From a bacterium (GTDB lineage Bacteria > SM23-31): 64,000 nt of DNA. The notes under the pieces are model-generated. The model saw only the letters and a list, made by a program, of their open reading frames with translations. It searched no databases and was not told where the DNA came from. The first letter of the stretch is position 1; the number at the start of each line of letters is the position of its first letter. The stretch lies in NCBI GenBank assembly GCA_028278455.1, contig JANQEH010000166.1:1-64000 (forward strand), written 5' to 3'. Shown here in pieces: positions 1-64,000 of the stretch. The position numbers and the translations under genes were made by a program.

Positions 1-1
1 G

Positions 2-265
2 ATAATCAATCCCGGACACCTCAAATTCATCGGAAATGAGAAGATGGAGTTTAAATCAGGCTCCGTTGAACCGGTCACAGAAGGCACTATCATTGAAAAC
101 CTGGTCTGCGGAGACATATTCGATCTCAAAGAATTCAATGAACAAGTTATCAACCGAACCCTGGAAAAGTTCAGCTACAACAAATCTAAAACCGCTCAAT
201 TTTTAAAAATTTCGAGATATGAGATCTATACACATCTCGATAAACAAAAAGTCAAGAAATCCTGA
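2..265 (+). CDS. C-terminal fragment of a sigma54-dependent (NtrC-type) response regulator, Fis-type HTH; truncated by the window edge
   Basis: Frame is open from position 2 (IINPGHLKFIGNEKMEFKS...). The C-terminus NRTLEKFSYNKSKTAQFLKISRYEIYTHLDK is a Fis/HTH_8 helix-turn-helix comparable to the C-termini of the NtrC proteins at 16183-17556 and 45922-47271. Confidence 0.75.
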   Translation: MINPGHLKFIGNEKMEFKSGSVEPVTEGTIIENLVCGDIFDLKEFNEQVINRTLEKFSYNKSKTAQFLKISRYEIYTHLDKQKVKKS

Positions 266-318
266 CAGCAACAGTTCCACATTTCGTCTTCATTAACCAG
301 GTTTTTTAAAAAAAACAT

Positions 319-363
319 TGTGGTATTTTTGACAATTTAAAAATCATCGTGAAAAATACCACA
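319..363. promoter_or_regulatory. Candidate enhancer (UAS) inverted repeat TGTGGTATTTTT-N21-AAAAATACCACA
   Basis: Perfect 12-bp arms, about 80-120 bp upstream of the sigma54 promoter match at 442-457. Confidence 0.55.
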
Positions 364-441
364 CACCAACCTCCTCATTTTAATCAGAAAAATAACATAT
401 TTTGAGGCTAAATAGTTTTTTATAACTGCATTACACATTTT

Positions 442-457
442 TGGCACAGCCGTTGTA
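442..457 (+). promoter_or_regulatory. Sigma54 (-24/-12) promoter TGGCACAGCCGTTGTA
   Basis: Matches TGGCAC-N5-TTGCW consensus except C to T in the -12 element; lies 50 bp upstream of the receiver ORF at 507. Confidence 0.7.
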
Positions 458-506
458 TTAGTAATTCCTAATTTGTACTGTTATTAATTTTTAAATCGGA
501 GTTCAT

Positions 507-914
507 ATGAGATTAGCGATAGTTGATGACGAAAGACCAACACTTGAGATCCTGAAAGATAATCTCAAACCCACGGGATTTGAAACAGTAGTTTTTGATG
601 ATCCGGTACAAGCGATCGAATCGATAAAGGACGGCAGCTTCGATGTTGTAATAACAGATTTTAAAATGCCGGGTATGACAGGAATAGATGTCCTGAAATC
701 TGTTAAAAAGATCAATCAGACAACTTATGTAATTATTGTGACCGGTTATGCTGATATTTACAATACAATTGAAGCGGTTAATCATGGAGCATTTGCATTT
801 TTCAGAAAGCCGCTGAATTTTCAGGATTTTATCGAAACATTGCTCAAGATTGAGAAAGAGATAATTGATCAAAAAAGAGGGAATAAGGTTGCTGAGGAAA
901 GGCAAAGCTCTTAA
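507..914 (+). CDS. Single-domain response regulator receiver protein
   Basis: IVDDERPTLEIL acidic pocket, VVITDFKMPGMTG phospho-Asp, VTGYAD and FFRKPL conserved T and K. Confidence 0.9.
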   Translation: MRLAIVDDERPTLEILKDNLKPTGFETVVFDDPVQAIESIKDGSFDVVITDFKMPGMTGIDVLKSVKKINQTTYVIIVTGYADIYNTIEAVNHGAFAFFRKPLNFQDFIETLLKIEKEIIDQKRGNKVAEERQSS

Positions 915-969
915 CAAAATCAGAAAAATACCTAAGAACATTCAAAATTTATAAAACAGGAATAATAAA

Positions 970-1488
970 ATGGAAAGCAGAGAAGTTCAGGAATTCAGCA
1001 GTGATAGTCTCGTTATTGAAAATGATGATAGTACCCAGGAGGATAAATATTTGACATTCTCTTTAGGTGAAGAAGAATACGGGATCGGAATTAAGGATGT
1101 AATGGAGATCATAGGAATTCAGCATATAACTAATGTTCCTGATATGCCCATATATATAAAGGGTGTGATCAATCTTAGAGGGAAAATAATACCGGTGATG
1201 GATGTCCGTCTCCGATTCGGTATGGAATTAAAGGGCTATAATGAAAGGACAAGTATAATCGTCGTTAATATTCACGATACTGATGTCGGATTGATCGTTG
1301 ATAGTGTTTCTGAAGTCCTGGATATTCACAGAAAAAACATCGAATTTCCGGCACAGTTTGAAGATGGATCAAGTAGGAATTATATAAAAGCATTCGGGAA
1401 AGTTGAAAATTCCGTAAAGATCCTCTTAAATACGCAAATGCTGCTCAACAAAACTGAATTAACCGAAATAACAAATAAAGAGAATTAA
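970..1488 (+). CDS. cheW: CheW-like chemotaxis coupling protein
   Basis: YLTFSLGEEEYGIGIKDVMEIIG...VPDMPIYIKGVINLRGKIIPVMDVRLRFGM. Confidence 0.92.
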   Translation: MESREVQEFSSDSLVIENDDSTQEDKYLTFSLGEEEYGIGIKDVMEIIGIQHITNVPDMPIYIKGVINLRGKIIPVMDVRLRFGMELKGYNERTSIIVVNIHDTDVGLIVDSVSEVLDIHRKNIEFPAQFEDGSSRNYIKAFGKVENSVKILLNTQMLLNKTELTEITNKEN

Positions 1489-1530
1489 TAACCTAAACAC
1501 TATTCCCTAAAGAAGGGATGAGGAGGAATT

Positions 1531-2649
1531 ATGAGAAAAAGAATTACATTGTTCCTGATATTGATCTCAATGATGATCAGTATCAATGCTGCATTCGCAC
1601 AGTCAAACGAAATATCAATTAAACCTTATGGTTTTTTTAAATTCGATATGGCATATGATAATTCCAGAACCAACAATGGAAACTATGTCTTCTGGCTGTT
1701 AAATGAAAGTGAGAATAAAGATGAATTTAACATGACAGCCAGGCAAACGAGACTGGGTGCAAATTTTTCATATTCAGAGTATGAAGGGAAAACAGTAACC
1801 GGAAGATTCGAATGTGACTTTTATGGCGGCGGCGCCGAAAATAAGAATTTTCTTATGCTCAGGCACGGTTTTTTGAAGATCGACTTTGGTAAATATTATC
1901 TTCTTGCAGGGCAGACTTCGGATGTTATATCACCACTCGTACCGGCGACAGTGAATTATACTGTAATGTGGAATAGCGGGAATATTGGGTATAGAAGACC
2001 CCAGCTCCAGATCGGAAGTACAGCGGAAGAAGGTTTAGCAATAGCTGCGGCCGTTTCGAGAAATATCTCGGGAGATATTGACGGTGATGGCAATGATGAC
2101 GGTGAGGATAATCCTTTTCCGTCTTTTCAGGCAAGAATATCTGCGTTGAAACCAGGTAAATATGATATCGGAATATCCGGACATTATGGTAGAATGGAAT
2201 ATATGGAGGTTGGTGATAAAGAAAACTATGATTCATATTCTGCCAATCTGCATTTTAAATTCTTTTTTACGAATTCAGTTAGTCTTTCCGGAGAGATGTT
2301 CACGGGAAAAACTTTAAATCAATATAATGGAGGTTTAGGACAGGGATACAATTTACTTTTAGCAAAAGGTGTGGAATCTTCAGGAGGGTGGATATGCACC
2401 TCAATAAGATCGACCGAAAAAGTCAACCTCAACTTTGGCTATGGTATTGATAATCCGAAGGAGGATTGTATCTCTGCCGGATACAGGAATAGAAACCAGT
2501 CGATCTATGCAAATCTCTTTGCCAATGTTGCATACAAGACTTCTTTGGGTATAGAGTTTACTCATCTAACAACCGGGTATTACGACGGTAACGATACAGA
2601 GAATATTTCCGGAGTAAGGATTCAGACAAGTTTAATAATGAAATTCTAA
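1531..2649 (+). CDS. DcaP-like outer membrane porin
   Basis: Signal peptide; [13 protein letters not shown]...[12 protein letters not shown]...[25 protein letters not shown]-terminal aromatic residue; paralogous to 43768-45243. Confidence 0.75.
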
Positions 2650-2686
2650 CAGATTTTTTTCATCAGAATTAGCAGGAGCCAACTAC

Positions 2687-5239
2687 ATGAACTTGATGAT
2701 AAAACACAGAATAGCAGGATTAGCGATTCTTGCTGCAATTCTACCGACTTTGATCATTTGTGTTTTGACACTGATCCAGAAAAACAGCGCACAGGATAAG
2801 GTGGTCCAGGAGATGGAAATCCTGGCAAAAGAGAATATAACCCAGGTCGCTCAGGATGTTTATAATCTTCTTGAGACTGCGAATGATCTGGTCCAATTAA
2901 CGGTTGACAGCAACCTTAAAGTCGCAAGAGAAGTAATGTCACAATTGGGACAGGTAGAATTCTCAACCGAGAGGATTCAATGGAATGCTAAAAATCAGTA
3001 TACAAGTTCTTCCTCTTTGGTCACTTTACCCGGAATGAGTATTGGCAGGAGAATCATAAGGCCTAATAAAGATCTCTCACTTATTTCTCCTGTGGTGGAC
3101 AGGGTAGAAGAACTTGTTGGGGGTACCTGTACAATATTTCAGAAAATGAACTCAAATGGAGATATGCTGCGGATAGCTACTAATGTCAGGAAACTCGACA
3201 ATACACGGGCTGTGGGAACTTTCATACCTGCTGTTAATCCTGACGGAACAAAGAATCCGGTTATATCCACAGTTATGCGCGGCCAGACCTTCAGGGGCAG
3301 GGCTTTCGTAGTTAATGCCTGGTATATTACAGCTTATGAACCTATAAAAGATAGTCGAGGAGAAGTTGTCGGAATTCTCTATGTTGGTGTAAAACAGGAA
3401 TCCGTAGAATCCCTTAGACATGCAATAATCAACACAAAAGTGGGTAAAACCGGCTACGTATATATTCTCGGCGGTAAGGGAGCTCATAAAGGCAGTTATA
3501 TAGTCTCTAAAGGGGGCGCAAGAGACGGTGAGAGTATTTGGGAGGCAAAAGATACAGACGGAAGATATTTTATCCAGGATATTATCAGCAAAGCTGTATC
3601 TCTCAGATCAGGTGAGGCCGGTTATGAGACTTATCCCTGGCTAAACAAGGGAGAGGAGAAAGCCAGAAATAAAGTAGTTGCGATCCGCTACTTCGAACCG
3701 TGGGACTGGGTTATAGGTGCAGGAACCTATGAAGATGACTACTTTGAAGCAAAAAACAAAGTTGAAGCATCATTGAATTCTCTGCTTCTCTGGCTGATAA
3801 TCGGCGGTTCCGGTATTATGATCGCTATGGCTTTTGTCGCAATAGTGACAGGTAATAGAATATCCGATCCTATTAGTAAAATGGCGGAGACAGCAGTGCT
3901 ACTCTCTTCCGGTGATCTTGATCAGAATATTGATTACAGATCAAAAGATGAAACGGGACTTCTCGCTGATTCATTTAGAAAAATGATCAGCTCGCTCAAA
4001 GCAAAATCTATGGTAGCAAAGGATATTTCAAAAGGTAAACTGGATGTTGATATTGATGTTCAATCGGAAAAGGATACTCTTGGTAAATCAATGGTTGCGA
4101 TGCGAAATGGATTGATAAATGCGGATAATCTAAAGAGAAAGGTCGAAGATTTTCAGCAGGTAGAAGTGGAAAAACTATCCAAATTACTGGATAACATGGG
4201 AAACGGTGACCTTACAATTAACTATGAAGTAGCAGAACCGGATGATGATACACAAAATGTATTCAACGCTTTTATAAAAATCAAATCGGGTTTGGATAAG
4301 ACACTTTCTTCAATGAATGATCTTCTTGGTCAGGTAAACTGCTCAGTAGACCAGGTTACAGCAGGTGCCACACAGGTTTCAGATTCGAGCCAGTCTCTTT
4401 CGCAAGGTGCGACTCAACAGGCAAGTTCACTTGAGGAAACCTCAGCTTCAATTACAGAGATCTCATCACAGACAAAAGCTAATGCAGAAAATGCGGACCA
4501 GGCAAACAGACTTTCATCAGATGCAAGAAAAATTGCTGACAGGGGCAATGACCAGATGAAGATCATGGTCGAGGCTATGACTGAGATAAATAATTCATCA
4601 AATGAGATTTCAAAAATTATAAAGGTGATTGATGAGATAGCTTTCCAGACAAATCTTCTTGCACTGAATGCAGCAGTTGAGGCCGCAAGAGCGGGCGTTC
4701 ACGGTAAGGGTTTCGCTGTTGTGGCTGAAGAAGTAAGAAGCCTCGCTCAAAGAAGCTCTGATGCGGCTAAAGAGACTACCGAGCTAATTAAAGATTCTGT
4801 ACGAAATGTAGAAAATGGATCTGAGATAGCCGGTGAAACTGCAAAATCGCTTGAAGAAATAGTCATTGGAATTACAAAGGTTAGTGAAATAGTCGATGAT
4901 ATTGCACATGCTTCCAGTGAACAATCTCAGGGTATAGGTCAGATTAATTCAGCCCTTGATCAGATAGACCAGGTGACTCAGTCAAACACTGCAAATGCTG
5001 AACAAGGAGCGGCTGCGTCAGAAGAGTTATCTAATCAAGCAGTTGAATTGAAAAGAATGGTCTCAAAATTCAGATTGAAAGAATCAGATCATCTAACAGC
5101 TGAAGCTGATCATAATGGGATAACATCATTAATCAATGATAATGGGCATACTATTAAAGAGAATGAAATCAATCCAACTGATAGCATTTCAAAAAACAAT
5201 AAGATAGATTTGAATGACAGCTGTTTTATAGATTTCTAA
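2687..5239 (+). CDS. Methyl-accepting chemotaxis protein with periplasmic double Cache region and HAMP
   Basis: TM1, Cache motifs ([47 protein letters not shown]), TM2, HAMP, MCP hairpin [43 protein letters not shown]. Confidence 0.93.
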
Positions 5240-5299
5240 ATGAAGTATTATTAAATGAAAAAGATCAAATAACAATAATGTATAATGAAGGAGAGCAAC

Positions 5300-7708
5300 A
5301 TGTTTAAGAATTTGACAGTAAGAACAAGAATGACTATAGGTTTCGGAACCGTTATCGGAGTGTTAATAATCGTTGGTTTCGTTGCTTATAATGCACTGAC
5401 CACGGCATCCGACGGTTTTACTGAGTATAGGGGACTTGCACGCATAACTAATGAAAGCGGTAGAGTGCAGGCAAATATGCTTATGGTTCGAATGAACGTG
5501 AAAGATTTTCAGATAACCGGCAGCGAGAAAGACAAAGAGCAGTATAATGAATATTTTAATAAAACCCATGAGCTTGCGGACGTGGCAAAGGGAGATATTC
5601 ACGATCCTGAACAGGAAAAAATAATTGACAACATTATCGCTGAACTTGAAAACTATAACTCGGGCTTTCAGAAGATCATGAAATTTCGCGAAGAGCGCGA
5701 TAAACGCGTTTATAATGTCCTGGACGTTAAAGGACCTTTTATGGAAAATACCCTCACAGAGATAATGGTAACCGCTGAGAGAGACCGGGATATGACTGCA
5801 GCTTTCAACAGCGGGATAGCAATGAAACACCTGCTGCTTGCACGTTTATACATGGCAAAATTCCTTGATACAAATGATGAAAAAGCAGTTGAAAGGGTAA
5901 ATGAAGAATTCGCTAAAATGCAGGAAAAACTGGATGTACTGGAAACTGAACTTCAAAATCCTACGCGCAGAAAGATGCGTGATGATGTCGAAGAAGCCAA
6001 GAATCTTTATCAGACAACCTTTGGTGAACTTGCTCAGATAATCTTTGACAGAAACGAAATACAAAAAGGAGAACTAGATGTTATAGGTCCGAAGATCGCT
6101 GCAGATATTGAAGACCTTAAATTGAATGTAAAAGGGATACAGGATGAACTCGGACCAAGGCTCCAGGCGTCGAATCAGCGGTCAACAATAGTAATAATTG
6201 CTATCGGATTGATAGCCGTAATTTTAGGCGGCTTCTTTGCAGTGATAATTCTCAGATCGATAATCAAGCCTCTTTCGATGATTACCGGTGCCGCATCCAA
6301 CCTTGCATTAGGCGATATCGAACAGTCAATTAATATTGATTCCAGGGACGAAATAGGAACACTTGCTGATTCTTTCAGGAATATGATAAAGAATCAAAAA
6401 GAAAAAGCGGAAGCGGCAAAAATGATCTCTGAAGGTAATGTCGATGTTAACGTAGAAGCGGCGTCTGAGAAGGATGTCCTCGGCAAATCGATGATTACAA
6501 TGAAAGACTCGATAAAATCTCTGATCGATGAAGGAATTATGCTCGCTGATGCTTCTGAATCAGGAAAACTGAATACAAGAGGTGATGTAACAAAATTTGA
6601 TGGCGGATTCAGGGAGATCATAGAGGGTATGAATAGTACTATAGAAAATATTCTCAAACCCGTAAATGAAGCTGTTGGTTGTTTGAAGGAAATGTCAAAA
6701 GGCAATCTTGCTGTTAGCGTAACTGGAGATTATAAAGGTGATCATGCTGTGATGAAAGATGCAACAAATACGACATTAGATTCCCTGAATGAGATCCTCG
6801 GTCAGGTAAAAGTCTCTTCGGATCAGGTTACTTCCGGGGCTCAGCAGGTATCTGACTCAAGCCAGTCACTCTCACAGGGTGCAACCGAGCAGGCAAGCTC
6901 TCTGGAAGAGACTTCATCATCGATAACAGAGATCGCATCTCAGACTAAGACTAATGCTGAAAATGCATCAGAAGCAAATGGTCTCTCTAACAAGGCGAAA
7001 GACATTGCTGAAACCGGTAATGAACAGATGAAGAAAATGGTAGTTGCCATGGGAGATATAAATGAGTCCTCGAGCGAGATTTCAAAGATAATCAAGGTTA
7101 TCGATGAGATCGCATTTCAGACAAACCTTCTAGCTCTCAATGCAGCAGTTGAAGCTGCAAGAGCCGGGGTACACGGAAAAGGTTTCGCTGTTGTAGCTGA
7201 AGAAGTAAGAAACCTTGCACAGAGAAGCGCAGAGGCAGCAAAAGAGACTACCGAACTGATTGAAGGATCGGTCAAGAATGTTGAGAACGGAACAAGTATA
7301 GCAGATGAGACCGCAAAAGCTCTTGAAGAGATAGTCGAAGGTATTACAAAAGTAAGCGACATTGTTGCCGAGATCACTTCAGCATCCAACGAGCAGGCAC
7401 AGGGTATTGAGCAGATAACAAGCGCTCTTGGACAGATAGACCAGGTAACTCAGTCCAATACTGCAAATGCAGAAGAGGGAGCTTCCGCTGCTGAAGAACT
7501 TTCCAGCCAGGCTGCAGAGCTGAAAAGCATGGTAGGAAGATTCAATCTGAGAAATACTAAGAATTATACAGGTTCCAGTACAGGAATTCAGAATCAACCG
7601 GAAAAAGATGAACTCAATCAGGGATCATCAAATAATGGAAGTAATAAAACAATTACATCTCAGGAAGAAGTGATCAACCTGGACGATGATGATTTCAGTA
7701 ATTTTTAA
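5300..7708 (+). CDS. Methyl-accepting chemotaxis protein with helical (HBM/4HB-like) periplasmic domain and HAMP
   Basis: Two TMs, all-helical periplasmic region, HAMP, conserved MCP hairpin. ATG at 5300 with AAGGAG upstream is preferred over the ORF-track start at 5285. Confidence 0.92.
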
Positions 7709-7724
7709 TATTACACCAGACAGT

Positions 7725-7754
7725 CCAATGGAGATGGATTACCATCTTCATTGG
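7725..7754 (+). terminator. Stem-loop after the MCP gene (possible terminator or processing hairpin)
   Basis: CCAATGGAGATGG-ATTA-CCATCTTCATTGG, 13-bp stem with one G.U pair; no strong U-tract. Confidence 0.5.
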
Positions 7755-8139
7755 GCGTCATTGGGTGTAAGGTTTATTATTATATGAAAATAATGGTCAT
7801 GAACTTTCAGACAGTTGAAAACGAACCATCAAACATATTGAAATTACGATAAAGAAAATATTCGTATTTTCATTATCCGGCATTGTTGTTATAACTCACA
7901 ACTAATTGGAAATTATACCGTTAACAATTTCATGACTAAATCGGACTGATTGCTCATTTCAGTCACAAACCAGATTTTTTAATGAGTCAGTCAAACAAGA
8001 TTTGGGAGTAGCATCCCACAGAATAGAGGGCATGTGAAGCAGGTATCGATAATAAATATTCCCTTTCAGTTTTTTTAATAATATTCAATCAGAAAAACAT
8101 CGTTACAGGTTAGAACAAAGAAAAAGAGAAACGAGAGAT

Positions 8140-10569
8140 ATGACAGAAATATTGAAAGAAAATGACACTTTGCGATATATGATAAATCCGGAAGGTAAAA
8201 TAACCAGTATCAATGATACGATCAGTAAATATGGATATAATCCGAAAGAATTGATCGGGACTAATCTTATAGATATAATTAACCCTGCTGACAGGAAGAA
8301 AGCAAAATACCGGATTGATGAAAGGCGCACCGGAGACAGAAAAACAAAGTCGTTTTTGTTCAGAATAATTCCAAAGAACAGAGAACGGGAAATCGATCAG
8401 TCTTTGTGTCAAAACAGGATGTATTATCTTGATCTTGAATCCGAAGGAGTGTATTCTTCAGAGGATTCAAAAAATGAATTTCTCGGTACATCAGGTGTAG
8501 CAAAAATTCTTGAAGACGGTAGATGTTTAGCGCCATCACTAATGAGTATAAGTAAAGTATTAGAAAAAAGAGTTGAAGAAAGGACTTCGGAGCTGTCAGA
8601 TTATTCTAAAGAGTTAGAGAGGGAGATAGAAAATCGTAAAGAAATAGAGCTCGATAATAAGGTATTAGTTGAAAAGCTGAATAATAAAGTCCGGGAAGTC
8701 GGTTTTCTATATGATCTTTCCAAAATATTGGAAAACAAGGATTATTCGATAGAAGAAATTTTTAGGTATACACTTGAGCTATTAACAAATCTGTATGATC
8801 AAACAAAGATATCGGGCATCAGGATAAAATATGGCAGAAAAGAATTCAGGACAGAAAAATTTGAACCTGAAAAAAGGACATATTCCAGCAGTGGTAAATC
8901 TAATTCAGGTTTAGTTTTAAGGATTGATGTATGCCTCCCTGGAGATAAAGAATGTCGGGAAAAAAGCAGGTTTGAGACCTCAGATAAAGAGCTGATCGAT
9001 GAGATTGTAGAGAGAATTGTTATGAAAATTCATCGGCTCAATGCTGAAGAGGCACTTGCAGATAGTGAAGCAAAATGGAGAGAACTACTTGAAAGTTTAC
9101 CGAATTTTGTTTTAGAATTAGACTTGGAGGGCAAAGTTAAAAACTGTAATAAGCATTATCCGGGATTCAATATAGCAGATTTTATCGGCAAATCAATTTT
9201 CGAAATAAGCCCTGCGCAGGGTAGAAAAAAACTAAAAGCACTTTTTCCAAAAGTTATCAGGGATAAAACCTCTATTGAATTTGAAACCCAACCTTATGAG
9301 CCCGATATCAGTAAGAGATGGTATCTTCATCAGCTTGCTCCCGTAAAAGACAAAAATGAGATTAAGTCGATAATCTTGATTATAAGTGATATAACCGATA
9401 GAAAACGGGCAGAAGAAGTATTAAGAGAAAATGAAAACAAAATATCAGCAATAGTAAATAATGTTATAGACGGGATAATTACTGTTGATGAAGAAGGTGT
9501 TATCGTTTCAGTAAATAATGCCACATGTGATATATTCGGATATCTGGAAAGTGAATTGGTAGGTAATAATATTAAGTTTCTGATGCTCGAATCTGTTGCT
9601 GAACAACATGATAGATATCTCGATTCAGGAAAAGATTCCGCTAGAACAGATACTTTATGCCTTCAGAAAGAATCCCAAGCGATCAGAAAGAACGGTGTTG
9701 TTTTTCCAATGGAAATAACCGTAAATGAATTCATGTATGATAATAAGAGAATGTTTACTGCCGTGATACGCGATATTACGGAAAAGAAGAACATGGAAAA
9801 TGAAATATCTAAGTTGAGAATGGAGTACGAGGCATTCCTGCAGCATGAGCTTAAAAACTATCTGACGCCTATTAGGGGGTACCTGGATCTCCTAATTAGA
9901 GTCAACGGGCAAAATCTCGATAACGACCAGAAAGACTATCTCGAAAGAGTCAGTGATAATACTGATAAAATGGCCTACCTGATTGATAAGCTTAAATCCC
10001 TACAGGAATTTGAAAAAGGGAAGTATACTCTTGATAAGGTTGCATTCGATCTTAATGCTCTGATCAAGTATGTTGTGAATGATCTGAAACTGCTGGCGGA
10101 AAACTATAAAAGCAATATCGAACTGAAATTATCTTCAGAGAATTCACATATAATGATGGATAGAAAACTCCTCTCAGGAGTCTATCACAATCTTATTAAG
10201 AACGCCATTGAACACATCTGCAATATTGAAGACAAAAATCAGAAGAAGGTGAAAATCAAAGTATTTAATAAGAATGGTCATGTCGTTACAACGATAAACA
10301 ATATGGGAGCAGTGATATCTCCAAGGAAACTGAAGCTGTTTTTCGAAAAATTCAATTCTGACAAGACTTTAAAGCATAATGGTACCGGACTTGGTACAAC
10401 CTATGCATATCTTGTAACTAAAGCCCATGGCGGTGAAATCTCTGTGGAGTCAAACGAAGAAGACGGGACAACGGTAACTCTGAAATTCAAAAATACTATC
10501 AACAGCAGTCTTGATGAAAAGGAAGAATTGTTTTCAAAAGAAATATTCAGACTTCAGCCCATTGATTGA
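8140..10569 (+). CDS. PAS-domain sensor histidine kinase (soluble)
   Basis: Several PAS/PAC segments (DITDRKRAEE, DITEKKNMENE), H-box QHELKNYLTPIRGY, N/G boxes LIKNAIEH, GTGLGTTYAYLV. Confidence 0.88.
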   Translation: MTEILKENDTLRYMINPEGKITSINDTISKYGYNPKELIGTNLIDIINPADRKKAKYRIDERRTGDRKTKSFLFRIIPKNREREIDQSLCQNRMYYLDLESEGVYSSEDSKNEFLGTSGVAKILEDGRCLAPSLMSISKVLEKRVEERTSELSDYSKELEREIENRKEIELDNKVLVEKLNNKVREVGFLYDLSKILENKDYSIEEIFRYTLELLTNLYDQTKISGIRIKYGRKEFRTEKFEPEKRTYSSSGKSNSGLVLRIDVCLPGDKECREKSRFETSDKELIDEIVERIVMKIHRLNAEEALADSEAKWRELLESLPNFVLELDLEGKVKNCNKHYPGFNIADFIGKSIFEISPAQGRKKLKALFPKVIRDKTSIEFETQPYEPDISKRWYLHQLAPVKDKNEIKSIILIISDITDRKRAEEVLRENENKISAIVNNVIDGIITVDEEGVIVSVNNATCDIFGYLESELVGNNIKFLMLESVAEQHDRYLDSGKDSARTDTLCLQKESQAIRKNGVVFPMEITVNEFMYDNKRMFTAVIRDITEKKNMENEISKLRMEYEAFLQHELKNYLTPIRGYLDLLIRVNGQNLDNDQKDYLERVSDNTDKMAYLIDKLKSLQEFEKGKYTLDKVAFDLNALIKYVVNDLKLLAENYKSNIELKLSSENSHIMMDRKLLSGVYHNLIKNAIEHICNIEDKNQKKVKIKVFNKNGHVVTTINNMGAVISPRKLKLFFEKFNSDKTLKHNGTGLGTTYAYLVTKAHGGEISVESNEEDGTTVTLKFKNTINSSLDEKEELFSKEIFRLQPID

Positions 10570-10721
10570 TACGGCAGATAAGAACTAATTATCCGATAAT
10601 GGATCATTTAATTCGAATGATATTTATGCCTGTTGCAGTGATTTTTAACCTACAGTAAACTTGTTATAATGATCATACAATGGAAGATAACAAAATTGAA
10701 AAGAACCACATTCTATTGCCG

Positions 10722-13448
10722 TCATTTGTGGATAACATCGCTGATTGTTTTTGTGAGATCTCTCAAAGAGAATGGTTTCTGCAGGAATCCGTTTATACCG
10801 CTATCAATTGCTTCTTCAGCCCTTTCTTCAGCGCTGTAACCGCTAATAAGTACTGCTTTTACATCCGGATTCAGTTCTTTTAGTTCTTTATAGGTCTCGT
10901 TTCCATCTATTCCGGGCATAATCATATCTATTAATACAAGACCTATAGATTTCATATTATCTTTGTACAACTCCAATCCCATTTTGCCGCTCTTGGCCTC
11001 CAGAACCTTGTAACCACGACTTTCAAGCTGTTTGCCTAAAACATACCTGATCTTTTCCTCATCGTCTATTATAAGGATTGTCTCATTACTGCCGGAGACA
11101 TCCGGGAGTGGAATTTTTGTCTTGGGCAGTTCCTCTGTAACAGGTAAATAGAAATTAAAGGTAGTTCCTTCACCAGGCTTACTTATTACTGTAATCTCAC
11201 CTTTATGGTTTTTAATAATTCCGTAAGTAGTAGCAAGACCAAGACCTGTCCCTTTACCTTCTCCTTTTGTTGTATAAAAAGGCTCAAATATCTTTTCTTT
11301 GACTTCATTTGACATTCCGGTACCTGTATCTGTAAAGGACATCCTGACATAATCCCCCGGATCAAGATTCATAAGTCCCGTCTTTCCATTTCCATCAAAA
11401 TTTATAAGTTCAGTTTTCGCAGTCAGGTCTCCCCCTGAAGGCATGGCATCCCTGGCATTTATTATAATATTCGTTATCACCTGGTCAATCTGTGAGCAAT
11501 CTGCATAAACATATGGTATTTTCTGAAATTCCTTTTTTATCTTGACTTTTTTGTCGAATATTTTGTCCGAAATCTTCAATACTCGATTGATGGCTTTATT
11601 CAGGTCTAACGGTGTAGGATTAAACTCACCCCCTTTTGCAAAACCGAGGAGTTGTTTTGTCAGTTTTGAAGCCCTTTCAACACAGTCGACGATTATACCG
11701 ACTGCATTATTTTCAATGCTGCCTTCTTCATTGAATTTCATACCAAGCAAGTGTGCATATCCGAGTATAGATGTGAGAATGTTGTTGAAATCATGAGCAA
11801 TGCCCCCCGCAAGTCTACCTATAGACTCCATTTTCTGCGCATGGAATAATTGCCTCTCCAATTTTCTATTTTCTTCTTCAGTTTTTTTCTCTTCGGTTAT
11901 TACCCGGCCCTCAGGTACCAGATAAATAATTTTCCCTTCTTCGTTAATTATTGGTCTAAGCGAAAACTTGATATTTTGTAATTTGTTTTGCTTATCCTGA
12001 TGAACGGTTTCAAACTGAACATGATCACCGGCTCTCGCCCTCATGACAGCATTTTTTATTCTGTTTTTAACATCATCAGAAACATCCCACCATGGTGTTT
12101 CCCAAAAAGGTTTACCCTGTATCTCTTCAAGAGGCTTTCCTATGAAATCAATTGCAGTCTGATTTGCCATAAGGAGTGATCCCTCTGGTGAAAGCAATCC
12201 TGTAAATTGAAAGGCGTTGTTTACGATCGCTTCAAGTTTTTTTTGCGTGGAATACAATTCTCTTTCAGCATTTTTTCGTTCTGTCTGATCATTGCCGACA
12301 CAAAGGAAACCGACAATCTTATTATCTTCATTATAGATTATTTTATTAGTCCAGGCGATCCAGACCCGCTCACCGTTCTTCTTAACATTCTCATTCTCCA
12401 TATTCTCATATTTTACCGGATCAATAAGGAATTCCTCAACAAATTCAAACAGGTTTTTTCCTGTTTTTTCTTCGTTTAACGGTACAATCGTATCAAGAAC
12501 ATTTCTGCCTATTATTTCCTTAAGTGAGTATCCGAAGAAATTCTGAGCATACTCATTAAAGAAAGTAACGTTCCCGTCTACATCCATCCTGAGAATAATG
12601 CTGTTAGCATTCTCAACAAGTTCTCTGTATTTTTCCTCGCTCAGTCTCAACTTCCTTTCGGATTCTTTCCTTCTGGTGTCGTCAATTACAAATCCTTCAA
12701 TGATCCCTTTATCCGGGAATATTTTTAGAGAGAGTGACACATCTTTGATTTCTCCGTTGGGAAGAATATATCTTGTTTCATAACCTCTGATCTCACCATT
12801 ATCCTTAAGGAGTTTCATTAGATCTTCACGATCCTGATCAAGGTGAAGATCTTTCATAGTAATTCCTGATCTCAAGATCGATTCGGTGTTCCGAAAGCCT
12901 AAAAGTTTTGCCCCGGCATCGTTTGCGGAAAGGATTTTTCCGTCTGCTATCCTGGTACGGAATATCGCTACAAGTGCATTCTCAAATAGATTTCTATACT
13001 TATCTTCAGATTCTTTTAGTTTTTGTTCAGCAATTCTCCTTTCAGTTATTTCTCTATTAACTGCATATATGTTTCTTTCACTTGTCTCAAACTGTTTTGA
13101 CTCAAAATATCGTATTCCTCCTTCTCCTGATTTAAATCTCAATTCTGTCGATTGCGAATCCTTATATCTGGATTTTTTGATATTCAGTAAAGCTTCTTCC
13201 CTGCAGGAGTATAGCGATTTCATTATGTCAAAAATGGATCGTCCTACAAGATCCACCGGTTCATAACCATACTGCCTGACAGCATTATTTATGGTGATGA
13301 TCTTCCCATTGGGATCAATTTTTACTATTACATCATCAAAAATATTCAATACGGATTCCGGCGCAAAAGCAGGATGGCTTATAGATTCCATCCTGCCGTT
13401 ATCTCTGTTTATGCCTTTATCCTCTGTTATTTGTTTTTTCTCAGCCAT
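10722..13448 (-). CDS. Hybrid PAS sensor histidine kinase with C-terminal receiver
   Basis: Multiple PAS; H-box GRLAGGIAHDFNNILTSILGYAHLL; GTGLGLATTYGII; receiver ILIIDDEEKIR...VLIDMIMPGIDG...QKPFS. Confidence 0.92.
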   Translation of the reverse strand: MAEKKQITEDKGINRDNGRMESISHPAFAPESVLNIFDDVIVKIDPNGKIITINNAVRQYGYEPVDLVGRSIFDIMKSLYSCREEALLNIKKSRYKDSQSTELRFKSGEGGIRYFESKQFETSERNIYAVNREITERRIAEQKLKESEDKYRNLFENALVAIFRTRIADGKILSANDAGAKLLGFRNTESILRSGITMKDLHLDQDREDLMKLLKDNGEIRGYETRYILPNGEIKDVSLSLKIFPDKGIIEGFVIDDTRRKESERKLRLSEEKYRELVENANSIILRMDVDGNVTFFNEYAQNFFGYSLKEIIGRNVLDTIVPLNEEKTGKNLFEFVEEFLIDPVKYENMENENVKKNGERVWIAWTNKIIYNEDNKIVGFLCVGNDQTERKNAERELYSTQKKLEAIVNNAFQFTGLLSPEGSLLMANQTAIDFIGKPLEEIQGKPFWETPWWDVSDDVKNRIKNAVMRARAGDHVQFETVHQDKQNKLQNIKFSLRPIINEEGKIIYLVPEGRVITEEKKTEEENRKLERQLFHAQKMESIGRLAGGIAHDFNNILTSILGYAHLLGMKFNEEGSIENNAVGIIVDCVERASKLTKQLLGFAKGGEFNPTPLDLNKAINRVLKISDKIFDKKVKIKKEFQKIPYVYADCSQIDQVITNIIINARDAMPSGGDLTAKTELINFDGNGKTGLMNLDPGDYVRMSFTDTGTGMSNEVKEKIFEPFYTTKGEGKGTGLGLATTYGIIKNHKGEITVISKPGEGTTFNFYLPVTEELPKTKIPLPDVSGSNETILIIDDEEKIRYVLGKQLESRGYKVLEAKSGKMGLELYKDNMKSIGLVLIDMIMPGIDGNETYKELKELNPDVKAVLISGYSAEERAEEAIDSGINGFLQKPFSLRDLTKTISDVIHK

Positions 13449-13529
13449 TTTATATTACATTCTGTGCTAATACTCTCAATTTTGCTTCAGACAGTTGAGA
13501 ATGTCATCCAAAGAGAGAGATATTACTGT

Positions 13530-15056
13530 TTAGAAATTTCCGAAATCATCATTGTCTATATTAATCATCTCTTTTGCAGCTTCGATTTTATGGTTTTTCC
13601 CATTTGTGCTTTTGCTCTCTTCTTTTTTTACAGTCATATTATCAACATATTTCGTTTTATTGCTTTCTTTTAAATTGAACTTTGAGATCATCCGCTTTAA
13701 TTCATTCGCCTGACTATTGAGTTCCTCGGCAGCAGCAGCACCTTCTTCAGCGTTAGCGGTATTGGATTGTGTTACCTGGTCAATCTGTCCAAGTGCGTTG
13801 TTTATCTGATCAATGCCTTCAGCCTGCTCATTGGACGCGCTTGCAATCTCTCCCACAAGATCGGTTACTTTTGTTATACCGTCAACGATCTCCTCTAAGG
13901 CTTTCGCAGTCTCATCAGCGATACTGGTCCCGTTATCAACATTTTTCACAGAACCTTCAATGAGCTCAGTAGTTTCCTTTGCTGCTTCAGCACTTCTCTG
14001 AGCCAGATTTCTAACTTCTTCTGCAACAACCGCAAAACCTTTTCCATGTACACCGGCCCTCGCCGCTTCAACTGCCGCGTTGAGAGCAAGTAAGTTTGTC
14101 TGGAAAGCAATTTCATCTATTACTTTGATTATCTTCGAGATTTCATTAGATGACTGGTTTATATCGCTCATGGCCTCAAGCATTTTTTTCATCTGGTCGT
14201 TTCCCGTAACTGCTGTATCTTTAGCTGAAACTGCTAGACTGTTGGCCTGAGTAGCGTTCTCCGCATTTGTCTTGGTCTGGCCGGCGATCTGCGTTATCGA
14301 TGATGAAGTTTCTTCAAGTGAGCTTGCCTGCTCGGTTGCACCCTGAGATAATGCCTGACTTGAATCGGAAACCTGGGTAGATCCTGAAGAAACCTGGTCT
14401 GCTGCAGAAGATACCTGACCCAGGATATCGTTAAGAGAAAGAGTTGTAGCTTTCAAGGCATCCTGTATTCCGCAGAATGAATCGTGACTATCCTGGGTAA
14501 CCTCATCTGCAGAGGCAACGTCATATTCTGCAGTCAGGTCTCCTTCAGCGATCTTGTTAAGCGAACCTGTCAATTTGACGACCTCATTTTCCTGATACTC
14601 AAAGCACTTTTTAATTTTGTTTTGTGCATTTTTTATCTCAGTCATATCGACAACATATTCAACTGCCCCAATAATTGTCCCGTGCTCATCTTTGATTGGA
14701 GCCCCGGTGTACATTATTGGCAGGTTAAGCCCGGTCGGATCAGCAATAGTCTCACCTGTGGCAGTTTCATCTTTCTGCATAGCCTGTGCACATCGACATT
14801 CTGTAGTCTGACAGTGAGGTGTCTTAAACAAGTTATAGCATTTCATACCAACGCATTGTTCCGGGGTCATACCGACCACGCCTGCTCCTGCAGGATTCAT
14901 ATAAGTAATGCTCATATCAGTGTCAACTGCCATTATCACTGTAGGGATTAGATCTGGAAGTACAGCCTTTTTCTGGCATTCTGCGAGTTCAGCTTTTAGC
15001 GCTTTTTTACCGAAACCTAAAAAACCGCCTTCTGTTTTACTATTAATTTTTCTCAT
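13530..15056 (-). CDS. Cytoplasmic methyl-accepting chemotaxis protein with Cys-rich PAS domain
   Basis: No TM; PAS with [22 protein letters not shown]; conserved MCP signalling hairpin. Confidence 0.92.
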
Positions 15057-15097
15057 CTTTCATTCTCCTATGATTACATGAATTAAACATTTCAAAT

Positions 15098-15574
15098 TTA
15101 CAATGACAATCCTTCAAGCAGTTTCTGAATGTCAAGAAGGATCTTTACAGAATCGCTAACTTTACCGAACGCTTCAACATAATTTTCGCTTGTATTATTG
15201 CTGACTTCCTTCTCAATATCTGTAAGGGGAATATCAAGTACTTCTGATACAGTATCCACAATAAGCCCAACATCTTTACTTTTTATGTTTACTACAATTA
15301 TACTGGTTCTTTCGTTATATTCAATTTCCGGCATTCCGAACCGGAGTCTTATGTCCATAACCGGTATGATTTTCCCTCGTAGGTTGATTATTCCTTTGAT
15401 AAACACCGGTACATCCGGCACTTCTGTTATCTTCTGGATACCTATAATCTCCCTCACATCTTCGATATTTATACCATATTCTTCATTTCTTAAAGCGAAT
15501 GTCAAAAACTTCCTTTCCTGAACCTCAATCAGGGCCTCCTCATGTTCAGTCATTATTTGTTCTTCGGTTTCCAT
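15098..15574 (-). CDS. cheW: CheW-like coupling protein
   Basis: FLTFALRNEEYGINIEDVREIIGIQKITEVPDVPVFIKGIINLRGKIIPVMDIRLRFGM. Confidence 0.92.
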   Translation of the reverse strand: METEEQIMTEHEEALIEVQERKFLTFALRNEEYGINIEDVREIIGIQKITEVPDVPVFIKGIINLRGKIIPVMDIRLRFGMPEIEYNERTSIIVVNIKSKDVGLIVDTVSEVLDIPLTDIEKEVSNNTSENYVEAFGKVSDSVKILLDIQKLLEGLSL

Positions 15575-15588
15575 AATAACTCCCTTGT

Positions 15589-15948
15589 TTATTCAATTAT
15601 ATATTTAGCTTCATTTTGATGAATAGAAAGTACATTAGTCAGCTCTGTATTCCTGAAAGGTTTTCTCAAAAGCGGATAATCAAGCATATTATCAGCGAGA
15701 TCAAATCCGGTCATCAGGATTGTACTTGTGTCAGGAAAATTTTTTTTAACCATTTCAGCTAATTCAAATCCACTCATTTCAGGCATCATTATATCCGATA
15801 AAAGTATATCGAAATCACGCTCGATCATTATCTGAAGAGCTATTTTTCCACTGGTAGCAGTAGCTACATAATAGCCGGTTGTTTCTAAATGCTTTGCTAA
15901 CATTTCTAATATTAAAGGTTCATCATCAACTATCAGTATTCTTTTCAT
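15589..15948 (-). CDS. Single-domain receiver protein with shortened alpha4 region
   Basis: ILIVDDEPLILEML...ILLSDIMMPEMSG...TGFDLADNMLDYPLLRKPF. Confidence 0.88.
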   Translation of the reverse strand: MKRILIVDDEPLILEMLAKHLETTGYYVATATSGKIALQIMIERDFDILLSDIMMPEMSGFELAEMVKKNFPDTSTILMTGFDLADNMLDYPLLRKPFRNTELTNVLSIHQNEAKYIIE

Positions 15949-15995
15949 ATTAGGGTCCTTTTATTATTGTTATTAGCTCCTGTGGGGGATTTAAT

Positions 15996-16011
15996 TACAA
16001 TACTTGTACCA
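15996..16011 (-). promoter_or_regulatory. Sigma54 (-24/-12) promoter TGGTACAAGTATTGTA (minus strand)
   Basis: GG/TG spacing matches the -24/-12 consensus; 48 bp upstream of the receiver start at 15948. Confidence 0.6.
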
Positions 16012-16130
16012 GAATTTTCCAGACAGATAAATTGTTTCTGATATTTAAATTATAAATAATTGTAAATACTGATATTAATAGAGGTGTTTTTTTTTTGAAG
16101 GGTGAATTGAAGCAAATTTCAATTTTAATT

Positions 16131-16184
16131 AGTGTCCAGATTCACTATACATTCAAGGAAAGTGTTGTTCAGAATCTGAACACT
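16131..16184. promoter_or_regulatory. Candidate UAS pair: AGTGTCCAGATTCACT and GTTCAGAATCTGAAC
   Basis: 16167-16181 has perfect 7-bp arms; 16131-16146 is a degenerate related site; centres about 33 bp apart, about 155-190 bp upstream of the inferred start site. Confidence 0.55.
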
Positions 16185-17538
16185 ATTTATTGTCTTCAAT
16201 TTTGTATTTCTTGATCTTATCGATTAAAGTCGTTCTCGAGATCTTCAGGCATGACGCAGCTTTTGATCTGTTCCCGGAAAATTTTGCAAGAATATTCGTT
16301 ATATGATGTTTTTCATTTGACTCCAAAGACAAATTATTCTGGTCAAAAGAATTCTCATTTTCTTTGCCGATATGTGAAATCTCGTCAGGTAGATCGTGAG
16401 GTTTAATCTCATCTCCTTCATACAGTATAGCGCTTCTTTCGAGTACATTCTTCAATTCACGTACATTGCCTGGCCATGAGTAACCCTGTAGCATTGATAC
16501 TGCCCTGTTGTTAATCCTGAGATCAGGCTTATGCAGCCTTTCTTCAAGCTCTTTAAGAAAGTGTTCTATAAGCTCAGGGATGTCATTCTTTCTTTCTTTT
16601 AGCGGAGGAACTATAATAGGCAGGACATTTAATCTGAAGAACAAATCTTCTCGAAAATTTCCTTTTGAGACTTCCTTTTTGAGATCTTTGTTGGTCATGG
16701 CAATTACCCTGACATTTACAAGTCGATTTTTATTCTCGCCTATTCTCTTAATCTCGTTTTCCTGGAGAAATCGCAGAAATTTCACCTGTGCGGATAAGGA
16801 AAGTTCGCCAACTTCATCAAGGATAATCGTACCTTCATCAGCCTCTTCGATTAAACCTTTTTTCTCGTTCATCGCACCGGTGAATGCTCCTTTAGTATGC
16901 CCAAATAATTCGCTCTCATGAAGATTCTCAGGGATTGATCCGCAGTTTAGGGTTACAAGAGGTCCGTCTATCCGCATACTGTTGAAGTGAATAGCCTTAC
17001 CTATCAACTCCTTGCCGGAGCCGCTGGGTCCGGTAATAAGAACAGTAGAATCGGTTTTGCAGACTTTTGTAACAAGCTTTAAAACATAAAGTATCGGCTT
17101 ACTTTTTCCGATAATTTCCTCGAACCTGTATTTTTCTATCAACTCTCTCTCGAAGGCATCAATTTTTGCCGTAAGCTTCCTTTTTTCAATAGCTCTTTCA
17201 ACAGTAAGAAGGATCTCCTCGATATCGGAATCCTTTGTGATATAATCATATGCTCCTTCTTTCATTGCATGTACTGCGGTCTTAACTGATGCATAAGCAG
17301 TAATTAGAATTATTTCTGTTGCAGGATTCAGTTTTTTTACTTCTTCGATCACGTTTAGACCGGTTATATCTCCCATTCTGAGATCTGTCAGTACGACATC
17401 GAAAAATTCATTTCTGACTATTTCGATGCCTGTTTCTCCATCCTGAGCGTCTTTTGCATCATAACCCTCTTTTTTAAATCTGTACTTCAGGGTTTCGCGC
17501 ATGGCCGAGTTATCATCTATTATGAGGATTTTATTCAT
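16183..17538 (-). CDS. Sigma54-dependent NtrC-type response regulator
   Basis: Receiver, AAA+ (GPSGSGKELIGKAIH, GAFTGAMNEKKGLIEEAD), C-terminal Fis HTH. Start ATG at 17538 preferred over the TTG at 17556. Confidence 0.95.
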   Translation of the reverse strand: MNKILIIDDNSAMRETLKYRFKKEGYDAKDAQDGETGIEIVRNEFFDVVLTDLRMGDITGLNVIEEVKKLNPATEIILITAYASVKTAVHAMKEGAYDYITKDSDIEEILLTVERAIEKRKLTAKIDAFERELIEKYRFEEIIGKSKPILYVLKLVTKVCKTDSTVLITGPSGSGKELIGKAIHFNSMRIDGPLVTLNCGSIPENLHESELFGHTKGAFTGAMNEKKGLIEEADEGTIILDEVGELSLSAQVKFLRFLQENEIKRIGENKNRLVNVRVIAMTNKDLKKEVSKGNFREDLFFRLNVLPIIVPPLKERKNDIPELIEHFLKELEERLHKPDLRINNRAVSMLQGYSWPGNVRELKNVLERSAILYEGDEIKPHDLPDEISHIGKENENSFDQNNLSLESNEKHHITNILAKFSGNRSKAASCLKISRTTLIDKIKKYKIEDNK

Positions 17539-20500
17539 AGCTGTTTCCTTTTTCAAAATTAAGAGGTAAATAGATGCTGAATATTGTGCCTTCTGCTAAT
17601 ATAGACTTGACTGTTATAGTTCCACCATGATCTGAAATTGTCTTCCTGGCAATTGACAAACCAAGACCGGTTCCATTTGCTTTTGATGTAACATATGGAT
17701 CAAAGATCCTTGAGATCATTGCTTCAGATATTCCTGCACCGTTATCGGAAATTATGATCCTGATATTATCTTCCCCCATATATTTAACGGAATCAGCAAA
17801 TAACCTGATTTTTCCTCTTTCCTGTACTGCATCCACAGCATTTAGAAGTAGATTCAGGAAAACCTCTTTAATCAGATCCTTATCCAGGTTCAATTCCGGC
17901 AGTTTTTCAGTAACGGATACATCTAAATCAATATTTTTTGAAATATATGATTCATTATTCTCTACAAGGAACATAAAATCCTCAATAATAGGTTCTAACC
18001 TCTGTTTCAGTAATGTCGGCGTCTTCATCCTGCTGAAGGATAAGAACTCGTTAACAATTCCATCCAATCTGTCTGTTTCCTGCAGCACAATATCGATCAA
18101 CCTCTGTTCATCCGATTCAAGTTCAAGGTAAGTGTTCAGATTGCTGGCTGCAAATCTTATTGAGGATAAGGGATTTCTAACCTCGTGCGCGACCTTTCTG
18201 GATATATCTCCCACAGTTGAGATCTTCTGTGCAAATTCGAGGTCTTTCTCCAGCTTCTTCTTGTCCGTTATATCTATGCTGTATTCAATCATCCGGACAA
18301 GGTTTCCTTTCGAATCAAAAATTGGAAAACCATGGATCTCAAAGGACCTTTCAAATCCGTCAGGATCAGTATGAATGTGTTCTACTACAACCGGTTTTTT
18401 ACTATTTTTGATCAACTCGATTGTGCATGGGTGGTCTTTGCCGCAGCAAGGCGTGTCGGATTGATGTGTAAGCAGGTGACAGGTTGAGTTTTCATCCAGC
18501 TTTCCGAAATTTGCAGCATTATTTGCCATCTCCACCTGGTAAGTATCAATGTTGATAACGTAGAAAGGGTGAGAAAGGCTTTCGAGAAGATTATTAAGGA
18601 ATTCATTCTGTTTTCTTATTTCATCTTCTGCCTGTTTCTTCTTTGTAATATCTTCATAGATCGCAAAGATCTCACCTGACGGCAGTTTATACACGTAATT
18701 TTCTCTCCAACCTGATATTCTATCATCTTTGTATTGCCTGATTGGTAAATAACCATTTATACCTGTTTTATACACAGTCTCGAACACTTTAAACAATCCA
18801 AAATCTTTGATACTTGGAAAAACTTCTGTTACTTTCTTGCCGATCAATTCCTCTTTTTTAATATTTTCAATCATTTCAGCAGACTTGTTAAAATCGAGAA
18901 AGACAAAATCCTTACCGTTATCCTCAGCTTTATATACTGCTACGCCGTTTGTGATTGTATCAAACATTGCTCTGAACCTTTCTTCACTTTCTTTCAGAGC
19001 ATCTTCAGCATTTCTTCTCTCAGAAATATCCACGTGTGTACCAACCATTCTGAGCGGTTTATTATCATCGTCAAATTCTACGGCCTTTCCCCTGCCGAGT
19101 ATCCATTTATATTCTCCATTCTTCATTTTCATCCTGAATTCGATAGAGAATGGTCCCATATCCGGTTTGAGATATTTTTTTACGCCTGAGACTGTAAAGT
19201 CTTTTTCTTCCGGATGGAGCAGCATTTCCCAGGTCCTGTAAGAATGAGGAAATTCATCTGGCTTATAGCCCAGCATGGTAAGCCATCTGGGGCTGAAATA
19301 TACTTCTCCAGTTGCTATATTCCAGTCCCAGATAGCATCAGTAGTTGCTTCAAGTACCATATGCAACCGTTTTTCGGCGCTTATTCGCTCAGTAATATCA
19401 AGTGCCGTGAAAGTTATACCTTTAGAAAGGTCTTCAGTATCCATGGGAGTTGAGCTGAGAAGTACATCGATTATTTGTCCATTTTTACATTTTAATTTTG
19501 TCTCAACTGTTAATGCGCCTTTTTCAATTATCTGATAATATTTATCCTTTCCGTATATCTCAAATTCTCCACCGGGCGGATCCAGCATACTTGAGTGGTT
19601 GCCTATCAGTTCATCTTCCATGTATCCGACAATCTCGCAGAACCTCTCATTAACTTTCTGAAACACACGATCAATGGCAACACCGATTCCTGTAGGGGCA
19701 GATTTAAATACACTCTTCAAAAAATCTACGCTTTCTTTATATTCTTCTTTTACTTTTTTCTGCTCAGTGACATCCTTTGCAAGAGTTAATAAGTATTTTT
19801 TTCCACCTATCTCAATGAATTCCATGAATATTTCCACATCGAGAACGCTGCCCGATTTTGACAGAAGTTTCCCCTTGTGGTCACTCACCTTTCCGTCTCT
19901 TTCTAAGGTTTCAATCAATTTGTTCCTATGTTCGTAATCTAACCATAGACCTAAATCAAATGTCGTTTTTCCCAAGATATCATCACTTGTATAACCGAAA
20001 GTCCTGGTGAATCCTTCATTTGAATCAATCAGAAAACCTGTATCGGGTTCAGTTATAATAATTGAATCAGGACTGGAATACAATATCATAGAGAATTTTT
20101 CTCTGCTCACTCTTAAATCTTTTTCAGCTATTTTTCTACTCGTTATTTCAGATAAAACTCTGTATGTATGGATTTCTCCTTCTTTTTGAGGGTGACTGAG
20201 AGCACGGTCATGCAGCCATATCCAATCTCCATTTTTCTTTTTAATCCTGTATTCAGTATCAAAAGGTGTTCCTTCTGACATGAGCTTAGTGATTGCATTT
20301 TCAAATTTTTCTTTGTCATCCTTGTGGATCCGGTTAAGCCAAAATACATTTCCACCCTTGATAATTTCTTTAGAAGTAAAACCGAAAATCCTTTTAATGT
20401 TCGGGCTTAAAAAGCTTGTATGGCCCTTGTTATCAGTAACCCAGGTCACATCGGGGATGTTGTTTATCAGTAATCGGTATTTTTCTTCACTTTCTTTCAA

Positions 20501-20887
20501 AGCAAGCTCGGTTAATTTCTGTTTTGTTATATCCTGTATTGTACCTAAAACTGATATAACTCTGCCAGCCGCATCCCAATCATGTATCACATTTTCATGA
20601 ATCCATTTTATTTTATTATTGGCAATTACTCTAAATTCAATGTCGTATTTCTCACCGTTTTTAATCCTATTCCAGGAACTGATTACATATTCACGGTCAT
20701 CCGGATGGACTGCATCTAAGAAAATTTTATATTCAGGAGCGGAATTTCTACTCAGACCGAGTATGGAATATACTTCGTCGCTCCATTCGAATTCATCCTT
20801 GTCAATATCATAAATCCAGCTTCCTATTTGTGCCGCCTTCTGCGCTCTTAATAAATTGTCTCTATTGAGAATAAATTTATCGGACAT
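17531..20887 (-). CDS. Soluble multi-PAS sensor histidine kinase
   Basis: Many PAS/PAC repeats; H-box ISRKVAHEVRNPLSSIRFA; GTGLGLSIARKTISDHGG; overlaps the start of the NtrC gene. Confidence 0.93.
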   Translation of the reverse strand: MSDKFILNRDNLLRAQKAAQIGSWIYDIDKDEFEWSDEVYSILGLSRNSAPEYKIFLDAVHPDDREYVISSWNRIKNGEKYDIEFRVIANNKIKWIHENVIHDWDAAGRVISVLGTIQDITKQKLTELALKESEEKYRLLINNIPDVTWVTDNKGHTSFLSPNIKRIFGFTSKEIIKGGNVFWLNRIHKDDKEKFENAITKLMSEGTPFDTEYRIKKKNGDWIWLHDRALSHPQKEGEIHTYRVLSEITSRKIAEKDLRVSREKFSMILYSSPDSIIITEPDTGFLIDSNEGFTRTFGYTSDDILGKTTFDLGLWLDYEHRNKLIETLERDGKVSDHKGKLLSKSGSVLDVEIFMEFIEIGGKKYLLTLAKDVTEQKKVKEEYKESVDFLKSVFKSAPTGIGVAIDRVFQKVNERFCEIVGYMEDELIGNHSSMLDPPGGEFEIYGKDKYYQIIEKGALTVETKLKCKNGQIIDVLLSSTPMDTEDLSKGITFTALDITERISAEKRLHMVLEATTDAIWDWNIATGEVYFSPRWLTMLGYKPDEFPHSYRTWEMLLHPEEKDFTVSGVKKYLKPDMGPFSIEFRMKMKNGEYKWILGRGKAVEFDDDNKPLRMVGTHVDISERRNAEDALKESEERFRAMFDTITNGVAVYKAEDNGKDFVFLDFNKSAEMIENIKKEELIGKKVTEVFPSIKDFGLFKVFETVYKTGINGYLPIRQYKDDRISGWRENYVYKLPSGEIFAIYEDITKKKQAEDEIRKQNEFLNNLLESLSHPFYVINIDTYQVEMANNAANFGKLDENSTCHLLTHQSDTPCCGKDHPCTIELIKNSKKPVVVEHIHTDPDGFERSFEIHGFPIFDSKGNLVRMIEYSIDITDKKKLEKDLEFAQKISTVGDISRKVAHEVRNPLSSIRFAASNLNTYLELESDEQRLIDIVLQETDRLDGIVNEFLSFSRMKTPTLLKQRLEPIIEDFMFLVENNESYISKNIDLDVSVTEKLPELNLDKDLIKEVFLNLLLNAVDAVQERGKIRLFADSVKYMGEDNIRIIISDNGAGISEAMISRIFDPYVTSKANGTGLGLSIARKTISDHGGTITVKSILAEGTIFSIYLPLNFEKGNSYE

Positions 20888-20918
20888 ATTATTATCTCCG
20901 CGAAAATTGGATACCTAA

Positions 20919-20940
20919 TATCAGAATTTTCTGACTGATA
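20919..20940. promoter_or_regulatory. Palindromic operator-like site TATCAGAATTTTCTGACTGATA upstream of the multi-PAS kinase
   Basis: TCAGAA-TT-TTCTGA inverted repeat; similar to TACCAGAATTTTCCAGACAGATA at 16007-16029. Confidence 0.4.
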
Positions 20941-21332
20941 AACAGTTAAAGTATTATAGAAGAAATAATGACTCAATCTGCAGAATACCCATTAATATAA
21001 ATAGTATATTAAAATGCATTCGGGAAATCAAGTTTAATGTATAATATTATTCAATTTGAGATGTAAAGTATTTCTCTCTGTATAATATATACGTAAATTA
21101 GAGTATTCTTTCTAATTATTAGTAGAATATTATGCTATTTCAGTCAAAAAAAGTCTTGAGAATAATTGAAGCAGCTTTTAACTTCTTTTAGATTCTAACC
21201 GGTGTAAATTAAAACGCTTACTTTTAATTTTTGACTTTTTTTCAAGATTTGAGTACAAATACGCAGCAGACGGCTAATCTTTACATTTTAAGAAGAAAAT
21301 AATATCTTAATCCAAATAACCGGAAGCACATT

Positions 21333-23015
21333 ATGGCAGAACAGAAATATGTTATCGGTGTCGATCTCGGAACAGATTCCGTACGTACGATCATTGTAAA
21401 TTGTGAAAACGGTATTGACATATCTTCATCTGTTTGGGACTTTAATCGCTGGAAAAAAGGAAAATACTGCGATCCTGCTAAAAATCAGTTCAGACAGCAT
21501 CCAATGGACCATATCGAAGGTATTGAGGGATCAGTAAGGGAAGCTCTCTCCTCGGTTACGCGCAGTGTCCGGGAGAATATCACCGGTATTTCAGTGGATA
21601 CAACAGGATCAACTCCCGGACCCGTGGACATAACCGGAACACCACTTGCGCTGACTCCCGGCTTTGAAGAAAATCCCAACGCAATGTTCGTTTTGTGGAA
21701 GGATCATACCGCTGTAGAAGAAGCCGAAGAGATAAATCATGTATCACATACGTGGGGGGGAATTGATTTCACAAAGTATGTGGGAGGCGTATATTCTTCC
21801 GAATGGTTCTGGGCAAAAATGCTTCACATTCTCAGGGAGGATGAAAAGGTCAGGAAGGCAGCATTTTCCTGGGTTGAGAACTGTGACTGGATCCCAGCTT
21901 TATTAACAGGAAACAAGGATCCATTAAAAATTATGAGAAGCAGATGCGCTGCCGGGCATAAAGCTATGTGGCACAGGGAATTCAATGGCCTGCCATCTGA
22001 GGGGTTTTTGCAAAAAATAGATCCATTGCTGGAAGGAATCCGCTCCCGTCTATACACAGAAACTTATACCTGCGACAGAATTGCTGGTACACTTTCACCC
22101 GAATGGGCAAAAAAATTAGGGCTTTCTGAAAGAGTAGTTGTAGGGGCCGGTGCTTATGATGCTCATCTCGGGGCTGTAGGCGCCGGAGTAGAGCCTTATA
22201 TATTATGTAAAGTAATAGGAACTTCAACCTGTGATATGCTGGTTGCGCCCGCAGATGAGATAGGTGATAAACTTATTGGCGGTATCTGCGGACAGGTAGA
22301 CGGATCGATCATACCTGGTTTAGTTGGAATGGAGGCAGGGCAGTCAGCATTCGGTGATATATATGCCTGGTTCCGGGATATTCTTATGTTCCCGGTGCGC
22401 CAGGTACTATCAAAAAACTCTACAGTTGACGCCTCTGTGATAAATATTCTTTCTTCAAATATTGAGAAGAATATAATCCCGGAATTATCCGCCGCCGCGG
22501 AATCGATCTCACTGGAAATGTCCTCGATTATTGCCCTTGACTGGTTGAACGGCAGAAGAACACCCTACGCTGATCAAAGACTGAAGGGAGCAGTCACCGG
22601 TATCTGCCTTGGAACTGATGCACCGGGAATATTCAGAGCTCTTGTTGAGGCAACCGCATTCGGAGCCAGAAAGATAATAGACAGATTTATAGATGAGGGA
22701 ATAAATATAATGGGTGTTATTGCCTTAGGCGGAATCCCTAAAAAGTCTCCATTTATCATGCAGGTTTTAAGTGATGTTTTGAATTGTCCCATCAAGATCG
22801 CTCGGTCCGACCAGGCATGTGCTCTTGGATCGGCAATGGCAGCTGCAACGGTATCCGGAATTTATCCGGATATCAGATCGGCTCAAAAGGCTATGGGTAG
22901 AGGATTCGAAATAGTATATAATCCCGATCAAAAAAAAGCTGAAATATATGATTTACTTTATAAGCAATATACTGATCTGGGTGGTTTTATGGAAAATCTG
23001 AACAGAGGAATCTAA
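21333..23015 (+). CDS. araB: Ribulokinase (FGGY family)
   Basis: YVIGVDLGTDSVRTIIVN, VDTTGSTPGPVD, GAGAYDAHLGAVGAGVEP, ATAFGARKIIDRF, LGGIPKKSPFIMQVLSDV. Confidence 0.85.
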   Translation: MAEQKYVIGVDLGTDSVRTIIVNCENGIDISSSVWDFNRWKKGKYCDPAKNQFRQHPMDHIEGIEGSVREALSSVTRSVRENITGISVDTTGSTPGPVDITGTPLALTPGFEENPNAMFVLWKDHTAVEEAEEINHVSHTWGGIDFTKYVGGVYSSEWFWAKMLHILREDEKVRKAAFSWVENCDWIPALLTGNKDPLKIMRSRCAAGHKAMWHREFNGLPSEGFLQKIDPLLEGIRSRLYTETYTCDRIAGTLSPEWAKKLGLSERVVVGAGAYDAHLGAVGAGVEPYILCKVIGTSTCDMLVAPADEIGDKLIGGICGQVDGSIIPGLVGMEAGQSAFGDIYAWFRDILMFPVRQVLSKNSTVDASVINILSSNIEKNIIPELSAAAESISLEMSSIIALDWLNGRRTPYADQRLKGAVTGICLGTDAPGIFRALVEATAFGARKIIDRFIDEGINIMGVIALGGIPKKSPFIMQVLSDVLNCPIKIARSDQACALGSAMAAATVSGIYPDIRSAQKAMGRGFEIVYNPDQKKAEIYDLLYKQYTDLGGFMENLNRGI

Positions 23016-23141
23016 TATAGAGATAGTCCGTAATAAACTGAAATTAAAATGCACAATAGTAAGTATTTACAGGTTTACTTGAATTCAAGTTAATACATAT
23101 ATAAAAAGCTAATTTTTACAGACGTGAAAGGAATCCCGGAA

Positions 23142-24476
23142 ATGTCAATAAGTGTAACAATAGGTGACCAAGAGTATTTCCCTGATATAGAAAAGGTCAG
23201 ATATGAAGGGCCAGGATCGGATAATCCCCTGGCTTTCAAATACTATGATGAGAACAGGGTAGTTGGTGGAAAGAAAATGAAAGACCTTTTCAGGTTTTCA
23301 GTAGCCTATTGGCATACTATATGTGGTGCAGGGGTAGATCAATTCGGGTCTGAAACTCATCAATATCAGTGGTTGAGAAATCCGGATCCCATGCAGCGGG
23401 CAAGGGATAAGCTTGATGCGGCATTTGAATTCACAAGCAAGCTCGGAATGGCGTATTATTGTTTTCATGACCGCGACCTGGCTCCGGAAGGAGAGGATAT
23501 CAAAGACTCTGAAAAGAATCTAAGGAAGATGACTCAACTGGCATTGAATAAGCAGAATGAGTCAGGAGTCAGGCTGTTATGGGGGACTGCAAACCTGTTT
23601 TCTCATCCCCGTTATATGAACGGGGCAGCCACAAATCCTGATATTCATGTAGTTGCCCATGCAGCTGCCCAGGTAAAAGCTGCATTGGAAACTACGGTTG
23701 AACTTGGCGGCGAGAATTATGTATTCTGGGGAGGAAGAGAAGGATACTCCACGCTACTGAATACCGAAATGAAGAAGGAGATAGACCATCTGGCTATGTT
23801 CCTTGCAAAAGCAAGAGACCATGGCAGAAAAGCAGGTTTTAAAGGTACCTTTCTTATAGAGCCTAAACCGATGGAACCGGCAAAACACCAGTATGATTAT
23901 GATGTTAATGCTGTTATTGCTTTTTTGAAAAGCTATGGTCTCGAGGATGATTTCAAGATTAATATCGAAAATAACCATGCAACTCTGGCCGGACACACAT
24001 TCGCTCATGAAATACAAACAGCCGCGGATGCTGGACTGCTCGGTAGCCTCGACGTCAATCAGGGTGATCCCCATTGCGGATGGGATACTGATGAGTTTCT
24101 ATACAATTTGTATGACGCAGTTGAGATCATGATAGTTCTACTCCGGAATGGAGGCCTTGGAGCGGGAGGAATGAATTTCGATGCAAAAGTCCGCAGAAGC
24201 TCTACAGATCTCGAAGACATCTTTATTGCTCACATTCTTTCAATTGATACTCTGGCAAGAGGACTGTTGATCGCAACTGATATACTTGAAAAATCAGATT
24301 ACCTTGATCTCGTTAAAAGGAGATACGGCAGTTTTGACACGACTGCCGGCAGGGCGTTCGAAGCCGGAAAACTCAAACTAGAACAGTTAGCTGAAATTGC
24401 AGAATGCTCAGGTGAACCTTTAAGAACCAGCGGAAAACAGGAATTATTCGAGAGTATTATAAACAGATTTCTTTAA
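23142..24476 (+). CDS. xylA: Xylose isomerase
   Basis: YYCFHDRDLAPEG, VFWGGREGYSTLLNT, LIEPKPMEPAKHQYDYD, DVNQGDPHCGWDTDEF. Start ATG at 23142 preferred over GTG at 23124. Confidence 0.93.
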   Translation: MSISVTIGDQEYFPDIEKVRYEGPGSDNPLAFKYYDENRVVGGKKMKDLFRFSVAYWHTICGAGVDQFGSETHQYQWLRNPDPMQRARDKLDAAFEFTSKLGMAYYCFHDRDLAPEGEDIKDSEKNLRKMTQLALNKQNESGVRLLWGTANLFSHPRYMNGAATNPDIHVVAHAAAQVKAALETTVELGGENYVFWGGREGYSTLLNTEMKKEIDHLAMFLAKARDHGRKAGFKGTFLIEPKPMEPAKHQYDYDVNAVIAFLKSYGLEDDFKINIENNHATLAGHTFAHEIQTAADAGLLGSLDVNQGDPHCGWDTDEFLYNLYDAVEIMIVLLRNGGLGAGGMNFDAKVRRSSTDLEDIFIAHILSIDTLARGLLIATDILEKSDYLDLVKRRYGSFDTTAGRAFEAGKLKLEQLAEIAECSGEPLRTSGKQELFESIINRFL

Positions 24477-24558
24477 CAAACTCTAAACAATATCATTAAA
24501 CTTATTTCCAAATTGATAATTGTGTAGAATATTGTCAACCAAATGAATCAGAGCCTTT

Positions 24559-24903
24559 CTATTTGAATGCTTTCCTGATCTTCTCATACAGTATTTCTTT
24601 ATCGATCGGTTTGTCGACTACGCCGAATGGTTCCTGTACGGCAAGATGTTTTCCAGAGATCCTGATTGCTATAATAACAGGAGTTTTCTTGAAATCTTTA
24701 CTCCCGCGTATCTTTCGGTAATATTCAGCTCCTGAGTTTTCGGGCATCTGTATGTCAAGGGTGATCAGGTCCAGTAAAGTCTACGCCGTTTTCAGCATCT
24801 CAAATGCCTCAATACCGTTTGATGCAATAATCGTTTTTTATCCGTTGTCTTCGAGAAACATTTTTAAGAAATCACGAATATACTGTTCATCCTCGAAATA
24901 ATC
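24559..24903 (-). pseudogene. Degraded response regulator receiver
   Basis: One frame reads DYFEDEQYIRDFLKMFLEDNG*KTIIASNGIEAFEMLKTA*TLLDLITLDIQMPENSGAEYYRKI...VVDKPIDKEILYEKI; stops at 24838-24840 and 24781-24783. Confidence 0.85.
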
Positions 24904-24920
24904 TGGTTAATCACCCACAC

Positions 24921-26213
24921 TTATAAACCGTTCTTTATGACATCTACCATGGCATCGGAAAACCTGTCGATTTCTTCTGGCAGAGTGTACACATTCGGTG
25001 TTACACGAATTCCCTGGAACTCTTTGTGTTTGATGGGTACAGTAATTATTCTATGCTTTTCCCATAAATGATTATTAAGTTCAGCAGGATCAATACCATC
25101 TATATTCACATTTGCAACACCACATGAGAATTCAGGTCGAAGACTTGTATTAAGAGTTACCCTGTCGTACTGAAGTAGTCTGTTTGCCCATCGGTGTGTA
25201 AGATAGCGGAGTCTTTCCTCTTTTCTCTTTGCACCAATACCCTGGTAGAATGTCAAAGCTTCTGCAATTGCGAGATATGGTGCAGCTGGATGAGTTCCAA
25301 TCTCTTCAAATTTCCTTATATTCGCATCCATTCCTTCCGGGGCAGCCATCATCGGCCAAAGGTCTTTAATCTTTTCTTTTCTGACGTAAAGAAGGCCTGT
25401 CCCATGAGGTGCGCAGAGCCATTTATGCAGACTTGAAGCATAGTAATCACAATCAAGGTCTTTATGATCGAATTCGAAATGAGCGAATCCATGTGCGCCG
25501 TCTACAATCACAGGAATTCCCTTTTTTCTTGCCATCTGGACAACACCCTTTACCGGCAGTATCTGTCCGGTAAGGTTTATCACGTGGCACATAAGGATCA
25601 CTTTTGTTTTTGGTGTGATATTTTCTTCAAAAAGGGATACGATCCTGTCGGGATCTTCACAAGGAACGGGAATAGGGAACTGTTTCATTGCAAGTCCTTC
25701 TCTTCTTTCCCTTTGTTTCCATGTTGTGATCATCCTGCCGTAGTCCTGAGTGGTCGTCAGGATCTCGTCACCCTTCTTAAGGTCAAATCCGAGCTGACAA
25801 ATCTGTAATCCCTCTGAGGCGTTCCTGGTCATGGCGACTTCCTCAGGATCGCAGCCGAATACGCGAGACAGCCTTTTGCGGACTGCTTCTTTCTGGGGTT
25901 CGAGGATCCCCCACATTGTATATGTCGGAGCTTTATTCGAGTAGTCGAAATGTTTTTTATATGCGTCAAGTACCATCGCCGGGGAAGGGCAAACGCCGCC
26001 GTTGTTCAAATTTATCAGGCTTCGATCCACAATAAAGGCCTGTTGGCATTCAAACCAGATAGCATCATCTGCGGCTGCTTCTTTCGGTGATCCCGAATAT
26101 CCCTCGAATGCTTCAACAGCCCGGCTGATCCCGGATGGATCCAGAGCTGTCATTAATAATGCAGCAGCAGCGGGTTTACCCACTGCGCCCAGAAAATCAC
26201 GCCGGTTATACAT
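24921..26213 (-). CDS. Tat-exported PLP-dependent class V aminotransferase-like (isopenicillin-N epimerase-like) protein
   Basis: N-terminal NRRDFLGAVGKPAAAALLM (Tat-like); ARNASEG-type region TRNASEGLQICQLG; VIVDGAHGFAHFEFD; PLP Lys in SSLHKWLCAPHGTGLLYV. Confidence 0.85.
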   Translation of the reverse strand: MYNRRDFLGAVGKPAAAALLMTALDPSGISRAVEAFEGYSGSPKEAAADDAIWFECQQAFIVDRSLINLNNGGVCPSPAMVLDAYKKHFDYSNKAPTYTMWGILEPQKEAVRKRLSRVFGCDPEEVAMTRNASEGLQICQLGFDLKKGDEILTTTQDYGRMITTWKQRERREGLAMKQFPIPVPCEDPDRIVSLFEENITPKTKVILMCHVINLTGQILPVKGVVQMARKKGIPVIVDGAHGFAHFEFDHKDLDCDYYASSLHKWLCAPHGTGLLYVRKEKIKDLWPMMAAPEGMDANIRKFEEIGTHPAAPYLAIAEALTFYQGIGAKRKEERLRYLTHRWANRLLQYDRVTLNTSLRPEFSCGVANVNIDGIDPAELNNHLWEKHRIITVPIKHKEFQGIRVTPNVYTLPEEIDRFSDAMVDVIKNGL

Positions 26214-26360
26214 TTTTTTCTCCCATTTATTTTTAGTAGAATATTAAAGCGATAAAAGAATGCAGTAGCGGCAAGGATCTTCGTTAAGAGCCTTCCGAAT
26301 TGTTCAGGTTGTGATCAATTTATATGGACTATAATAATTCCATAATTAATTTAAACAGTT

Positions 26361-26708
26361 CTATTCTTTAAAGGCAGCAATCGCCTTATCAACATCGTCA
26401 TGATGCTCGAAAAGAGCTATAACCTGTGTTATCATCAAAAGGCTCTGCACCTTTTCAGTTACGCCGGCGAGTTTAAGGTTTCCGCCTGCGACAGCTACGG
26501 AAGTGAAGCATGACATCAGGATACCCAGTCCCAGGCTGTTCATCCATTTTACTTTCGAGAGGTCGATCACGATCTTTATCATGTCATCGTCGATAAGACT
26601 TTTGATCTTTTCATGAAGATTGTCGGTTTCGGGACCACCCATGAGTTTGCCGCTTGGGATCACTACAGCAATATCTTCAACGATCTTTTCTTTAATTCCC
26701 ATTTTCAA
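26361..26708 (-). CDS. STAS-domain anti-sigma factor antagonist-like protein
   Basis: KIVIDLSKVKWMNSLGLGILMSCFTSVAVAGGNLKLAGVTEKVQSLLMIT. Confidence 0.88.
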   Translation of the reverse strand: MKMGIKEKIVEDIAVVIPSGKLMGGPETDNLHEKIKSLIDDDMIKIVIDLSKVKWMNSLGLGILMSCFTSVAVAGGNLKLAGVTEKVQSLLMITQVIALFEHHDDVDKAIAAFKE

Positions 26709-26948
26709 TCTCTCCTATATGATTATTTATTTCTTTGATCTCATTAATAATATAACTATTTTTTTTGTTTAATAAATTCCAAAAATTCGGGATTGTTACA
26801 CAAAAATCTGTAATTTATTACACAAATTCATGTCTTATCAGCATCGTATCCTCAGAATATTAGACCTTTGACATGCCTTCTTATTTCAAAAATCTTCATT
26901 CATTTCTTCTTGGGCACAATCTCTCATCAGACATCTCAATAGTGAACA

Positions 26949-27737
26949 TTACTGTTTTTTAAAAACTTTTCCAGTCAAAAGTCTGTAATATTTGACCTGC
27001 AGATCATCACCTGTAACAGTCTTTTTTGAATCATGCTCACTTTTTGCCAGTTTCCATCTGAAAGCATCAGTGTAAGTATGCTTGACAATATCATTCAATT
27101 CAGTAAATTTTCCTCCCCTTTCATAATTATCCATATCAGCTTCACTGTCCCAAAACGTTATCGAAATAAGTTCATTTGTAGTTTCCATGCTTTCCGAGAG
27201 AACCGCGAATCTACATCCTTTTACTTTTCTTAATTCGGGAATTATCTTATCATTGTATAATTGTCTGAATTCCAGCAATTTGTCAGGCTGAATTTTAACT
27301 GTTACAAGTCTCAGATTTGCTATAAACTCATTTTCCCTCGATGGAATGGAATCGTCTGATTGCGCAATTGATGAATATGAGCTTATTTCCGGTTCATTTT
27401 GGACGAACCCGTATTCGAGCTTTAGATCTCCGGATAGATTGACTTTCTGGATTGACGAATCTGAAAGGAATTTTCTTACATTATTTAGATTTTCAAGATA
27501 TTGACCGCTCTTTTCATAGTTTTCCTGCTGCTCAAGAGTTTCCCAGAGTGTAAGGGATATTCCCTCTGCTTTATCCGGCTCAGTTACTATCAACCCACAA
27601 TAGAGACAGCCAGGTACTTTTTCAAGTCTGGCGATAACTTTCTCTGTATAAGTTTTTCGGAATTCCTCAACCAATTCAGACTTAAGGCGTGAATATACAA
27701 ATCTCAGGAACATAAAGTACTCCGAGTTTATATTCAT
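26949..27737 (-). CDS. Protein with two ABM (antibiotic biosynthesis monooxygenase-like) domains
   Basis: Two related ferredoxin-fold repeats: VYSRLKSELVEEFRKTYTEKVIARLEKVPGC... and VTVKIQPDKLLEFRQLYNDKIIPELRKVKGC...SITFWDSEADMDNYE. Confidence 0.7.
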   Translation of the reverse strand: MNINSEYFMFLRFVYSRLKSELVEEFRKTYTEKVIARLEKVPGCLYCGLIVTEPDKAEGISLTLWETLEQQENYEKSGQYLENLNNVRKFLSDSSIQKVNLSGDLKLEYGFVQNEPEISSYSSIAQSDDSIPSRENEFIANLRLVTVKIQPDKLLEFRQLYNDKIIPELRKVKGCRFAVLSESMETTNELISITFWDSEADMDNYERGGKFTELNDIVKHTYTDAFRWKLAKSEHDSKKTVTGDDLQVKYYRLLTGKVFKKQ

Positions 27738-28759
27738 ACGGTCCGTATAAATACTATTGCAGCCAAAACAGCGGGAACGACAAATGTCGTAAACGATCTT
27801 TTCTGTTATAGAAGCGGGTTAAGAATTATTATCGGATAATGTAGAAAATAGAGTTCAGTAAAGCAATAAAAATCAATAATAGTATGATGGCCGGGATATA
27901 ACAACAATAAATAATACAATGTACATTGAATCGAGATTTTATATTTGAGAATATTACATATAAGAATAGATCTTTTCTATAGAGTCATTCTTGAAGCTAT
28001 ATTTTTCCGAGGAACAAGTCATCAGAAGGTATTCAAACTCCAAATATTTCGTATTTTCATTCTTTTCATTTGTATTCAATACCAGGTTTAAAATTCCATC
28101 TGCCGGATAAACCTGTCTATCCGCATGTTCATATTATTCTATTCTTGCAAGCACCAGACTCCTGTGGTTCTCAAAAGCAGTCAACAAACCTGCATCTACC
28201 GCCAGAAAAAACCTTTAAACTGTATGAATTATGAACACCGCTAGTCTTCATTTATGAACTCATTAGTTTCCGGAACAAAACAAAGATAAAAAATTAAATT
28301 TTTGAGAAAAATGCTTGCAATTCTATTTTTAATCCATTATATATAAATTGGAATAGTCCGAAAGATTCGATTGATATACACACTGTGACAGCTTTTGAAT
28401 ATAATGGTTGCATTCTACAGGGTGTATATAATCAAAGGTATCATACAATTATGGTTCCCCTCAAAAAAACTTCATCCAGAGCATCACAGGCAGAAAAAAA
28501 TCAATTTGTAATTAATCATAGATAGTACAATTTATCTATTTCAATATTAAGTGTAATAGTTTAGGAGTTAACATTATCTTTCGGAGATTAATACTCAACT
28601 TCTGCTATATCTGCACATCTACTTAAGCTACAGCAGTGACGTTTTTGTGAGAAAATAACTTACAGAGAAGGTTACTGATCTACTAGTGCTAATTATCCTG
28701 AACGTTTTTGTTATTCATTTCTGTTAAAACAAGCTCAAATAGTTTTAATTAACGGAGAT

Positions 28760-28784
28760 CTGTATTCCCATATCCGGAATACAG
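28760..28784. promoter_or_regulatory. Inverted repeat CTGTATTCC-N7-GGAATACAG upstream of qmoA
   Basis: Perfect 9-bp arms; a further half-site GAATACAGG at 28871-28879. Confidence 0.45.
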
Positions 28785-28922
28785 GAAGATATTATAATAT
28801 TAATAACATCATCCGTGATTAATACAGAGTACCGGTCGAGTTCAGGGATGAATATCCCTGCTAATCAACAGAATACAGGCATTGTGCCTTTAATTTAGCT
28901 TTATGAGTTGAAGGAAGGTGTT

Positions 28923-30188
28923 ATGAAATCAAATGCAAAACCTATTCTTGTTATAGGTGGAGGAATTGCAGGAATGACTGCTGCTGTGGAAGCCGCAGAA
29001 GTGGGATATGATGTTATTCTTGTTGAAAAAGAGGCTTATCTCGGCGGTCGAGTAGTACAAATGAATCGATATTTTCCTAAAATGTGCCCTCCATCATGCG
29101 GATTCGAGATAAATGTCCGAAGGATCAGGCAGAATCCGCGGATCACCGTCTATACTTTATCAGATGTAGAAGAGATTTCCGGCCAGGCTGGAGATTTCAA
29201 GGCTGTTCTCCGGGTAAAGCCAAAGTATCTTACCGGCAAATATCCGGTTGATGTATCTGTAGTTGAGAAACTAACCGGAGAAAGAAATAACGATTTTAAC
29301 TATGGTATGGATAGAACTAAAGGACTTTATTTTCCTCACGATATGGCTTATCCCCACGGCTATGTCATTGACCGGGAGACGCTGTCTGATACTGACGCAG
29401 GAGTTCTTCAGGGATCCATGCCTGATGATGCGATAGACTGGGAAATGACTGATGAAAAGATCAAAGTTAAGATAGGGGCAGTAATAATTGCAGCAGGCTG
29501 GAAACCCTTTGATGCGACTAAACTTGACACTCTCGGGTATGGACAATATCAAAATGTCGTTACAAACGTTATGATGGAGAGGATGGCATCAAATAACGGT
29601 CCAACTGGTGGTGAGATCACGAGACCCTCAGATGGCCGGAAAGCCATGAATGTTGCATTCGTACAATGTGCAGGATCAAGAGATGAAAATCATCTGCCCT
29701 ACTGCTCTGCTGTATGTTGTATGGCGTCCCTGAAACAGGCCAGGTATCTAAGAGATAAGAATGAGAATTCTAAAACAACAGTTTTCTATATCGATATCCG
29801 CACAATAGGACGTCTTGAGAAATTCTATTATGATATGCTGGATGATGCAAATATCTCCTTTGTTAAAGGTAAGGTAGCTGCAATAAGCGAAAATCCTGAC
29901 AGCAAGAACCTTATTTTGGATGTTGAGGATACAATAACGAGAGAGAACAACCATCCGGAATTTGAATTGGTAGTTCTTGCTACTGGAATGGCCCCAAATT
30001 CAATAAATATCAAATTTCCCTCAGAATTGTTGTTAAATGACTACGGTTTTATTGAGGGAGCAACAAATATTGAAGGAATATATTCTGCAGGCTGTTCAAA
30101 ACATCCCTGTGATGTTTCAAGCACTACTAAGGATGCCACAGCAGCAGCATTAAAAGCAATACAATGCCTTATTGGAGGAGAAGAATAA
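28923..30188 (+). CDS. qmoA: QmoA-like / HdrA-like FAD oxidoreductase subunit
   Basis: ILVIGGGIAGMTAAVEAAEVGYDVILVEKEAYLGGRVVQMNRYFPKMCPPSCGFEINVRRIRQNPRI is a QmoA-type N-terminus. ATG at 28923 with AAGGAAGG upstream preferred. Confidence 0.88.
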   Translation: MKSNAKPILVIGGGIAGMTAAVEAAEVGYDVILVEKEAYLGGRVVQMNRYFPKMCPPSCGFEINVRRIRQNPRITVYTLSDVEEISGQAGDFKAVLRVKPKYLTGKYPVDVSVVEKLTGERNNDFNYGMDRTKGLYFPHDMAYPHGYVIDRETLSDTDAGVLQGSMPDDAIDWEMTDEKIKVKIGAVIIAAGWKPFDATKLDTLGYGQYQNVVTNVMMERMASNNGPTGGEITRPSDGRKAMNVAFVQCAGSRDENHLPYCSAVCCMASLKQARYLRDKNENSKTTVFYIDIRTIGRLEKFYYDMLDDANISFVKGKVAAISENPDSKNLILDVEDTITRENNHPEFELVVLATGMAPNSINIKFPSELLLNDYGFIEGATNIEGIYSAGCSKHPCDVSSTTKDATAAALKAIQCLIGGEE

Positions 30189-30189
30189 A

Positions 30190-32463
30190 ATGGAAGAAAA
30201 AATAGGCGTTTTTATATGCACAGGATATGGAATAGGTGAAGCTATTGATATAGAGGCCCTAAGCAAAGTTGCGACCGAAGAGTACAGTGTTCCTTATTGC
30301 CGGACAGTAAGATCATGTGAAAAATCCGATTTAAATATAATTGTAGAAGACATAGAAAAAGAAGAACTGAGTAAAGTATTGATAGCAGGGATATCACCGC
30401 GAAGGTACGAGGAAGATGTTTTCCCCGGAGATGTGATAGTTGAAAAACTGGGATTAAGGGAGCATGTTGTATGGAGTCAGCCTCCGAATGAAGAAGATAC
30501 ACAAATGCTTGCAGAAGATTATATCCGGATGTATTTAACAAAACTTCAGAAATTTGAACCGCCCGAGCCCTTCCAGCCTGAAGAGACACTGAATAAGAGT
30601 ATTCTGGTTGTCGGAGGTGGTGTAACAGGATTGACAGCTGCTCTCGAAGCAGCAAAGACCGGATATGATGTACGGCTTATCGATAAATCAGAAAAACTTG
30701 GAGGTTGGTTATCCAAACAATACAGGTCTATCCCGAGCAAGCCCCCTTTCAGAGACCTGGAGGATAACGGGATAGACGCTCTCATCAAAGAGGTTGATGA
30801 GCATCCTCTAATAAAGGTTTATAGATCAGCAGCAGCAGCCAGAATAGAAGGTGCACCGGGATTATTCGATGTATCGCTGAAATCTACAAAAAACGGTAAA
30901 ACTGAGGGAGAACCTCTTGATACATTTCGCGTTGGATCGATCATCCAGGCTACCGGATGGAAACCGAAAGAACCCAGAGAAAATCTATCGTACGGAAAAA
31001 TCCCTGATGTGATCAGGAATATCGAATTAGAGGAGATGGTAAAGGAAAATGGAAAGATTGTCAGGCCATCTGACGGGAAAGAGGTTAAGAGTATTGCATT
31101 CATACAATGCGGCGGTTCAATAGACAAAAAGCATCATTCTTATTGTTCTTCGATCTGCTGCCTGAATGCTCTGAAGCAGGCAATGTACCTTCGTGAGCAG
31201 GATGATAATGCAAAGGCTTATATATTTTACGAGTTTATACGTACTCCGGGTTTTTATGAAGATTTCTACAGAAAAGCACAGGAAGAACCCGGGATATTTT
31301 TTACAAAAGGCGAAATTACCGGCGTAAAAAATGAAAACGGGGGAAAACTTCTTGTATCAGCTCTGAATACAATGCCCGGGGATAACATTGAGGTTGAGGT
31401 AGATTTGGTTGTACTTGCTGCCGGAATGATTCCGAATTCTGCAGATGGAGAGGCTATTAGGGCGCTTGAGGATGCCAAAATAACTGCTGAGAAAGGCGAG
31501 ACTGATGTTCAAAGGGATGCTGCGAAGGAAAAGATAGCGAAACTCGAAGAACATGAAGGAACCGAGATCCTCAACCTGGGATATCGCCAGGGACCGGATC
31601 TACCGACCCTTGAGTATGGATTTCCTGACTCTCATTTCATTTGCTTCCCCTATGAAAGCCGCAGAACGGGAATATACCCAGCCGGGAGTGTCCGCCAACC
31701 CATGGACAGTCTCAGCAGTAAAGAAGACGCGGCTGGAGCCGCATTAAAGGCCATCCAGTGTGTTGAGATGACAGACAGGGGTGAAGCAGTTCACCCTCGG
31801 GCCGGTGATAAGTCATACCCCGATTTCTTCATGCAGCGGTGTACTCAGTGCAAAAGATGTACTGAAGAGTGCCCTTTCGGGGTGCTGAACGAAGATGAAA
31901 AAGGTACACCGTTGCTGAGCGCAACACGCTGCCGCAGGTGTGGTGTCTGCATGGGTGCATGCCCGGAAAGAATAGTATCTTTTAAAGATTTCTCTGTTAA
32001 TATGATTGCTTCAATGATCAAGGCTGTCAATGTCCCGGATGAATTCGAGGAAAAACCAAGAATACTGGCACTGCTATGTGAGAATGATGCCTTTCCGGCG
32101 CTCGATCTTGCCGGCCAGCATGGTCTTCAATACAGTCCTTTCGTTCGTGTTATTCCTGTCAGGTGCCTTGGATCTGTAAACAGCATCTGGATATCCGAAG
32201 CTATCTCAACAGGATTCGATGGTATTATCCTTATCGGGTGTAAATACGGTGATGACTATCAATGCCATTTCTGCAAGGGAAGTGAACTTGCTTTTGCCCG
32301 GGGCGATAATATTCGTGAAAAACTTGAGCAAATGCAGATGGAGAATCAGCGAGTAGAGCTTCATGAATTGCAGATATCTGATTACGAAAGGATCCCAGAG
32401 ATATTCAATTCTTTTGCAGAGATGATAGAAGAGATTGGGATGAATCCATTTAAAGGTATGTAG
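30190..32463 (+). CDS. qmoB: QmoB-like / HdrA-like FAD and [4Fe-4S] protein with C-terminal MvhD-type domain
   Basis: Rossmann ILVVGGGVTGLTAALEAAKTGYDVRLIDKSEKLGGW; ferredoxin CTQCKRCTEECPFG and CRRCGVCMGACPERI; MvhD-like IILIGCKYGDDYQCHFCKGSELA. Confidence 0.88.
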   Translation: MEEKIGVFICTGYGIGEAIDIEALSKVATEEYSVPYCRTVRSCEKSDLNIIVEDIEKEELSKVLIAGISPRRYEEDVFPGDVIVEKLGLREHVVWSQPPNEEDTQMLAEDYIRMYLTKLQKFEPPEPFQPEETLNKSILVVGGGVTGLTAALEAAKTGYDVRLIDKSEKLGGWLSKQYRSIPSKPPFRDLEDNGIDALIKEVDEHPLIKVYRSAAAARIEGAPGLFDVSLKSTKNGKTEGEPLDTFRVGSIIQATGWKPKEPRENLSYGKIPDVIRNIELEEMVKENGKIVRPSDGKEVKSIAFIQCGGSIDKKHHSYCSSICCLNALKQAMYLREQDDNAKAYIFYEFIRTPGFYEDFYRKAQEEPGIFFTKGEITGVKNENGGKLLVSALNTMPGDNIEVEVDLVVLAAGMIPNSADGEAIRALEDAKITAEKGETDVQRDAAKEKIAKLEEHEGTEILNLGYRQGPDLPTLEYGFPDSHFICFPYESRRTGIYPAGSVRQPMDSLSSKEDAAGAALKAIQCVEMTDRGEAVHPRAGDKSYPDFFMQRCTQCKRCTEECPFGVLNEDEKGTPLLSATRCRRCGVCMGACPERIVSFKDFSVNMIASMIKAVNVPDEFEEKPRILALLCENDAFPALDLAGQHGLQYSPFVRVIPVRCLGSVNSIWISEAISTGFDGIILIGCKYGDDYQCHFCKGSELAFARGDNIREKLEQMQMENQRVELHELQISDYERIPEIFNSFAEMIEEIGMNPFKGM

Positions 32464-32518
32464 AAAATGACTATAAATAGACTGACTAATCATACAAATG
32501 CAAATTAAAGAGAATAAT

Positions 32519-33778
32519 ATGCAGGATACAGTTGGAGAAAAAACTAAAGAGAGCCCTGAAGCGCCGGTTGTTGAAGAGAAAGAGATAGCGGTACGTATAG
32601 AACCGGATCTCGAGTTTATCCGGGCACTTAGTATGCAGGGTGGTGATCTTTTCAAAAAATGCATGCAGTGCGGGACCTGTTCGGCAACATGCTCTCTTTC
32701 ACCGGATTCCAAACCATTCCCTTCCAAGGAGATGGCCTGGGCGGCATGGGGGATGAAAGAAAAATTGCTGAGAGATCCTGATGTCTGGTTATGCTTTCAC
32801 TGCAATGACTGTTCGACAAAGTGTCCCCGAGGGGCAAGGCCTGGAGATGTACTCTCAGCCGTAAGGCAGGAGAGCGTAATCAATCATTCTTTTCCTCGAT
32901 TTCTTGGAAGAATGGTGAATAAACCTCAATTTATCCCACTCCTTCTTGGTATCCCGGTACTGCTTCTCGGTCTTGCGCTGTTCCTTAGAGATCCGATCGG
33001 AGAAAAGCTCAATCTTTCAAATTTTACCGGAGATAGGATCATCTTCAATTACTCAAATATGTTCCCTCATTGGCTAATAAACGGATTTTTCCTGATAATC
33101 AGCATGATCGCGCTAATTGCTATTCTAATAGGGATTAAACGATTCTGGAGAGAACTCAGGGCGATGTCTGGAAGCAATGGAAGAGCGGGTCCGGCAAAAA
33201 GCCTGATTTCAAGCGCTCTGGTATCCCTGAAGAATATTCTGATACACAAGAATTTTGACAAATGCACCACTGTACATTCACGGTATATCTCTCATATGTT
33301 CGTCTTTTTCGGATTCATGGCATTATCCATGGTAACACTTTGGGTTATATCGTCAGGATTCAATCCGTTGATCAAGACCGATTTTGTCTATCCTTTCGGA
33401 TTCTGGAGCCCTTGGAAAGTACTTGCGAATCTTGGAGGACTTGCACTTCTTGGGGGACTAGCATTGATGATAAGAGACCGCTTTCGAGATAATGAACATA
33501 CTTCGACAGGATCTTATTTCGACTGGACATTAATCTCAACATTGTTAATAGTAACAATAACGGGATTTATTACTGAGATCCTGCATTACGTACGGCTCGA
33601 GCCCCACAGGCATTTAGTTTATTTCGCGCATCTGGTATTTATCTGCGCCCTTATCCTGTATCTGCCTTATTCAAAGTTTGCGCATCTGGTATATAGAACT
33701 GTAGCAATGATATACGCAGAATACAGCGGAAGAAATGTAGCGTCTTTGAGATCAAAAGAGATACAATATTCAGGTTAG
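32519..33778 (+). CDS. qmoC: QmoC-like protein: HdrC-type 2x[4Fe-4S] domain fused to a membrane heme-b domain
   Basis: CMQCGTCSATCSLSPDSKPFPSKEMAWAAWGMKEKLLRDPDVWLCFHCNDCSTKCPRGARPGDV followed by several TM helices with His residues. Confidence 0.87.
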   Translation: MQDTVGEKTKESPEAPVVEEKEIAVRIEPDLEFIRALSMQGGDLFKKCMQCGTCSATCSLSPDSKPFPSKEMAWAAWGMKEKLLRDPDVWLCFHCNDCSTKCPRGARPGDVLSAVRQESVINHSFPRFLGRMVNKPQFIPLLLGIPVLLLGLALFLRDPIGEKLNLSNFTGDRIIFNYSNMFPHWLINGFFLIISMIALIAILIGIKRFWRELRAMSGSNGRAGPAKSLISSALVSLKNILIHKNFDKCTTVHSRYISHMFVFFGFMALSMVTLWVISSGFNPLIKTDFVYPFGFWSPWKVLANLGGLALLGGLALMIRDRFRDNEHTSTGSYFDWTLISTLLIVTITGFITEILHYVRLEPHRHLVYFAHLVFICALILYLPYSKFAHLVYRTVAMIYAEYSGRNVASLRSKEIQYSG

Positions 33779-33786
33779 GAGTAAAT

Positions 33787-34161
33787 ATGCGCTCAAAGGA
33801 TATACTAAATAACAAACCGTCGGCCGCTGTGGCGGCTATCCCGATTACAATCATTTTACTCCCTGTACTCTATAGCATCTTTACTTTTGCGTTTGCACAG
33901 GAAAAAAAGGGTACAGAGCAGTTTCTGGAAATGCCTGATGCTGTTTATACAAAATGCGTTAGGGATACCGAATATATGAGGCATAACCACTGGGTGCTTT
34001 TAAGAGTAGTCAGAGAGGATGTTGTACGCTATGGAAAGAGAGGAGAGATCAGCCTGAAAAGGTGTGGTGAATGCCATACAAGCAGAGAAAAATTCTGCAA
34101 AAAATGCCATGATGCAGTAAGCATGAAACCTGATTGCTATGGTTGTCACTATTATCCTTAA
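33787..34161 (+). CDS. dsrJ: DsrJ-like triheme cytochrome c
   Basis: N-terminal TM/signal; KCVRDTEYMRHNHWVLLR; three CxxCH motifs CGECH, CKKCH, CYGCH. Confidence 0.85.
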   Translation: MRSKDILNNKPSAAVAAIPITIILLPVLYSIFTFAFAQEKKGTEQFLEMPDAVYTKCVRDTEYMRHNHWVLLRVVREDVVRYGKRGEISLKRCGECHTSREKFCKKCHDAVSMKPDCYGCHYYP

Positions 34162-34186
34162 AATCCTAATCTAAGGCAGGTTTAGA

Positions 34187-34927
34187 ATGGATAGAAGAGA
34201 TTTTTTTAAAATTGCAGGAGGTACGATTCTGGCAGGAACTTCAGGAGTTTACGCTATTAGGCGCTTGACAGGTTCTATCCCCGGTAGTACCGTTGCGGAC
34301 AGTCCCTTGACCGGTAAGAAATGGGGGATGGTTATCGACCTCAGTAAATGCGTTGAAGACTGCACAGCATGCCTTGATGCCTGCAGATACGAGAATAATG
34401 TAGCTTTTCATCAAGATGAGAGATGGGATGTGCATTGGATCAGGAAAATCAGGCTTGAAAGTAAAATCGGTACAACTTCAACTGAAAAATCTGTGATCCT
34501 GCTGTGCAACCACTGTGAAAAACCACCGTGTGCCCAGGTCTGCCCGGTTCAGGCAACTTATAAACGCGAAGATGGAATAGTTGTCGTTGACCATCACAGA
34601 TGCATAGGATGCAGATACTGTATGATAGCCTGCCCCTATAATGCAAGGTATTTTAACTTCAAAGACAAAGAGGATTGGTCCAATACAGACCGGCCAAAAC
34701 GATCTCACGGGGTTGCTGAAGCGTGTAACTTATGTGCACACCGAATTGACTTAGGTGAGTTGCCGGCATGTGTTGAGGCATGCAGTAATGTTGGTGAAGG
34801 AGCAATAATGGTAGGAGACATGAACGATTCCGGGAGCGAAGTTGCAAAGATCATAATGGCTGAAGCTGTCAAAAGACTTAAGGAAGACCTGGGCACCGAG
34901 CCGAAAGTATACTATCTCGGCTTATAA
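34187..34927 (+). CDS. dsrO: DsrO-like periplasmic iron-sulfur protein (Tat signal)
   Basis: MDRRDFFKIAGGTILAG; CNHCEKPPCAQVCPVQATYKREDGIVVVDHHRCIGCRYCMIACPYNARYFN. Confidence 0.88.
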   Translation: MDRRDFFKIAGGTILAGTSGVYAIRRLTGSIPGSTVADSPLTGKKWGMVIDLSKCVEDCTACLDACRYENNVAFHQDERWDVHWIRKIRLESKIGTTSTEKSVILLCNHCEKPPCAQVCPVQATYKREDGIVVVDHHRCIGCRYCMIACPYNARYFNFKDKEDWSNTDRPKRSHGVAEACNLCAHRIDLGELPACVEACSNVGEGAIMVGDMNDSGSEVAKIIMAEAVKRLKEDLGTEPKVYYLGL

Positions 34928-34951
34928 TTAACGGCAATAATGGGGTAATCC

Positions 34952-36139
34952 ATGGAAATAAAATTCGAGAGTTTAGACGGGAGTTCATTCGAATATCGTG
35001 TAATGATGATCATATTTGCATTTTTTTCGGTAGTGGGACTTCTGGCAACATGGTGGGTGATCGAAAAAGGAATATGGGTAACGGGAATGTATACGCGTGT
35101 TCCCTGGGGGTTGCAGATAGTTATGGCAGTATACTATATAGGGCTTTCAGCAGGATCTCTGGTAATCTCCGGTCTATATGGGGTTTTCGGGAAGGCTGAA
35201 TACAAACCATTTGCAAGGATAGCCGTTTATGTGGCGATGCTGTTCCTTATTGCAGGTCTACTTTCGATCCTGACAGACCAGGGAAGAATGGACAGAGTGT
35301 TTGTTGAACCTTTCGTTCATTTTAACCTTCAGTCTATGTTTTCGATTAATCCGATTTTATATATAGGCCATATTCTAATTTGTATTGTATATCTGTGGGC
35401 GCTATTCTGTGAAAAGAAAACTCTTACAAAGGTTATTGCAACTCTTGCGTTCGGATGGGCGTTCTGCGTACACAGTGGAACAGGTGCTATTTTCGGATTT
35501 GGTGCGAGGGTATTATACGAATCGCCTTTGCTCCCGGCAAGTTTTGTCGCAGCTGCTATGGCATCCGGAACTGCATTGATGATCCTTTTAATAGTAACCC
35601 TCTTTAAAATTACAAAACGGCATCTCGATGATGAATTGATTATCTGGTTAGGCAGGTTCCTTGCGATCTGTGTTCTGGTAGTAGTATATTTTCTTGCGGT
35701 AGAAAATGCTTACAGGGCATACGTTGTTGAACTCCGACATGCAGCTGTCTATTATCTGTTCGGCGGAATTCACAGCCTCTTATTCTGGATAGGCCTGATC
35801 TTTATCGGTTGTATAATTCCTATGTTCATCCTATTCCGCAAGAAAACAGGGAAATCGATACGCTGGATAGTTTTAGCTTCCAGTCTGGTTATCTTCGGTG
35901 TGTTGTGTGAAAGATATGTTATTGTGATACCGGGACTGACAAATCCGCCTGAGCTGTTTCCTGGTATGGAGATTACTTTTTCTGCAATACAGGAAGGATT
36001 TGCATCATATACTATAAGCTTTCTGGAAGTACTGCAGGCTGTAGGTGTTTTTGGTATTATCGGTTTTCTATTCGGTTTGGGATTAAAATTGTTCAAGCTG
36101 CTGCCAACAGAGGCAAGGATCCTGGATCCAAATATATAG
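34952..36139 (+). CDS. dsrP: DsrP-like NrfD-family integral membrane quinone-interacting subunit
   Basis: Multi-TM NrfD-like protein immediately downstream of dsrO; WVTGMYTRVPWGLQIVMAVYYIGLSAGSLVISGLYGVFG. Confidence 0.88.
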   Translation: MEIKFESLDGSSFEYRVMMIIFAFFSVVGLLATWWVIEKGIWVTGMYTRVPWGLQIVMAVYYIGLSAGSLVISGLYGVFGKAEYKPFARIAVYVAMLFLIAGLLSILTDQGRMDRVFVEPFVHFNLQSMFSINPILYIGHILICIVYLWALFCEKKTLTKVIATLAFGWAFCVHSGTGAIFGFGARVLYESPLLPASFVAAAMASGTALMILLIVTLFKITKRHLDDELIIWLGRFLAICVLVVVYFLAVENAYRAYVVELRHAAVYYLFGGIHSLLFWIGLIFIGCIIPMFILFRKKTGKSIRWIVLASSLVIFGVLCERYVIVIPGLTNPPELFPGMEITFSAIQEGFASYTISFLEVLQAVGVFGIIGFLFGLGLKLFKLLPTEARILDPNI

Positions 36140-36219
36140 GCGGGGCAAACTGAACGGCGCGAAATAGTATATTTGCTTAGATATAAATGAACGTTATGTA
36201 ATCAAAAACTCAGGCTGTT

Positions 36220-37686
36220 ATGCTGAAACGAGTTCCATTTTACTGGAAACTTACAATTGCTTTCGCATTTGTTATTATGCTGATCCTTATGATCGATATA
36301 TCACTTGAAAGGATCAGTGAGGTGAAACTAAGGTTCTTTTTGATCATAGCAGTGACTGTAATTCTCAGTTCAATTTCAGCATGGATGATTGTCCGTCTTA
36401 CGGTCAGGCCTTCATTGAGTAAACTCGCTCAGGGAATGGATAAACTGGCAAAGAAGAGATTTGACGTCAGGCTCAATGAAAATGATAAGGATGAATTCGG
36501 ACATATTTTTTCTTCTTTCAACGTCATGGCTGTTCTGATATCCTCATATCAGACAGAGTTGGTAAGGGCAAAGGATTTTCTTAACAGTATTCTTGAAAGC
36601 ACTGCTGATATAATTATTTCCGTTAATGCACGAAAAGAGATATTGACTTTCAATTCAGGGGCTGAGAAAGCTCTTGGATATATGCGCGAAGAAGTTATCG
36701 GGAAACCTATTGAAATGATATTCGCAGATCCCGAAGAAAGGGAGGTGGCGATAAAGAGACTGAAATACGGGGATAACGTTGTGAATTTTGAAACGAAGTT
36801 TCTGACAAAAAGCGGTGAAGTAAAGGATGTGCTGTTAACTCTAACACTGATGCGCCATGCAGAGGGGACTTTCGTTGGTACATTTGGAATAAGCAAGGAT
36901 ATAACGGAGATGAAACGCCTGCAGAATCAGCTTATCCAGAGTCAACGTCTATCTGCTATCGGTGAAGTCTTTATCGGTATCCAGCATTCTATGAAGAACA
37001 TGCTGAATACCTGTAAGGGAGGGGCTTACATGGTCAGGACGGGATTGGCAAAGGATAAAAGGGAGATGTTTGAAGAAGGGTGGGAAATAGTGCAGATTGG
37101 AATCGACCGCATGTCAGACCTCTCAAAAGATCTTCTGAAATATGTTAAGGACTGGAAACCGAAGCTCGAACCGGTCGACCTGTCAAAAGTATTATCAGAT
37201 ATTGATACTGAGATCAGAAAAAGCGCAAAAGACAAGGGAATAGAATTCCATCTTGATATTGCAAAAGAACTGCCGGAGATCCCCTGTGACGCGCCGATGA
37301 TCCATTCTGTTATGATGGATATCGTATCAAATGCTGTAGATGCATGTTTCTGGAAAGATTATTCTGATTTGGAAAAACCTAATGTATGTGTCAAGGCATA
37401 CCTCAGGAATGGCCGGGACAAAGCTGTACTTGAAGTTGCAGATAATGGATGTGGTATGACAGAGGAAGTGAAGAAGAAAATATTCACACCTTTTTTTAGT
37501 ACAAAAAGTAAGGCGGGGACAGGGCTGGGCTTGTCAATTACTTCAAGAATGATTGAAGTTCATAATGGGAATATCGATGTGGAATCTGAACCGGATATGG
37601 GAACAGTATTCCGTATCATGCTTCCCATGAATGTTAACCTCAAAAACAAGGAGATTAGTGATGGCAAAGAAAGTGCTGGTAATTGA
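36220..37686 (+). CDS. Membrane PAS sensor histidine kinase (two TMs with a very short loop, HAMP)
   Basis: TM1/TM2 near the N-terminus, HAMP, PAS, H-box region IGEVFIGIQHSMKNMLNTCKGGAYMV, GTGLGLSITSRMIEVHNG. Confidence 0.9.
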   Translation: MLKRVPFYWKLTIAFAFVIMLILMIDISLERISEVKLRFFLIIAVTVILSSISAWMIVRLTVRPSLSKLAQGMDKLAKKRFDVRLNENDKDEFGHIFSSFNVMAVLISSYQTELVRAKDFLNSILESTADIIISVNARKEILTFNSGAEKALGYMREEVIGKPIEMIFADPEEREVAIKRLKYGDNVVNFETKFLTKSGEVKDVLLTLTLMRHAEGTFVGTFGISKDITEMKRLQNQLIQSQRLSAIGEVFIGIQHSMKNMLNTCKGGAYMVRTGLAKDKREMFEEGWEIVQIGIDRMSDLSKDLLKYVKDWKPKLEPVDLSKVLSDIDTEIRKSAKDKGIEFHLDIAKELPEIPCDAPMIHSVMMDIVSNAVDACFWKDYSDLEKPNVCVKAYLRNGRDKAVLEVADNGCGMTEEVKKKIFTPFFSTKSKAGTGLGLSITSRMIEVHNGNIDVESEPDMGTVFRIMLPMNVNLKNKEISDGKESAGN

Positions 37687-38110
37687 CGATGATGAAAACC
37701 AGGTGAGATTTTTAACTGTGGCCCTGGAAGAGTCCGGCTATGATGCATTGAAAGCGTATAATGGAAAGGATGGACTGGAAATGATCCGGAATGAAAGACC
37801 GGATCTTGTCCTGCTGGACCTTATGATGCCCAAGAAAACAGGCTTTACCCTGTTTCATCAGCTTCGCAAGGATGATGAATACAAAGATCTGCCTGTTATT
37901 ATGCTTAGCGGTGTTGCTGAAGTGCTGGAAGATCTTGATTCTTCTAGTGATGATACTCATGCAAGGCCATATGACAGCTTGCGCGAGGCGATGAGGGATA
38001 AGATCAGAAATATGAAAGGTGATGGCCTTCTTAAACCGGAAATGTTCATTGATAAACCGATCGATCCTGAATTAGTGGTCGACAAGGTCAGAGAACTTAT
38101 CGGAAACTGA
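37661..38110 (+). CDS. Response regulator receiver with an extended insertion between beta4 and beta5
   Basis: KVLVIDDDENQVRFL, LVLLDLMMPKKTG, VIMLSG...FIDKPIDPE. Start ATG 37661; overlaps the kinase 3' end. Confidence 0.88.
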   Translation: MAKKVLVIDDDENQVRFLTVALEESGYDALKAYNGKDGLEMIRNERPDLVLLDLMMPKKTGFTLFHQLRKDDEYKDLPVIMLSGVAEVLEDLDSSSDDTHARPYDSLREAMRDKIRNMKGDGLLKPEMFIDKPIDPELVVDKVRELIGN

Positions 38111-38240
38111 TTGCCGGAATCAAGATTTGGTGTATTATGGCCTGATTACTTATTGAAGAATTATATAACTAATGAAAACCTGTCTGGATACGGACTTTGG
38201 AAATGCTTCCGGATTGAGGAAATATTGTATTCACTATGGA

Positions 38241-41009
38241 TCAATTAGAAAGAGCCTTACGAATCGCTTTTGATATTTCGTGAAGCCGGAATGGTTTCTG
38301 AAGGAAATCTATTGCCCCAAGATTTATTGCCTCCTCTGCTTTACCGTTCTGGCTGTATCCGCTCATTAGGATCACTTTTACATTTGGATTTATCCTTTTC
38401 ATTTCTTCAAAAGCTTCTTTGCCTGACATATCGGGCATGATCAGATCGAGAATGATAAGGTCAATATTATTTTTATTGCCCTTGTATACCTCAGTAGCTT
38501 CCCTGCCATTCCCGGCTGTAAGGACCTTATAGCCAAGCTGGGTAAGCAGCGATTTTGAAAGACTTCTCTGATTTGCTTCATCATCTACTACCAATAGTGT
38601 GGAATTACCTTTATATAAGGTTTGTTTCTCATTTGATACTGGTGGATTTTTTTTACTGACAGGCAGGTATATTGTGAAAGCAGTACCGGAAGAAGGTTTG
38701 CTTTCAACCATAATTAAACCGTTATGTTTCTTGATAATACCGTATACCATAGACAATCCCAAGCCTGTTCCTTTACCTACTGCTTTTGTTGTGAAGAAAG
38801 GCTCAAATATCTTTTCCTGGATATTCTCAGGTATTCCAATGCCTGAGTCTTTAATAATGATCTTGACATAATTTCCAGATTTAAGATCGGCAGGAAGTTC
38901 AGAATCTCCAAAATCGGTTTCAAAATTCTCTGTTGAAATAGTTATCTCACCTTTATCGGGCATTGCGTCCCGAGCATTAATCAGCAGATTTGTGAAAACC
39001 TGATCGATCTGATTCTGATCAGCCATTACTCTCTTCAGCTTTGGATCAAGAATAAAATTTATCTCAATGCTCTTGTCGAATATTTTTTCGGATACCTTAA
39101 CACAGTCTTTTAAAAGATTATTGATATCAAGACTTGCCGGTCGATAAAGATCATTTCTGGAGAAACTCAGTAGCTGTTTCGTGAGGTGGCCGGCTTTTTG
39201 AGAACCGCTAAGGATTACATCAACAGCCTGTCCCTCTATAGTGGATAAATCGTCAAATTTCATTTTCAGTAATTCTGCATATCCCATGGTGCTTGTTAAG
39301 ATATTATTGAAATCATGTGCAATACCACCGGCTAATCTTCCAATGGATTCCATTTTCTGAGCATGAAAAAGCTGTGCTTCCAGTTTGAGTTTTTCCTCTT
39401 CGGTCTTTTTTTGTTGTATTGCTTTCGCGATTATTTCGCTTATTGCCTTTAGGAGATCAATATCCTCATTCTTCCAGTATTTATATTCTTTGACGGAATC
39501 AAATCCCATAAATCCCATTAGTTCATTGCCATTGAACAATGGTACTGCTAAAACAGATTTTATTCCCTTGTCAAGAAGCATATTTTTTTCCTTTTTTGCA
39601 TCCAATGGCAGATTGTGGACAACGGGCGCATAAATTATTCCATGGTTTTCAAGGTTTTTAAACCACCATGGAATTGAATCAATCGAGATGTTTTTAAGGT
39701 TATTTCTTTGAGATTCGATACCCTTTGTACACCATTCGTGAGTGTTATTCACATTCTTTCCATTTTCAGAGGTTAGAAATATATAACTTCGGTCTACTTT
39801 TGTAAATCGACCGATACTTCTAAGAGCATAATTTAGACCGCTGTCAAGCTCTTCATCAGATAATGTCACAAAATAAGTTGAAATATTAGTAAGCAATTTT
39901 TCAATATCAAGTCTGTATTGAAGGGCTTTCTCAGATTTTTTTCGTTGAGTGATATCGAGAATCGAAAGTATACTTTTATCTGTATTCGGTATCATTTCAA
40001 CAGTTAACCATACATTTTTCAAATTAGAGTCTTTATCTATGAAAAGTGACTCGTATTTTTCAGGCGCTAATCCCGGATCGGTCCTTCTGAGTCTATGAAA
40101 GTCGATCATTTCCTCCACATATTCCTGTTCAAAAAAGTCGGGAAAACTCAGTTTATTTTCTATGTCTTCCTTTGATAATCCTGACAGTATTTCAAATTCG
40201 GAATTAATAAGAGAGATTGTCATGTCATTCTCGATCAGCGCCATAGCCGAACCTGTATTCTCGAAAATCGTTTTATATTTATTCTCAGAGACTGCCAGCT
40301 GTTCATTTGCGGCCTGATGTTTTCTTTCGAGTCCCAGGTTCTGTTTAATGACAAATAGTGAAATAATTGACATGAACAGGACAATTACCAGGGCAGAATA
40401 GTTTTGTTTTTTTATTATATTGTCTATTTCCTTATCCACATCCTCCAGGTATATACCCGTGCCAATAATCCATTCCCAGGGTTTGAATCCCTTGACAAAT
40501 GATAGTTTTGGAACAAGCTTTTCAGAGTTGTCTTTCCACTGCCAGATATAATCTACGTATCCTTCACCCTCTGCTTCAACCTTCCGGACAAACTCAACGA
40601 ACAGTTTTTTTCCGTTTGGATCTTTATAGTCAACAAGGCTTGTATTCTCGAGGTAAGGGGTATAGGGGTGCATGATCATATTAGGATACAGGTCATTTAT
40701 CCAGAAATAATCCTTGTTTTCTGGACCATATCTTATTTTCCTGACCTGCTCAAGTGCCTGTTCTTTTGCATCGCACGTACTTAATAGTCCCTGAAGTTCG
40801 AGATCATGAAAATATTCAACAACGTTATATACTGAATAAACCAACTCACTGATCATCAATTTTTTCTGTTCGATAAGGTCCTTCTCAACTGCCGGGATGA
40901 ATATCATGAACCTTGCAGCTATAAACAGTAAAACCGTAAGAGTTACGGGGATAAATATCCTGATGTAACTCAATTTACTATTAATTATATTGTCTCTGAT
41001 CAAAAGCAT
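38241..41009 (-). CDS. Hybrid sensor kinase: periplasmic single Cache, PAS, GAF, HisKA/HATPase, receiver
   Basis: Cache motif YGPENKDYFWINDLYPNMIMHPY...YIWQWKDNSEKLVPKLSFVKGFKPWEWIIGTGIYLEDV; GRLAGGIAHDFNNILTSTMGYAELL; C-terminal receiver. Confidence 0.93.
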   Translation of the reverse strand: MLLIRDNIINSKLSYIRIFIPVTLTVLLFIAARFMIFIPAVEKDLIEQKKLMISELVYSVYNVVEYFHDLELQGLLSTCDAKEQALEQVRKIRYGPENKDYFWINDLYPNMIMHPYTPYLENTSLVDYKDPNGKKLFVEFVRKVEAEGEGYVDYIWQWKDNSEKLVPKLSFVKGFKPWEWIIGTGIYLEDVDKEIDNIIKKQNYSALVIVLFMSIISLFVIKQNLGLERKHQAANEQLAVSENKYKTIFENTGSAMALIENDMTISLINSEFEILSGLSKEDIENKLSFPDFFEQEYVEEMIDFHRLRRTDPGLAPEKYESLFIDKDSNLKNVWLTVEMIPNTDKSILSILDITQRKKSEKALQYRLDIEKLLTNISTYFVTLSDEELDSGLNYALRSIGRFTKVDRSYIFLTSENGKNVNNTHEWCTKGIESQRNNLKNISIDSIPWWFKNLENHGIIYAPVVHNLPLDAKKEKNMLLDKGIKSVLAVPLFNGNELMGFMGFDSVKEYKYWKNEDIDLLKAISEIIAKAIQQKKTEEEKLKLEAQLFHAQKMESIGRLAGGIAHDFNNILTSTMGYAELLKMKFDDLSTIEGQAVDVILSGSQKAGHLTKQLLSFSRNDLYRPASLDINNLLKDCVKVSEKIFDKSIEINFILDPKLKRVMADQNQIDQVFTNLLINARDAMPDKGEITISTENFETDFGDSELPADLKSGNYVKIIIKDSGIGIPENIQEKIFEPFFTTKAVGKGTGLGLSMVYGIIKKHNGLIMVESKPSSGTAFTIYLPVSKKNPPVSNEKQTLYKGNSTLLVVDDEANQRSLSKSLLTQLGYKVLTAGNGREATEVYKGNKNNIDLIILDLIMPDMSGKEAFEEMKRINPNVKVILMSGYSQNGKAEEAINLGAIDFLQKPFRLHEISKAIRKALSN

Positions 41010-41051
41010 AGCATCGCTTAGTTGTTGTTTTATAATATTAATGAATATTGG

Positions 41052-41087
41052 GATCGAAGAGGCGGTTCTTTCTCCGCCTCTTCGATC
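41052..41087. terminator. Perfect 14-bp stem-loop between MCP and hybrid kinase genes
   Basis: GATCGAAGAGGCGG-TTCTTTCT-CCGCCTCTTCGATC; intercistronic, no canonical U-tract on the gene strand. Confidence 0.6.
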
Positions 41088-41102
41088 AACAAATCATTAT
41101 CT

Positions 41103-43727
41103 TTAAAAGTTACCGAAGTCTTCATCATCCAGCATTATTTCAGTCTCAGCCAAATCAGTAGTCATACTGGATCCATTACTTTTCTCAGCAGTCTCAGACA
41201 TTGTTTCTTCTGTGCTGATTGTATCAATATCAACATGTGCTAAATTTCTCAATTTGAATTTAGAGACCATGTTCTTCAATTCTGCAGCCTGACTGGAAAG
41301 TTCCTCTGCAGCAGCCGCACCTTCTTCAGCATTTGCAGTATTAGACTGCGTAACCTGGTCGATCTGTCCAAGGGCGCTTGTTATCTGTTCGATTCCCTGT
41401 GCCTGTTCGTTTGATGCTGCAGCGATCTCACCGACAAGGTCAGCAGCTTTTGATATCCCTTCTACGATCTTCTCAAGCGATTCCGCAGTCTCATTTGCGA
41501 TTGTTGTACCGGATTCAACATTCTTGATAGATCCTTCGATCAATTCAGTAGTTTCTTTTGCCGCCTCTGCGCTTCTCTGTGCCAGATTTCTCACTTCTTC
41601 TGCAACAACTGCGAAACCTTTACCATGGACTCCAGCTCTTGCAGCTTCTACAGCAGCGTTCAGAGCCAACAGGTTTGTCTGAAATGCAATCTCATCTATT
41701 ACTTTGATGATCTTTGATATTTCATTAGAGGAATTATTTATATCGTTCATTGCATTTACCATACCCTTCATCTGCTCATTACCTTCATTTGCGCTGTCCC
41801 GGGAAGAATTCGCGAGTGTATTAGCCTGAGTTGCATTCTCTGCATTGGTCTTTGTCTGGGCTGATATCTCGGTGATTGAAGCCGAGGTTTCTTCAAGTGA
41901 ACTTGCCTGCTCTGTGGCTCCCTGTGATAGGGAGGTGCTTGAATCGGAAACCTGCTGTGAGCCTGCTGTAACCTGTTCAATCGATGCCAGGACTTTTCCA
42001 AGAAGACTATTCATGGAGTCCAGTGTCCGATTCATGGCATTTTTCATTATAGCGTGATCGCCTTTATAATCACCGGTGACAGAAACATCAAGATTTCCAT
42101 CTGCCATTTCCTTAAGGCATCCAACCGCCTCATTTACCGGTTTAAGAATATTGTCGATCGTTCCATTCATACCGCCGATTATCTCTTTGTAAGCTCCGTC
42201 AAATTTTGTTGTATCGGCTCTTACTTCAAGCTTACCTTCCAAAGCTGCCTGGGTCAAAGTCATTCCTTCATCGATCATGCTCTTGAGAGAATCTTTCATA
42301 GATATCATTGCATTACCCAGCGCATCTTTTTCTGAAGAAGCAGATACTTCGACATTGACATTTCCTTTTGCGATCTGGGCAGCAGCAGCGGTTTTTTCTT
42401 TCTGTGCTTCGATCATTCTCTTGAAAGAATCGGCAAGGAGTCCTGTTTCATCATTAGAATTATGTTCTACATCCTGATCGGTATCGCCAAGCGAAAGATT
42501 CACTGCAGCTTCGGCCATTTTTCCTATAGGTTTGGAAATCCTGTTGCCGATATAAAATGCGCTGAAGGCCATTACAGTCAGGATCGCACCGCCTCCTATT
42601 ACCAGCCAGAACAGCAATGATGTCAGTGCGCTTTCAACTTTGTTTTTAGCTTCATAGTAATCGTCTTCATAAGTACCGGCTCCGATTACCCAATCCCAAG
42701 GTTCGAAATAGGAAATTGCTGTGATTTTCATTCTGGATTCAGTATCGCCTTTATTCAACCAGGGATATTGCTCATAGTCAACATTCTTACCTTCAAGGTT
42801 CATTGCTTTATCAACTATTGACTGAATAAACAATCTACCGTTAGAGTCTTTTGCTTCATAGATGTTTTCACCATCCCTGGAACCACCTTTGGATATTATA
42901 TAATGACCTTTATGGTCACCTTTCCCACCTATAATGAATACGTATCCTGTCTTGCCGACCACAATATCCATGATTGCGTCTCTGAGGCTTTGAACAGATT
43001 CCTGCTTGACAGCAACACTGTTAATCCCAATTACATTCCCGCCATGATCTTTGATGGGTTCATACGCAGTTAAATACCATGCATCAACAACGAATGCTCT
43101 TCCCCTGTAAGTTTCACCTCTCATAACCGTGGAAACAACGGGATTGACCGTTCCATCCGGATTAGTAGATGGAATAAAAGTCCCGATTGCTCTCTTACCA
43201 CTACTGCTTTTTACATTTGAGGCTATCCTGATCATATCACCTCTGTCATTCATCTTCTGGAATATAGTTACTATATCTCCGACCAGCTGTTCTGCAACAT
43301 CAACAACTGGAGTTGGAATTGAGAATTCATAGTTCGATTCGATTGGCACTCTGCCGAAATACATCTTTGGTAATGTCACTGTCGAAGAACTATTGGTATA
43401 CTGGTTCATAGCCTGCCATGTGATCTTTTCAGAAGATATTCTCGGGTCGCCAAGCTGTTCCATTACATGACGAGCCACATGGAGATTATTGTCTACCCTT
43501 GATTGGACAAGATCATTAGCAGTTTCAAGTAATCCGTATACATCTTTTGCAACCTGGGTAATATTCTCTTTTGCCAGAACATCCATTTCAACTACCACCT
43601 GCTCGTTTACATCGTTCTTTTGAATCAACGTCAGGACTGACATCACTATCACCGGTAAAGAAGCTGCCAACAGGGCAAGTCCAATTACTTTGTGCTTGAT
43701 CATAAGTTTCATTTTGTTATCTCCCAT
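41103..43727 (-). CDS. Methyl-accepting chemotaxis protein with periplasmic double Cache region and HAMP
   Basis: Close paralogue of 2687-5239: [48 protein letters not shown]; conserved MCP hairpin. Confidence 0.94.
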
Positions 43728-43767
43728 TATACATTTAATTACATATAGAATTATATTTTCTGTGTGG

Positions 43768-45243
43768 TTAGAATTTCATCAAAAAAGTTGTCTGCACTCT
43801 TACGCTGGATGTTTCATGGCTTGATCCACCAGTTAAATATCCGGTTGTTAAATAAGATACCTCTAAGCCGAATGAGGTGTTAAATGCGATCTTTCTGAAT
43901 GTATTGGCAAAGATCGTCTGGTTCTTATCTCTGAATCCATCGGACAGGGAATCTTTGTTGGGCTTGTCAATTCCGTATCCGAAATTGAGGTCTGTTTTTG
44001 CATTGGCTTTTATAGTAGCATTTACCCAGCCGCCTGATGTTTCTACTTCTTTACCGAGAGTAGAATTATATCCCTGGCCTATGCCTCCGAAATACTGATT
44101 AAGAGTTTTACCTGTAAATGCTTCACCTTTTATTGAGAATTCCTTTGTAAAGTTATAAGCGAAATGCAGGTTAGCAGAATATGATTCATAACTGCTTTCG
44201 CCCCCGCTTTTGACAAATTCCATTTTTCCGTAATGTCCGGAGAAACCAATATTGTATTTACCCGGTTTCAGGAATGATATCCTGGCCTGCATAGTCGGGA
44301 ATGGATTATCTTCCCCGTCATCGTTTCCGTCACCGTCAACATCGCCAGCAATATTCCTCGAAACGGCTCCAACAATTGCAATTCCTTCTTTACTGATATT
44401 GCCTACCTGAAGTTGAGGGTGTCTGTATCCAATATCTCCGCAATTCCATAGAACCGTGTAATTAACAGTTGAAGGGACAAGGGGAGAAATAACATCCGAG
44501 GTCTGACCGGCAAGAATGAAGAATTTCTCAAAATCCACCTTTAGATATCCATGTCTGAGCATCAGGAAATTCTTATTCTCAGCTCCACCCCCGTAGAAGT
44601 CAATCTCAACCCTTCCGGTAACGGTCTTGTCCTCAAATTTTTCCGATGAAAAATTAGCACCTAACCGGGTTTGCCTGGTTGTTAGATTAAATTCATCGTC
44701 TTTGTCTGATCCATCCGGGACATCAAGCAGCCAGAAAGCGAAATTCCCCGGATATGCTCTTGCCCTATCGTATGCCATATCCATTTTAAAGAAACCGTAA
44801 GGTTTTATATCAAATCCTGTTTTGTTTGAGGAAATTATCTGGCGGAGTTCATTGACCAAAGCCTTCAATTCGCCGTTTAGCTCATCCGTGCTTTTCTCAG
44901 TTTTGACTTCTCTCCCGGTTTTTTTCAGACTTTCGATCTCAGCCGACATTTCATCTATCCGGGCGTTAATCGAGGAAGTCCTGCTATCCAGATCAGCGGT
45001 CTGAACAGATACCTTATCCAGATTCTTCAATAGATCTGCCAGCTGCTTTTCGATTTCCGCAGTCTCAGATTGTACAATCGATGCCGCAGCAACAGTTTTT
45101 GTTTTTTCCAGAGTCTTTAGTCTTGATTCGATCTTATCGAGCTTATCAAGGATCCCTTTGAATCCCTGTGCATTAACTCCGGTTGCTGAGAATAATAGCA
45201 TTATTATTACAGCAGCTGATGTTAGAATTCTTAGTTCCTTCAT
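43768..45243 (-). CDS. DcaP-like outer membrane porin with N-terminal coiled coil
   Basis: Signal peptide; coiled coil [20 protein letters not shown]...; barrel paralogous to 1531-2649. Confidence 0.8.
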
Positions 45244-45307
45244 TGTACCTCCGTATGTTTCTTGTTTCTGATTAATTTCATAAAATCATCGATCTGAATT
45301 TTAACTG

Positions 45308-45676
45308 TTAATTAAATTGATTCTTATTATTGAGCGATTTTTCGACTATTTTGAGCACTTCAAACATTTTGAACGGCTTGGATATTTTCAGATATTTATC
45401 CTGCTCTGTATCAAGGAGTCTGCTGTAGGCCGACATCAGAATTATATTTATATGAGGCTTTTCTTTATTCACGATGTTCGCAAGATCTTTACCACTCATT
45501 CCATCCATGTGTACATCAGAGATCAGGACATCAAATGGTTTTTTGTTGATAAGTTCCAGGGCATCTTCAGCATTTTCAGCAGTTTCAACATTGTATCCAT
45601 AAGTTTTAAACCAAATCCTGACAATATCCAGGATCACCTTATCATCATCTACTATTAGAATATTTATATTGTGCAT
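45308..45676 (-). CDS. Single-domain receiver protein with shortened alpha4 region
   Basis: ILIVDDDKVILDIVRIWFKTYGYNVETAENAEDALEL...VLISDVHMDGMSGKDL...MSAYSRLLDTEQDKYLKISKPFKMFE. Confidence 0.88.
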   Translation of the reverse strand: MHNINILIVDDDKVILDIVRIWFKTYGYNVETAENAEDALELINKKPFDVLISDVHMDGMSGKDLANIVNKEKPHINIILMSAYSRLLDTEQDKYLKISKPFKMFEVLKIVEKSLNNKNQFN

Positions 45677-45718
45677 TATTTTCTTCCTTATTCATTTCAA
45701 TTTCTGAGATTTCATAAT

Positions 45719-45734
45719 ACAATTGCCGTGCCAA
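45719..45734 (-). promoter_or_regulatory. Sigma54 (-24/-12) promoter TGGCACGGCAATTGTA (minus strand)
   Basis: Near-perfect match to TGGCACGRNNNTTGCW; 43 bp upstream of the receiver start at 45676. Confidence 0.8.
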
Positions 45735-45850
45735 ATAAGACTTTATCAACCAAATTGAAAATAAATACTTTGTAAATTATATAATAACAATATATTAAGA
45801 ACATTGATGTTTTAGCAAAGCAGGAATAATGATTAAAAAGATATGTCAAC

Positions 45851-45912
45851 AGGAGTCTAAAATTTAGACTCCTGAGATAGTCATTTTTTTATTGGAGTCT
45901 AAAATTTAGACT
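45851..45912. promoter_or_regulatory. Tandem UAS palindromes: two exact copies of AGTCTAAAATTTAGACT
   Basis: Copies at 45854-45870 (extended to AGGAGTCTAAAATTTAGACTCCT) and 45896-45912; centres 42 bp apart; upstream of the sigma54 promoter at 45719-45734. Confidence 0.8.
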
Positions 45913-45921
45913 GTGCGGATT

Positions 45922-47271
45922 TCAATTCAGGCGGTATTTTTTTAGCTTATTAAAAAGGGTGGCTCTGGATATCCCAAGCACTGCGGCGGCACGGTTTCTG
46001 TTACCTGAGACTTTACCCAGAATCTCGGTGATATATTGTTTTTCAATATCTTCCAGAGTAGGTTCTTTATCCGAATTGATTACATCTTTCTTAGTAATTT
46101 TGTTTCCGGAAATTTCAAACGGCAGGTCTTCAGGTCCAATTACATTATCTTCGCAGAGTATAGTGCATCTTTCGATAACATTTTCAAGTTCTCTGACGTT
46201 TCCGGGCCAGTCATAGGCTTTAAATAACGATACAGCCCTTCTCGATATAGACAATCCGGGTTTATGAAGTTTTTCTCGGTAATACTCTATAAAATGGTCA
46301 GTTAGAAGTTCTATGTCGGATAAACGCTCTTTTAGTGGAGGTATCCGGATAGGTATAACATTTAATCTGAAAAACAGATCTTCTCTGAAGTTCTTGTTTC
46401 TTGCTTCCTGCTGGAGATCTCTGTTTGTCATAGCAATAATTCTGACATCTACTGTCCGGGACTTGTTTTCCCCTATACGTTTTATTTCCTTATTCTGAAG
46501 AAATCTTAATAATTTCACCTGAGCTGGTAATGACAATTCCCCTATCTCATCAAGTATTACAGTACCTTTTTCTGCTTCCTCAATAAGGCCTTTCTTGTCA
46601 AAGTCCGCTCCGGTAAATGAACCTTTCATATGACCGAACAATTCACTCTCATGAAGATTATCGGGTATGGCTCCGCAGTTTATGATAGTCAGAGGTTTTT
46701 CACTTCGGCTGCTATTATAATGTATAGCCTTTCCAACAAGCTCTTTGCCGGTTCCACTAGCTCCAGAAACCAGAACTGTGCTGTCTGTATTGCAAATCTT
46801 TGTTATGGTTTTCAGTATTTCCAGCATGTTCTCTGAGCTGGCAATAATATCCTCAAACTTGTATTTGTCATTTAGTTCTTTCTCTATATGGACCAGCCTG
46901 TCCGCAAGGCGCTTTTTTTCCAATGCCCTTTCAACTATCAACAATATTTCATCGAGTTCAAAAGGCTTTGTGATATAGTCGTAAGCTCCTTTTTTGATTG
47001 CTGTAACAGCTGTTTCAACAGTTCCATAGGCTGTTATTAATATTATCTCCGTAGATGGGGCAATCTCCTTAGCATTCTCGATAACTTCCAGGCCGCTAAT
47101 ATCATCAAGCTTCATATCGGTTATTACAAGGTCAAATGAACCTTCTTTTAGAACGTTCAGCCCTTCCGCGCCTTTTCCGCTTTCACAGACCTCAAAATTT
47201 TCAAGAGTAAATAGCTGAACGAGTGATTCTCTAACAGAATCATCATCTTCAATTATCAGGATTTTAGACAT
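45922..47271 (-). CDS. Sigma54-dependent NtrC-type response regulator
   Basis: ILIIEDDDSVRESL receiver; GASGTGKELVGKAIHYNSSR; GSFTGADFDKKGLIEEAEKGTVILDEIGELSLPAQVKLL; Fis HTH. Confidence 0.95.
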   Translation of the reverse strand: MSKILIIEDDDSVRESLVQLFTLENFEVCESGKGAEGLNVLKEGSFDLVITDMKLDDISGLEVIENAKEIAPSTEIILITAYGTVETAVTAIKKGAYDYITKPFELDEILLIVERALEKKRLADRLVHIEKELNDKYKFEDIIASSENMLEILKTITKICNTDSTVLVSGASGTGKELVGKAIHYNSSRSEKPLTIINCGAIPDNLHESELFGHMKGSFTGADFDKKGLIEEAEKGTVILDEIGELSLPAQVKLLRFLQNKEIKRIGENKSRTVDVRIIAMTNRDLQQEARNKNFREDLFFRLNVIPIRIPPLKERLSDIELLTDHFIEYYREKLHKPGLSISRRAVSLFKAYDWPGNVRELENVIERCTILCEDNVIGPEDLPFEISGNKITKKDVINSDKEPTLEDIEKQYITEILGKVSGNRNRAAAVLGISRATLFNKLKKYRLN

Positions 47272-50185
47272 CTTTTTCCTTATGCCTGATTGGCAGTTTA
47301 ATTTTAAAACTGGTTCCTTCTCCGGCTGTTGACGAAACCTGGATAAGGCCGTTGTGGTCTGAGATGATTTTTTTTACTACAGATAGCCCAATTCCCGAAC
47401 CGCGGGATTTTGTAGTGAAATAAGGCTCGAATATTTTTTGCAGATCCTTCTTACCGATACCTTTACCGTTATCAGAAATGGTTATACTAATATGTTCAAC
47501 ACTTTTCTCATCCTCGAAAATTTCTATTCTGATAGTTCCTTCAAACTCTATCGCCTGAATGGAATTAATCAATAGATTCCAGAGAACATTCTTTATCAAA
47601 TCCATGTCGATATATATCTCTGGAAGAATATCACCATTTATTACCTCTATATTGATTTTCTTAGCCAGGTACTGATCGTTGTTCTTAAGAAGCAGAATCT
47701 GCTCGTTAATACAATTCAGGATATTGTGCTTTCTAAATATGGGCTCTTTCGTACTGCTGAATTTGAGAAAGTCAATTATTATCCCATCGAGTCTTTTTGT
47801 TTCATCGATTATTATAGTCATCAGTTTTTCATTATCACTGTCCAGTTCGATCTTTCTTTTAAGAAGACTTGCACAGTTCATGATAGATGTAAGGGGATTG
47901 CCTATCTCATGAGCAATCTTCCTTGATAATTCTCCAATAGCTGACATGTTTTTTGAGAACGCAAGTTCTGTCTCCATATTCTTCATCTGAGTAATATCAA
48001 CTATCACGCATAGAGTCCCCTGGAAACTGTTTTCGGCCGATAGCAGAGGAGTTGCTGAGATCAGGACATTCATAATAGAGCCGTCATTCTTAAAAACGGT
48101 GCTTTCAAAGTACTTGTGTTTTCTTGTATCCTGATCTAAGTTAAAAGCAACTGAATTCTTGTATTCCTCTATTGTAATAACCTCCAGGAGATCTTTATTG
48201 ATGATTCTGTTCAAACTTGATCCGGCCATATCGATAAAAGCGGGATTGGCATAGGTTATCCTTTCCTTGTCATCAAGAAGGACTATACCCGCAAAAGAAG
48301 TTTCTGCAAGAACTCTGTATTTTTTTTCGCTCTCTATAAGAGCAGTCTCCATCTTTTTCCTTTCAGATATATCCTTAATAATGGCCTGCAAACATTTCTC
48401 ACCTGACCAATCAATAATGCTCAGACTTATTTCTGCATCGAAAACAGTATCATCAAACCTTTTATGCATCCATTCGAAATGTCTAAGAGAACCTGCGTAA
48501 GCTTTCCTGATTTTCTCAATTGCTTCTATATCCGATCTTGAGCCGTCAGGCTGGAATTCCGGCGAAAGGTCAATAGGAGTTTTACCAATGATCATATCCT
48601 CCCTGCATCTGAACAATTCCTGTGCTTTCTTATTGCATAATATTGTTTTATCATCTTTAAATACAAATATTGCATCGTTTGCTGTTTCGAATAATGTCCT
48701 ATATCTTATTTCGGATTTCTTAAGTTCATCTTCGGCTTTTTGTCTACCGGAAATATCTATCCCCAGATTGATGAAATAATCGATTTCTCCATCATCCCTG
48801 AGGACAACCTTTCTATGCCACTCTACCGGAATGGTTCTCCCACCTGAAGTCTGAATCGCTCCTTCGTTAGTATTTGATATCTTCGCAGTTGTCAGAATAT
48901 TTAGAATCCGTGTTACCATCTCTCTATTCTTTTCAGGTATTAATATATCAACAACGTTTTTTCCGACCAGATCATCCAGTGAAAAACCGGTCGTGTCAAG
49001 CAAAGGATCATTAGCCATCAGAATGTTATGATCCCTGTCAGTTGCCACATAATATGCCGGTGAGGACTGTACTAAATTTAAACTCAGGTTCTTTTCTTTT
49101 AATAACTCTGCTTCAATCCGTTTTTGTTTCGTAATATCCACAAAGGAAATGATGCTTTTGTTGGTTCCGGGAATCATCTCAACAGAGATATAAATATTTT
49201 TTATTTCACCATGCCTGTCCAAAGCTCTCGATTCATATTTGCTGGGGATTTTCTTCTGATCTGTACGCCTTTTAAAATGGAACTGGGTCATTCTGTCAAG
49301 TTCATCTTTATGAATCAGTTCTGTCCATTTGCGTTTACCTTCAATCTCTTCTTTTGTATAACCAGTTATTTTCTCGAACTCAGAGTTGACCATGGAAATT
49401 GTAGTATCTGCTTCTGAAATCATAAAAGCAGTCCCTGTTTTCTCGAAAATAGTCCTGTATCTTGATTCCGATTCCGCTAACTTTTTAAGGGATTTCTGTC
49501 TCTCATTCTCTATTCTGAATCCTTCGTTTGTCAAATATATAAGAAGTGTTGAAACCATACCTAATATCCATAATAGAGTGAACAACAGCTTGTTGATTAT
49601 ACTTCTTATCTCGCTTTCGACATCTTCAATATATACCCCCGTACCAATGATCCACCCCCAGGGAACATAACCCTTGACATATGACAATTTCGGCACCAGC
49701 CTGTCCGGATCATCTTTCCATTGCCAGATATATTCTGAATATCCTTCGCCTGCTTCTCTTACGATCCTGGCAAACTCGACAAACATTTTCTTACCGTTTG
49801 GATCGGAATAATCAAGCAGGCTCTGACCGTTGAGCTCCGGTCTATATGGGTGGACAATCATATTCGGGGTAAGATCACTTATCCAAAAATAGTCCTTGCT
49901 TTCAGGGCCATATCTCAGGTTTTTTACTTTGCCGATTACCAGTTCTTTTGCCTCATCAAGTCCGATTGATCCTTCAGTATACTGACTGTTATAAAGATCA
50001 AGCACGCTCCATACTGAATTCACAAGCTCTTTTATCATTTCCCGTTTTTTATTCAATAGATTATCTTCAAGTGAGGGGATAAATATGACAAAAAAAGCTA
50101 TAAGGAACAAGATAATTGTAAGCACAACAGGTATGATAATTCTTATCTTAAAGAAACTGAAATAGTTATGATTAAATTTGGTCAT
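47264..50185 (-). CDS. Sensor histidine kinase with periplasmic single Cache domain and multiple PAS domains
   Basis: YGPESKDYFWISDLTPNMIVHPYRPELNGQSLLDYSDPNGKKMFVEF...IIGTGVYIEDV; PAS repeats; IGELSRKIAHEIGNPLTSIMNCA; GSGIGLSVVKKIISDHNG. Confidence 0.94.
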   Translation of the reverse strand: MTKFNHNYFSFFKIRIIIPVVLTIILFLIAFFVIFIPSLEDNLLNKKREMIKELVNSVWSVLDLYNSQYTEGSIGLDEAKELVIGKVKNLRYGPESKDYFWISDLTPNMIVHPYRPELNGQSLLDYSDPNGKKMFVEFARIVREAGEGYSEYIWQWKDDPDRLVPKLSYVKGYVPWGWIIGTGVYIEDVESEIRSIINKLLFTLLWILGMVSTLLIYLTNEGFRIENERQKSLKKLAESESRYRTIFEKTGTAFMISEADTTISMVNSEFEKITGYTKEEIEGKRKWTELIHKDELDRMTQFHFKRRTDQKKIPSKYESRALDRHGEIKNIYISVEMIPGTNKSIISFVDITKQKRIEAELLKEKNLSLNLVQSSPAYYVATDRDHNILMANDPLLDTTGFSLDDLVGKNVVDILIPEKNREMVTRILNILTTAKISNTNEGAIQTSGGRTIPVEWHRKVVLRDDGEIDYFINLGIDISGRQKAEDELKKSEIRYRTLFETANDAIFVFKDDKTILCNKKAQELFRCREDMIIGKTPIDLSPEFQPDGSRSDIEAIEKIRKAYAGSLRHFEWMHKRFDDTVFDAEISLSIIDWSGEKCLQAIIKDISERKKMETALIESEKKYRVLAETSFAGIVLLDDKERITYANPAFIDMAGSSLNRIINKDLLEVITIEEYKNSVAFNLDQDTRKHKYFESTVFKNDGSIMNVLISATPLLSAENSFQGTLCVIVDITQMKNMETELAFSKNMSAIGELSRKIAHEIGNPLTSIMNCASLLKRKIELDSDNEKLMTIIIDETKRLDGIIIDFLKFSSTKEPIFRKHNILNCINEQILLLKNNDQYLAKKINIEVINGDILPEIYIDMDLIKNVLWNLLINSIQAIEFEGTIRIEIFEDEKSVEHISITISDNGKGIGKKDLQKIFEPYFTTKSRGSGIGLSVVKKIISDHNGLIQVSSTAGEGTSFKIKLPIRHKEKDV

Positions 50186-50217
50186 AGTATTCTTGGGAAA
50201 TTGTCAATTACAGGTAA

Positions 50218-50233
50218 TGCAAATAATAGACCA
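50218..50233 (-). promoter_or_regulatory. Possible sigma54 promoter TGGTCTATTATTTGCA (minus strand)
   Basis: GG and GC elements with correct spacing; 33 bp upstream of the kinase start at 50185. Confidence 0.55.
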
Positions 50234-50304
50234 GAATTGATAAAATTCAATTATTAGTCTTTTTTCAGGCTGATAATGATTTTAACCAAAGAATGAGTTC
50301 AAGA

Positions 50305-50321
50305 AGTCTAAATGTTAGACT
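50305..50321. promoter_or_regulatory. UAS palindrome AGTCTAAATGTTAGACT
   Basis: Same 7-bp arms and 3-bp spacer as the two palindromes at 45854-45912; upstream of the cognate kinase-NtrC operon. Confidence 0.75.
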
Positions 50322-50477
50322 GTTTGATATTCAGGAAAATTTGATGAGAACGCCGGATTTTCAGCATTTAAGAAACTCTGATGGTAAGGTGAACAACAAT
50401 AAAAATCAGTAGGATATAGAATATTGTGTACAAAGAGAAACCGTGATAATAACTTTCAGTAATACTAACTATAAGTT

Positions 50478-50870
50478 TCATTTGCTGCCGACATTAGAAC
50501 AGATCCGGTCGTCTGCTCCTCGAAGCCGTTGGCTGAAAGCCTTTACTATTTCCTGGATTATCGGGCTTGATTCCTCAATCTCGTTATTGAATGCTTCCTT
50601 TGTTATACATATGCACTCAACATCTGTAAGAGCAGTTACCGTTGCTGAGTGAGGATTCTCGTCAATAAGGCTCATCTCTCCAAATACAGATCCTTCTCCG
50701 AGGGTAGCAAGACTTACAGTATTACCGTCACATTCCTTTACTACATCTACTTTTCCGGTAATGATTTTATACGCCATTAATCCTGTTTCACCCTCTTTTA
50801 ATATAACTTCACCTGCATCGAAAAATTTTTCTATTAATGCCTGCATTTCAAAATCACCCGATTCTTTCAT
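50478..50870 (-). CDS. Cyclic nucleotide-binding domain protein
   Basis: FDAGEVILKEGETGLMAYKIITGKVDVVKE...LGEGSVFGEMSLIDENPHSATVTALTDVECICITKEAF. Confidence 0.9.
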   Translation of the reverse strand: MKESGDFEMQALIEKFFDAGEVILKEGETGLMAYKIITGKVDVVKECDGNTVSLATLGEGSVFGEMSLIDENPHSATVTALTDVECICITKEAFNNEIEESSPIIQEIVKAFSQRLRGADDRICSNVGSK

Positions 50871-51231
50871 TATATACTCCTGTATATTCTAGATTATTGT
50901 ACCTTAATTTCCATTTTTCACATATGATGACCTTAATCCCGGCAATTAGTATATAAAATTATCATGTACAAATCAAGAGTATTTTCTTATTTAAAATCGG
51001 TAAATTATATCAGATTTGACCTCAATTTACATTTTCAATTATACAGTATGATTAAATGTGAATTTATTTGAGAATACTGTATAAATAATTTATCTTCTAA
51101 AATATCTCTCCCCGGTAAATTTGGTGGTTCTACTGTACCGGTGAAAATTCATTAATACAATCGGGAAAAGTACAGTGGCGTTGACGTTTTCTAATTTGAT
51201 TTCGGGATGCGCAGTACTAGACCAGCAGTAA

Positions 51232-52599
51232 CCAGATTTTGTCTTGATTAATATTGATGACCTAATATGGACGGAAATTGCCTGTTTCGGCAGTAGTTAT
51301 TACGAGACGCCAAATATTGATAAACTTGCTTCACAGGGGATGAAGTTCACTAACGCATATTCATCATGCGCTGTCTGTTCTCCGACAAAAGCCTCAATAA
51401 TGACAGGCAGGTATCCTTGACGAACAGTTATAACAGACTGGATGAGGGCGGAATTCCGATACAGTTCAGCAGAAGAATACATGCCTGATGACAAAACATT
51501 CCGGGGTGGTTATGTTGGTCGGGCAGAAAGGAAGTTTCTTGCACCACGTAATCCTCTCTGGAAGGAATTGGTTGAAGTAACGATAGCGGAAGTCCATAAG
51601 CCCGCTGGATATACATCATGCCACATAGGAAAATTACATCTCGGGGCAGAAGACCGGTACCCGGAAAAGCAGGGATCTGATTATAATTACGGCGGCTGCT
51701 ATTTTGGTCAGCCGCCAACCTATTTTGATCCTTATATCAATAACATAGACGACGCAGGGGATATTCCCACACTGAGATCGAGACAACCGCGAGAATACCT
51801 GTCGGACAGAGAAGCAGATGAAGCCTGCAGGTTTATCAGGGATCACAAAGACAGCCGTTCTTTCTGCATATGGCACATTATGACGTTCATACTCCCCTCG
51901 AAGGAAAAAAGATCATGTGGTAAAATATGAAGCTGGAAAAAGTGGAACAGGGCTGGGTAATGCAGTGTATGCCGCAATGGTGGAAAGTGTCGATCAAGAG
52001 GTAGGGAAAATAATGGATACCCTTACAGAACTTGGCCTTGACCATAAGACAATGGTAAACTTTACATCGGATAACAGGGGATTAAAAGGGTATTCTACCG
52101 ATAATTCCCCTATACGATCTGGAAAAGTCTGTCCTTGCGAAGGTGGTATATGAATTCCCCAGATCATCCGTTGGTGCGGCTTGATAGATCACAGCACTGT
52201 TTGTGATGAGCCGGTATTCAGTATTGATTTTCTTCCAACAATATGCGATGCATCAGTTACTCCCCTTCCACAGGGACGCGAAGTAGACGGTAAAAGCCTT
52301 ATTCCGTTAATTGAACAGCAAGATGGTTTTATTAGAGATGCTATTTTCTGGCATTTTCGCATTACTAAGTTGAAGATGTTGTACCATACAGTATTATTCG
52401 AATGGGAGACTGGAAACTTATAAAAAGGTATGAAGGAAAAGAGTTTGAACTTTATAACCTTAAAGATGACTTGAGTGAGATTACAGATCTTTCAAGCGGC
52501 TTTCCTGAAAAGGTAGATGAACTTGATACAAAGCTGAATCTTCTCCTGCTGGAGACCGGTGCTAAATTACCAATCGAGAATCCCGATTTCGGGAAATAA
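51232..52599 (+). pseudogene. Decayed arylsulfatase-like gene (multiple stops and frameshifts)
   Basis: Collinear fragments in different frames: [151 protein letters not shown]. Confidence 0.88.
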
Positions 52600-52616
52600 C
52601 GAATCGTTATTTCCCG
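52590..52616. terminator. Stem-loop CGGGAAATAACG-AAT-CGTTATTTCCCG at the sulfatase remnant 3' end
   Basis: Perfect 12-bp stem with 3-nt loop; includes the remnant stop codon. Confidence 0.55.
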
Positions 52617-52728
52617 GAGCTGTATCAAACGGCAGAAAGGCAATTTAAATATCCTTCCGGATAAAACATTTTAGTACCTGAAAATAAAAATAATGTGAAT
52701 TAATGAGCGAATCGTGTTTAGAATTTGT

Positions 52729-52754
52729 ATTTCTATACCAGTACATAGAAATAA
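52729..52754. promoter_or_regulatory. Inverted repeat TATTTCTAT-N8-ATAGAAATA upstream of the ABC transporter operon
   Basis: Perfect 9-bp arms ending 24 bp before the ATPase start codon. Confidence 0.4.
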
Positions 52755-52778
52755 TCCTCAGAGAATAATGGATAGACA

Positions 52779-53705
52779 ATGGAAATTAAAATAGAAAATC
52801 TTGAGAAGGAATATAAAAGGGGAACGAGGGCCCTCAAAGGTGTCAATCTTGTAATCGAAAGCGGTCTTTTCGGTCTGTTAGGTCCTAATGGCGCAGGTAA
52901 ATCAACTCTTATGAAGATACTTGTTACTCTAATGGAGCCCACAAAAGGAAAAGTCTTCATCAACGGTATGGATCTGATGAAAAACAGGGCTGAAATAAGG
53001 AAAATGATCGGATATCTGCCGCAGCATTTCAACTCTTTTCCGAAATTGAAGGCATGGGAATTTCTCGATTACTCTGCGCGTCTTGCTGATATTAAAAAAT
53101 CCTCTAATAGAAAGGAAGCGATTGAAAAAACCCTCGAAATGGTTGGATTATATGATGCCAGAAACAGGTATGCAAACAAGCTTTCCGGGGGTATGAAAAG
53201 AAGGCTTGGTATAGCACAGGCGCTTATAGGTGAACCTGAGATTCTTGTGATCGATGAGCCGACGACCGGCCTTGATCCGATGGAGAGGCTTCGCTTCCGG
53301 AATTTGCTGGCGAAAATGAGTCAGAATGATATTATAATCATACTCTCGACACATATAGTCGGGGATATTTCCAGTTCTTGTTCCAGTATGGCTCTGCTAA
53401 ACAGGGGAGAAATGGTATACAGCGATACTCCGGAAAGCCTTATCAAGGAGGCAATTGGCAATGTTTGGCAGATAAGGGCAAATGACCGTGAGCTGAATTC
53501 TATAAAAGAGCAGTACCCGGTTATTTCAACGGTTCCTTCCGATAATGGCTGGGAGGTACAGGTAGTAGGAAGTGAGATGACGCAGTTTGACGGTGAACCT
53601 ATTGAACCGGATCTGGAGCATGCTTATGTGTATTTTTTGAAAAGTCATCTTGGTGAATTCTGGATAGATAACATCAATATGGAAGAAATAATAACTCCAA
53701 ATTAA
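52779..53705 (+). CDS. ABC transporter ATP-binding protein
   Basis: GLLGPNGAGKSTLMKILVTL Walker A; KLSGGMKRRLGIAQALIGEPEILVIDEPTTGLDP signature and Walker B. Confidence 0.95.
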   Translation: MEIKIENLEKEYKRGTRALKGVNLVIESGLFGLLGPNGAGKSTLMKILVTLMEPTKGKVFINGMDLMKNRAEIRKMIGYLPQHFNSFPKLKAWEFLDYSARLADIKKSSNRKEAIEKTLEMVGLYDARNRYANKLSGGMKRRLGIAQALIGEPEILVIDEPTTGLDPMERLRFRNLLAKMSQNDIIIILSTHIVGDISSSCSSMALLNRGEMVYSDTPESLIKEAIGNVWQIRANDRELNSIKEQYPVISTVPSDNGWEVQVVGSEMTQFDGEPIEPDLEHAYVYFLKSHLGEFWIDNINMEEIITPN

Positions 53706-53709
53706 AGGA

Positions 53710-56700
53710 ATGAGGATAGGGATGTCCACACTGAAAACCATATATAATTTAGCCAGATTCGAGATGACTTCGATCTTCAGAAGCTGGCTTTTCAGGATAT
53801 TTTCAGTCCTTATGATAATTGCTGTCACTTTTTTAGATATGTCACTTTTTGTGATCCCCGCTTCTTCCCGCTGGATGTTTTACGGTATTCCTTCGAGTAT
53901 ACCGTATTTCAATATGCTGTTTCTTAATCTTGTACAGGGAATTATAATAATTCTCATGGTAACGGATTTTCTGAAAAAGGATGAATCTCTCGACACAACG
54001 GAGGTCGTTTATATAAAATCCCTAACAAATGCTCAATACGTAATTGGGAAGACCGCCGCGATTTTTAATATGATCATGTTGCTTGATCTGATAGTCCTGT
54101 TGATTGCAGGTGTATTTAACTATTTCTTTGTGGATGTTCCAGTTGTATTTGATGCATATATATTATATCCCCTTTTAATCAATGTCCCCACGGTGATTTT
54201 TATAATAGGCCTGACTATTTCGACGATGCTGGTCCTGAAAAATCAGGCGGCTGCTTTTATTATTGTTATTGGATACTGTGCTACAACATTATTTTTCCTT
54301 GAAGATGTAATGTATAACGTTTTCGATTATGCCGCTTTTACTGCTCCTGTCCTGATCTCGGATTTTGTTGGAGCCGGAGATCTTCATCGGATAATATTAC
54401 AGAGAAGCATATACTTTTTTACCGGGACCGGAATGATCTTTCTTTCAGTCCTGCTTTTTAAGCGTCTTTCGCAATCACGCCTGACAACTATCCTTTCATT
54501 TATAGTAATGGCTGCGGCATTTACCGGAGCATTATTTTCGGCTAATAATTACTTCGGTATTTTTGAGGAAGGAGTTGAACTCAGAAAAAGGATGCAGGAA
54601 AAAAGTCATCAGGTTTTAAATTTGCCATTGCCTGAACCTGTGAAATACAATATAGACCTGGAGCATAGCGGGAAAGAAATAATTGTGAAAGCCGGAATAA
54701 TATTAAAAAATAATTCGGAAGAAAATCTCGATAAATATGTTTTAAGCCTTAATCCAGGAATGAAAATCAGCAAGATCAGCGGAAAAAACTCTGACCTGGA
54801 TTTTATAAGAGAAATAAATCTTCTGACCATTATTCCCGAAAGACCGTTATTACCCGGAGAGACAGACTCTTTATCAATAACTTATGGCGGAATGATAAAT
54901 GAAGATGCATGCTATCCCGGGATTGATGAGCAGTTCAGGAATCAAAAATACAGCATGTTCTTATACAATATAGAAAAAAGGTATGGTTTTATTACACCTG
55001 AATATGTTCTCCTGACAGGTGAATGCAACTGGTATCCCGTTCCCCCTGAGATCATCTCTACAACAGAAATTGTATCTTCTGAGCAGTTCTACCCGGAGGT
55101 GTTATTGAATGTCAAAACTGCAGAAGGCCTCCTGCCCATTTCACAGGGAGAAGTTACTAAAATCAGTGATTCTGAGTTCAGCTTCCGGCCGGAGACGCCT
55201 GTAAACGGAATTTCTCTGATAATAGGGAATTATAAACAACTGACATTAACCGTAGAGGAAATAGACTTCAATCTTTATTATCTTAAAGGTCATGATTATT
55301 TCATGAAATACCTCGAGGCAGGGATCGATGATATTCCAGGAAGACTGGAAAGCTCTATAAGGAGATTTGAAAATTCCCTTGGGCTTGAGTATCCATATAA
55401 AAGACTGTCTGTAATAGAAACACCTATCCAGTTCTACGCATATTCACATTTTACTTCCATTCGATCTGAGGCGGTACAGCCTGAACAGATCTTACTGCCG
55501 GAAAAGGGTGTGCTGTTATCTTCATGCGACTTCAAAACACAGAGCTATGCCATCGCGAACAGGCCTCAGAGAGGCGGAATGAGACGCGAAATGACACCAG
55601 AGGATATATCCGGGATGCTGTTCAACAGTTTTATCAGCAGTACTTTCCTGGGCAGTGCGGATATGTTCCAGAGGATGAGGGGGATGATAGCTCGAACTCA
55701 AGGTGAAGATCAACTCTCATTTCAGGATATTTCTTTACTCGCTGAAACAGATGATTCTGGTAACTATTCGATACTGCCTCTTTATTATTCTTACTCAACA
55801 CATTTTTCATCAGATAGATGGCCTCTTTTTAATGCAGTGATCGAATCATACTTAAACAGAAAGATAGAGAGCAGCCAGGGCATGCGCGGCAGAATGATGA
55901 TGATGATGGAAGGTTTGAGCGACCAGGACAAGGCAAACATCGCATTGATCGAAGATCCCCTGTCTGCACTTTTAGAGGATCCGACCAATCCGAATGCGGG
56001 GAATGCACTGGAGCAGAAGAGCACATATCTGGTCTATTTGATGCAAAGCGGAACAGATTCAGAGACATTTGAAAATTTCCTGACGGATTATCTTACAGAA
56101 AATAGATTTTCAGATATAGAGGTAGACGAATTTCTGGAAGTTTTAAAGGCGAATTTCGATCTTAACCTGTCTGAATATTTTGATGCCTGGTTATATGAAG
56201 AGGAAGTTCCTGTTTATCAGGTGAACGACCTTGAGTGTTTTGAGATAATAGAAGAAAACCAGACGAAATACCAGATACTTTTCACCGTATCGAATTTAGG
56301 AAACACAAGTGGGATTTTTGAGGTCAGTTTCCGAGCCGGGGGTAGAGGATTTGGCAGGGGAAGAGCTGGTGGCGGAGCCAGGGGAGGAGGCGGAATGCCG
56401 GGAGGCAGAGGAGGATTCTTTGAGCCGGAGTTCGAGAAGATATACTATCTGGAGGCCGGTGAGACAAAGAGCATTGGAGTACTACTTAACAGCAGGCCGC
56501 TCGGTATGGCCCTGAATACACTGGTTTCGAGTAATCTACCCGCAGTAATGAATTACAATTTTCAGGAGGTTGTCAAAAATTTAGATCTGAAATCCTATGA
56601 GGGTGAAATGATTATTTCCAATGTCGATCCATTAAGTTCATCTGAAATGGTTATAGTCGATAATGAAGATAACGGATTCAGAATAAATGAGCAGGTCAAA

Positions 56701-57210
56701 AAGGGATTCCTGAACAGGATCTTCGGAGATAGCGAAGAAAACAGCACCAGATATGTCGGGCTGAATATATTTGATCCTCCAGGAAAGTGGCAAGCTGCTG
56801 TCTCGGATAACTATTTTGGAAATATCAGGAAAAGCGCACATTATATTAAATCAGGATCCGGGGAAAACAAAGTGTCCTGGACTGCAGAAATACCTAAAAA
56901 CGGCACTTATGATGTTCTGTATTATGTGTCGCCTGTAATGGGAAGAAGAGGAATGGGACGCGGCAGAGGCGGTCAGTCCGGAGGAGGCGGAGACAGGCAG
57001 AGAGAAAGTTTAATAAGTGATTTTCATTTTGTGATCCATCATGACGACGGCAGCAGGGAGGTTACAATGGAGATTGATAAGTTCGAACCCGGCTGGAATA
57101 TGATGGGATCGTTCTATTTTTCGAAAGGTGATGCCCGAGTTGAATTAACGGATGAATCGGGCGGCAGGATTGTGTATGCGGATGCCGTGAAGTGGCAGAT
57201 CGTAAAATAA
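53710..57210 (+). CDS. ABC-2 type permease fused to a degenerate M1 aminopeptidase-like domain and a C-terminal golvesin/CBD-like domain
   Basis: N-terminal TM region typical of ABC-2 permeases; large M1-like exodomain without HExxH; Gly/Arg-rich linker; C-terminal WTAEIPKNGTYDVLYYV...FHFVIHHDDGSREVTMEIDKFEPGWNMMGSFYFSKGDARVELTDESGGRIVYADAVKW. Confidence 0.75.
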   Translation: MRIGMSTLKTIYNLARFEMTSIFRSWLFRIFSVLMIIAVTFLDMSLFVIPASSRWMFYGIPSSIPYFNMLFLNLVQGIIIILMVTDFLKKDESLDTTEVVYIKSLTNAQYVIGKTAAIFNMIMLLDLIVLLIAGVFNYFFVDVPVVFDAYILYPLLINVPTVIFIIGLTISTMLVLKNQAAAFIIVIGYCATTLFFLEDVMYNVFDYAAFTAPVLISDFVGAGDLHRIILQRSIYFFTGTGMIFLSVLLFKRLSQSRLTTILSFIVMAAAFTGALFSANNYFGIFEEGVELRKRMQEKSHQVLNLPLPEPVKYNIDLEHSGKEIIVKAGIILKNNSEENLDKYVLSLNPGMKISKISGKNSDLDFIREINLLTIIPERPLLPGETDSLSITYGGMINEDACYPGIDEQFRNQKYSMFLYNIEKRYGFITPEYVLLTGECNWYPVPPEIISTTEIVSSEQFYPEVLLNVKTAEGLLPISQGEVTKISDSEFSFRPETPVNGISLIIGNYKQLTLTVEEIDFNLYYLKGHDYFMKYLEAGIDDIPGRLESSIRRFENSLGLEYPYKRLSVIETPIQFYAYSHFTSIRSEAVQPEQILLPEKGVLLSSCDFKTQSYAIANRPQRGGMRREMTPEDISGMLFNSFISSTFLGSADMFQRMRGMIARTQGEDQLSFQDISLLAETDDSGNYSILPLYYSYSTHFSSDRWPLFNAVIESYLNRKIESSQGMRGRMMMMMEGLSDQDKANIALIEDPLSALLEDPTNPNAGNALEQKSTYLVYLMQSGTDSETFENFLTDYLTENRFSDIEVDEFLEVLKANFDLNLSEYFDAWLYEEEVPVYQVNDLECFEIIEENQTKYQILFTVSNLGNTSGIFEVSFRAGGRGFGRGRAGGGARGGGGMPGGRGGFFEPEFEKIYYLEAGETKSIGVLLNSRPLGMALNTLVSSNLPAVMNYNFQEVVKNLDLKSYEGEMIISNVDPLSSSEMVIVDNEDNGFRINEQVKKGFLNRIFGDSEENSTRYVGLNIFDPPGKWQAAVSDNYFGNIRKSAHYIKSGSGENKVSWTAEIPKNGTYDVLYYVSPVMGRRGMGRGRGGQSGGGGDRQRESLISDFHFVIHHDDGSREVTMEIDKFEPGWNMMGSFYFSKGDARVELTDESGGRIVYADAVKWQIVK

Positions 57211-57241
57211 TATGAATTCTCAATAACTCAGGAATATTAAA

Positions 57242-58717
57242 ATGCAGCATAATTTAAATCTTTCAAAAAAGATAATCCAGATTTTTATAATTTTCTCTTT
57301 ATTTGCAGCATTTAGGGAAAACTGTGAAGCTCAGCTTAACCTGAATCTCGTTGAAGCACAAAAGCTGGCAACTGAGAACAGTCCTGATATTAAAAGGATC
57401 GGTTATGACATGGAACGCAATAGCGAACTCTTAAAAGCGAGGCTTGCTGCTAATAAATCGAACTTCAGCCTGAGTCTGAATCCTTTAAGCTACAGCGAGA
57501 ACCTTACTTTCAATTCTTTTCTATCGGCCTGGAGCGAGAATGAAACTAAAGAATCATTCGGTACTTTCCGAATATCACAACCGATCGAAAAAACCGGCGG
57601 TACGCTTTCCCTTATAAACAGGTTTTCATGGCAGGATTCATACAGCGATTACCAGGATATAAGGAATAAACAATTCTCAAATAACCTGTATCTGAGTTTT
57701 ACACAGCCGATCTGGACTTACAATACTATTACTCTCGAGACGAGGCAGCTCGAGCTGAACCTCGAGCAGACGGAACTTAATTATTCCATACAGAAGCTTC
57801 TGCTTGAAAAGCAGGTCGCGCAGAGTTTTTACAGTGCCTATGAGTATAAAATGAGCCTCGAGATCGCACTCGAAGAACAAAAAAACCAGGAAGCAAGCTA
57901 TCAGCTGATAAAGAACAAGGTTGATGCAGATCTTGCGGCAAGAGAAGAACTTTACCAGGCAGAATTGAATCTTTCTTCGAGCAATTCCACTGCAGCTAAT
58001 GCTCAGGTTCAACTTGAAAATGCATATGATGACCTTAAGATCCTGTTGGGATTGGCCTTGAATGATGATATAGCTGTTGAAGCTGATCTCTCATACCGGG
58101 ATGTTGAAGTGGACCTGAGCAAAGCAATTTCGTACGGCCTCGATAAGAGGATGGAACTGAGGCAGAGAGAGATCGATATCCAGAATGCACAGATGGACCT
58201 AACTGAAACGGAAGCTCAGAATGAATTCAAAGGACAGGTATTACTTGATGTCGGTTTAATAGGGACAGATGAAAACCTGGGAAATATTTATGATACACCT
58301 ACCCAGAACAAGACCGTCTCGCTGTCTGTAGAGATACCTCTGTGGGACTGGGGAGAGACGGCTTCCAGGATAAAGGCTGCTGAAGCTGATATCAAAAAGG
58401 GACAGCTCTCATATGATGATGAGGTAAACAGTATAGTCCTCGAAATAAGAAAAAGTTACAGGAATCTTTCAAACTTGAGAAACCAGATAGTTATAGCGGA
58501 ACAGAATGTCCGCAATGCTGAGTTGACATATGAGATCAACAGGGAGAAGTATGAGTATGGTGACCTGACGAGTATGGACCTTTCACTTTACCAGACACAG
58601 CTATCTCAGAAGAGGATAGATCTGGTGTCTGCCCAGGTAGATTATAAACTTGCTCTGCTCGATCTAAAGATCCAGTCACTCTGGGATTTTGAAAAGAATG
58701 AACCGGTGATAAAATAA
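57242..58717 (+). CDS. TolC-family outer membrane efflux protein
   Basis: Signal peptide, paired long helical repeats (NLNLVEAQKLATENSPDIKRIGYDMERNSELLKA...; SVEIPLWDWGETASRIKAAEADIKKGQLSYDDEVNSIVLEIRKSYRNL). Confidence 0.9.
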   Translation: MQHNLNLSKKIIQIFIIFSLFAAFRENCEAQLNLNLVEAQKLATENSPDIKRIGYDMERNSELLKARLAANKSNFSLSLNPLSYSENLTFNSFLSAWSENETKESFGTFRISQPIEKTGGTLSLINRFSWQDSYSDYQDIRNKQFSNNLYLSFTQPIWTYNTITLETRQLELNLEQTELNYSIQKLLLEKQVAQSFYSAYEYKMSLEIALEEQKNQEASYQLIKNKVDADLAAREELYQAELNLSSSNSTAANAQVQLENAYDDLKILLGLALNDDIAVEADLSYRDVEVDLSKAISYGLDKRMELRQREIDIQNAQMDLTETEAQNEFKGQVLLDVGLIGTDENLGNIYDTPTQNKTVSLSVEIPLWDWGETASRIKAAEADIKKGQLSYDDEVNSIVLEIRKSYRNLSNLRNQIVIAEQNVRNAELTYEINREKYEYGDLTSMDLSLYQTQLSQKRIDLVSAQVDYKLALLDLKIQSLWDFEKNEPVIK

Positions 58718-58755
58718 CAATGTGAAATTGAACCGTTCAAAATAGAATAATCAAT

Positions 58756-59865
58756 TTGAGGAATAGAAAAATGTACAGGGACCAGATAACTATCAGAAGA
58801 ATAATCGCTGGAAAAAGAATGAGCTTAATACTCGGACTTCTTTTTCTTTTCTGCGGATCTCCCGAAAGTTATGTTGAATCGGTTGTTGAGATACCTGTTG
58901 AAGTTGAAGAGGTAAAGCTTAGCTCCATCGAGGAATTTGTTGTGGCGACAGGGACAGTAAATGCTTCAAAAGAGGCAATACTGTATACCGAATCCGACGG
59001 TTATTACAGAAAAGGGATCAATCCCCGGACCTCAAAGCCTTATGCGATCGGTGACAGGATAAAAAAGGATGAGATCATAATTTACACGGATAATCCTGAG
59101 AAAGTTAATTCAATAAAGATCGATTACTATAAACTTAGCCTTGAGAATGCCCGGAGGGAGTACGAGAAACAGAAATCCCTGTATGATAAAGGCGGTGTTA
59201 CGCTTAGCGAGCTGAGCAGCGCCGAGCGGACCAGAATGGACGCGGAATACAGCTATGAAAACGCTGAGATACAGCTCGAGAAGCTTAAAGTTACTGCTCC
59301 CTTTGACGGTGTTATCGTGGATATACCATATTACACTGAGAGTGTCAAGATCGCAACAAATGTTGAAGTTGTCCATCTTCTTGATTTTAATTCCCTGAAT
59401 ATGGAAGTAAACCTTCCCGATAAGCTTCTTAGCACTATCAAGGTAGGTCAGAATGTAAGGATCATGAATTATAAAACACCGGATATGAGAGTCGATGCAG
59501 CAATTACACAGGTGTCTCCTGCTCTGAATCCCGACACGAGAACCTTTAAAGCTTCACTGATTATCAGGAATACTGACTGGCAGTTAAGACCGGGAATGTT
59601 CGTTAAGGCCGAGATAATAACAGCAAGGAAAGACGATGTTGTAGTAATTCCTAAAGAGATCATCACTGTCCGCAGCGACAGAAAGACTGTTTTTATTATC
59701 AACCAGGGATTTGCCCGTGAAAGAAGGATTAGAATTGGGCTGGAAAATCCTGATGAGGCTGAGGTGACAGATGGACTTTCAGAAAACGACAGGATAGTTA
59801 TAAAGGGATACGAGACTCTCAGAACCGGATCAAAAGTTAAAGTATCTCAGAATCAGGGAAAATAA
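58756..59865 (+). CDS. RND efflux periplasmic adaptor (membrane fusion protein)
   Basis: VATGTVNASKEAILYTESDGYY...LEKLKVTAPFDGVIVDIPYYTESVKIATNVEVVHLLDFNSLNMEVNLPDKLL...LRPGMFVKAEII. Confidence 0.92.
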   Translation: MRNRKMYRDQITIRRIIAGKRMSLILGLLFLFCGSPESYVESVVEIPVEVEEVKLSSIEEFVVATGTVNASKEAILYTESDGYYRKGINPRTSKPYAIGDRIKKDEIIIYTDNPEKVNSIKIDYYKLSLENARREYEKQKSLYDKGGVTLSELSSAERTRMDAEYSYENAEIQLEKLKVTAPFDGVIVDIPYYTESVKIATNVEVVHLLDFNSLNMEVNLPDKLLSTIKVGQNVRIMNYKTPDMRVDAAITQVSPALNPDTRTFKASLIIRNTDWQLRPGMFVKAEIITARKDDVVVIPKEIITVRSDRKTVFIINQGFARERRIRIGLENPDEAEVTDGLSENDRIVIKGYETLRTGSKVKVSQNQGK

Positions 59866-59893
59866 AATAGCAATTTGAACACTGAGGCTTCTA

Positions 59894-62800
59894 ATGAGAA
59901 AAGTAGTACATTTCGCAGTCAACTTTCCGGTAACGATATCAATGCTTGTGCTTGGAGTTATACTTCTTGGGATTATTTCATTCCAAAAACTCGGTATGGA
60001 TCTCTTTCCGGAATTGAATAATCCTAGAATATACATCGAACTGGAAGCAGGTGAGAGCACTCCGGAAGAACTGGAAAAGCTGTATGTAGAAAACATCGAG
60101 GCGCAGGCAATACGCCAGAAAAATGCTGTACAGGTCTCATCCATACTCAGCGTGGGTTCGGCATTGACTACCGTTGAGTTTGCATGGGAATCTGACATGG
60201 ATGAGGCATTTCTCGATATACAGAAGGCAATGTCGAATATCAAACAGAGTGACGGAGTGGATGACCTGATTATTTCGCAGCAGGATCCTAACGCTGATCC
60301 TGTATTGGTTATGGGATTCCTTCATCCCGCGATATCGGATATGGATGAACTGAGGAGGATAGCTGAGTCGAGGATAAGAGATAGACTGATACGGCTGGAA
60401 GGGATAGCCGATGTCAGGCTTTTGGGACAGGAAGAAAAGGAAATATCAATTGAGACCGATCCCTATACACTTGAAGCATTTTCATTGACACCGTCTGATA
60501 TAACAAGCAAAATCACGAGCTATAACAGGAACATATCCGGCGGTACACTTGAAGAAATGGGGACAAAATACATAATCAAAGGAGTAAGTGAATTAGGATC
60601 AATAACCGATCTCGGTCAGATCGTTCTGGTGAATAAGCAGATCACTACAGGTGAAAGCAGCATAAATACTGCCGGAAACACAGAAGATGTACTGGTTTAC
60701 CTCCGGGACGTTGCCGAGATAAGAATGGTCAACAAGGAACCTGAGAGCATAGTAAGGCTGAACGGTGTGAGGTGTATTGCTGTAGCGGCTTATAAAGAAA
60801 CAAAATTCAACACTGTCCAGGTTGTAGATGATTTTCTCGGTTTACTTGAAGATATTAGAAATGAAATGCCGGGATTCGAGCTTCCGATTATCCAGAACAA
60901 AGGTGAATTCATAACATCATCAATAGAGGAAGTACAGCAGACATTGCTGATCGGTATCCTTCTGGCAGTAATAATACTCTTCGTCTTCCTGCGCCGGATC
61001 GGGACTACTGCAATTATAAGCGTAGCTATCCCTGTCTCAATTATTGCAACATTCAATCTTATGTATTTCAACGGCCTTACCCTGAATATCATGACACTTG
61101 GCGGGCTTGCCCTGGGTGCAGGAATGCTTGTGGATAACGCAATTGTCGTTATGGAAAATATATTCAGGAATATTGAAGAAGGGATGAGTCTGAAAGAAGC
61201 TATTTTGACCGGGACCGACCAGGTAGCCGGCGCTATTACAGCATCAACGGTTACAACTATAATCGTCTTTCTGCCTATTGTTTATCTACACGGCTCAAGT
61301 GGGGAGTTATTCAAAGACCAGGCTTGGACGGTAACATTCTCTCTGCTTTCATCACTTCTGGTCGCTATCCTGGTTATACCGATGCTTAGCGTCAAAATAC
61401 TATCCGACAAGAAAACTGATAAATATACAATGGAAACGATCAGGTTTCCACGTTATGAGGGATTTCTAAAGAAAGTCCTGAGATATAAATACTATGTAAT
61501 TATGGCCGCTGCCGGACTCATCGCGGGTGCAGTATACATGGTACCGGTTATAGGAAGCGAGTTTGTTCCCAAATCAGATACTAACGAATTTACCGTAGAT
61601 ATCAAACTGCCCGAAGGTACTGAACTTAACAGGACTGCGGGTACGGTCTCCGGAATTGAGGAAAGCATTCTTTCGCTGTTCGGTAATGATATCTCATCAT
61701 ATTACAGTATTTCAGGGCCCACATCCGAACTTAGCGGGGTGTCATCTTCAGTATTTCAGGATGAAAACACTGCGACATTGAATTTTCTATTTAAAAGTGA
61801 ATTCAAAATACCATCCGATACGGTTTTCTCAATGATAGACCGAGTATTGTCTGAAATACCGGAATTGGAATTCAATATATACCAGGAACAGACTACTCTT
61901 GAACTTACACTGGGTGATGAGACCGAACCTTTAGTTATTGAGATCCAGGGTGAAGATCTTGAAGTGATCCGGGACCTTACTGAAATAATAAAGACAGATC
62001 TTTCAGGGTATAAAGAACTCTACAATATAAAATCGAGTTTTGATGAAGGCAGGCCTGAAATAGATATTGTAATAGATCCGGTAATAGCTGGAATTTATAA
62101 TATCAGCGTTGATGCAATCATTTCCGATCTGCAGAGTATGCTCATAGGAAATGAGACCGGGAAGATCGAGACGGACGGAGAACTTTTAGACATGACGGTT
62201 AGGCTGCCGAAACTGAGCGTGAGTGACCTGGAAGACGTATCGATCGGGAACGCAGGCTCGAATATCAGCCTTTATTCGATCGCTGATATAGAAATCAAAA
62301 GGGCGCCTGCCGCTATTTACAGAAATGATCAGGTTAGAGTTGGAAAACTCTCGTCAAATCTAACCAGTGAGACTCCTCTTGACAGGTTAGTTGAAAGGAT
62401 AAAGAACACACTGGAAGGTATTACATTTCCACCGGACTACAAGTACGAGATCACCGGTGAGGAAAAGCAAAGACAGGAAGCGTTTGACAACCTTAGTTTT
62501 GCATTGATCCTTTCCCTTGTTCTTGTCTACATGGTGCTTGCTTCCCAGTTTGAATCTCTTGTTCACCCGTTTACGGTGATACTCTCAATCCCGCTGGCGA
62601 TAGTCGGGGCTGTGTTCATCTTCTTTTTTCTCGGCAGGTCGTTGAATATAATGGCGTTCATAGGTATAATCATGCTTGTCGGTATAGCAGTTAATGATTC
62701 GATTATTTTAGTTGATGCTATCAATCAGCTCAAGAGAAAGGGAATGTCCCGTGCAGAAGCTATTATTCTGGCTGGGCAGAGGAGGATCCGGCCAATTGTA

Positions 62801-63013
62801 ATGACAAGTCTGACTACAATTCTCGCCCTGACACCGCTAACACTGGGAATGGGAGAGGGAGCTTCATTAAGAGCTCCAATGGCCATAGCGGTGATTGGAG
62901 GATTATTTACAGCAACGTTATTGACCCTGGTCGTTATCCCCTGTGTTTATTCTGTAATGGACGGATTGACAGGGGATCCAGCGAAAAGCAGAACAGAACG
63001 GGAGACCGGATAA
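59894..63013 (+). CDS. RND-family efflux transporter (AcrB/HAE1-like)
   Basis: LGMDLFPELNNPRIYIELEAGESTPEELE; GGLALGAGMLVDNAIVVMENIFRN; MLVGIAVNDSIILVDAINQLKRKGMSRAEAIILAGQRRIRPIVMTSLTTILALTPL. Confidence 0.95.
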   Translation: MRKVVHFAVNFPVTISMLVLGVILLGIISFQKLGMDLFPELNNPRIYIELEAGESTPEELEKLYVENIEAQAIRQKNAVQVSSILSVGSALTTVEFAWESDMDEAFLDIQKAMSNIKQSDGVDDLIISQQDPNADPVLVMGFLHPAISDMDELRRIAESRIRDRLIRLEGIADVRLLGQEEKEISIETDPYTLEAFSLTPSDITSKITSYNRNISGGTLEEMGTKYIIKGVSELGSITDLGQIVLVNKQITTGESSINTAGNTEDVLVYLRDVAEIRMVNKEPESIVRLNGVRCIAVAAYKETKFNTVQVVDDFLGLLEDIRNEMPGFELPIIQNKGEFITSSIEEVQQTLLIGILLAVIILFVFLRRIGTTAIISVAIPVSIIATFNLMYFNGLTLNIMTLGGLALGAGMLVDNAIVVMENIFRNIEEGMSLKEAILTGTDQVAGAITASTVTTIIVFLPIVYLHGSSGELFKDQAWTVTFSLLSSLLVAILVIPMLSVKILSDKKTDKYTMETIRFPRYEGFLKKVLRYKYYVIMAAAGLIAGAVYMVPVIGSEFVPKSDTNEFTVDIKLPEGTELNRTAGTVSGIEESILSLFGNDISSYYSISGPTSELSGVSSSVFQDENTATLNFLFKSEFKIPSDTVFSMIDRVLSEIPELEFNIYQEQTTLELTLGDETEPLVIEIQGEDLEVIRDLTEIIKTDLSGYKELYNIKSSFDEGRPEIDIVIDPVIAGIYNISVDAIISDLQSMLIGNETGKIETDGELLDMTVRLPKLSVSDLEDVSIGNAGSNISLYSIADIEIKRAPAAIYRNDQVRVGKLSSNLTSETPLDRLVERIKNTLEGITFPPDYKYEITGEEKQRQEAFDNLSFALILSLVLVYMVLASQFESLVHPFTVILSIPLAIVGAVFIFFFLGRSLNIMAFIGIIMLVGIAVNDSIILVDAINQLKRKGMSRAEAIILAGQRRIRPIVMTSLTTILALTPLTLGMGEGASLRAPMAIAVIGGLFTATLLTLVVIPCVYSVMDGLTGDPAKSRTERETG

Positions 63014-63029
63014 TCATCCGGAAAATTAT

Positions 63030-64000
63030 ATGAGTTTTATAAGAATCGTAATCAGGAGAAAAACTCTCGTCAGCATGCTTTTTATCGGGCTGTCAATGCT
63101 GGGATACCTGTCCTACAAACAGCTCCCTATGGAACTGATGCCTAATGTCGAGTATCCTTATCTTATTGTCCGTGTCTCAGGTTCCGGTGAAATGGATCCT
63201 GAATATATCGAAGAGACAGCAGTAATCCCTGTTGAAGGTGTTATCGCTACCATGGAGAAAGTCAGCAGTATCGAAGCAAGCATAAACAGAAGACGGGGTA
63301 CGATCTATGTCTATTTCGATCAGGGTGCGGATATTGAATATACCTATCTGAAGCTTCAGGAAAAACTCTCCAGCCTGAGCACGGATATTACGGATGAATT
63401 TTCCATCAATGTAGATAAGGTAGATACTGAACGGCTTTCGAATACATTCATGAGGCTGCAGGTAAGGGGAAGCGGCGGACTGGAACGTGTCAGGGCGGTT
63501 ATAGACAAATCCATCAGGAACGATCTTGAATACATCGAAGGTGTTGCCACGGTCGAGATAGTCGGCGGGCAGGAGAAGGTACTCGAGATCAGGCTGAATG
63601 ATGAAGCAACTGAATCTTACGGAATCACGCCATCTAATATAAGTAATTTAATAAGAAGAAATAATAATGACAGGACATTCGTCGGTTTTGCATATGAAAA
63701 AGACAGGCACTATTTTGTCAACGTAGTAGCAGAATATGAAAACGTTACCGATGTCGAGAATATTATTGTCGATCCCTCGGGCCCGGTATTCTTGAAGGAT
63801 ATGGCGGAGATATATTTCGGAGTCAAGGAGCAGGAATCTATTAGCAGGGTAAACGGGATGGATGCTGTTACGATTCAGCTTGTGAGGGATGCAAATGTAA
63901 ATCTTATTGAATTGTCCCAAGTCACGAGGGACATTATTGGTAAACTGAACAGGGATTTAAGATACCAGGATGTAGAGATAGTAATCCAGACCGATGAAGC
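63030..64000 (+). CDS. Second RND-family efflux transporter, N-terminal part (runs off window)
   Basis: Open frame absent from the ORF track: MSFIRIVIRRKTLVSMLFIGLSMLGYLSYKQLPMELMPNVEYPYLIVRVSGSGEMDPEYIEETAVIPVEGVIATMEK... Confidence 0.9.
   Translation, partial: MSFIRIVIRRKTLVSMLFIGLSMLGYLSYKQLPMELMPNVEYPYLIVRVSGSGEMDPEYIEETAVIPVEGVIATMEKVSSIEASINRRRGTIYVYFDQGADIEYTYLKLQEKLSSLSTDITDEFSINVDKVDTERLSNTFMRLQVRGSGGLERVRAVIDKSIRNDLEYIEGVATVEIVGGQEKVLEIRLNDEATESYGITPSNISNLIRRNNNDRTFVGFAYEKDRHYFVNVVAEYENVTDVENIIVDPSGPVFLKDMAEIYFGVKEQESISRVNGMDAVTIQLVRDANVNLIELSQVTRDIIGKLNRDLRYQDVEIVIQTDE

Follow-up and report, generated by a model that had tools for sequence, protein, structure and literature searches.

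The permease TMD1, which carries a predicted inactivated peptidase domain, belongs to a seven-gene export operon located mostly within the stretch of DNA analysed here (the window, 64,000 nucleotides), and the content and order of this operon are shown, by comparison of related loci, to be conserved. The seven genes encode a stand-alone ABC ATPase (NBD1), TMD1, a TolC-type outer-membrane factor, a membrane fusion protein (MFP), an RND permease (RND1), a second RND permease covalently joined to a second ABC ATPase (RND2::NBD2), and a small permease (TMD2). An operon with such a covalent fusion is more surprising than the inactivated peptidase itself, to which the earlier note on this DNA had drawn attention. 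Judged by its relatives, the pseudo-M1 permease is a conserved multi-phylum family and not a single oddity.

The pseudo-M1 permease and its family

The gene and its parts are as follows.

53710..57210, forward strand: TMD1, ABC-2-like permease, pseudo-M1 and golvesin protein, 1166 aa
53710..54612, forward strand: membrane domain of TMD1, residues 1-301, an amphipathic helix and seven TM helices (AlphaFold)
54634..56199, forward strand: pseudo-M1 region, residues ~309-830, beta saddle at 309-525 and helical catalytic-like part at 532-830
56338..56415, forward strand: Gly/Arg loop 1, in the Ig-like domain (residues 836-950), disordered
56647..57207, forward strand: golvesin C-terminal domain, residues about 980-1166, PF25275 E=4.6e-15
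56941..56994, forward strand: Gly/Arg loop 2, in the golvesin domain, disordered

TMD1 is encoded in a single open frame with an ATG start. In the full-length AlphaFold model (pLDDT 84.4, pTM 0.83, from a 58-row alignment), whose domain names are our reading of its secondary structure, an amphipathic helix is followed by seven TM helices ending at residue 301 (26-48, 63-93, 107-140, 147-176, 179-195, 225-249 and 257-301), the beta-saddle, the helical part, the Ig-like domain and, from residue 980 to 1166, the golvesin domain; residues 300-965 modelled separately gave a pLDDT of 86.5 and a pTM of 0.86. As the model has seven TM helices, the soluble head is predicted to lie on the periplasmic side. 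The earlier description of the protein as an ABC-2 permease is upheld as far as a membrane part is concerned and stays tentative for the ABC-2 identity: the Pfam scan returned no ABC-2 match for TMD1 of the window, and ABC2_membrane_2 and ABC2_membrane_4 came just below cut-off in one relative (L041). Pfam matched no FtsX or MacB_PCD permease domain in TMD1 either, and all curated NCBIfam models fell short of their cut-offs with TMD1, with the RND2::NBD2 fusion and with the 242-aa TMD2.

The M1-aminopeptidase fold of the head (beta saddle and thermolysin-like domain), proposed beforehand from the sequence alone, is confirmed by the agreement of the AlphaFold model, Foldseek and profile-profile comparison. 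In particular, M1 aminopeptidases rank first among PDB structures for full-length TMD1 (8cgp, E=3.7e-17), and the head alone matches M1 enzymes at E=4.4e-23, with TM-scores of only ~0.5, ~10% identity and domains that are possibly shifted. Profile-profile comparison (hhalign) with eight active M1 proteins gave 97.6-98.2% probability over residues 258-936, and a profile search of PDB sequences matched M1 peptidases at profile positions 703-825. The Pfam match to Peptidase_M1 (PF01433) is weak and under the gathering score (E=0.0062, residues 769-827), and in a viral fold library only giant-virus M1 and M61 matches were noteworthy. With IRAP, ERAP1, PepN and the cold-active aminopeptidase 3cia the fold is common over ~660 residues (Foldseek prob 1.00), as are a conserved Lys and the C-terminal helical part; TMD1 differs from these enzymes in lacking the HExxH...E ligands and GAMEN and in being joined to a seven-TM permease and a golvesin domain.

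The missing zinc motif, noticed earlier in this one protein, turned out to be a property of the family. The HExxH(x18)E site is absent from TMD1 of the window, where the whole protein was scanned for HExxH, and no HExxH is found in the catalytic region of any of 80 relatives from several phyla; HExxH-type strings occur elsewhere, HESLH in one relative and HDKLH in another, far upstream at about residues 380-410. The equivalent helix reads MLFNSFISSTF, with FNSFIS at about 638-643, and in 58 relatives columns 638-646 hold, in turn, F/L, N/K/R, R/N/D, F, V/I, two mixed positions, T/N/F and F/L. The HHalign register of this helix is ambiguous (about 638-646 or 646-651), and zinc ligands are found in neither. 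At the GAMEN position the window protein has AVQP (residues 588-591), and xVQP replaces GAMEN in the relatives, Q590 being present in 54/58 and P591 nearly invariant, in a register taken from the alignment only. A non-canonical site was also looked for: at columns 530-980 of the 58-relative alignment no column has His in even 30% of the relatives, so that no alternative zinc site is evident. Since HExxH is missing family-wide, the loss of the peptidase is not recent and dates back at least to the root of the sampled family. On the strength of alignment and model, the head is a clear case of an inactivated M1 peptidase fold kept by selection, across phyla, after the loss of catalysis. The earlier suggestion of an inactivated peptidase reused as a binding module is therefore borne out in its first half, and the reuse is plausible as a putative role.

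Fusions of ABC-2 permeases with active M1 domains exist in public annotation, with the same order of permease and then M1 domain. TMD1 differs from them: every relative found has an inactive peptidase, the protein carries a golvesin domain as well, and RND, MFP and TolC genes lie in the operon. Eight long ORFs with M1 domains, taken from other phyla as a possible active ABC-2/M1 comparison, all have HExxH, but they were rejected because none is a multi-TM permease fusion.

The golvesin-like C-terminal domain was likewise borne out. Golvesin_C (PF25275) scored 56.3 bits in the window protein against a gathering cut-off of 31.6 bits, the cut-off was also passed in 8/8 relatives scanned, xanthan lyase 6f2p was matched by this domain in a profile search of PDB sequences, and the invariant residues W1057, W1129, D1158 and A1159 are retained. 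The two Gly/Arg-rich stretches, present where the earlier note had placed them, cover roughly residues 877-902 and 1078-1095, and pLDDT falls below 50 at residues 879-906 and 1080-1096, covering both. Relatives share the place of these stretches and not their composition; Gly+Arg content there varies from 0 to over 50%, and the stretches were set aside as a functional motif. By alignment and model they are lineage-variable disordered loop insertions, not a defining feature.

A scan with the single protein gave no matches among the contigs, and a nine-row family profile was used instead, which returned 252 relatives of TMD1, of which 80 were kept. These are open, full-length or contig-cut, 27-42% identical, and share dozens of nearly invariant columns. 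They lie in records titled Bacteroidota (Bacteroidales, Cytophagales), Latescibacterota, KSB1, Calditrichaeota, Krumholzibacteriia, Fibrobacteres, Chlorobiota and Glassbacteria, a spread read from record titles, which for MAGs are not independent taxonomy. In the window's own phylum relatives are found in 5/6 genomes of the collection, several of them multi-copy. TMD1 and the operon occur in culturable bacteria, among them Butyricimonas and Odoribacter, which are commensals of the gut, and the marine genera Carboxylicivirga and Fulvivirga; no match to TMD1 was found by tblastn in plasmid sequences. Rfam found nothing in the window.

The operon and its RND-ABC ATPase fusion

The other genes of the operon are the following.

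52779..53705, forward strand: NBD1, stand-alone ABC ATPase, 308 aa, DrrA/GldA-like (Pfam ABC_tran 1.3e-32)
57242..58717, forward strand: TolC-type outer-membrane factor (Pfam OEP 1.5e-43), in the same place in relatives
58756..59865, forward strand: MFP, periplasmic adaptor (Pfam HlyD_D23 9.7e-17)
59894..63013, forward strand: RND1 permease (ACR_tran 3.9e-209)
63030..64000, forward strand: start of the RND2::NBD2 fusion, 1579 aa (RND, ~six TM and ABC ATPase), which ends at contig position 67769
contig 67778-68506, beyond the window: TMD2, 242-aa permease, kept in 27/27 genomes

From NBD1 through TMD2 the intergenic gaps are 4, 31, 38, 28, 16 and 8 bases. The order NBD1 - TMD1 - TolC - MFP - RND was found in 54/80 loci; most of the remaining 26 end at a contig edge, and a few have other or intervening ORFs. 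RND, MFP and TolC genes stand together in the TMD1 locus, as in a tripartite RND efflux pump. The ABC ATPase motif set (Walker A, signature, Walker B, H-loop) is present in both NBD1 and the fused NBD2; for NBD1, signature and H-loop are found in all 74 relatives examined, Walker A in 72 and Walker B in 71. The TM4 motif GMLVDNAI of RND1, with the D407 equivalent, is matched in 50/57 relatives, and a crude lipobox pattern fits the MFP in 48/66.

The fusion protein consists of ACR_tran at residues 3-1024 (E=2.3e-150), about six hydrophobic segments at 1038-1255 and ABC_tran at 1296-1440 (E=1.8e-28). Conserved over several phyla, it is present in 27/27 genomes checked via family loci, 25 of which show it as an uninterrupted frame of 1480 aa or more, and on these grounds it is not an artefact. 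Walker A, Q-loop, signature, Walker B and H-loop of NBD2 are intact in all 26 aligned sequences (window genome included), the D407 equivalent of RND2 is retained in the aligned fusion sequences, and over 270 residues NBD1 and NBD2 share 44% identity, in keeping with two halves of one heterodimer. Two fusion genes in MAGs (L164; L172/L173) are broken or split, and that of G004:C190 is split into two overlapping frames of 1237 and 348 aa, which may reflect assembly error or real fission. TMD2, named by its position, follows the fusion in 27/27 genomes; its product shows four or more hydrophobic segments and is matched by no Pfam family. A literature search in a PMC library found no description of an RND-ABC fusion or of a golvesin/ABC or M1/ABC arrangement, an absence that is not proof of novelty.

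TMD1 and the fusion also tend to occur together. Among 386 genomes across Bacteria the TMD1 family is matched in 9, the fusion in 9 and both in 8. In an 82-genome phylum (that of G325), TMD1 is found in 43 genomes, the fusion in 41 and both in 39, with 4 and 2 single-gene cases, respectively, and neither gene in 37 (Fisher p=4e-16). All six genomes that hold only one of the two genes are draft MAGs with 78-91% completeness, and 15/16 families with either gene have the other. The pairwise distances of the two proteins correlate in a mirror-tree comparison (rho 0.83; 0/2000 permutations as high); shared ancestry inflates this statistic and that of co-occurrence. As the presence of the two genes varies in step within families, their agreement is not only shared ancestry.

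More distant versions of the locus were also observed. There is a second, more distant subtype, with a fusion identity of 31-37%; a divergent operon (G195:C72, 23-54% identity) has the same order for the first six genes. The NBD1-permease-TolC-MFP-RND order is also kept in G004, from a family that is distant within the phylum (L024:1-9747, L206:4995-9733); the same genome holds three lone pseudo-M1/golvesin permeases with no ABC ATPase or RND gene adjacent (L025:2613-5906, L026:6340-9648, L027:15421-18717), so that the pseudo-M1 head may also work apart from the operon. Elsewhere in the window genome, MFP, RND1, a fusion 36% identical and TMD2 lie on contig C288 with no adjoining NBD1, TMD1 or TolC (L202:8229-17951), and a paralogous NBD1-TMD1 pair lies at the end of contig C117, beside genes with LemA and TPM domains by Pfam (L029:1-4730). 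Upstream of the operon, a short ORF of 162 aa (51442-51930) matches a sulfatase weakly and in part (Pfam 0.0096) and is probably a sulfatase remnant.

A proposed hybrid exporter and its alternatives

With slightly better than even confidence, the operon is read as encoding a hybrid of two exporters, an ABC-2 heterodimer and an RND-MFP-TolC pump tethered to each other, with the dead peptidase serving as periplasmic substrate or hand-off head. TMD1 would be the large membrane subunit of this seven-gene exporter; NBD1 and NBD2 would pair, as would TMD1 and TMD2, to form a heterodimeric ABC-2-type exporter, while RND1 and RND2 would form a mixed RND pump, like MdtB and MdtC, docked on MFP and TolC. 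With NBD2 and RND2 in one chain, the pump driven by ATP and the one driven by protons would be held in a single assembly. The ABC part would bring the substrate to the periplasmic face, where the pseudo-M1/golvesin head, without hydrolysing peptides, may bind it or guide it into the RND-MFP-TolC channel. An envelope lipid, a glycan, a peptide or a natural product are all possible substrates. In about 15 Bacteroidales loci (e.g. L077:2367-6968) the operon adjoins, in divergent orientation, an HD-domain gene and lpxD-lpxC/fabZ-lpxA of lipid A synthesis, and downstream of it in the window genome lie LPG_synthase_TM, glycosyltransferase 2, PMT_2 and PAP2 genes (L144:8954-13461), which relatives do not share. 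These neighbourhoods hint at envelope lipids or glycans; no conserved neighbour beyond the seven genes that could serve as a substrate clue is general among the family loci.

The head could instead be a structural or mechanical element, like the periplasmic domain of MacB, which would pass ATP-driven movement to MFP/TolC or RND without binding a substrate. This is considered unlikely, at a level that still deserves attention: the fold was kept though all catalytic ligands were lost, co-occurrence with MFP, TolC and RND genes is strict, and conserved residues are scattered over the head, whereas in xanthan lyase Golvesin_C serves as a domain of the binding type, and the tryptophans and the Asp-Ala pair kept in it fit ligand binding at least as well. 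Rather improbable is the notion that the ABC-2 exporter works independently of the RND pump and is merely co-transcribed with it for the same stress or substrate, with no joint complex. The type II locus G000:C288, which lacks an adjacent NBD1-permease pair, and such a pair on the separate contig G000:C117, which may or may not belong to that locus, would agree with this notion. Against it, NBD2 resembles NBD1 and in almost every genome checked forms one protein with RND2, which makes an ABC ATPase inseparable from an RND subunit, and the genes are spaced by 4-38 bases throughout. That the head is still a peptidase, through an unusual metal site or another mechanism, is very improbable: the M1-like fold is complete and the acidic residues E554, E570 and E598 are invariant, but a conserved His is missing from residues 530-980 and both GAMEN and HExxH are replaced throughout. 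Decay of a pseudogene-like domain in one lineage, for which no supporting point was found, is refuted by the conservation of 80 open relatives from several phyla and has next to no probability.

Known exporters and the meaning of the fusion

The proposed hybrid exporter shares parts with several known systems. As in MdtABC-TolC, two different RND permeases stand in tandem with one MFP, and RND1 matches the MdtC and MdtB models below their cut-offs; the likeness is one of gene order, and a single RND1/RND2 trimer is putative. The operon departs from MdtABC-TolC in that RND2 carries ~six extra TM helices and an ABC ATPase and that ABC-2-like permeases are included. With MacAB-TolC and other ABC tripartite exporters (reviewed in PMC8277102) it shares the ABC ATPase, MFP, TolC and a large periplasmic permease head, whereas its permease is ABC-2-like and not of the FtsX/MacB type, and RND subunits are present, one of them fused to an ATPase. 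DrrA and GldA, of GldA/DrrA-type ABC exporters, are the nearest models of NBD1 and NBD2, with scores far under the model cut-offs, and NBD2 differs in being fused to an RND permease.

Taken more broadly, and with rather less than even confidence, the family may represent a multi-phylum exporter class in which one assembly would run on both ATP and the proton gradient through an RND-ABC ATPase polypeptide, with the dead M1 domain as periplasmic substrate receptor. For the tripartite pumps of Gram-negative bacteria, the same review lists ABC, RND and MFS transporters as distinct energiser families (PMC8277102). This division is blurred by an RND subunit that carries a functional-looking ABC ATPase and is encoded beside a second ATPase and a permease with a dead peptidase, and the fusion operon makes dual energisation by ATP and protons directly testable.
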